Shown here: positions 1 to 37,009 of the stretch, one piece after another
Layout of the letters: each line of letters opens with the position of its first letter
Numbering within the stretch: position 1 is the first letter of the stretch
NCBI GenBank assembly: GCA_016199495.1
Contig: JACQGQ010000037.1
Location: 1 to 37,009 of the forward strand
Direction: 5' to 3'
DNA from: Chloroflexota bacterium
Lineage (GTDB): Bacteria > Chloroflexota > Dehalococcoidia > Dehalococcoidales > UBA2162
DNA: 37,009 nucleotides
The notes under the pieces: generated by a model
The model's database searches: none
What the model was told of the DNA's origin: nothing
The model's input: only the letters and a program-made list of their open reading frames with translations
Translations under genes and position numbers: made by a program

Positions 1-41
1 CCCCCTCTCCTTTGAAGGAGAGGGGGACACAGGGGGTGAGG
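1..41. repeat. Nested-palindrome intergenic element, copy R1 (truncated by window start)
   Basis: ccccctctcctt-tg-aaggagaggggg (12-bp perfect arms, 1-26) followed by acacagggggtgagg, the reverse complement of the element terminus cctcaccccctgtgt. Confidence 0.85.
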
Positions 42-175
42 TAGATAAACCCCCTGATTGAAGTCAGCAGCACAAAAAGGATATACTATTTATAGAGAAG
101 TCCACCGTTTTCTGCTTAAATCACGGCCAGACGGCAGTGCTGGCTGGTAGCATTACAGGGAGGCTGAGGATAAAA

Positions 176-340
176 ATGGCTATTTTTATTGGCATCATGG
201 GCGGGGCTCTCCTCGGTAGCGCCATCGGTTATTCAGGCAAGCGTGCCGGTATCGGCTGACGATTCGGCGTCAGCCCCTGGTCAGGGGCAATTTTCGGCAG
301 CCTGATAGGCCTGCTCTTTACCTTATCCGCTGCGGGATAG
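176..340 (+). pseudogene. Small glycine-rich membrane protein interrupted by an in-frame TGA
   Basis: Manual translation: MAIFIGIMGGALLGSAIGYSGKRAGIG*RFGVSPWSGAIFGSLIGLLFTLSAAG*. Both halves look like glycine-zipper transmembrane segments in one frame; TGA at 257-259. Confidence 0.5.
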
Positions 341-365
341 TCCGCCAGAATTATAAGAGTTTATC

Positions 366-2357
366 ATGCCAGACTTTGAAATCGTTGCTGATTTTAAGAT
401 GACCGGGGACCAGCCACAGGCGGTGGAGAAGCTGGTGGCGGGGTTGCAGCGCGGCTTCAAGCACCAGACAGTACTCGGGGTTACCGGCAGCGGTAAGACG
501 TTCACCATGGCTAATGTTATCGCCCGGGCGCAGAAGCCGACCCTGGTCATCAGCCACAACAAGACCTTAGCCGCCCAGCTTTACACCGAGTTCAAGGAGT
601 TCTTCCCCAACAGCGCCGTGGAATACTTCGTCAGCTATTACGACTACTACCAGCCGGAAGCCTACATCCCGCGGACCGACCTCTATATCGAGAAGGACGC
701 CGATGTCAATGAAGAGATCGATAAACTGCGCCACGCCGCCACCCGTGCCCTTTTTGAGCGCCGTGACGTGGTTATCGTGGCTTCGGTATCGTGTATCTAT
801 GGCCTGGGTTCGCCAGAGGAGTACCACAGCTTTGTCTGTAGCCTGAAACGGGGCGATAGCTATAACCGGAGCCAGCTTCTGCACAAGCTGGTAGATATGC
901 AGTATGAGCGCAATGACATGGACTTCAGCCGGGGCAAGTTCCGTGTGCGCGGCGATACCCTGGAAATACAGCCGGCTTACGAGGAGCTAGCCCTGCGGGC
1001 TGAGTTCTTCGGCGATACCCTGGAACGTATTGTGCAGATAGAGCCGTTAACCGGCGAGCTACTGGCTGAGCTGGACTCGGTGGACATCTATCCCGCCAAG
1101 CACTTTGTTACCTCGCAGGCTAAGCTGATGCGGGCTATCGAGAATATCCAACGGGAGATGGAGGAGAGGCTGAACGAGCTGAGGCAGCAAGGCAAACTGG
1201 TTGAAGCCGCCCGGCTGGAGACACGAACCAACTACGATATGGAAATGCTCCGGGAAGCCGGCTACTGCGCCGGCGTGGAAAACTATTCCCGCCACCTCTC
1301 CGGGCGTGCCCCCGGCAGTGCCCCCTGGACATTGCTCGACTACTTCCCGGACGATTTTCTCCTCTTTCTCGATGAATCACACATGACCATACCCCAGCTT
1401 CATGGCATGTACCACGGCGACCGTGCCCGCAAGGAAACACTGGTAGAATATGGCTTCCGTCTGCCTTCGGCTCTGGATAATCGCCCGCTCAGCTTTAATG
1501 AGTTTGAGCAGCGCATCAACCAGGTTATCTACACCTCGGCGACACCGTCCGATTACGAGTATAGCCACAGTCAGCAGGTGGTGGAGCAATTAGTCCGCCC
1601 GACCGGTCTGCTGGAACCTACGGTTGAGGTCAAGCCAACCAGGGGACAGATTGACGACCTCATCGACCAGATTAAGAGGCGGGTCGATAAAGGCGAGCGC
1701 TGCCTGGTAACTACCCTGACCAAGAGGATGGCCGAAGAGCTGGCCGACTATTTAATCGAGCTGGGAATGAAGACCCACTACCTTCACTCCGAGATTAATA
1801 CCCTGGAGAGGGTGGAGATACTGCGTGACCTTCGCCTCGGTGTTTATGATATTGTCGTCGGCATCAACCTGCTGCGGGAGGGATTGGACCTGCCCGAGGT
1901 GAGCCTGGTAGCTATTCTGGACGCGGACAAGGAGGGCTATCTGAGGTCGGAGAAGTCATTGATTCAGACTATGGGGCGTGCCTCACGGCATATCGACGGG
2001 CATGTCATTTTGTATGCGGACACAATTACTAAATCCATGCAAGCAGCCATTGATGAAACACACCGCCGCCGCCAGATTCAGCAAGCCTATAATGCCGAAC
2101 ACGGCATCACTCCCCAGGGAATCAGAAAAGCCATCAAAGATATTACCGAGCGGGTGAAGCAGGTGGCCGAAACCAGAACTCCCTACGTAGCAGCGCCTCT
2201 GGCTAAAGAAGACATCGCTCGTCTCATCAAAGACCTGGAAGCACAGATGAAGACAGCCGCCAGAAACCTTGAATTCGAGAAGGCGGCGCTGCTGCGCGAC
2301 CGCATCATCGAGCTAAGAAAGGAATTTGACTACACCGGGATAAAAAGTGGCAGATAA
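366..2357 (+). CDS. uvrB: Excinuclease ABC subunit B
   Basis: 663 aa; Walker [13 protein letters not shown], beta-hairpin [12 protein letters not shown], helicase motifs ([35 protein letters not shown]) and C-terminal UVR motif. Confidence 0.98.
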
Positions 2358-2517
2358 CCAGACGGAAACCAGACAGGAGCGCCGGGAAAAGAAACTCAAG
2401 CAAAAGCGAGAGCGAATACCCCAGCACGGAAAAGGGCTGGTGAGGATATACAAGGAAGCTATTCTCAAGCGGATAAACAAGCTGAGGAACGAGAAGGAGA
2501 AACAGCCGGGAAAGTGA
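2347..2517 (+). CDS. Small basic protein of unknown function (GTG start, overlaps the uvrB stop)
   Basis: Manual translation: (V/M)[55 protein letters not shown]; overlaps the last 11 nt of uvrB in another frame; not in the ORF track (GTG start, short). Confidence 0.45.
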
Positions 2518-2524
2518 AGCGGCG

Positions 2525-2956
2525 ATGACCGATAAACCCAGGAAGAGACCAAAGTGTTCCACGTGCGGTAAGTGCTGCCGGGCGCCCGTTATTTTAATTA
2601 CGAAGCCCAGCGACCTCAGGCGATGGGCACAGCAAGGTCGGTCAGATATCCTCCGCTATGCTTCGGTACCTGTACTGCGAGGTTATGGTGACCTCTGGAT
2701 AAGCATCGACGGTAGCGAAGGGTCTGGCTATTGCCCGTTTATTAGGAGAGTTAGTCAGGATAAATTTACCTGCACAATCCAGGATACCAAGCCGAAAGTA
2801 TGTAAAGAATTCTGGTGTGAGTGGACCTACGGGGTTGGGCAGAAAGGAATACCTTTCAAAACTGACCGTGGCTGGACTGACAGAGCCAAGCAATTAGGCT
2901 ATGGGCAGAGCACTAATCGCAGCCGTCAGAATGCTAGTGTTCAGTCTCATAAATAG
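2525..2956 (+). CDS. YkgJ-like cysteine-cluster protein (putative zinc/iron binding)
   Basis: CSTCGKCCRAPV ... CPFIRR ... CTIQDTKPKVCKEFWCEW cysteine pattern. Confidence 0.65.
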   Translation: MTDKPRKRPKCSTCGKCCRAPVILITKPSDLRRWAQQGRSDILRYASVPVLRGYGDLWISIDGSEGSGYCPFIRRVSQDKFTCTIQDTKPKVCKEFWCEWTYGVGQKGIPFKTDRGWTDRAKQLGYGQSTNRSRQNASVQSHK

Positions 2957-2986
2957 CTTTCATCAACAGCTCAAATTATTTACTCA

Positions 2987-3121
2987 CCTCACCCCCTGTG
3001 TCCCCCTCTCCTTGAAAGGAGAGGGGGAAGAGATTTTAGAGAGGGGGCTTCGCCCCCTCTCTTTCTTTTACTCCCCCTTCCCCCGTATTAAATACGGGGG
3101 AAGGGGGCAGGGGGATAGGTT
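2987..3121. repeat. Nested-palindrome intergenic element, copy R2 (complete, about 135 bp)
   Basis: Termini cctcaccccctg ... cagggggataggtta. Internal hairpins: H1 3002-3027 (12-bp arms), H2 3038-3062 (agagagggggc-ttc-gccccctctct), H3 3073-3107 (17-bp perfect arms cccccttcccccgtatt-a-aatacgggggaaggggg). Confidence 0.9.
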
Positions 3122-3262
3122 ACAAACAAGGCATGGCGCCATTTGTGAGTCTGCTCATCACTTTCAGCATTTGTCCACATTGGCATAATTTCAACTTATT
3201 TGCGGGACTAGACACTAGCCACTGATGTCACCTGGTAAATAGCAGATGTCGGGAGCAAGTAA

Positions 3263-5377
3263 TCAGGAGGTCAACCTCTTGTAGAGGATGGGCAGGTGCC
3301 GGGGAAGAGACTTGACATCAAGAATCACCTCATGGTCGATATCGTGGGACATATCTTTCAGGAAATCATATCCCGCGGCATCAATAGTAAGGCAGAAGGG
3401 CACGATATTCTTCCGCTTGGCTTCAACAAAAGCCATTTCGGTATCACGGAGGGCGTACTCTTTATCGTCGCTGTCCTGGCCGTAGTCCCTGTCCTGAGGG
3501 TAGCCATCACTAACCAGGAAGAGTATTTTAGTCGCGGCATCACTAGCCTCTAACTTTGAGATGGCATGTCTGATGGCTGGCCCCATTCTGGTGCTGAAGA
3601 GCGGCCTGATGCTGGCTATCCGCCTCTCCACAGTGCCAGAAAAGGCCTCATCCATCTCTTTGATAACCTGTAGCTCAACATTATCCCGACCAGAGCTGGA
3701 AAAGCCATAAACTCCGTAACAATCACCGATAATCTCCAGGGCATTTACCATCAAGACCACGCTTTCCTTGGCAACGTCAATTACCCGCCGCCGGGGACGT
3801 TTCGCCAGCTCTTCACTACGGTCGGCTCCTGATGGCGACGGTACCTCCATAGTATCGGGACGGCAATCGGGGTAGTCCCCTCCTTCATCGTTGTCCTTAA
3901 TTATTTCAGAGGTAGAAGCACTCATGTCAATGAGGAAGACCACGGCCACATCCCGCTGTATCTTCATTTTCTTCCAGTATATCTTCTCATTAGGTGTCTG
4001 CCCGGCCTTCCTCTCCACGACTGATTCAATCATAGCGTCCAGGTCTATTTCTTCACCATCCTGAAGTTTGCTCAACTTTTTAAGATTTTGCGGCGCCAGC
4101 ATTTCAAATTGCTTGCGAAGCTGCCGGGCAAGTGAGGAGTTACGGGACAGGGTTTCCTTAAAGAAATCAGCACTTCCGTCGGGCAGTGGTAGCTCTCTGA
4201 TGCGGCACCATCCGGGCAGGTAGCCACAGGTCCGGAAATCCCACTCGTCGTAGAGAAAAGTTCGCACCTCTTCCTTTTCCAGGGTCTCATCCAATGCAGC
4301 CCGGGGCTTACGCCTGTCTTCCTCCTCTTCATCCGAGGGGATTTCCTCTGCCTGGCTTCCAGCCGAGAAGTCATTCACATAGAAAGCAGCGGCGGGGTAG
4401 TGGTCGCGCAGAACCTCGCCAAGCTCTATTTCCCTGTTGACAAACCTTTTGATATCCTCGAGGGAGAATGGTTCAGTATCCGAGTTACCCCGTAATGCCA
4501 TTTGTAACAGGGACTGGTAAGCCAGCTCCGTGTCCAGCTCGTTTGCGCTACTGGCGGCGACGCTAAGCTCAGTCCCGTTCAATTCGGTCTCATTCAACCC
4601 GGTCACATCCCCCTGTTCCACGGGGAATCGCTGCTCAGGCAGAGCACTGCTGAGCTGGTAGAGACGAAAAGTAGCCTCGGCAGAATCTTCAACGGTCGCC
4701 TCCAGAGATTGCAGGCGCTGCAGGATTGGTAGGGCTGATTGAAGGGGCCGGCGCAGAATAGCGGGCAGCACCGGGGGTTTGCTGCCGAGACCCACCCAGA
4801 TGAGAATTTCAAGGAAAGCCCGTCTCAGAGGCAGAGAGGCAAGAGGCGGTCTCATCAATAGAGACTCTCGCTGAATCCGCTGATAGCTGCCCCTGATGCC
4901 GGCGTATTCCTGCTGCAGCCGGTAATCAATCCTGATATCTTCGGCCACGGCGAATATGCCGGTGGCGAGCTCCCTGTCGTCGAAGAGACTGAAGAACCTC
5001 TCGATGTCAGTCAGGTCAGCCTCGTCTTTGGCGAGCCGTTGCCCTGGCTGACCGGGGAATAGACCGGCGGCCTTTTCGAAGGAAAAATTAAAGGTGCCGA
5101 ATTCGATGTGGCCAGCTTGATGGGTAACCGCCGCCTTGTACCAGGCAAAGTTCTCCTCTTCAGAATCATACCTGTCCACAGCGAGGGGTAAGAAAATAGT
5201 GGTTCCCTTAGCGGCTGGTATGTCGGGATGCAGCCACCACCCCGAGCCCTGATAACAGTCAATTTGAACCCTGGCGCCAGCCAAAGCCTGGCTATACATG
5301 AGTAGTAGCCTACTCACCTGCTCAAGCTCAACGCGAGCGGATAACTGACTCAGGTTGTTAGCACTGTTTTGAGCCAA
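3263..5377 (-). CDS. VWA-domain protein, CbbO/NorD-like
   Basis: 704 aa; MIDAS-like VVFLIDMSASTSE and LFLVSDGYPQD near the C-terminus; directly downstream of a CbbQ/NorQ-type AAA+ gene. Confidence 0.8.
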   Translation of the reverse strand: MAQNSANNLSQLSARVELEQVSRLLLMYSQALAGARVQIDCYQGSGWWLHPDIPAAKGTTIFLPLAVDRYDSEEENFAWYKAAVTHQAGHIEFGTFNFSFEKAAGLFPGQPGQRLAKDEADLTDIERFFSLFDDRELATGIFAVAEDIRIDYRLQQEYAGIRGSYQRIQRESLLMRPPLASLPLRRAFLEILIWVGLGSKPPVLPAILRRPLQSALPILQRLQSLEATVEDSAEATFRLYQLSSALPEQRFPVEQGDVTGLNETELNGTELSVAASSANELDTELAYQSLLQMALRGNSDTEPFSLEDIKRFVNREIELGEVLRDHYPAAAFYVNDFSAGSQAEEIPSDEEEEDRRKPRAALDETLEKEEVRTFLYDEWDFRTCGYLPGWCRIRELPLPDGSADFFKETLSRNSSLARQLRKQFEMLAPQNLKKLSKLQDGEEIDLDAMIESVVERKAGQTPNEKIYWKKMKIQRDVAVVFLIDMSASTSEIIKDNDEGGDYPDCRPDTMEVPSPSGADRSEELAKRPRRRVIDVAKESVVLMVNALEIIGDCYGVYGFSSSGRDNVELQVIKEMDEAFSGTVERRIASIRPLFSTRMGPAIRHAISKLEASDAATKILFLVSDGYPQDRDYGQDSDDKEYALRDTEMAFVEAKRKNIVPFCLTIDAAGYDFLKDMSHDIDHEVILDVKSLPRHLPILYKRLTS

Positions 5378-5386
5378 AATGACCGC

Positions 5387-6259
5387 CTATTCAAAGATAG
5401 CGGAGACGACTTCTCGAAGGCTCCGTTGAATCTCAGCATCATCGGTTAGCGCCGCGACTACGGACACTTCAGCGGCACGGCGAGGCGAGACTCCAGCTTC
5501 AATCATCCTGGCGGCGTAGATGAGAAGACGGGTGCCCACGCCCTCTTCCAGGCCATACTCTCTCAGATTACGTACTTTCTCCCCGAGTTTGGCTAATTCG
5601 CCGGCTATTTCCGGGGAAGTACTGGCTTCATGCTGGATGATTTCCTTCTCCAGTTCCCGGGGCGGATGGGTAAAATCGATGGCAGCAAACCGTTGACGGG
5701 TACTGTGTTTCAGGTCTTTGAGCACGCTCTGATAGCCTGGATTGTAGGAGATTACTAGCAGAAAGCCGTCATTGGCTTCGACTACCTCTCCCTTCTTCTC
5801 GATAGGCAGGAAGCGGCGGTGGTCGGTCAGGGGATGAATGAGAACGGTCGTGTCTTTGCGAGCCTCAACAATTTCATCGAGGTAACAGATGGCACCCGCT
5901 TTCACCGCCCGGGTAAGCGGCCCATCGACCCACTTTGTCGAGTCTCCCTCGAGGAGATACCTCCCGACCAGGTCACTGGCCGTCAGGTCGTCGTGGCAAG
6001 CCACCGTTACCAGGGGTATTCCTCCATCCTCCGAGGCACAGAGGGCATCCTTTTGCCCCAGCTTATAAGCCATATACTCGACGAACCTGGTCTTGCCACA
6101 GCCGGTAGGCCCCTTGAGCAGAACCGGCACCTTCTGGGCGTAGGCCGCCTCGAATATCTGAATCTCGTCTCCCAGGGGCAGGTAGAAAGGTTCCTCTTTA
6201 ATAAAGTATTCTTCGATACGATACTGCTTAGCGGTGGTACTCTTCGTCTCAAGGGACAT
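5387..6259 (-). CDS. MoxR-family AAA+ ATPase, CbbQ/NirQ/NorQ type
   Basis: 290 aa; [21 protein letters not shown] Walker [16 protein letters not shown] Walker [13 protein letters not shown] sensor; C-terminal CbbQ_C-like region. Confidence 0.88.
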
Positions 6260-6372
6260 TCAATTCGCCTCCGTTCCTGCCCCGCTTCGGGGGCACTATC
6301 TCTTACCCAACATATAATCTTACTCGTTACCGGCCAGTCGGTCAAGCGGATGGGGTGTGAAGCTATTCCCTA

Positions 6373-7335
6373 ATGCCATTATACTACAAGAGCCATGACA
6401 CTACCAGCAGAATGGTAGCCAACACAGACGGAGTTGAAGCGGCGGGGGAAGTGAACAGCCTTATTAGCAACTTGCTGTCTCTTCCACACAGGCGTATAAT
6501 GCCAATTGAAATGGCTTTAGTATTCGATGAAATTGGCAAGTGGTCTGAGATAAAGCTAGATATTATCGAAAAATATGCTTTGCCATACTCCAAAATTCTT
6601 GCGAGCCGAAAGAATCCAGAGTTTCATCATGTCTACATCGATGCCTTTGCCGGCTCAGGTACACATATTTCAAGAACTACGAGAGACCCTATACGTGGAA
6701 GTCCTCAAATTGCTTTGGATATTAAGCCTCATTTCAAAGAATACTACTTTATTGATACTGATGGTGCTAAGGTAGCTGAATTAAATAGACTTATATCAGA
6801 TCGCCCTGAGGCTCATGTCCTTCAAGGAGATTGTAACTCGATATTATTGACAGATGTATTCCCAAGAGTGATGTACAAAGACTTTCGTAGGGGGCTTTGC
6901 CTCCTTGACCCATATGGGCTGGACTTGGATTGGAAAGTAATTGAGACGGCTGGACAAATGAAAAGCATTGATATGATTCTCAATTTTCCGGTCATGGCTA
7001 TGAACCGTAACGTATTTTGGCGTAATCCTGAAGGCGTAGACCCCGCGGATATTCTAAGAATGAATACCTACTGGGGGGACGAGTCCTGGAAGAAAGCCGC
7101 CTATCGTCCGACTCCCAATCTCTTCGGAGAAGTCAAGGGAATTAAGGGAAATAACAGAACAATCGCGTTAGCCTTTAAGAAGCGTCTTCAAGATGTGGCT
7201 AAATTTACTTATGTTTCAAAGCCGTTACCTATGCGAAATTCTAAGAGTGCTACTATATACTACTTGTTTTTTGCTACCCAACAGCAAATAGCCAACAACA
7301 TCATAACAAATATATTTAAAAAGTATAGCGGATAG
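6373..7335 (+). CDS. Three-Cys-motif partner protein TcmP (Rossmann/methyltransferase-like)
   Basis: [51 protein letters not shown]; followed 11 nt later by a DUF5131/Gp37-Gp68 gene. True start is probably downstream of 6373 (e.g. the Met of [11 protein letters not shown]). Confidence 0.85.
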
Positions 7336-7346
7336 AGAATGAAATA

Positions 7347-8081
7347 ATGGCGCTATCATCATCCATAGAATGGACAGATTCTACATGGAATCCTATTACT
7401 GGATGTACCAAAATTAGCTCAGGGTGTGCCAACTGCTATGCTGAGCGCATGGCACTACGCCTAAAAGTAATGGGCAATCCTAATTATACCAATGGCTTTT
7501 CCATCACTTTACACGAAGACGCCTTAGAACTCCCTCTTAAATGGAGAAAACCACAGACTATATTTGTTAATTCCATGAGCGATTTATTCCATGAGAATGT
7601 CCCAGATGAGTTTATTCTTCGAGTGTTCGACATTATGCGACGTGCAGACTGGCATCGTTATCAGATTCTTACTAAGAGGACGGAAAGACTGATGGACATT
7701 AGCCCAAAACTTCCGTGGATGCCACACATCTGGATGGGCGCCACCGTGGAAGCGCAAAATTATATCTATCGTATTGACCACCTCCAGAGAACAAGCGCGA
7801 CTGTTAAGTTTCTATCACTAGAACCTCTGCTCGGCACGATTCCAAATCTGCGTCTCGAAGGAATAGACTGGGTGATTGTTGGAGGTGAGTCTGGGCCAAA
7901 ATCTAGACCTATGAAAAAGTCTTGGGTAATTGATATTCGCAACCAGTGCCAAGAGAAAAAAGTGCTATTTTTCTTTAAGCAATGGGGTGGCATAAACAAA
8001 AAGAGGACAGGGCGAGAGCTTGAGGGTCGCACTTGGGATGAAACACCGCCGTTGTTACCCGTCGCCCCGGTCTTATTATAG
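7347..8081 (+). CDS. DUF5131 / phage Gp37-Gp68 family (three-Cys-motif) protein
   Basis: [36 protein letters not shown]-terminus; [42 protein letters not shown]. Confidence 0.88.
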
Positions 8082-10277
8082 TTGTTCCTCTTCCCCCTCA
8101 CCACTCTCCTCCTCAAGCTGTTCCATAATGCGGGCGGCGCGGGGGTAACCGATGTGCAAGCGCCGCTGCAAGAAGGAGGCGGAGATGTGCTGGTGTTCTC
8201 GCGCCAGTTGCCGGGCGGTCTCCAGGAGTGAGTCCGCCGGATAGCCCCCTTTTCGGGCAGTAGTGCCGGTTGGGGCAAGCTCTTCCAGCTTTAGCGAGGG
8301 CGCCTCTTCCCGCCGCTGACTTCCCCAGAGGTAGACCAGCCTCTCCGCCTCGGCATCAGAGACAAAGCACCCCTGGAGGCGTTTCGGCTTACCCGCCTCG
8401 GTCGGCATGTAGAGCATATCCCCTTTACCCAGGAGCTTCTCAGCACCGCCACCATCGATAATAGTACGTGAGTCTACTTGCGAGGTAACCGCGAAGCTAA
8501 TGCGAGTGGGGAAGTTAGCCTTGATTAAGCCGGTAACAACATCTACTGAGGGGCGTTGGGTCGCTACTACCAGGTGAATACCGACAGCCCGGGATAGCTG
8601 GGCGAGACGGCATAGAATCTGCTCGACCTCATCGCCACCGGACATCATTAAATCAGCCAGTTCATCAATGATGAGTACCATATAGGGCATTTTCTCATCC
8701 CCCTGCCTGGTTTTATTGTAACCCTCAATGTTACGGCTACTGGCGCTAGCCAGTTTTTGATAGCGTTGGTTCATCTCCTGGCTGAGCCAGCGCAGTACCC
8801 CCAGGGCTTTATCGGTATCGACGATAACCGGGACAACCAGATGGGGAATACTATTAAACGTGGTCAGTTCTACCCTCTTGGGGTCAATCATAATAAACTT
8901 AACATCATTAGGCGTATTATAGAGCAGCAGGCAGCAGATAATAGAGTTCAAGCAAACCGTCTTACCACTGCCGGTAGCCCCGGCAACCAGCAGATGCGGC
9001 ATCCTCGCCAGGTCAGCGGTTACCGCCTCACCACCAGCCCCCTTACCCAGTGCCAGAGTTAACTTGGACCTGGCTTGCATTTTCTGAAAAACGCTGGTCT
9101 CGATGACGCCACGCAGGCTGACCATGCTGGAAACGGTATTAGGCACTTCAATGCCGACTACCGATTTACCCGGCACCGGGGCTTCAATCCTGATACTGGA
9201 GGCCGCCAGTGCCAGGGCCAGGTCATTAGCCAGTGAATTGATTCTATCAACCTTAACCCTTGTTTTAGACACCTCTTCCAGCTTTACTTTAACATTGCCG
9301 TCTTTATCTCTCTCTCTTACTTCCTTCGTCTTTCTGTCCCAGCCTGGCTCCACACCGAACTGAGTAACCGTTGGCCCCTCGTTTATCTGCGCCACCTTAG
9401 CCTCAACGCCGTAGCTGGCGAGAGCCTCCTCGATAAGCCGGGCTCGGTGCATATTGTCAGCCTGACTAAACTGGACTTCGGGAGACCTATCTAAAATATC
9501 AATCGGTGGTAACCGCCAACCATCAATAGTAACCAGGTCCGGCGATTCACCATACTTCTTCCATACCTCCTGAGCCACCTGTTTCAGTTCCTTTACCGCC
9601 GGGGCAGAAACGCCCGTTGGGATGGCCGCTTTCCTTTCCGGCTCTATCCGCCGAAGTTCAGGAATCACGGTCACTGAAGGTAGTGACGGCTTTGGCTGGC
9701 GGGCCAGCCCGGGAATCGGCCTCTTTTTAGATTGTTTACCTATCCACCGGATTAACCCGGCCGCCAGACGGAAACTGACCCCGGGGACGACTAAAATAGT
9801 ACCGATAATAACTAACCCCAGTATCCGCAGTATGCCGGTAATATCCGTGTAGCCCACGATACCAAAGCTAAAGCTACCCCCCAGGCTAACCCCCCGGAGA
9901 AGACCCTCTCCGGGAAAATAAGCCAGTACTCCCCAGGCGGCCAGGGTAAAGGCAATACCAGCCAGCCAGTAGTGCCAACGACGTATCATTGAGGCTAGCT
10001 TCTGTAGCCATAGCCCTCCGACCAGAGCGGCCACAGCGCTGATGATAAAGACCAGCCCCCAACCAAACTGCCTCAGCGTATCTTTGATGACACCGCCAGC
10101 CCATGAAGTTAGCGCCGCCCATTGCCAGTATAAGAAGGCTAGAAGGATGGCTCCCAAGGTAACGTACCAGTAGCGGAACGGTGAGAGTAGCATAAAAGGC
10201 AGCAGCCCACTCCCCCACGACCTTCTTTGAGGCTTATCTCTGGATTTACCCTCGTTCTTAGACTTCGTCTTAGCCAT
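8076..10277 (-). CDS. ftsK: DNA translocase FtsK/SpoIIIE
   Basis: Four or more N-terminal TM segments, [19 protein letters not shown] Walker [38 protein letters not shown]-terminal gamma winged helix ([24 protein letters not shown]). Likely start ATG at 10277; the ORF track extends to a GTG at 10307 inside a repeat. Confidence 0.95.
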
Positions 10278-10301
10278 CTTACTCTTTAGATTGTTTACTA
10301 A

Positions 10302-10436
10302 CCTCACCCCCTTTATCCCCCTCTCCTTGTGAAGGAGAGGGGGAAGAGATTTTAGAGAGGGGGCATTGCCCCCTCTCTTACTACACTCCCCCTTCCCCCG
10401 TATTTAATACGGGGGAAGGGGGCAGGGGGATAGGTT
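10302..10436. repeat. Nested-palindrome intergenic element, copy R3
   Basis: cctcaccccctttatccccctctccttgtgaaggagaggggg ... agagagggggcattgccccctctct ... cccccttcccccgtatttaatacgggggaagggggcagggggataggtt. Confidence 0.9.
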
Positions 10437-10493
10437 GCTCAACAATCATCTTCCTAAGTATTGACTTTGCCAAATGTTTCAGTCGTTAATTGG

Positions 10494-12152
10494 TTACACC
10501 TTGACCATAAAGGGCAGCACCATCGGGTGGCGTCTCGTCTGTTGATAATAAAACTTGTTCAATGTATCTCTAACCTTGGTATTGATAAAGCCCCAATCAG
10601 CCGAGTGGGCGCCGCCATGGTCGAGGACTCGGGCTACCAGGTCACAGCTTTCATCGAGCATATCCTTGGATTCCCTGGTATCAACAAAACCTCGTGAGAT
10701 AATATCGGGACGCCCCACTATCTTACCGGTTTGCCGGTTAACGGCGATAATCACCATCACTATTCCGTCTTTCGATAGCATCTTCCGGTCACGGAGAACA
10801 ACACTGCCAATATCACCGACACTTAGCCCATCAACATAGACGTTACTCGAAGCAACCTTACCGGCTATCTTGCCTGCCTGCGGACCAAGCTCAAGGATAT
10901 CACCGTCTTCGAGCACGAAGATATTGTCTTTAGGGATACCGACTGATTGAGCCAGTTTCGCATGCAGGCTCAAATGGCGGTATTCGCCGTGGATAGGCAT
11001 AAAGAATTTTGGGTTGACCAGAGTTAACAGTAGTTTTAGCTCCTCCTGGCTGGCATGTCCGTGGACATGAACCGGTGCCACCTTATCATAAAATACTTGT
11101 GCCCCTTGCTTGAAGAGGCTATCCACTGTCTTGTTGACCAGCCCTTCATTGCCCGGAATAGGAGTTGCTGAAATAACTACGGTATCACCACGCAGAATGT
11201 GCACCTGGCGGTGGTCCCGGTTAGCCATACGCACCAGGGCTGAAGTAGGCTCGCCTTGACTTCCGGTAGTGACAAAGGCAACCTTGTTACGAGGCATACC
11301 ACGCAGGTCATCCATCCGGGCCAGGACCCCATCCGGTGCCTTAAGATAGCCTAATTCTAACGCCATGTGTGCCGTATCGCTCATACTGCGCCCGACAATA
11401 AAGACACGGCGCTGGTGTTTGGCGGCGGCATCAATAACCTGCTGAACACGCGAAATTAGTGATGAAAAGGTGGTTACAATCACTCTCCCCGGTGCCTCAG
11501 CCATAATATGGTCCAGTGTTTCACCCACCACCTTCTCTGACGGCGTGTAACCGGGTAGCTCAGCATAAGTGGAGTCGGCGAGGAGGAGCAAAACCCCCTG
11601 TCCCCCGAGCAGAGCCAGCCGCGACAACGCCGTCGGTTGGCCGCTAACCGGTGTATAGTCAAGCTTAAAATCTCCGCTATGAACTATGGTGCCAATCGGG
11701 GTAGTTATGATTAGACCGGCAGCATCAGGTATGCTGTGGCAAACCGGGAAGAACTCGACCCTGAATTTCCCCAGTGTAATCTTCTCACCGAACGGCACTA
11801 CCTTTAGACTGGCTCCCGAGAGCGCCTTCCGCTCTTTCAGCTTAACCGAGATAAGACCCCGGGTAAGCTTGGTGGAATAGACAGGGGCATTAAGCTGAGG
11901 CAGCAGATAGGGCAGGGCGCCAATATGGTCCTCATGACCATGGGTGACGACGATACCCTTTATCCTTGCCTGCTTATCCAGCAGGTAGCTAATATCAGGG
12001 ATTACTAAATCAACGCCAAACATCCCTTCCTCGGGGAACATAAGCCCGGCATCGATGATGATGATGTCCTCTTCATACTCCAGCACCATCATGTTTTTGC
12101 CGATTTCACTCAGTCCACCGAGGGGGATTACCTTGAGTCCTGGTTTAGCCAT
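10494..12152 (-). CDS. rnj: Ribonuclease J
   Basis: 552 aa; GGLSEIGKNMMVLEY, GIVVTHGHEDHIGALPYLLPQLNAPVYST, HIHGEYRHL-type motif, FVTTGSQGEPTSALVRMA. Confidence 0.96.
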   Translation of the reverse strand: MAKPGLKVIPLGGLSEIGKNMMVLEYEEDIIIIDAGLMFPEEGMFGVDLVIPDISYLLDKQARIKGIVVTHGHEDHIGALPYLLPQLNAPVYSTKLTRGLISVKLKERKALSGASLKVVPFGEKITLGKFRVEFFPVCHSIPDAAGLIITTPIGTIVHSGDFKLDYTPVSGQPTALSRLALLGGQGVLLLLADSTYAELPGYTPSEKVVGETLDHIMAEAPGRVIVTTFSSLISRVQQVIDAAAKHQRRVFIVGRSMSDTAHMALELGYLKAPDGVLARMDDLRGMPRNKVAFVTTGSQGEPTSALVRMANRDHRQVHILRGDTVVISATPIPGNEGLVNKTVDSLFKQGAQVFYDKVAPVHVHGHASQEELKLLLTLVNPKFFMPIHGEYRHLSLHAKLAQSVGIPKDNIFVLEDGDILELGPQAGKIAGKVASSNVYVDGLSVGDIGSVVLRDRKMLSKDGIVMVIIAVNRQTGKIVGRPDIISRGFVDTRESKDMLDESCDLVARVLDHGGAHSADWGFINTKVRDTLNKFYYQQTRRHPMVLPFMVKV

Positions 12153-12231
12153 TTTTCAAACCGCCAACCCCTTTTAGTACTATAGTCGTATCTTAAAACC
12201 TCAAACCTCTTTAACTACTGTTGCCACAGTC

Positions 12232-12834
12232 TTAGACCTCAAACATCTTTAATTGCTCTGGCTGTGGCGCGGCTTCAGTCATACTTTTCGCCTCGACTAA
12301 GAGTGCCGGAATCTTAAGCATATCGGCTCCTATCGTTTGCCGCAAGCCTTGCTGATGAAGAGCCGCCGCCGGATGATACATAGCATAGTAAACGATATTA
12401 TCTTGTTTTTGAGCGGTGCCATGGATTTTACCGATACTCTTACCGGGAAAGAACATCGCCATCGAGTAGCGCCCGAGGGTTACAATCATCCTGGGGCGGA
12501 TTATCTCAATCTGGCGTTCCAGCCATGGTCGGCAAGCAGCAATCTCAGACGGGAGCGGGTCACGGTTTTGCGGGGGACGACTCTTAATCACATTGGCGAT
12601 ATAAACTTGCTCACGTTTCAACCCAATAGAGGCCAGTAATTCATCCAGATATTGTCCCGCCGGGCCAACAAAAGGACGTCCCTGCTGGTCTTCGTACCAG
12701 CCCGGCGCCTCGCCGATAAACATTATCTCAGCATCTTCGGGACCTTCACCTGGTACCGCTTTGGTGCGATGCTTAAACAAACCGCACCGCTGGCAGACAG
12801 CGATTTCCTTATAAAGCTCGCCCAGCGCTGACAT
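12232..12834 (-). CDS. Uracil-DNA glycosylase, family 4/5 type (Fe-S)
   Basis: CQRCGLFKHRTKAVPGEGPEDAEIMFIGEAPGWYEDQQGRPFVGPAGQYLDELL; YYAMYHPAAALHQ. Confidence 0.94.
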   Translation of the reverse strand: MSALGELYKEIAVCQRCGLFKHRTKAVPGEGPEDAEIMFIGEAPGWYEDQQGRPFVGPAGQYLDELLASIGLKREQVYIANVIKSRPPQNRDPLPSEIAACRPWLERQIEIIRPRMIVTLGRYSMAMFFPGKSIGKIHGTAQKQDNIVYYAMYHPAAALHQQGLRQTIGADMLKIPALLVEAKSMTEAAPQPEQLKMFEV

Positions 12835-12865
12835 CTTATACTACTAACTTAAACAGGAAAGCCTA

Positions 12866-12897
12866 ATTAGTCTTGTGCCTATGATAACACGACTAAT
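12866..12897. promoter_or_regulatory. Inverted repeat in the udg/glyA divergent intergenic region
   Basis: ATTAGTC-tt-GTG ... CAC-GACTAAT; arms match except for a 2-nt bulge. Confidence 0.35.
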
Positions 12898-12966
12898 ATG
12901 TCAAGTCAATTTAGTGGGATATTTTCAAGCCTATCCCGGTATCATCTCTATTAGAAATCTTCTCTA

Positions 12967-13007
12967 CCTGTTGACAGCATCAGTGCCCCGTTGTAGACTT
13001 CAACAGG
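12967..13007 (+). promoter_or_regulatory. Inverted repeat overlapping the glyA Shine-Dalgarno
   Basis: CCTGTTGA (12967-12974) and TCAACAGG (13000-13007) are perfect 8-bp complements; the right arm shares AGG with the AGGAGG at 13005-13010 before ATG 13015. Confidence 0.4.
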
Positions 13008-13014
13008 AGGAAAA

Positions 13015-14259
13015 ATGAAATTTTTAAGCCAAATAGACCCGGAAATCAGCCATGCCCTCGATTTAGAGGCGAAGCGACAAAAGGAAACAGTAAACCTTAT
13101 CGCTTCTGAGAACTATGCCAGCCGGGCTGTGCTTGAAGCTCAAGGCTCGTTTCTAACCAACAAATACGCTGAGGGTTATCCCCGGCGCCGCTACTATGGT
13201 GGTTGTGAAAATATGGATATAGTGGAAACCTTAGCCATCGAGCGGGCAAAAGAGCTGTTCCATGCTGAGCACGCTAATGTCCAGCCGCATAGCGGAACTC
13301 AGGCTAATATGGCAGTATATTATGCCCTATTAGAGTATGGTGATACCGTTATGGGCATGAGCCTGACTCACGGTGGCCATCTTACCCACGGTGATAAAGT
13401 AAGCTTCTCCGGCAAATCATATAATTTTATCCTCTACGGTGTTAACCGGGAAACAGAAAGGATTGACTACCCGGAGCTAGAGAGGCTGGCCTTAAAGCAC
13501 CAGCCCAAGCTGATTGTCGCTGGCGCCAGTGCTTATCCCCGTATTATCGATTTTGAGCGCTTCCGCCATATTGCCGACCTGGTAGGCGCCAAACTCATCG
13601 TTGATATGGCGCACATCGCCGGGATGATAGCTGTCGGTCTACATCCTTCCCCTGTACCCTATGCCGATGTCATAACCTCAACTACCCATAAGACGCTACG
13701 TGGTCCCCGGAGCGGGTTCATTTTATGTCGCCGCCAGTTGGCTGCGGCAATAGATGAGGCTGTCTTTCCCCAAATGCAGGGCGGACCCCTAATGCAGGCC
13801 GTTGCTGCCAAAGCGGTCGCCTTCCACGAAGCGATGCAACCTGACTTCGCCGACTATCAACGTGCCACGCTGGACAACGCCCTTGTTCTGGCCAGTGAAC
13901 TGGAGCGACTAGGGTTACGCCTCATCTCAGGAGGAACAGACAATCACCTGGTTTTGGTCGACCTCAGCGGAAGCGGTGTCACCGGCAAAGAGGCCGAAGA
14001 GGCTCTAGGCAGGGTCGGTATTGTTATTAATCGGAATAGCATTCCTTTTGACCCACGCCCGGCAATAATCACCAGTGGCATCAGACTGGGCACACCGGCG
14101 GTAACTACCCGTGGTTTCGGCAAAGAGGAAATAAGACAGATTGCTTCACTAATTGTCGCAGTAATCGCTAATCCGGACAAGCCCAATATTGAAAAGCAGG
14201 TAAGGCAGGCAGTTAGCCAGATGTGTTCCCGCTTCCCGGTACCCGGGATTGATGACTGA
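13015..14259 (+). CDS. glyA: Serine hydroxymethyltransferase
   Basis: 414 aa; [45 protein letters not shown]-lysine motif; AGGAGG SD. Confidence 0.98.
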
Positions 14260-14270
14260 AATTATTTGAT

Positions 14271-14468
14271 AACCCCATCCCCTGTATCCCCTTCCCCTTG
14301 TTAAGGGGAAGGGGAATTTGTTTGTTTGAGAGAGGCAAAGCCTCTCTCAAACCCTCTCCCAAAAGGCATTACTGCCAAACTGAGTCGTTTAAGAGGGGCT
14401 GACGCCCCTCTTTTTAATATCTTCCCTCTCTCCTTTGAAGGAGAGTGGGATAAAGGGGGTGAGATGGA
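14271..14468. repeat. Nested-palindrome intergenic element, copy R4
   Basis: taaccccatcccctgtatccccttccccttgttaaggggaagggg ... gagagaggcaaagcctctctc ... aagaggggctgacgcccctctt ... ctctcctttgaaggagagtgggataaagggggtgaga. Confidence 0.85.
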
Positions 14469-14523
14469 TAACAAATAGTGCTATAATGAAGCCATCTATT
14501 TTGAATTAAAGAAAGGATATGAC

Positions 14524-15465
14524 ATGGACGAATTGAAAGTGTTCACCGGTAATGCCCACCCGGCCCTGGCACAGGCAATCACCGAATATCTGGATATGCC
14601 CTTAGGCCGGTCCGAGGTTTTTGAGTTCAGTAACGAAAATATCTTCGTTCGTATCCTGGATAATGTCCGCCAGCGAGATACTTTTGTCGTGCAACCCATC
14701 TGCTCTCCGGTCAATAAGAGCCTGGTTGAGCTATTGATTATGATTGATGCCTTAAAGCGTGCCTCGGCCGAGCGCATTACCGCCGTAGTGCCCTACTACG
14801 GCTATAGTCGCACCGATAAAAAAGACCAGCCCCGCGTCCCGATAACCGCCAGGTTAATAGCTGACCTGCTCACGGTAGCTGGTGCCAATCGGCTGCTGAC
14901 CGTGGACTTGCACGCCCCGCAGATTCAAGGCTTTTTTAACATACCCGTTGATGAACTGACGGCTCTCTACCTGCTGAGCGATTATTTTAAGAAGAAAGAT
15001 TTTAATGACCTGGTGGTGGTGGCCACTGATATCGGTATTTCTAAACGAGCCCGAGACCTGGCAGCCAAGCTTAATGCCCCGCTGGCGATTATGGAAAAGA
15101 GACGGTTGGGTAATATCGACCAGACGGAGACGCTTAATGTTATCGGGGAGGTAAAAGGCAAGGTAGCCCTGACCATGGATGATGAAATAGATACCGCTGG
15201 CTCACTGGTAGATACTGTCGCCACCTTAATAAAGCACGGCGCCAAGCAGGTATATGCTTGCTGCACCCACCCCATATTTTCCGGTCCAGCTATCCAGAGA
15301 ATAGCCTCGTGCCCGGTGAAGGAGGTGGTCGTGACTGACACTGTGCCCGTCGCCAATAATAAGAAACTGGCAAAAATTACTGTTCTACCGATAGCCCCCC
15401 TGCTGGGTGAAGCTATCCACCGTATTCATAGCGGGCAATCCATCGGGGCGATGTTTGAGCAATGA
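14524..15465 (+). CDS. prs: Ribose-phosphate pyrophosphokinase
   Basis: 313 aa; LKVFTGNAHPALAQAI, RITAVVPYYGYSRTDKKDQPRVPI, LLTVDLHAPQIQGFF, LTMDDEIDTAGSL. Confidence 0.98.
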   Translation: MDELKVFTGNAHPALAQAITEYLDMPLGRSEVFEFSNENIFVRILDNVRQRDTFVVQPICSPVNKSLVELLIMIDALKRASAERITAVVPYYGYSRTDKKDQPRVPITARLIADLLTVAGANRLLTVDLHAPQIQGFFNIPVDELTALYLLSDYFKKKDFNDLVVVATDIGISKRARDLAAKLNAPLAIMEKRRLGNIDQTETLNVIGEVKGKVALTMDDEIDTAGSLVDTVATLIKHGAKQVYACCTHPIFSGPAIQRIASCPVKEVVVTDTVPVANNKKLAKITVLPIAPLLGEAIHRIHSGQSIGAMFEQ

Positions 15466-15467
15466 TA

Positions 15468-15802
15468 ACCTCACCCCCTTAATCCCCCTCTCCTTGTGAA
15501 GGAGAGGGGGAAATACAGGTTTTGAAGGGGCTTCGCCCCTTCAATCTGCTCCTGATAAAGGGGAAGGGGAGAGACATTAGAAAAGGGGCGCTAGCCCCTC
15601 TGAGACGCCCTGTTAGTCTAAGCTCCCCCGAAGGAAAGGGAGAAGTCCTTCCATGCCATAGTAAGGGTTAGAGAGGGGTAAAGCCCTTTCAGGATTTAGA
15701 AAAGGGATACGGAAGGAGAGTTAAAGAGAGGCTTCGCCTCTCTTATGTAAACCAATGCCCCTTCCCCTTATCAAGGGGAAGGGGATAAAGGGGATGGGGT
15801 TA
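15468..15802. repeat. Nested-palindrome intergenic element, copy R5 (expanded, about 335 bp)
   Basis: cctcacccccttaatccccctctccttgtgaaggagaggggg (H1 15484-15510); ttgaaggggc-ttc-gccccttcaa (15522-15544); agagaggc-ttc-gcctctct (15725-15743); ends ccccttccccttatcaaggggaaggggataaaggggatggggttat. Confidence 0.85.
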
Positions 15803-15831
15803 TTAGGTGAACTCGAAGGAGAGAGTGAGAC

Positions 15832-18624
<2,793 letters not shown>

Positions 18625-18745
18625 CTTAGCTTGTTTATTAACCCACCCTCCGACCCCCTTACCCAATGTAGTGTCTTATAAGTTCATTGAATAATTCTTC
18701 TCACTTTCCTAAAGGGAGACTGAGAAGGATTTCTCTTTAAGCAGT

Positions 18746-18982
18746 CGTCAAAATCCCCCTTAATCCCCCTTTGGCAAAGGGGGAGACGAAAGAGATTAAA
18801 GCAACTTATTTACGAGACAGACTCCTAGTAGGGAAGGGAAACTCTAAGAGAGGTGAAGCCCCTCTTATATATCCAAAGCCCCTTCTCCTTAAGGGGGAGT
18901 CTGAGAGGGGCTTCGCCCCTCTCAAAAATCACTTTCCCTTCCCCTTAAAAAGGGGAAGGGGATAAAGGGGATAGGGTTATAG
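18746..18982. repeat. Nested-palindrome intergenic element, copy R6 (diverged/mosaic)
   Basis: cccccttaatccccctttggcaaaggggg ... gagaggggcttcgcccctctc ... ccttccccttaaaaaggggaaggggataaaggggatagggttata. Confidence 0.8.
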
Positions 18983-19008
18983 TAAAAATAAAAGGGTGAA
19001 AGGGTTGC

Positions 19009-19038
19009 TTGACAAGGCAGAATGGCCTTTGCTATAAT
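19009..19038 (+). promoter_or_regulatory. Sigma70-type promoter for the HTH-PIN operon
   Basis: TTGACA (19009-19014), 18-nt spacer, TATAAT (19033-19038), perfect consensus hexamers; ggagg SD and ATG 19076 downstream. Confidence 0.75.
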
Positions 19039-19041
19039 ATG

Positions 19042-19056
19042 GTTGTAGACTACAAC
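19042..19056. promoter_or_regulatory. Candidate operator palindrome
   Basis: GTTGTAG-A-CTACAAC, perfect 7-bp arms, immediately downstream of the -10 box. Confidence 0.6.
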
Positions 19057-19075
19057 TATATTTCTGGAGGATAAG

Positions 19076-19573
19076 ATGACCAGCCAAAGAGAAGATGACT
19101 TAATCAGTGTCCGGGAAGCCGCCCGGGAGTGCGGGCGGAATATGGAAACTGTCCGCCGCTGGATTTGGGGCGGCAAATTGCCCGCCCAAAAGCTCGGTAA
19201 CCAGCTTTTCATCAAGCGGAGTGACTTCGCCGGCTTTTGCCGCGAGACGGCTATCCGGGAATACGAAGCCAAACCCAGGCCCGATTTTCCGGAGCGGGCG
19301 ATAGTTTTTCAAGAAAGACTGAAAGCCAAGGGAGTCAAGCCAATCGATACCGCCGAAGAAATTCGTAAGATGCGGGAGGAGCGTATGAATGAACTGGAAC
19401 AGCGTTTGCCTCAACCAGAAACCATGGTAAAACCGGGGAGTAAGGCTAACCTCATTAAGAGAATGCGGAAGCTGCGTGAAAGCATACGTACCAGGGTCGG
19501 AAACCTGGATGCGGCCGGGACGATAGAACAACTTCGTGAGGAGAGAATGAATGAACTCACGCGTCTGCGTTGA
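19076..19573 (+). CDS. MerR/excisionase-like HTH protein, probable antitoxin of the PIN toxin
   Basis: ISVREAARECGRNMETVRRWIWGGKLPAQKLGNQLFIKRSDFAGFCRE HTH; C-terminal helices with repeated (M/L)REERMNEL; overlaps the PIN gene by 23 nt. Confidence 0.75.
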   Translation: MTSQREDDLISVREAARECGRNMETVRRWIWGGKLPAQKLGNQLFIKRSDFAGFCRETAIREYEAKPRPDFPERAIVFQERLKAKGVKPIDTAEEIRKMREERMNELEQRLPQPETMVKPGSKANLIKRMRKLRESIRTRVGNLDAAGTIEQLREERMNELTRLR

Positions 19574-19994
19574 TGCCAGCCTAGCCGTGCAATGGCTGAT
19601 ACCGACACAACAGGACCCGCTAGCAGAGTCTTTACTGCAATCGTGGGACCAGGCCGGGACTGAACTCATTGGTCCGCCATTATTTGATGCTGAGGTAACT
19701 TCAACTATCAGACGGCACGTGTATTTTAAGAAACTTCTGCCGGCGCAAGGGGAAAAAGCCTTTTTGTTCTACCACGAGCTAGCTGTGAAAATTGTCAGTC
19801 CGCCTGAGCTTCCCCGGATAGCCTGGCAACTGGCACAGGCATTCAATCTACCGGTATGCTATGATATGCACTACCTGGCCGTGGCCGAGCTTGAGGACTG
19901 CGAACTGTGGACGGCCGATAGCCGACTGGCTAACTCCCTGAAAGGCAAGAATAAGCGGCTAAGATGGTTGGGAGACTACGCTAAGAAAACCTGA
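19551..19994 (+). CDS. PIN-domain (VapC-like) toxin/ribonuclease
   Basis: VCVDASLAVQWLIP, PPLFDAEVTSTIRR, LPVCYDMHYLAVAELEDCELWTADSRLANSL: acidic PIN motifs. Confidence 0.85.
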   Translation: MNSRVCVDASLAVQWLIPTQQDPLAESLLQSWDQAGTELIGPPLFDAEVTSTIRRHVYFKKLLPAQGEKAFLFYHELAVKIVSPPELPRIAWQLAQAFNLPVCYDMHYLAVAELEDCELWTADSRLANSLKGKNKRLRWLGDYAKKT

Positions 19995-20027
19995 ATACTG
20001 CTGTGGAGGGTGAGAAGAGGAGTATAT

Positions 20028-21017
20028 ATGGGGAATCACATATTCCTTGCCAGTAAAGATAATTTTGAGAAATGCCTTGAATATGGAGTGTATGGCGGTA
20101 TTTCTCATTCCTTTGAAAGGACTAATTCAGAAATTATATCTGGGTTTGAAGCTATAAGACCAGGAGACTTCATATTCTTCTACGTTAGAAATACAGGTAT
20201 ATACGGCTTATGGAAAGCAACGAGCAGGCCCTTTCTTGATCGAGAGCGCAATGTGTGGGGAAGAAAAGACCAGCTTTACCCTTATAGAGTTTGCTTTGAG
20301 CCTTCGATAAGAGAGTTCCGCAAACCAATTGCTTTGAGTGATATCTTGGACCTACGAGACAAAGGCAAGATATGGACTTTTGACCTAGGGACTTTTACTA
20401 AGAAGAGTCATCAACCTATAACAACGGAAGAGGGAAAAGAACTAATCCGCCTTCTGCTGAGGAACAATCCTATTTTCCATTCGCTTAGGCAAACATCGAA
20501 CCCGTTTTTAGCCAGAGAAGAGGCTCTCCCGCTGAAACTTGAAACGAATAGCAAGGGACAAATAAGAATAGAAGGTTATCTAAATGCTTGGTTTATGCGT
20601 TCTTTTGCTCAAGGGAAGCTTAAAAGTCTTATCGGCGAGTATTACGATTTTCTAAATTACGTCCCTACTTCTTTCAATACAGTGATGGATATTTTCCTCA
20701 CTCACGTCACCTCGGTTGACGGTGTCGATGTGCTTCATAACTTTACTTGTATTGAGTTGAAAACTGGAATATGCGTAGAAGATAATCTGAATCAGATTAT
20801 TAAATACGAGAATTGGCTTGTCAGAAAACTTGCCAGTGGGGATAACGAAATGGTTCAAAGTATATTGGTTGGCTTTGACTTCGATGACAAAGTTCTAGAG
20901 TATGTACAGAAGCGAAGACTTATAGAGGAGAAAACGGTCAGGTTATTAAAGTATAGGGTGAACAGCGAACAAAACGACCTCATACTAACCGAGGTAGAAT
21001 TCGATAGAAGAGCTTAG
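20028..21017 (+). CDS. EVE/PUA-like domain fused to a PD-(D/E)XK-type nuclease-like domain (candidate modification-dependent endonuclease)
   Basis: N-term MGNHIFLASKDNFEKCLEYGVYGGI ... FEAIRPGDFIFFYVRNTGIYGLWKATSRPF ... YPYRV resembles the EVE fold; C-term GYLNAWFMR ... MDIFL ... FTCIELKTGICVEDNLNQIIKYENWLV carries a D-(x)n-ExK-Q-x-x-x-Y pattern. ATG 20028 with upstream gaagaggag SD preferred over the 20010 ORF start. Confidence 0.6.
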   Translation: MGNHIFLASKDNFEKCLEYGVYGGISHSFERTNSEIISGFEAIRPGDFIFFYVRNTGIYGLWKATSRPFLDRERNVWGRKDQLYPYRVCFEPSIREFRKPIALSDILDLRDKGKIWTFDLGTFTKKSHQPITTEEGKELIRLLLRNNPIFHSLRQTSNPFLAREEALPLKLETNSKGQIRIEGYLNAWFMRSFAQGKLKSLIGEYYDFLNYVPTSFNTVMDIFLTHVTSVDGVDVLHNFTCIELKTGICVEDNLNQIIKYENWLVRKLASGDNEMVQSILVGFDFDDKVLEYVQKRRLIEEKTVRLLKYRVNSEQNDLILTEVEFDRRA

Positions 21018-21019
21018 TC

Positions 21020-21490
21020 ATGGAGAACAAAACATTCGTCATAAATTATGAAGCCTCAGACGAAACTATACATAAGTTCGCCGCGACTCTCCTTTTGAGT
21101 AAGTATGAGTCAGAACTTATACTCACGCAGGGCAAATACGCTTACAAAGTCAAGAGTGGAAATGGTGGGCATCTGTACTATAAGAAAGGCAATACTGGTG
21201 AATGGGTCTTGATTGCAAACTGGTGTTTCTACGGACTTTACATTGTAGTGCGCTACAGAAAGCCAGTCTGGCTGAGACCAATGTACGAAACTTTATTTGC
21301 TGGAATGAACTTTGTCGCTACTATTTTTGATGAACATAGCATCGAAATAGTAGGCACGGATGGGCAAATCTTACGAAGCAGGAGATTTCGTCTCAGCCCT
21401 CCTTCAGCTTTGGACAAGGTTATGTCAGAAAAATTCGGCTATGCCGAAGAGAAAATCCTGCGCCTTAAAACAGAACTTGAATTAGATTAG
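21020..21490 (+). CDS. Conserved-looking protein of unknown function, coupled to the EVE-nuclease candidate
   Basis: 156 aa; ATG 2 nt after the upstream stop; no family recognised. Confidence 0.65.
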   Translation: MENKTFVINYEASDETIHKFAATLLLSKYESELILTQGKYAYKVKSGNGGHLYYKKGNTGEWVLIANWCFYGLYIVVRYRKPVWLRPMYETLFAGMNFVATIFDEHSIEIVGTDGQILRSRRFRLSPPSALDKVMSEKFGYAEEKILRLKTELELD

Positions 21491-21524
21491 TAATGACCAA
21501 TAGTGAAATCACCCAGGGTATCTA

Positions 21525-21791
21525 ATGGATGTAGTCATTAGCGACCATGCCCGCTTTGAAATAGTTCGCCGTCAGCTTTCAGAAGAAGCGGTCAGAAATG
21601 TTGCCGAAAATCCACAGCAGGTGGTTAAATTGAAAAAGGAACGCAAGGTCTACCAGAGCAGATACTATGACCCAACTGAAGATAAAGAGATGATTTTGAG
21701 AGTAATCTGTGAAGAAAGGCTCAACCAGCTTTTTGTAGTTACCGCTTACCGAACTTCAAGGATTGACAAGTACTGGAAGAAGGAGGGCTAA
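21525..21791 (+). CDS. DUF4258-like protein (putative toxin)
   Basis: 88 aa; SDHARFEIVRRQLSEEAVRNVAENPQQVV ... KVYQSRY ... ILRVICEERLNQLFVVTAYRTSRIDKYW. Confidence 0.7.
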   Translation: MDVVISDHARFEIVRRQLSEEAVRNVAENPQQVVKLKKERKVYQSRYYDPTEDKEMILRVICEERLNQLFVVTAYRTSRIDKYWKKEG

Positions 21792-21792
21792 C

Positions 21793-21996
21793 ATGAAAGT
21801 GATTTATGACTCAGATACCGATACCTTAAATCTTTTATTCAGGGACGAGCCTGTCGCCGAGAGTGATGAACTCAGGGAAGGTTTAATCATTGATTACGGT
21901 TGCGATGGAAAAATCGTCTCCGTTGAAGTTTTGGATGCGTCTGAACACGTTACCGAGCCACAGGGTATTACCTACGAGCTACGAGGTCGCCATTAG
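21793..21996 (+). CDS. DUF2283-like protein (putative antitoxin partner)
   Basis: MKVIYDSDTDTLNLLFRDEPVAESDELREGLIIDYGCDGKIVSVEVLDASEHV; ATG 21793 directly after the DUF4258 stop. Confidence 0.8.
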   Translation: MKVIYDSDTDTLNLLFRDEPVAESDELREGLIIDYGCDGKIVSVEVLDASEHVTEPQGITYELRGRH

Positions 21997-22008
21997 GGAT
22001 TAGATAAC

Positions 22009-22392
22009 ATGACCAACACTGAGATTGCTCAGGTATTGGCTGATATTGCCGACCGGCTGGAGCTAAGGAAGGATAACTGGTTCAAGATACGGGCTTACCG
22101 CAAGGCGGCTGGCTCTATCGGAGAACTGCCAGTGGCGGTGGAACAACTGGTCAGGGAGGGACGCTTAAAGGAAATCCCGGGGGTGGGGGAGGCTATCACC
22201 AAGAAGATTACCGAGCTGGTAACCAGCGGGCGCCTTGAGTACTATGAGAAATTGAAAGCGGAGATGGCTGGGGTAAAAGTTAATTCGCCTGTCATTACGA
22301 GGAACGCAGTGACGAAGCAATCCGTAAAATCATACGGATTGCTTCGCCCCGATTTCATTGGGGCTCGCAATGACAAATTAGGAAAAACCTGA
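22009..22392 (+). pseudogene. Truncated PolX-type helix-hairpin-helix N-terminal fragment, C-terminus encoded by an inserted repeat
   Basis: NTEIAQVLADIADRLELRKDNWFKIRAYRKAAGSIGELP ... GRLKEIPGVGEAITKKITELVTSGRLEYYEKLKAEM matches the PolX/HhH N-term; from 22290 the frame is repeat DNA (VITRNAVTKQSVKSYGLLRPDFIGARNDK). Confidence 0.7.
22290..22375. repeat. Second palindromic repeat family (TGTCATTRCGAG ... CGAAGCAATCCGTA inverted repeat)
   Basis: Left TGTCATTACGAGGAACGCAGTGACGAAGCAATCCGTA; right end reverse complement TGTCATTGCGAGCCCCAATGAAATCGGGGCGAAGCAATCCGTA. Confidence 0.85.
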
Positions 22393-22410
22393 GGTTAAGA
22401 AATGAATGAA

Positions 22411-22615
22411 TCTATCCCCCTGACCCCCTTCCCAATGGGAAGGGGGAGTAATTATTCTTTGAAGGGGCTGACGCCCCTTCAAACTACCCTCAATGATGGG
22501 TATTAGAGAGGGGCGAAACCCCCAGAATGATAGGGTGTCAAAGAGGGACGAAGTCCCTCTAATATCCTCCTCCCCCTCTCCTTTCTAAGGAGAGGGGGAG
22601 GAAGGGGGTGAGGTC
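22411..22615. repeat. Nested-palindrome intergenic element, copy R7
   Basis: tatccccctgacccccttcccaatgggaaggggg; gaaggggctgacgccccttc; H1 ccccctctcctttctaaggagaggggg (22572-22598); ends aagggggtgaggt. Confidence 0.88.
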
Positions 22616-23366
22616 AATAGATAACCGTGAACTTAATAACCAGTTGACGGCAGCCGGGGATGCCGCCGCCATCAAGCACCTGGAACAGGCAATCGCCAGT
22701 GGCCAGCACTGGTATCTTGCCCTGCTTGAGGCTATCGGGCGGTGGGAGACGGTTGCGGAAACCGACCACGGACGCACCTATTCTTACCTTATCGACGGCG
22801 AGGCTTTCGACTGGCTGCTGCTAGCGGAGCGCCTCTGCCGGGCGGTGGCAAGTTCATTACCGGACGATGAGAAAACAGCCCTCCTTTTCCATGGTGAGCC
22901 ACCGCTTAACCTGCCCGCCGAGAAATTTAAGGAGCTTATCGGCCGTGCCAAGTATCATCAATACCTTAACTACTTTTACGGCATTACCGTGGAGGAGGCT
23001 TTAACCTGGGCGGTACAGGAGGAGGTACGCAAGGAAAGATGGGCTTCAGGCTACTGTAAGGAGCCGGACATTATTATTAACGAGGCTTACCGGCGAATCT
23101 ACGGCACGACCAAGGCTGTCTTGCTACGGCGTTTCCGGCGGGATAAGGCTTACCCTCAACTCAAGTCTATTAACCTGACCGAGCTAAAAGAGTTCACCTA
23201 CTGGCTGTTCAAGTATCGGCTGAAGCAATGTGATAAGGCCAGGGTAGCCAGCGATACCAAGAAGGCGCTCAACTGGCTGAAGAGCCACGGCTTATCCCGT
23301 CAGCCGGATAAGCCCGCTTTTAAGCCGGAACTGAGCCATGTCTTGCCATCCGAAGCAGTCGGTTAG
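22608..23366 (+). CDS. Uncharacterised 252-aa protein (GTG start lies inside a repeat terminus)
   Basis: Long ORF, protein-like composition (WYLALLEAIGRW ... YLIDGEAFDWLLLAERLCRAV ... YHQYLNYFYGITVEEALTWAVQEEVRKERW); no family recognised. Confidence 0.75.
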   Translation: MRSIDNRELNNQLTAAGDAAAIKHLEQAIASGQHWYLALLEAIGRWETVAETDHGRTYSYLIDGEAFDWLLLAERLCRAVASSLPDDEKTALLFHGEPPLNLPAEKFKELIGRAKYHQYLNYFYGITVEEALTWAVQEEVRKERWASGYCKEPDIIINEAYRRIYGTTKAVLLRRFRRDKAYPQLKSINLTELKEFTYWLFKYRLKQCDKARVASDTKKALNWLKSHGLSRQPDKPAFKPELSHVLPSEAVG

Positions 23367-23839
23367 GTAGTTTTCACCCCTTTTGTCGCCTTAATCACCA
23401 GTACCGGTTTGTCCCCACCCCGCAATACCCGGTCGGTAACACTGCCAAAAGCCCAGCGGCTAAATCCGGAGCGGCCGTGGCTTGACATGGCGATAATGTC
23501 AGCATTGATTTCGTGAGCGGCCGTAATAATCTCCTCGGCGGCATTACCAACGCCGACCCTGATTTTTACCGTGGCCCCCTTGCTGCTCAGCCCTTCACCA
23601 GCCTTACCCAGGTAGTCGGCGGCTTGCTGTTTGAAGCGCTTCATTTCCTGCTCGGTATAAGGCACCGAGACACCGGCTTCTCCGGCAACAACCCAGTGCG
23701 TCAGTAATGATAATACCTGAAGCAGAGTAACCTCTACCTTTGTCCCTGGTAATAGTCTGGAGACCAACTCTTCAATGTAGGGCAAGGCCGCCTCACCCAG
23801 CTTGGAACCGTCCAGTGGCACCAGTATTCTCTCGTACAT
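23363..23839 (-). CDS. Universal stress protein (UspA family)
   Basis: MYERILVPLDGSKLGEAALPYIEEL ... ADIIAMSSHGRSGFSRWAFGSVTDRVLRGGDKPVLVIK. Confidence 0.94.
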   Translation of the reverse strand: MYERILVPLDGSKLGEAALPYIEELVSRLLPGTKVEVTLLQVLSLLTHWVVAGEAGVSVPYTEQEMKRFKQQAADYLGKAGEGLSSKGATVKIRVGVGNAAEEIITAAHEINADIIAMSSHGRSGFSRWAFGSVTDRVLRGGDKPVLVIKATKGVKTT

Positions 23840-23849
23840 TGCTTCCCTC

Positions 23850-26525
23850 CTAAAATTTAGCTACCTGCTGTCTTAGCCTTTCCAGCTTATCCCTTACTAT
23901 CCCCAGCTTGTCTCGCTCCTTGCCAATAACCGCCGCCGGTGCCTTAGCCAGAAAGTCGCTATTATTGAGCCTGGATTCAAGACGGCTCGCCTCAGCCTGG
24001 CTTTGCTCTATCTCCTTTTCCAGTCGCTGCCTCTCACCTTCTAAATCTACCATACTTTCCATCGGGATGACTACCTCAGTTTCCTTGAGCACCGCGACCA
24101 CGCTATTTTCACCCGGTGGAGCCTCCTCCCGGTTACCGATGAAGGTAACCGGCCTTGCCCTGGCTAATGTCTCGATCGCCTGAGAATAGGGCGTAATCGC
24201 CGGCGTCAGCTTACCACCGTAGATTTGAGCTTCAACCCAGCGGCTACTCTCGACATTATAGTGAATCCGGGTATTACGGATAGAACGTATTATCTCTATT
24301 ACCGCCTCCATAACACGCTCGGCTTCAGGGTCAACGGCTTGGGCATCAGCCTCGGGATAAGGCGCTACCATTATCGACTCACCAACCGGCCAGTCCGAAG
24401 CCAGGTGGCGCTTGAGGTTCTGCCACAGCTCTTCGGTCAGGAAAGGCATATAGGGGTGCAGCAGGCGGAGTGAAGTCTCGAGAACATAAACCAGGACGGT
24501 CAGGGGTGTCAGCACTGGCTCCGTAGCGGCGCGCAGGCGAGTCTTTGCCAGCTCGATATACCAGTCGCAGAATTCGCTCCAGAGGAAATCGTAGATTTGC
24601 TTTTGTGCCTCGCCAAACTGAAAATCCTCCATGAGACTGGTGACACTGGCTATAGTACGACTGAGCCGGCTCAGAATCCAGCGGTCTTCCAGCGCCAGTG
24701 CCCCCCACTGAATTGCCTGACCAGTCCAATCTGTCCCGATGCTCCTGAGCACGAAGCGGGTGGCATTCCACAGCTTGTTGGCGAAGTTGCGGCCGGTCTC
24801 CAACCTGGCTTGAGTCAGCTTGATATCGTTACCTGGCGCGGTGCCGGTGGAGACGGCGAAGCGCAGGGCATCAGTGCCGTATTTTTCCAGGGTATCAATC
24901 GGATTAAGCACATTGCCCCTGATTTTGCTCATCTTCTCCCCCCGCTCGTCCCGTATCAGTCCGTGCAGGTAAACGGTATGGAAGGGGATATTACCGGTAT
25001 CCTCCAGACCCATCATAATCATTCTGGCGACCCAGAAGAAAAGAATATCATAGCCGGTCTCCATCACCGTCGTTGGGTAGAAGTAGCCCATATCCTCGGT
25101 CTCGTCCGGCCAGCCCAGCGTGGAGTGTGTCCACAAGGCTGAGCTAAACCAGGTATCGAGCACATCCGGGTCTGGCTCGATACTGGCTGAGCCACAGTGC
25201 TGGCAAGCTTTAACATCCTCAACCGTCACCGTTAGCTCACCACACTGCTGGCAATACCACACCGGGATGGGGTGTCCCCACCATAGCTGCCGACTGATGC
25301 ACCAGTCACGGATATTCTCCATCCAGTTGAGATAGACCCTGGTAAAGCGGGGGGGAATAATGGTGATACGTCCGTCGACAACAGCCTCGATAGCCGGTTG
25401 CGCCAGGGGTTTGGTATTGATAAACCATTGCTTACTGGCAATCGGCTCAATCACCGTCTGGCAGCGCTGGCAGTGTCCCACCGCGTGGGCGTAAGGCTCA
25501 ACCTTGACCAGCAAGCCATCCTTTTCCAGGTCAGCCAGTATGGCGCCACGGCAGGCAAAACGGTCAAGCCCGGCATAGGGCCCGGCATTCTCATTCATGG
25601 TCGCATCCGGGTTCAGTATATTGATGAGCGGCAATCCCTGCCGCTGCGCCACCTCGAAGTCCACCGGGTCGTGCGCCGGGGTGATTTTAACCGCCCCGGT
25701 ACCAAAGCCGGGGTCAACCGCTTCATCGGCAATGACAGGTATTGCCCGGTTGACCGCCGGCAGGATAACTTTTTTACCGACCATAGCCTTAAACCGTTCG
25801 TCTTTGGGATTGACCGCCACGGCCGTATCGCCCAAGATGGTCTCCGGCCGGGTAGTGGCTACGGTAATAAAACCATCGCTGTCAGCCAGGTGATAGCGAA
25901 CATAATAGAGATGACCAGTGAGTTCTTTATGGTCGGTCTCAAGGTCAGAGAGGGCCGTGGCACAACGAGGGCACCAGTTGATAATCCGTTCCCCGCGGTA
26001 GATTAAGCCTTTATCATAGAGACGGACAAAAGCGGTACGTACCGCCCGGCTAGGCGCCTCATCCAGCGTAAAACGCTCCCGACTCCAGTCGCAAGAAACA
26101 CCCAACCTCTGGTGCTGGCGGGCAATAGTCTGGCGACAGTTTTCCGCCCACTGAGCTATTCTCTGCATAAACTGGTCTCGGCCGAGCTGATGCCGGTCTA
26201 TCCCTTCTTCCGCCAGCAATCTCTCCAGTACCACCTGCGTGGCAATACCAGCGTGGTCAACCCCGGGCAGCCACAGTGTCGGCTCGCCTTTCATGCGGTG
26301 CCAGCGAATCATAATGTCTTCCAGAGTGGCCGTCAAGGCATGCCCGACATGAAGCTCACCGGTAACATTGGGCGGCGGCATGATAATGACGAAGGGCTTT
26401 TTCTCCCGGTCTATCCTGGGCTTAAAGTAGTCCTTCTCCAGCCAGAACTGATACCACTTCTGCTCGACATTGCCCGGCTCATAGGCTCTGGGCATTTCGT
26501 CTTGAATCTGTTTTGATTCTGTCAT
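23850..26525 (-). CDS. valS: Valyl-tRNA synthetase
   Basis: 891 aa; PPPNVTGELHVGHAL HIGH motif, KMSKIRGNVLNP KMSKS motif, C-terminal coiled coil. Confidence 0.98.
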   Translation of the reverse strand: MTESKQIQDEMPRAYEPGNVEQKWYQFWLEKDYFKPRIDREKKPFVIIMPPPNVTGELHVGHALTATLEDIMIRWHRMKGEPTLWLPGVDHAGIATQVVLERLLAEEGIDRHQLGRDQFMQRIAQWAENCRQTIARQHQRLGVSCDWSRERFTLDEAPSRAVRTAFVRLYDKGLIYRGERIINWCPRCATALSDLETDHKELTGHLYYVRYHLADSDGFITVATTRPETILGDTAVAVNPKDERFKAMVGKKVILPAVNRAIPVIADEAVDPGFGTGAVKITPAHDPVDFEVAQRQGLPLINILNPDATMNENAGPYAGLDRFACRGAILADLEKDGLLVKVEPYAHAVGHCQRCQTVIEPIASKQWFINTKPLAQPAIEAVVDGRITIIPPRFTRVYLNWMENIRDWCISRQLWWGHPIPVWYCQQCGELTVTVEDVKACQHCGSASIEPDPDVLDTWFSSALWTHSTLGWPDETEDMGYFYPTTVMETGYDILFFWVARMIMMGLEDTGNIPFHTVYLHGLIRDERGEKMSKIRGNVLNPIDTLEKYGTDALRFAVSTGTAPGNDIKLTQARLETGRNFANKLWNATRFVLRSIGTDWTGQAIQWGALALEDRWILSRLSRTIASVTSLMEDFQFGEAQKQIYDFLWSEFCDWYIELAKTRLRAATEPVLTPLTVLVYVLETSLRLLHPYMPFLTEELWQNLKRHLASDWPVGESIMVAPYPEADAQAVDPEAERVMEAVIEIIRSIRNTRIHYNVESSRWVEAQIYGGKLTPAITPYSQAIETLARARPVTFIGNREEAPPGENSVVAVLKETEVVIPMESMVDLEGERQRLEKEIEQSQAEASRLESRLNNSDFLAKAPAAVIGKERDKLGIVRDKLERLRQQVAKF

Positions 26526-26550
26526 AACTCCCTTTCTTAGATTATTTGTT

Positions 26551-26791
26551 TAACCTCACCCCCTTAATCCCCCTCTCCTTGTGAAGGAGAGGGGGAGGGG
26601 ATTTTTTAGAGAGGCTTCGCCTCTCTTTGCCTCACCTTTACTTAAATCCCTCTCGCTCTCCCTTTCTGAAAGGGAGAAGTTCTCCCCCTTTGGCAAAGGG
26701 GGACTCAGGGGAATTTCCCTCATGGGCTTCGCCCCCTCTCTTATCCATACTCCCCCTTCCCTTAGTAAGGGAAGGGGGTCAGGGGGATGGA
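26551..26791. repeat. Nested-palindrome intergenic element, copy R8 (mosaic)
   Basis: taacctcacccccttaatccccctctccttgtgaaggagaggggg (H1 26569-26595); agagaggc-ttc-gcctctct (26608-26626); ccccctttggcaaaggggg; cccccttcccttagtaagggaagggggtcagggggatgga. Confidence 0.88.
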
Positions 26792-26795
26792 TTTA

Positions 26796-27770
26796 TCATC
26801 TGCCACCACGTAGACTTCTTACTTGTTCTTCTAAGTCTTTCAGAAGTCGCCCTTCCTGCGTTTTCCAGTATATGGGGCCCCATACCCCATGCTCGTCATG
26901 TTTAAAACTATGCTTTATTAGAAGAATTTTGGCAAGCTCGGATTTCGAATAGTTGCGTCCATCTCCTTCATATTTCAGTTCGTTTGAGGAAGCTATTACT
27001 TGCGCTCGTTCATCCGTGAATAGTCGGGTATTGTAGAAATACAAAACCTGCCTATCACTAAGCAAACCGTAGCTCATAAGTTCTTCAAATGTGACTTTTC
27101 CTCTAATCTTTAGCTGGCCACGAGGAAGCCTAATCTTCTGCCCCTCTTCAGAACTATCTATCGGTGTAAGTGGTAAAGAAGGTGAGACAGCATACAAAGG
27201 CTCAAATAAATGGGCATGGACTGATTCTGCTCCCACTCTCTTGAAGGTCTGGAACTCTACGACATTTATGGGGGAGTATCTAAGCAGGTCTAACGCTTCA
27301 TCTAATTCTCGTGTTCCATTCTCTATAATGACCACTAATATAGGGGGCTTCGTTATTAGGTCTGAAATAAACTTAAAAATTTCGCCAGAACCTATCGCCT
27401 CCTCAAATTTTACTTTTCGTTGTCTGTTTCCCTGTATATGTTGATATATGGCTTCAATAATCTTTTTTTGAGTAGCAGTTGTCCTTACGCCATTAATAAA
27501 TCTACCTACCTGATTTACTATATGGTCGTACAATTGGTGAGTAGACAATTCTATTTCCACAATATGCCATTTCGGTCCTTCACCGAATGTAATGACAAAC
27601 CCATCGGGCACAGAACCTTTCCCTGACCCCGATTCCAGTCTGCTCCCCTCAATAAATATAGACTTCCCGCCAAAGATTTCTCTGTAGTGTTCTTTAACAA
27701 GCGGATGAAATTCTTCCACCTCCTTTTTGGGTGTCCATAGTTCGTACTTCACACCATCTATAAGTAACAT
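26796..27770 (-). CDS. PD-(D/E)XK-like nuclease fused to a RAMA-like C-terminal domain (candidate restriction protein)
   Basis: GSVPDGFVITFGEGPKWHIVEIELSTHQLYDHIVNQVGRFING (D-ExE-Q pattern); C-term KVTFEELMSYGLLSDRQVLYFYNTRLF...YEGDGRNYSKSELAKILLIK...GVWGPIYWKTQEGRLLKDLEEQVR resembles RAMA. Confidence 0.55.
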   Translation of the reverse strand: MLLIDGVKYELWTPKKEVEEFHPLVKEHYREIFGGKSIFIEGSRLESGSGKGSVPDGFVITFGEGPKWHIVEIELSTHQLYDHIVNQVGRFINGVRTTATQKKIIEAIYQHIQGNRQRKVKFEEAIGSGEIFKFISDLITKPPILVVIIENGTRELDEALDLLRYSPINVVEFQTFKRVGAESVHAHLFEPLYAVSPSLPLTPIDSSEEGQKIRLPRGQLKIRGKVTFEELMSYGLLSDRQVLYFYNTRLFTDERAQVIASSNELKYEGDGRNYSKSELAKILLIKHSFKHDEHGVWGPIYWKTQEGRLLKDLEEQVRSLRGGR

Positions 27771-27772
27771 TT

Positions 27773-28978
27773 TTATCTCCCACCCTTCTCAGCCAGCATC
27801 CCCACCACCCTGTCCAGTATCTTATCGGCGACCTCTCTCTTGAGCATCAGGGGTAGTTCTTCTACCTTACCGTCCCGGCTAATCAGGGTTACCCTATTGG
27901 TATCGACGGTGAAGCCGCTATCGGGAGCGGTCACATCATTAGCAGCAATGAGGTCAAGCTGCTTCTTAGCCAGCTTTTGCCGGGCATTAGCCACGTGGTC
28001 TTCGGTCTCGGCGGCAAAACCGACCCTGAGAAAGTCACCCTTGACCTCAGCCAGAATATCCGGCGTCTTCACCAGTTCCAGGGTTAAGCCAGCGCCGGCC
28101 GCTTCTTTCTTAATTTTCTGTCTGGCAGTGCTCTTAGGCTGATAGTCGGCAACCGCCGCCGTCATAATCAGGGCATCCGCCTGAGCGCAGGCCCTGGTTA
28201 CTGCCTCCTTCATCTCAACAGCACTGGTGATATGAACAACATCAATGCCCACTGGCTCAGACAGGGCAGAAGGAGCGGTGATGAGCGTCACTTTAGCCCC
28301 CCTATCCCTAGCCGCCTCAGCCACGGCGTAACCCATCTTACCTGAGGAACGATTGCCCACATAGCGCACCGGGTCGATAGCTTCCTGCGTACCGCCGGCG
28401 GTCACCACGATACGGCGCGCCGCCAGGTCACCGCTCCGGCCCAATACCTGCTTGATGGTGCCGATGATTTTCTCGACTTCAGCCAGGCGCCCCAGGCCTA
28501 CTTTACCCGAAGCTAAGCGGCCATAGGCCGGGTCGACGATAGTGAAACCCCTGGCTTTGAGCTTAGCCAGGTTATCCTGAGTGACCGAGTTCTGGAACAT
28601 GTTAACATTCATCGCCGGGGCGATAATGACCGGCGCTTCCGTCGCCAGCACCGTGGCCGACAACATATCATCGGCGAGACCAACCGCCAGCTTGGCGATG
28701 ATATTAGCTGTCGCCGGGGCGATAACGACGACATCGGCGGCTTCCGCCAGGGCGACGTGCTCAAGGCTGAACTCGGAGGCAAGCTCAAACATTCCGGTCA
28801 CTACCGGTTGGTTTGTCAGGCTGCGGAAGGTTAGCGGACTAACAAACTCGGTAGCTGACTCGGTCATAACCACCCTAACCTCAGCCCCGGCTTGAACCAG
28901 CTTGCTGGCGATATCAGCCGCCTTATAGGCGGCGATACTGCCGGTTACACCCAATACTACAGTTTTGTTAGTTAGCAT
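27773..28978 (-). CDS. coaBC: Bifunctional phosphopantothenoylcysteine decarboxylase/phosphopantothenate-cysteine ligase
   Basis: LGVTGSIAAYKAADIASKLVQAGAEVRVVMT; IIAPAMNVNM; VTAGGTQEAIDPVRYVGNRSSGKMGYA. Confidence 0.97.
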   Translation of the reverse strand: MLTNKTVVLGVTGSIAAYKAADIASKLVQAGAEVRVVMTESATEFVSPLTFRSLTNQPVVTGMFELASEFSLEHVALAEAADVVVIAPATANIIAKLAVGLADDMLSATVLATEAPVIIAPAMNVNMFQNSVTQDNLAKLKARGFTIVDPAYGRLASGKVGLGRLAEVEKIIGTIKQVLGRSGDLAARRIVVTAGGTQEAIDPVRYVGNRSSGKMGYAVAEAARDRGAKVTLITAPSALSEPVGIDVVHITSAVEMKEAVTRACAQADALIMTAAVADYQPKSTARQKIKKEAAGAGLTLELVKTPDILAEVKGDFLRVGFAAETEDHVANARQKLAKKQLDLIAANDVTAPDSGFTVDTNRVTLISRDGKVEELPLMLKREVADKILDRVVGMLAEKGGR

Positions 28979-29052
28979 TAGTGCCTCCTTCTTGGAGAAA
29001 GTTTAAGAACCTCACTTTCCAGAATCTTATTAGGTAACCCTCCCCATTTGTC

Positions 29053-29071
29053 AGAGAGGCTTCGCCTCTCT
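29053..29071. repeat. Solitary central-hairpin (H2) fragment of the repeat family
   Basis: agagaggc-ttc-gcctctct, identical to the 19-mers inside R5 (15725) and R8 (26608). Confidence 0.75.
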
Positions 29072-29135
29072 TTAACTCTCCTTTAGTACCTACTCTTCAA
29101 AGATAATCCATAATAAAAATCACCTTTATCACAGA

Positions 29136-29903
29136 CTAGACTTTGTTCATTTGGTAGATGAGTCTTAATCCTATCAGCGTTAAATCAGGATTTACCTTAT
29201 CAATTACCGCTGTTTCTTTAGCCACAAGCCGGGCGTAACCCCCGGTAGCCACTACCATGGCTTTTTCCCCCCATTCCTGTTGAATACGAGCCACCATACC
29301 CTCAACGAGGGAAGCGTAACCATAGATAATCCCCGACTGCATGGCAGCCACGGTATTGGTGCCGATAACATGACTGGGACGAACCAGGTCCACACGGGGT
29401 AATTGCGCCGTCCTCGAGTAGAGAGCTTCAGCAGCGGTAGCTATTCCAGTAGCAATAATACCACCAATGTAATCACCTTCTCTGGAGACAATACCAAAAG
29501 TGGTAGCGGTGCCCAGGTCAATGATAATTACCGGACCACCGTAGAGATGGTGGGCAGCCGCCGCATCGGCAATACGGTCAGCGCCGACCTCTCTCGGGTT
29601 ATCCATGCGGATACGCACCCCGGTCTTAACCCCAGCCCCGATGACCAACGGCGTCGCCTTAAAATAGCGTTGCGCAAGGTCAACGAAGGTGGTGGTTAAC
29701 GGCGGGACAACATTGCACATAACGACATCTTTAATATCTGATGCGTCCAGACCTTGATAACGCAGTAGGTTAAGCAGTAAGGCAGCATACTCATCCGCCA
29801 TCTGGTTAACATTGGTCGCCATACGCCAGGTAACCCGAAGCTCCTCACCTTCAAAAACCCCGAAGGTGACATTGGTATTGCCGATATCAACAGCTAATAA
29901 CAT
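29136..29903 (-). CDS. coaX: Type III pantothenate kinase
   Basis: MLLAVDIGNTNVTFGVFEGEEL; IIIDLGTATTFGIVSREGDYIGGIIATGIATAAEAL; VVATGGYARLVA. Confidence 0.96.
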   Translation of the reverse strand: MLLAVDIGNTNVTFGVFEGEELRVTWRMATNVNQMADEYAALLLNLLRYQGLDASDIKDVVMCNVVPPLTTTFVDLAQRYFKATPLVIGAGVKTGVRIRMDNPREVGADRIADAAAAHHLYGGPVIIIDLGTATTFGIVSREGDYIGGIIATGIATAAEALYSRTAQLPRVDLVRPSHVIGTNTVAAMQSGIIYGYASLVEGMVARIQQEWGEKAMVVATGGYARLVAKETAVIDKVNPDLTLIGLRLIYQMNKV

Positions 29904-29917
29904 AGCCTTACCCCCAC

Positions 29918-31483
29918 CTAATAATGAGACGGGTTTTCCTTTAGTTTCTTAATAACCGGTGGCAGTGCCGGCAGAAGGTCACTAGCCAGCATACCGGCGT
30001 CACCCAGCCTGTCCCTGACCATCTCACCAGCCTGACCATGCAGGTAGACACCACCGGCCGCCGCCTCAAAAAGGGTTAGACCCTGTGCCAGCAATCCAGC
30101 GATAACTCCGGCAAGGACATCACCGGTGCCGGCTGACGCCAGCCCGGGGTTGGCTATCGGGTTAATGCTGGAGTGGCCATCCGGCGTCACAATCACGGTA
30201 TAAGCCCCCTTCAGAACAATCGTTTTGTGCCACTCCTGGGCTGCCTTCCTGGCAATGCCTACCCTATCTGACTGCACCTCATCGACACTCACCCCGGCCA
30301 GTCTGGCCATTTCACCGGGGTGTGGAGTAAGTATAGCATCATCGGCTAGCTGTTGCCACCAGTTCGGGGTTTTCGCCAGGGTATTCAGAGCATCGGCATC
30401 AAGCACCAGGCATGGCGACGCCTTCAACCGGAAAAGGATAGACTTAATAAATCTTGTGGGTGATTGGCTTTGTCCCAATCCGCAGCCCAGCAGCAGGACA
30501 TCGTAGTGACTGAGTTCCCGCTGTATCAGCCGGGTTGCCTGTGGAGAAAAGACGCCGGGAGTGGATTCGGGTAGGGGGAGATAGGTTACCTCGGTCAGCT
30601 TTGAAGCCAGAACAGGCTGCAGGCTGGCCGCCGTTGCCAGTGTTACCAGACCGGCGCCAACCCGCATGGCACCACTACAAGCTAAATAGGCGGCACCAAT
30701 ATAGTTGATTGAGCCAGCAACCACCAGAACCCGACCAAAGCTGCCTTTGTTAGCCCCGAGCGGACGCCTAGGGAGAACCGACCTCGCCCAGTCGCTAGTG
30801 ATAAGTTCATTAGTTACCGGCGCCGCCAGATACGATGGTATGCCAATATCGACGATAGTTATCTTGCCAGCCCTCTCTGCCCCGGGCAGATTGAACAAAC
30901 CCGGCTTGGGAAAACCAAGGGTAATGGTATTATCAGCATAAAGGCAGGCAGAGTCCACGGCACCACTATCGGCATCAAGCCCTGATGGCAAGTCCAGGGC
31001 AATGAGGCGCAGTCCTGGCTGCCGCTCTCTAGCCTGACTCACCCTGCCTAAGACTCTCACGAAAATGTCACCCAGCGGACGTCTTTTACCGGTGCCGAAC
31101 AGGGCATCGATAACAGCGTTGGCTGATGACAGCCGGTCATCAAGCCCGCCCAAGTTTTCATCCCGGGCGGCTTCAACCCAGGTCAGGCCGCGTTGCCGCA
31201 CCAGCTCAAGGTTGGCGTCGCCTGCTGGTCTCTGGTCAAAAAGATAGAGGCTGACCTCGGCTCCCCAGTCGTGAAGATAGCGAGCCGCCACCAGCCCGTC
31301 CCCACCATTATTGCCGGGTCCTACCAGGATTAGGATGCGTTGCTGGTCGATAACGCCCAGGATGCGCCTGACCTCTTCAGCCACAGCTTTACCGGCATTT
31401 TCCATAAGGACGCTGGTCGGCAAGCCAATGTTGCCACACTCCTGGTCTATTTGCCGCATCTGGTCAGCGGTGACAATTTTCAC
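29918..31483 (-). CDS. nnr: Bifunctional NAD(P)H-hydrate epimerase / ADP-dependent dehydratase
   Basis: VTADQMRQIDQECG, ILVGPGNNGGDGLVAARYL, GSFGRVLVVAGS, LTPHPGEMARLAG, NPGLASAGTGDVLAGVIAGLLAQG. Confidence 0.95.
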   Translation of the reverse strand: MKIVTADQMRQIDQECGNIGLPTSVLMENAGKAVAEEVRRILGVIDQQRILILVGPGNNGGDGLVAARYLHDWGAEVSLYLFDQRPAGDANLELVRQRGLTWVEAARDENLGGLDDRLSSANAVIDALFGTGKRRPLGDIFVRVLGRVSQARERQPGLRLIALDLPSGLDADSGAVDSACLYADNTITLGFPKPGLFNLPGAERAGKITIVDIGIPSYLAAPVTNELITSDWARSVLPRRPLGANKGSFGRVLVVAGSINYIGAAYLACSGAMRVGAGLVTLATAASLQPVLASKLTEVTYLPLPESTPGVFSPQATRLIQRELSHYDVLLLGCGLGQSQSPTRFIKSILFRLKASPCLVLDADALNTLAKTPNWWQQLADDAILTPHPGEMARLAGVSVDEVQSDRVGIARKAAQEWHKTIVLKGAYTVIVTPDGHSSINPIANPGLASAGTGDVLAGVIAGLLAQGLTLFEAAAGGVYLHGQAGEMVRDRLGDAGMLASDLLPALPPVIKKLKENPSHY

Positions 31484-31603
31484 GGAAGAATCCTCGGGGT
31501 GACTTTTATAACTTTTATAGTTGGAAGTTTAGCAATAAACAATCACTACATTCAATCTTTCACACTTTCACAAAATTCCGGGCATAAGTTGTATTATCCA
31601 CAG

Positions 31604-33010
31604 CTATTCCAGGTCTAAAACTTTACCTGGATTCAGAATATTATTGGGGTCGAATGCCCGCTTAATCCTTTTCATCAAGTCTATTTTGCTCTTATCCGCC
31701 GCCAGGTGAAGGTAACCTTTCTTGGTAAAACCCAGGCCGTGCTCACCCGATATTGTCCCACCTAACGACACTCCTACTTCATAGATTTTCTCAAGCAGCT
31801 CTTTTACCCTGGCTTCAGATTCGTCTCTTCCCCGGCTCATCGGGTGCAGGTGCACATTACCATCTCCGGCATGCCCGTAGGCGATAAGGGGTATCCCGTA
31901 TTCGGCGGCTATCCCTTTTGTTTTCTCGACAAACTCGGCGATGCGGCTGCGGGGGACAACCACGTCGACTAAATCCGTAATGCCAAAGTACCTGACGGCA
32001 TTGTAAAACTGCTCTCTCGCCTCAAGGAGGTTTCTCTTAGCTCTCTCGCTACCAGGGATAAAAACATCAACGGCGCCATGACTGAGACAAATTTCGCCGA
32101 TTTGCCCGGCGATATGGTGAACCTCATCTTCGCTGTCTGCCTCGACAATTATCATGAGAAAGGCGTCATAGTCATGTAAAGGAATTTCCTTACCGGTATG
32201 CTGTTCAACCATATCGATGACATCCCTCTCCATAAACTCTATACCGACCGGAAGTATCCTTTGCTTAAGGATAGCGGGGACAGACTTAATGGCATCGTGC
32301 AGACTATTAAATGGAACAAAAATTATTTCCCTCTTGCCTGGAGGTGGAATCAGCCTCAGTATGATTTTAGTTATCACCGCCAGGGTCCCTTCGGAACCAA
32401 TCAGTAGCTGGGTCAGTTCATAGCCAGTAGAGCACTTGACAAACTTTCCTCCCGCCGGCACTATGTCTCCCGTAGGTAGTACCGCTTCCAGACCGAGGAC
32501 AAAGTGCCTGGTGACACCATATTTCACGGCTCTCATCCCGCCGGCATTGGTGGCCGCATTGCCACCGATGGTGGCGCTGGTCTCACCGGGATAGATGGGG
32601 TAGTAAAGTCCCTGCTCTTCGACCGCCTGAAAAAAATCAGCCAGGACAACCCCTGGCTCAACCGTAGCCACGAAGTTATCCTTATCTATCTCCAGGATTC
32701 TGTTCATCTTCTCTAAAGAGAGCACAATCCCCCCATAAATGGGCACGGCACCACCGGCAAGACCGGTGCCTCCACCCCGGGGTGTGACCGGGATATTCTT
32801 CTCATTAGCCAGCTTCATTATCCTGGCTACCGAGCCGGTATCTTCAGGCTTTACCACCACCTCGGGAAGAACCGGTTTTAACTTGGGCGCCTCATCACGG
32901 GAGTAATCCTGCCGTTCCTCTCCGGTGAGGACATTCCCACCACCAACTATTTCAATCAGTAAAGCTATCAGGTCATCGGTCACTTTGCCGTAACGCCTTT
33001 GGGCTTCCAT
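31604..33010 (-). CDS. FAD-binding oxidoreductase, GlcD/D-lactate dehydrogenase type
   Basis: VTPRGGGTGLAGGAVPIYGGIVLSLEKMNRILEID; GHAGDGNVHLHPM; GTISGEHGLGFTKKGYL; DPNNILNPGKVL. Confidence 0.93.
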   Translation of the reverse strand: MEAQRRYGKVTDDLIALLIEIVGGGNVLTGEERQDYSRDEAPKLKPVLPEVVVKPEDTGSVARIMKLANEKNIPVTPRGGGTGLAGGAVPIYGGIVLSLEKMNRILEIDKDNFVATVEPGVVLADFFQAVEEQGLYYPIYPGETSATIGGNAATNAGGMRAVKYGVTRHFVLGLEAVLPTGDIVPAGGKFVKCSTGYELTQLLIGSEGTLAVITKIILRLIPPPGKREIIFVPFNSLHDAIKSVPAILKQRILPVGIEFMERDVIDMVEQHTGKEIPLHDYDAFLMIIVEADSEDEVHHIAGQIGEICLSHGAVDVFIPGSERAKRNLLEAREQFYNAVRYFGITDLVDVVVPRSRIAEFVEKTKGIAAEYGIPLIAYGHAGDGNVHLHPMSRGRDESEARVKELLEKIYEVGVSLGGTISGEHGLGFTKKGYLHLAADKSKIDLMKRIKRAFDPNNILNPGKVLDLE

Positions 33011-33526
33011 CTACCTTGCCTCCTGCTGCCCGTTACTTAATTCTATATTTCCCCCGGCGGAGCCGGTCACGAATTTCTCCAGCTGCCTGGTCATCGCCTG
33101 CCAGTGAGTCCCCTTCCAGTAGATGCGATGGCAGGCAGGACACTGCTTATACTGACTCTGGGTCTGAAAAACATAGGGCGGCACCAGACCCTGTACCTGC
33201 TGTTTATTCCTTCCTTCCAGGGATTGGTTACACTCCAGGCAGATAGTGAACAGCCCGGATTGACCGTCCAGGTTCAGGGTCGCCACCACCTGTCGCATTT
33301 GTCGCTCCGGCTCATCACTCTGGATGAGCACGGCTTTGAGCCGTCCACTGGTTACCACCCCTCTTTTCATAATCTGGGTATCTCTGGTCAGTATCACCCT
33401 GTTCTCAGCGAGGGCAGTAGCTACCATCTGGGAATCATCACTACCAGCAAAGAACAGGGTATCATAGCCCATCATCCTCAGCCACCTGGCTAATTTGCCG
33501 ACGTTGTTGTCGACGATGAATTTCAT
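33011..33526 (-). CDS. Mut7-C RNAse-domain protein
   Basis: KFIVDNNVGKLARWLRMMGYDTLFF ... RVILTRDTQI ... CLECNQSL ... QCPACHRIYWKGTHWQAM zinc ribbon. Confidence 0.9.
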   Translation of the reverse strand: MKFIVDNNVGKLARWLRMMGYDTLFFAGSDDSQMVATALAENRVILTRDTQIMKRGVVTSGRLKAVLIQSDEPERQMRQVVATLNLDGQSGLFTICLECNQSLEGRNKQQVQGLVPPYVFQTQSQYKQCPACHRIYWKGTHWQAMTRQLEKFVTGSAGGNIELSNGQQEAR

Positions 33527-33613
33527 AAAGTATTTCCTTATAAAAAGGCTCCGCCTCTCTTTGACTCTCCTTCAGCCGTCTCTTGATGGCTTTCTGCCGC
33601 TGGGGATTTATTT

Positions 33614-34384
33614 TTACAGGTGAAGCCGCATCCCCTCGTAACCCAGGACGATTGGACTATTTAGCTCCTCGGCGACGGTCGCTATGTCAGCCGCTATCTC
33701 CTCCTCTAAGCCGGGATTCATATGAACGGCAATTACCCGGGGCAGGTAGCCCTTAAGCTTTTGGAAGACATCCAGTTCCTGCTTGAGCAGGCCGGGGGTA
33801 AGATGCCCCGACTCTCGGGCAAATCCTTCAAACCTATTTGAAGCGGTAACCTCGATAATAAGCAGTTGGGGTGAGACACACTGCCAGCAGTCAGCCAGGC
33901 CCGGCCCGGCATCCCCGCTGTAGAATACTACCTTACCATCGGGGGCGGTAATTTGGTAGCCGACGGCCGGAACGGAATGATTCACCGGAACAGCCATGAT
34001 AGTATAGCCTTCAATTGACTCGGTCTGGTGCGGTTCCATCACGGTAAATTTAATGGTCGGATTCCCCTGAGGTCGCTCCAGGAAGTCAGGATAAAGCTTG
34101 CCATCCACCAGGTGAGTCATCAGGGCGTCGTAGACTGACAGGATAGAATAGATATTAATGGTAGCCCCCGCCAGATAAAAATTCATCGCCAGAGCCGGGA
34201 CATCCCTGATATGGTCATAGTGTTGATGGGTAAGCAGAATTGCCTTGAGTCTTTTTTGAGCCGGAAAAGATAGGCTGGAAGTAAGCCCACCGGCATCCAA
34301 AACCAGGCTATCGTCAAGCAACAGGCTGACCAGTTTCGTATCTTGTGATTCGCAGTTATGCGCTCCCAGGAGCTGAATTTTCAT
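33614..34384 (-). CDS. MBL-fold metal-dependent hydrolase
   Basis: LLGAHNCESQDTKLVSLLLDDSLVLDAGGL; LLTHQHYDHIRDVPAL; VVFYSGDAGPGL. Confidence 0.9.
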   Translation of the reverse strand: MKIQLLGAHNCESQDTKLVSLLLDDSLVLDAGGLTSSLSFPAQKRLKAILLTHQHYDHIRDVPALAMNFYLAGATINIYSILSVYDALMTHLVDGKLYPDFLERPQGNPTIKFTVMEPHQTESIEGYTIMAVPVNHSVPAVGYQITAPDGKVVFYSGDAGPGLADCWQCVSPQLLIIEVTASNRFEGFARESGHLTPGLLKQELDVFQKLKGYLPRVIAVHMNPGLEEEIAADIATVAEELNSPIVLGYEGMRLHL

Positions 34385-34392
34385 TTTCCCAA

Positions 34393-34516
34393 CCTCACCC
34401 CCTGTATCCCCCTCTCCTTCAAAGGAGAGGGGGAAGAGATTTTAGAGAGGGGCGAAGCCCCTCTCTTACTACACTCCCCCTTCCCTTAGTAAGAGAAGGG
34501 GGCGGGGGGATAGGTT
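34393..34516. repeat. Nested-palindrome intergenic element, copy R11
   Basis: cctcaccccctgtatccccctctccttcaaaggagaggggg (H1 34408-34433); agagaggggcgaagcccctctct; cccccttcccttagtaagagaagggggcggggggataggtta. Confidence 0.9.
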
Positions 34517-34568
34517 ACTAAACATTCTCAAGTAGATGTTTCTTTCCCCCGAGAAATCCACTTGATTT

Positions 34569-35243
34569 CTAATCGGAGATACGGAATGGGTTAAAGTTTG
34601 TCTCATAGTCATAGGTGTCCATTGCCTCTTTTTTCTTGAGGAAGTTCACCAGAGCATAGGTTAGCGGGGTAGCCACCACCTCAATACCGGTCTTGGCTAA
34701 CCAGTGATACAGAATTATTATCGGCAGAAATGAAGGGGTGCCGATAAAAGCCAGGGAAATAAATATCGCCGTGTCCAGCCCCTGCCCGACGACAGTGGAG
34801 CCGATGGTACGGCTCCATAACCAGCGGCCCCGGGTCAGAATCTTCATCCTGGCCAGGATAAAGGAATTGACGAACTCGCCACCAAGATAGCCGAAGAAGG
34901 AGGCGACGAGCAGCCTCGGCGTATAGCCCAAAATGCTCTGGTAAGCTGCTTGCTCTTTCCAGAAGGGGGCTGGGGGTAGAATCTGCCCCACCCAGGCAAA
35001 GGCAACGAAAATAAGATTACAGATAAAGCCGAGCCAGATGACTTTTCTTGTCCAACGGTACCCGTAGACTTCAGTGAGAATATCCCCGAAGATATAGCTC
35101 AGGGGGAAAACGAAGATGGCGGCCGGCAGGATAAGAAATCCCAGGCTTATTATCTTGACAGCAATGATGTTGGCCGTGATGAGGCAGGTAATGAAGATGG
35201 CGGTAATAATGACAAATCGATGTGAAACTTTCATCATTTTCAA
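34569..35243 (-). CDS. Queuosine-precursor transporter (YhhQ/VUT-1 family)
   Basis: TANIIAVKIISLGFLILPAAIFVFPLSYIFGDILTEVYGYRWTRKVIWLGF; FFGYLGGEFVNSFILARMK; RTIGSTVVGQGLDTAIF. Confidence 0.92.
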   Translation of the reverse strand: MKMMKVSHRFVIITAIFITCLITANIIAVKIISLGFLILPAAIFVFPLSYIFGDILTEVYGYRWTRKVIWLGFICNLIFVAFAWVGQILPPAPFWKEQAAYQSILGYTPRLLVASFFGYLGGEFVNSFILARMKILTRGRWLWSRTIGSTVVGQGLDTAIFISLAFIGTPSFLPIIILYHWLAKTGIEVVATPLTYALVNFLKKKEAMDTYDYETNFNPFRISD

Positions 35244-35309
35244 ACTAAAGCCCTGGCTGACTGCTGCCGTCAGTAGATAAAGGTCTTCACTGGCTACATA
35301 TTGCCGCTA

Positions 35310-36266
35310 TTAAGTCCAGTGGCGGCGACGGAAGAAGTAGAGCATCGAACCAGAGGCAAGAAGCATGATTGCCATTAGAATGAGAAAGCCGAGAAGACTA
35401 CCTTGCTCTGGCCCGCCTGGTAAGGGTATATTCATTCCATAAATGCTGGAAACCATTAGAAAAGGCAAGAGAATGCTACCAAAAATGGTCAAGACACGAA
35501 TAATGCGATTGAGGCGGTCGGTGCTTAAAATATAATCGGTGTCCTTAAATATCTCAACAACCTCCCTAGCTTCATCTAGGCTGTCACATATCTTATTCAG
35601 GTGGTCCATGAGGTCGCCAAACTGAACACTTATATCTATTTTGCAAAATCGTTTTGATTTGCTCTCTAGCTCAGCAGTAACTACCCGTAAGGAATGAAGG
35701 ATTCGCCGCTGAGTGACAATATCGCGCCGCAGCACGGCTACCTCTTTAACCGCCTCAACATTCTCATCAAACACCCTGTCTTCCACCTCCTCTATCCAGG
35801 CTAGAATGCTGTTCAGGATAGGGAAATATGAATCAACCGTCCTATCCAGTATGCGGTAAAGAAGGTAGCCAGAGCCAGAGCCAAGGTTCTGTTGGCACAC
35901 CTCTTCATCAATCTGGCACTGGTGGAACAGGGCCACTAATGTCCTGAGCTGTCCGCTATGAACAGTAATCAGGTATTTTTCACCAACAAATACCGATACC
36001 TGGTCATGCCTGCTTACCCGTGTCATCTTGTCCCATACCGAGAAAGGGAAAATGAAAAAGAGGTAGTCCTTATATACATCTAGCTTTGGTCGCTGTCTCA
36101 GGCTGAGACAGTCGTCCAAGTCCAAGGGGTGAAAGGGATAGTTTTGAGCCAGATACCCTGTCTCCCGCTCTGTCGGCTGCTCAATGTTGACCCAGGTTAA
36201 GTCGCCCCAGGTGAGCGACTCCAGATGCAACGATTGCCCCTTCTTCTTTTCCTGAGAAACAGTCAT
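35310..36266 (-). CDS. corA: CorA-family divalent cation transporter
   Basis: 318 aa; two C-terminal TM helices, YGMNIPLPGG (GMN motif). Confidence 0.93.
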   Translation of the reverse strand: MTVSQEKKKGQSLHLESLTWGDLTWVNIEQPTERETGYLAQNYPFHPLDLDDCLSLRQRPKLDVYKDYLFFIFPFSVWDKMTRVSRHDQVSVFVGEKYLITVHSGQLRTLVALFHQCQIDEEVCQQNLGSGSGYLLYRILDRTVDSYFPILNSILAWIEEVEDRVFDENVEAVKEVAVLRRDIVTQRRILHSLRVVTAELESKSKRFCKIDISVQFGDLMDHLNKICDSLDEAREVVEIFKDTDYILSTDRLNRIIRVLTIFGSILLPFLMVSSIYGMNIPLPGGPEQGSLLGFLILMAIMLLASGSMLYFFRRRHWT

Positions 36267-36396
36267 GTTAAATCATCCTTCTCAATCGCACTGGATTATC
36301 AGTCGAGCTGACTATTCTCTATATTTTACCATACTTATTGCCAGATAACATCTAACCTGATATACTAGGCTAACCCTTGAGGCATTTTACAATATT

Positions 36397-36538
36397 CTGG
36401 CTGGTGATGGCACCAGCCAGAGACAAGGTTATTGTTAAGAGCCGGAAAGCACCAGGAACAAATATATTCCTTCGAGATAGCGGTCAATAGAATTGGCTAG
36501 CCTAGCTATCGGAAGCAAAAGGGGAGTATTACCTCCCC
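36397..36538 (+). other. Candidate structured leader upstream of the CoA-binding/acyl-CoA synthetase gene
   Basis: CTGGCTGGTG-ATGG-CACCAGCCAG (36397-36420, 10-bp perfect stem); GATAGC/GCTATC (36476-36481/36505-36510); GGGGAG-tattac-CTCCCC (36521-36538). Confidence 0.4.
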
Positions 36539-36563
36539 ATCATACATTTAGGAGATAACACTA

Positions 36564-37009
36564 ATGCCAATCCATCCGCTGGAAGCAATTCTCCACCCAC
36601 AATCAATCGCTGTCGTTGGCGCTTCTGGCGGACCTGGTGGCTATTGGGGAGACTTTGTCAGGCCTCTGCTGAAGTATGGCTTCAAGGGAAAAATCTACCC
36701 GGTAAATCCCAGGTACCCAGAGATTGCCGGTATCAAAGCCTACCCCAGTCTTGGAGACATACCCGGGCCGGTTGACTATGTCATTTCGGCAGTGCCGGCC
36801 GCCGCCGTGCTCAATCTGCTGGCAGACTGCCGGCCAAAGGGAGTCAAAGCGGTTCATCTTTTCACCGGCCGCTTCAGTGAGACCGGGCGGGCCGAGCCAG
36901 CCGAGTTGGAACAGGCAATACTGAAGCAAGCCAGAAAATCAGGTGTCCGCCTCATTGGCCCCAACTGTATGGGCGTCTATTATCCCCGGCAGGGAATCTC
37001 TTTTGTCCC
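36564..37009 (+). CDS. CoA-binding / NDP-forming acyl-CoA synthetase alpha-type protein (partial, runs off the window)
   Basis: Manual translation MPIHPLEAILHPQSIAVVGASGGPGGYWGDFVRPLLKYGFKGKIYPVNPRYPEIAGIKAYPSLGDIPGPVDYVISAVPAAAVLNLL...LIGPNCMGVYYPRQGISFV; AGGAG SD; open to the end of the window. Confidence 0.9.
   Translation, partial: MPIHPLEAILHPQSIAVVGASGGPGGYWGDFVRPLLKYGFKGKIYPVNPRYPEIAGIKAYPSLGDIPGPVDYVISAVPAAAVLNLLADCRPKGVKAVHLFTGRFSETGRAEPAELEQAILKQARKSGVRLIGPNCMGVYYPRQGISFV

Follow-up and report, generated by a model that had tools for sequence, protein, structure and literature searches.

A family of hairpin-carrying, MITE-like repeats with 17-bp terminal inverted repeats in Dehalococcoidia

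The hairpin repeats that lie between genes in the window, a stretch of 37,009 nt forming contig 21 of a 1.38-Mb MAG (91 contigs, 81% complete), are very probably non-autonomous MITEs that are bounded by a terminal inverted repeat (TIR) designated TIR-A, moved by a transposase acting in trans, and flanked on insertion by a target duplication of about 7 bp. We favor this reading because the elements have defined TIRs and target-site duplications and because an orthologous junction that is occupied here is empty in relatives. An earlier note on this DNA had compared the repeats with both MITEs and REP elements; its description of them as MITE-like, non-autonomous, and mobilised agrees with our results, whereas the link to REP sequences and TnpA_REP does not, given the long TIRs and the failure to find a Y1 enzyme.

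Copies in the window and their ends

All nine intervals listed in the earlier note were matched by a single hairpin family when the window was searched with a profile HMM (Table 1), which had been trained on 28 copies, a set that the window copies themselves helped to find; repeat finding likewise picked up every interval. Matches were full length at 2986-3120, 10301-10435, and 34392-34515, and the other intervals contain partial or rearranged arrays. Thus, the intervals do hold the family, but some of them, such as 15468-15802, are multi-part tracts rather than single copies. Dozens of further sites in the genome, outside the window, also yielded the family. Within the window there is approximately one site per 4 kb, and just 8 of the 1,651 element bases overlap predicted genes, even though the window is 87% coding, in line with the intergenic placement originally proposed. 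The surrounding genes are mostly housekeeping genes (uvrB, ftsK, rnj, glyA, prs, secA, valS, and coaBC). By UvrB, the closest matches come from MAGs of Dehalococcoidales and of other Dehalococcoidia, which makes placement of the window genome in Dehalococcoidales (Chloroflexota) most likely. Lone H2-like hairpins (repeat family D8) were seen outside complete elements at 29046-29085 and 33535-33574.

Table 1. Positions of the hairpin family and associated repeats in the window
Feature	Position	Strand	Evidence
Partial copy cut by window edge: subterminal end and H1 hairpin	1-41	-	HMM, 9.6e-8
TIR-B repeat, 281 bp, enclosing the reported copy	2936-3216	+	Conserved ends in alignment of genome copies
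Reported copy, hairpin array H1-H2-H3	2986-3120	+	HMM, 7.9e-36; fold z = -9.9
Complete 163-bp TIR-A element in the rnj (RNase J)-ftsK gap	10287-10449	+	TIR mismatches 2 and 3
Head-to-head pair of partial copies in the glyA (SHMT)-prs gap	14258-14468	.	HMM; TIR-A-like left end at 14258-14274, 3 mismatches
Head-to-head pair of partial copies with other filler in the prs-secA gap	15468-15802	.	HMM
Degenerate array downstream of secA	18746-18982	-	HMM; TIR-A-like motif at 18627-18643
Degenerate array	22411-22615	-	HMM
Two partial copies in array near valS	26551-26791	+	HMM
Nearly complete copy, right-end TIR-A at 34513-34529 (1 mismatch)	34392-34529	+	HMM; TIR-A scan

The presence of terminal inverted repeats was confirmed, but the ends first assigned to the element proved to be internal. 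When genome copies were lined up by this inner end, the AT-rich flank was found to be conserved too, and most copies end in a 17-bp TIR, GAGRTYGTTTAGTAACC (TIR-A), which starts 14 bases further out. The genome contains 77 matches to TIR-A at up to 3 mismatches, compared with 1 for the reversed control pattern. TIR-A pairs bound elements of 81 to 246 bp that carry no transposase gene, sizes below the limit of about 500 bp that applies to MITEs. In a complete copy, TIR-A is followed by a subterminal repeat rich in G and C (ACCTCACCCCC / GGGGGATAGGT), then by between one and three hairpins, and finally by inverted TIR-A.

Target duplications and an empty orthologous junction

Both target-site duplications and an empty orthologous site, which the earlier note had singled out as checks, were found. 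The direct repeats flanking TIR-A elements are usually 7 bp long. When lengths of 5 to 9 bp were compared, the duplication signal was strongest at 7 bp, and the left and right 7-mers were alike at 6 or more of 7 positions in 6 of 29 copies (shuffle mean, 0.28; maximum, 3 in 2,000 shuffles). The register test for a 7-bp duplication in the window genome gave z = 5.3, a value that does not come from independent data: the length and register were first picked up in a test of 27 elements at several lengths and offsets, and the later set of 29 overlaps with that one. Exact 7-bp duplications in the window genome are GGCAAAT, ATCCTTG, TAATCCA, and TTTTAAC; elsewhere, exact duplications include TTTTAAT (7 bp) in genome G016 and, from further genomes, the 8-bp AATATTTA and the 9-bp TATTCCTCG. 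The signal is weaker in relatives (z = 2.6; 2 of 26 copies), and most copies have no recognisable duplication. Overall, insertion of the element with target duplication is well supported.

At the rnj-ftsK junction, the window carries a complete TIR-A element, whereas relatives keep ftsK and rnj adjacent, the gap between the aligned coding regions being 3 to 30 bp in 9 of the 12 syntenic relatives inspected. Copies are therefore not fixed at all orthologous positions. This empty-site evidence comes from one locus, and at the UvrB identity of about 72 to 84% that these relatives show, alignment does not fix the exact nucleotide of insertion. The element lies between two co-directional genes, with its edge approximately 10 bp before the likely ftsK ATG. 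The mechanical ORF for ftsK (8076-10307) starts at a GTG at 10307, inside the element region, and the likely start is an ATG near 10277. In another genome (locus L067), a different palindromic repeat occupies the rnj-ftsK junction.

Hairpin modules and a second backbone

The hairpins described in the earlier note are genuine: the stretch 2984-3124 has a folding z-score of -9.9 against dinucleotide shuffles, and in the structure alignment 97% of H1 and H2 cells are paired. H1 pairing is preserved through double changes at two pairs in seven sequences, but each double change is common to several sequences, and so the covariation may reflect few events, one per subfamily. Counted by eye, the H2 loop reads CTTCG in approximately 12 of 28 aligned copies and its reverse complement, CGAAG, in approximately 10 of 28. 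The H3 loop likewise occurs both ways (TTAAA and TTTAA) on the same arms, in L001-L030 and others. It is as if the H2 and H3 loops had been inverted on constant arms.

The interiors of paired TIR-A ends vary in their inner sequence as well as in their number of hairpins. Elements L180 and L182 contain unrelated palindromes of the TGTCATTGCGAGC and GTCATTCCC types, and palindromic repeats of these types were seen within TIR-A elements or beside family copies at L180, L182, L297, and L302. In L170, an 84-bp element, there is a single hairpin with an H1-like left arm and an H3-like right arm, which suggests shrinkage by deletion between hairpin arms.

The copy originally reported (2987-3121) is the core of a second, 281-bp repeat whose ends are not TIR-A; these ends, designated TIR-B, read AGTGTTCAGTCTCATAAATAG on the left and, as the reverse complement, AGTGTCTAGTCCCGCAAATA on the right. 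TIR-B is imperfect, with 16 of 21 bases matching by eye. In the window, a TA borders the repeat at each end, and TA was seen by eye at 8 of 10 ends. Most copies are 88 to 97% alike across their aligned parts, and several are located at contig ends. The TIR-B right end was not found outside the window genome in a search of 60 relatives. The last codons of a window ORF encoding a CxxCxxCC-domain protein (2525-2956) are supplied by the TIR-B repeat.

Mobilisation and rival explanations

As the earlier note had said, what mobilises the family is not visible: the window genome and the relatives searched yielded no transposase gene bounded by TIR-A. Searches of the 81%-complete window genome for DDE_Tnp_1, IS256, IS630, and IS982 transposases were negative, and in relatives none of the transposase loci was convincingly bracketed by TIR-A. 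TIR-A pairs 0.3 to 3.5 kb apart, considered as a possible autonomous partner, enclosed nothing that made a convincing transposon; in relatives, the ORFs next to TIR-A ends resembled host genes, judged by eye alone.

Multiple strong hairpins, intergenic location, and high copy number would also be expected of REP/BIME-like repeats mobilised by a RAYT (Y1, TnpA_REP) through recognition of the hairpins. We regard this explanation as improbable. A Y1 transposase (PF01797) was not found in the 81%-complete window genome, although the same search was positive in 5 of 14 control genomes, and the elements end in 17-bp TIRs beside 7-bp target duplications, which Y1 enzymes are not known to make. Instead of a 20- to 40-bp palindrome with a GTAG or CGTC tag, complete copies are TIR-bounded elements within the size range given above, and no such tag was noted by eye at the ends of the copies shown. 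Similarly improbable is the suggestion that the repeats are host-selected regulatory elements, chiefly bidirectional transcription terminators at gene ends. The element hairpins are the strongest terminator-like matches in the first 20 kb of the window, and H1 pairing survives double changes, but these may represent one event per subfamily, a long T run is missing from most hairpins, the target duplications show insertion, and the rnj-ftsK copy, itself between co-directional genes, is not shared by most relatives. Judged from sequence, the prominence of element hairpins among terminator-like matches nevertheless makes secondary effects on transcription plausible. Far less credible still, and already contradicted, is the idea that these are unrelated GC-rich low-complexity tracts, alike only by composition. 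The hairpin arms are indeed composed of C/T and A/G runs, but the 14-mer CTCCCCCTCTCCTT occurs 13 times with at most 1 mismatch versus 0.04 expected, the TIRs are AT-rich and of fixed sequence, and family alignments span 130 bp at up to 92% identity.

Under the favored MITE reading, a trans-acting transposase would recognise both TIR-A ends and place the element between genes, with a target duplication of about 7 bp; the enzyme would probably be of the DDE type, acting in trans by cut and paste. The hairpins would be passive cargo, sometimes also working as transcription terminators, and inner modules would be lost or swapped while the TIRs stay. Hairpin arrays can also ride inside the second repeat, with its TIR-B ends. 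A broader proposal, which we consider rather unlikely, is that of a class-wide, long-lived MITE lineage with a transposase outside the familiar insertion-sequence families and with hairpin cargo exchanged between at least two backbones, TIR-A and TIR-B.

Correia elements of Neisseria resemble the present family in being short, TIR-bounded, and present in tens to hundreds of copies, but they differ in their TIR and in their target duplication, which is TA. MITEs that vary in length but keep their TIRs have been described in prokaryotes before (PMC10969869), as have REP families (PMC3733652). As summarised in PMC10969869, the Chunjie MITE of Geobacter uraniireducens is similarly intergenic, with conserved TIRs and direct repeats, variable length, and many decayed partial copies; the likeness is one of description, and host and size differ. 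In the same summary, QMITE1/QMITE2 of Coxiella burnetii grade, as here, from complete elements down to REP-like remnants that lack TIRs, whereas the core of the present family is a string of GC-rich hairpins that is present inside a second backbone too. REP/BIME sequences with RAYT (PMC3733652) share the hairpins, intergenic location, and mosaic arrays, but here there are long TIRs and 7-bp target duplications, and no RAYT was found. One survey gives a palindrome count for Dehalococcoides mccartyi (PMC12306157). The element had no match in Rfam or among phage and plasmid records, and no description of it was found in the open-access literature, most subscription papers lying outside the search. 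On this basis, we class the hairpin repeats as a new MITE family.

With one copy as the BLAST query, the family was detected in 40 of 61 genomes. A covariance model of the head module, applied to a class-wide sample of 148 genomes, gave matches in 68 of them, with counts per genome limited by the number of candidates scored. TIR-A flanks the head module in other genera as well, and by eye some distant copies show TIR-A-like left ends and shortened right ends. Among the genomes listed for two genera of one family (f9), which are at least 99% complete, there are from none to four head-module matches; these may be the cultured genera Dehalococcoides and Dehalogenimonas. Several MAG contigs end inside copies, and the repeats therefore probably break assemblies. 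In the largely uncultured Dehalococcoidia, these repeats seem to form an abundant mobile family, one that interrupts tight gene junctions, rnj-ftsK among them, and carries along ready-made hairpins that, by their predicted structure, could end transcription.

What the first reader, a model, noticed from the sequence alone, without database searches (positions are those of the whole stretch)
20028..21017. Candidate EVE-like reader fused to a PD-(D/E)XK nuclease: possible modification-dependent restriction enzyme
The N-terminal about 150 aa read as an EVE/PUA-fold (FEAIRPGDFIFFYVRNTGIYGLWKATSRPF...YPYRV). The C-terminal part has a nuclease-like E...D...FTCIELKTG...NQIIKYENWL pattern. EVE domains are known readers of modified bases in type IV-like restriction contexts, so the fusion suggests cleavage of modified phage or host nucleic acid. 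Its neighbours are TA genes, consistent with a defence locus.
Basis: partly seen in the sequence, partly recalled or inferred. Interest (0 to 1): 0.75.

Follow-up and report, generated by a model that had tools for sequence, protein, structure and literature searches.

The report
Modified-base reader fused to DNA nuclease
This gene joins a domain that senses chemically altered DNA bases to a DNA-cutting domain and sits in a chromosomal slot where related bacteria keep swapping restriction genes, so it is probably a bacterial defence against viruses with modified DNA, of a kind already predicted but little tested.

Summary
Window 20028-21017 (+) encodes a 329-aa protein under strong purifying selection. 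An AlphaFold2 model (pLDDT 88.6, pTM 0.89) has an N-terminal EVE domain (nearest PDB: PH1033, 5mC-bound THYN1, VcaM4I) and a C-terminal PD-(D/E)XK domain (nearest: NucS/EndoMS). E182, D221, E243-x-K245 and Q256-x3-Y260 are conserved in relatives spanning several bacterial phyla and archaea. EVE-PD(D/E)XK proteins were catalogued in 2020 as putative type IV restriction enzymes, so this is a new member of a known kind.

New here is the context. The gene lies between secA and polX, a site that is empty in about 60% of sampled order members. In the others it holds exchangeable cargo: BsaWI-like, TdeIII-like or HNH restriction-modification, other EVE fusions, toxin-antitoxin pairs. In a same-family genome the same slot holds a BsaWI-like endonuclease plus methyltransferase.

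A divergent branch (4 of 4) carries an adjacent N4/N6 DNA methyltransferase and looks like a type II system. The window's clade has no intact one, only remnants, which favours a stand-alone modification-dependent (type IV) enzyme. Cleavage specificity and the role of the downstream 156-aa gene remain untested.

The parts
20028..21017 (+). EVE-PD(D/E)XK fusion, 329 aa: predicted modification-dependent restriction endonuclease
20028..20471 (+). EVE (PUA-superfamily) reader domain, residues 1-148
   Evidence: Pfam EVE above cut-off; profile match to PH1033 over 1-143, E 4.7e-12; model and Foldseek
20565..20993 (+). PD-(D/E)XK nuclease domain, residues 180-322, NucS/EndoMS-like
20571..20573 (+). 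E182, predicted motif I acidic residue
   Evidence: invariant in 19 sequences
20688..20690 (+). D221, predicted metal-binding acidic residue (motif II)
   Evidence: nearly invariant in 19 sequences, invariant in the 16 close ones
20754..20762 (+). E243-L-K245, predicted (D/E)XK motif
   Evidence: E243 and K245 invariant
20793..20807 (+). Q256-x3-Y260, QxxxY motif seen in NucS/RecB-like PD-(D/E)XK nucleases
   Evidence: invariant
21020..21490 (+). 156-aa partner of unknown function, 2 bp after the nuclease stop
   Evidence: no Pfam, NCBIfam, PADLOC or PHROGs match; in other genomes found only behind EVE-family or HNH nuclease genes, or their methyltransferase, wherever the upstream gene is visible
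19076..19573 (+). HTH_17 protein, putative antitoxin of the upstream pair
   Evidence: Pfam 2.3e-9
19551..19994 (+). PIN-domain protein, putative VapC-like toxin
   Evidence: Pfam 2.4e-8
21525..21791 (+). DUF4258 protein, putative toxin of a second TA-type pair
   Evidence: Pfam 3.7e-8; TA role is an inference
21763..21996 (+). DUF2283 protein, putative antitoxin of the second pair
   Evidence: Pfam 7.2e-16; TA role is an inference
15832..18624 (+). secA, left border of the variable slot
   Evidence: conserved left flank across the order
22009..22392 (+). polX N-terminal (HHH_8) remnant, right border of the slot
   Evidence: Pfam HHH_8 3.3e-19, PolX model 3.7e-10; conserved right flank

Best explanation
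The protein is most likely a stand-alone, NTP-independent modification-dependent (type IV-like) DNA restriction endonuclease. The EVE domain would flip out and bind a modified base, most plausibly a cytosine derivative, in incoming phage or plasmid DNA. The NucS-like PD-(D/E)XK domain (E182/D221/E243/K245) would then cut nearby. Shown here: the two folds, the conserved catalytic residues, purifying selection, horizontal spread, no intact methyltransferase beside the window-clade genes examined, and a position in a slot used for restriction systems. Inferred: DNA (not RNA) as substrate, dependence on a modified base, which base it is, and the anti-phage role.
For: EVE + PD-(D/E)XK model with high confidence and matches to THYN1-5mC DNA, VcaM4I, NucS/EndoMS and MspJI. 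Invariant active-site residues. dN/dS 0.044. Patchy distribution over Chloroflexota, Zixibacteria, Armatimonadota, Ignavibacteriota, Hydrothermota and archaea, with a Methanoperedens sequence nested among Chloroflexota. None of the window-clade loci examined has an intact adjacent methyltransferase: L007 has a truncated one, and L010, L011, L013 and L019 have remnants. The secA-polX slot: at least 20 of 49 non-preselected sites carry an insert over 700 bp, including BsaWI-like, TdeIII-like and HNH restriction enzymes with methyltransferases. Same-family genome L101 keeps the HTH-PIN and DUF2283 flanks but has a BsaWI-like enzyme plus methyltransferase inside. Precedent: PMC7641849 (EVE-PD(D/E)XK as putative type IV enzymes), PMC7897488 (EVE-HNH VcaM4I flips 5mC).
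Against: The divergent branch (L042, L043, L044, L192) has an adjacent N4/N6 methyltransferase in 4 of 4 cases, as a type II system would. The window genome holds at least five N6_N4 methyltransferases elsewhere, so a distant protecting partner is possible and host DNA is itself probably methylated. The base-binding pocket was not compared residue by residue with VcaM4I or THYN1.
Confidence: 0.62

Rival explanations
1. It is a type II-like restriction enzyme that cuts unmodified DNA at specific sites and is blocked by methylation; the window clade has lost its adjacent methyltransferase and relies on one encoded elsewhere. The EVE domain would then supply site recognition or sense the protecting mark.
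For: Four divergent members sit beside an intact or near-intact N4/N6 methyltransferase. The methyltransferases of L042 and L192 are 72-78% identical to ones paired with a BsaWI-like enzyme (L101) or an HNH enzyme (L085), so the EVE nuclease takes the endonuclease place of a type II system there. The window genome has five or more such methyltransferases.
Against: The close clade is spread over many phyla without a conserved methyltransferase. The methyltransferase remnants beside it resemble those of BsaWI-like systems, and L011 also has the 5' part of such an endonuclease upstream, so they are better read as debris of displaced systems than as a lost partner. An unprotected type II nuclease moving alone would be lethal.
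Confidence: 0.2
2. It targets modified RNA, or acts as an abortive-infection toxin that cuts host nucleic acid when triggered, with the downstream small gene as inhibitor.
For: EVE-like domains also bind modified RNA (YTH matches; PMC7641849). TA-type genes flank it, and a small gene follows it closely.
Against: The same small genes (the 156-aa gene, or the 71-81 aa gene) also follow an HNH restriction cassette, other EVE fusions and an ATPase gene, so they are not specific inhibitors of this nuclease. The nuclease domain's nearest solved relatives are DNA nucleases. TA genes sit in the same slot without it (L084, L092, L096).
Confidence: 0.11
3. It is a DNA-repair enzyme of NucS/EndoMS type that uses EVE to find damaged or mismatched bases.
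For: The nuclease domain's best PDB matches are NucS and EndoMS.
Against: Sporadic presence (11 of 156 genomes of the order match the family profile, several of these only over the EVE part), horizontal spread, and a place in a restriction-gene slot do not fit a housekeeping repair gene.
Confidence: 0.05

Closest known systems
Predicted EVE-PD(D/E)XK type IV restriction endonucleases (Bell, Wolf and Koonin 2020, PMC7641849)
   Same: Same two-domain architecture, same predicted reader-plus-nuclease function, defence context with TA genes.
   Different: The main text read here gives no member with this secA-polX location, 156-aa partner or methyltransferase-paired branch; accession-level comparison was not possible (supplements not available).
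VcaM4I, EVE-HNH modification-dependent endonuclease (PMC7897488; PDB 6yex)
   Same: N-terminal EVE reader, C-terminal nuclease, about the same size (309 and 329 aa), stand-alone gene; Foldseek E 3.3e-4 on the EVE part.
   Different: HNH instead of PD-(D/E)XK nuclease; VcaM4I is experimentally characterised, this protein is not.
NucS/EndoMS endonuclease (PDB 2vld, 5gke)
   Same: PD-(D/E)XK catalytic domain fold with ExK and QxxxY motifs.
   Different: NucS lacks the EVE domain and is a mismatch-repair endonuclease; identity 18-19% over about 110-118 columns.
MspJI family (SRA plus PD-(D/E)XK; PDB 4f0p)
   Same: PUA-superfamily reader plus PD-(D/E)XK nuclease in one chain; weak whole-chain match (E 8.1e-4, prob 0.66).
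   Different: SRA rather than EVE reader; poor superposition (rmsd 21), so only the architecture is alike.
BsaWI-like type II restriction-modification (PF18643 plus N6_N4 methyltransferase)
   Same: Occupies the same chromosomal slot in relatives; its methyltransferase type also accompanies the divergent EVE-nuclease branch.
   Different: The endonuclease is unrelated in domain make-up to the window protein.

Membership tests
EVE domain family (PF01878) | Sequence match above the curated cut-off | tested here: met
   25.2 bits against a cut-off of 23; 18 of 19 members match at E up to 0.01
EVE domain family (PF01878) | EVE/PUA-like beta-barrel fold | tested here: met
   Model pLDDT 88.6; Foldseek PH1033 3.8e-8, THYN1 2.8e-5
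EVE domain family (PF01878) | Base-binding pocket residues equivalent to VcaM4I (W82, Y130, E15, P24) | not tested
   Sequence and coordinates of VcaM4I were not available for residue mapping; W116 is invariant and aligns with a conserved Trp of PH1033
PD-(D/E)XK nuclease superfamily | Conserved E, D and (D/E)xK residues | tested here: met
   E182, E243, K245, Q256, Y260 invariant and D221 nearly invariant in 19 sequences
PD-(D/E)XK nuclease superfamily | Core fold | tested here: met
   Foldseek NucS 2vld 7.2e-4, EndoMS 5gke 3.9e-3
Type IV (modification-dependent) restriction enzyme | No cognate methyltransferase at the locus | tested here: met
   None between secA and polX in the window; none intact beside close relatives. 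Not met in the divergent branch
Type IV (modification-dependent) restriction enzyme | Cleaves DNA only or preferentially when modified | not testable with these tools
   needs biochemistry
Type IV (modification-dependent) restriction enzyme | Sporadic, horizontally spread distribution in defence-rich loci | tested here: met
Type II restriction-modification system | Endonuclease gene next to a cognate methyltransferase | tested here: not met
   Not met in the window; met in the divergent branch L042, L043, L044, L192
NucS/EndoMS repair endonuclease | NucS N-terminal domain plus NucS_C match | tested here: not met
   EVE replaces the N-terminal domain; no NucS_C Pfam match in P0001

The most novel reading that the evidence does not exclude
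One EVE-nuclease family alternates between two modes: an endonuclease of methyltransferase-paired type II-like systems (divergent branch) and a solitary modification-dependent enzyme (window clade). It is exchanged as a cassette at a shared defence slot (secA-polX), with a swappable small partner gene (156 aa or 71-81 aa) whose function is new.
Probability: 0.3. Interest if true: 0.65.

Novelty: new member of a known kind. Interest (0 to 1): 0.45.

Why it matters
EVE-PD(D/E)XK enzymes have been predicted, but the papers found here describe experiments only on EVE-HNH enzymes. This compact family has a confident model, clear active-site residues for mutation, and sister branches with and without a methyltransferase. 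That makes the question of whether a modified-base reader can serve both type II-like and type IV restriction directly testable. The secA-polX slot gives a simple place to look for further restriction genes in this order.

Tried and rejected
Armadillo-repeat matches from phmmer (E down to 7.3e-7) come from short repeats over residues 250-280, each scoring under 9 bits, and were rejected as artefacts. Plasmid and phage collections gave no match, and IMG/VR scans with the protein, the family alignment and the partner alignment gave none. The first idea, that the methyltransferase remnants downstream of close relatives are the lost partner of the EVE nuclease, was dropped: intact copies of that methyltransferase sit behind a BsaWI-like enzyme (L106, L109, L117), and L011 also keeps the 5' part of such an enzyme upstream of the EVE nuclease. 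The structure of the 156-aa partner failed (pLDDT 36, only two sequences allowed), so no fold search was made. Mapping the EVE pocket onto VcaM4I was attempted through related EVE queries, but no alignment with it was returned. The small downstream genes were considered as specific inhibitors and judged unlikely because they follow unrelated genes. A two-paper literature search for this slot in Dehalococcoides relatives found nothing on it.

Full report
OBSERVATION. The frame at 20028-21017 (+) is a real gene of 329 codons. The ATG at 20028 aligns with the start of the relatives, and an AGAGGAG lies just upstream. A scan of GTDB species genomes gave 18 relatives at 52-86% identity. dN/dS against the nearest one is 0.044.

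DOMAINS. Residues 1-148 are an EVE domain: Pfam PF01878 above its gathering score; the family profile matches PH1033 over residues 1-143 with E 4.7e-12; and the AlphaFold2 model (pLDDT 88.6, pTM 0.89) matches PH1033, THYN1 bound to 5mC DNA, YTH domains and VcaM4I. There is also a sub-threshold match to the related DCD domain. Residues 180-322 are a PD-(D/E)XK nuclease: the model matches NucS (7.2e-4) and EndoMS (3.9e-3), a divergent relative matches NucS_C and YhcG_C weakly, and E182, E243-x-K245, Q256 and Y260 are invariant, D221 nearly so, over 19 sequences.

CLOSE CLADE. The window protein groups with Chloroflexota and Zixibacteria sequences; others come from Armatimonadota, Ignavibacteriota, Hydrothermota and two archaeal genomes. 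A Methanoperedens sequence lies among Chloroflexota, so the gene has moved between phyla and domains. None was found in phage, plasmid or viral-contig collections. Contigs found twice under L and G handles (for example L002 = G323, L003 = G349, L006 = G523, L008 = G502, L009 = G616, L011 = G548, L013 = G154) are counted once.

METHYLTRANSFERASES. No close relative has an intact methyltransferase next door. L007 has a truncated one, and L010, L011, L013 and L019 keep only remnants. Intact versions of that enzyme stand behind a BsaWI-like endonuclease in L106, L109 and L117. L011 also keeps the first part of such an endonuclease upstream of the EVE nuclease. The remnants are therefore best read as displaced restriction systems. 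In contrast, four divergent members (L042, L043, L044, L192; 21-28% identical to the window protein) each sit beside an N4/N6 methyltransferase. The methyltransferases of L042 and L192 are 72-78% identical to ones paired with a BsaWI-like (L101) or HNH (L085) endonuclease. There the EVE nuclease takes the endonuclease position of a type II system. The tree groups the three of these four that were included, with weak support (75/61).

THE SLOT. The window gene lies between secA and a polX remnant. I located the secA end in the order and fetched the following DNA. Among 49 sites with both borders found and not chosen for their EVE gene, 20 hold an insert over 700 bp and 29 do not. One of the 29 (L084) is miscounted, since it carries a PIN gene. 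The sites were chosen for available contig length, not at random. Contents include BsaWI-like enzymes with methyltransferases, TdeIII with a methyltransferase, HNH with a methyltransferase, another type II pair, Z1 helicase, a DUF262-like gene matching the PADLOC NsnA model, a HATPase gene, five other EVE-domain proteins of about 290-310 aa (one scanned by Pfam), and HTH-PIN pairs. L101, from the same family as the window, has the same HTH-PIN pair on the left and DUF2283 on the right, with a BsaWI-like enzyme and methyltransferase in place of the EVE nuclease and 156-aa gene. This slot-level exchange is the strongest context evidence for a restriction role.

SMALL PARTNERS. The 156-aa gene begins 2 bp after the nuclease stop. 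In the genomes searched it occurs in six, and in the five where the upstream gene is visible it follows an EVE-family nuclease (window, L002, L055), the methyltransferase of the L042 system, or an HNH gene (L054). A different 71-81 aa gene takes its place in most relatives, including Zixibacteria and archaea, and also follows HNH, ATPase and other EVE cassettes at secA-polX. Most copies of both genes start MLDR. They are more likely general cassette accessories than specific inhibitors.

MECHANISM. The best-supported reading is a stand-alone modification-dependent endonuclease: base flipping by EVE as in VcaM4I (PMC7897488), then cleavage by the PD-(D/E)XK domain. Modification dependence, substrate and biological role are inferred. 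A type II-like mode is the main rival.

NOVELTY. EVE-PD(D/E)XK proteins were reported as putative type IV restriction enzymes by Bell et al. 2020 (PMC7641849), so the protein is a new member of a known kind. The methyltransferase-paired branch, the secA-polX slot and the small partner genes were not found in the text read, but absence from those papers is weak evidence of novelty.

Noticed in passing
window 18625-22008 (secA to polX): The secA-polX interval is a variable defence slot in this order, holding restriction-modification genes, EVE fusions and TA pairs in at least 20 of 49 sampled sites.
   Followed up: partly
L094, L103, L107, L122, L129: A second EVE-domain protein of about 290-310 aa recurs in the same slot; L122's is EVE 1.6e-6 with a weak PADLOC type II restriction-enzyme match over its C-terminal part.
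   Followed up: partly
L003:6997-7224 and equivalents: A 71-81 aa gene (MLDR......DDYYEWLKDNF...) with no Pfam or PHROGs match travels with the EVE nuclease across phyla and also follows unrelated cassettes.
   Followed up: partly
L007:6388-6615 and equivalents: A 75-aa Cys-rich (zinc-ribbon-like) gene follows the nuclease in another subset of relatives.
   Followed up: no
window 19009-19038: Exact TTGACA and TATAAT hexamers with an 18-nt spacer stand upstream of the HTH-PIN pair; the nuclease could be co-transcribed from it (read by eye).
   Followed up: no
window 22260-22392: polX is cut after about 90 codons, followed by a palindromic, repeat-like stretch (cattacgaggaacgcagtgacgaagcaatccg...cggattgcttcgcc) (read by eye).
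   Followed up: no
L008:5556-5996: A stand-alone DCD-domain protein (8.3e-20) lies directly upstream of the EVE nuclease in one relative.
   Followed up: no
L042:3015-3425 and L192:5116-5526: A 136-aa protein with a weak NucS_C match (0.015) and similarity to the C-terminal part of the EVE nucleases precedes the EVE nuclease in the methyltransferase-paired branch; it could be a partner subunit.
   Followed up: no
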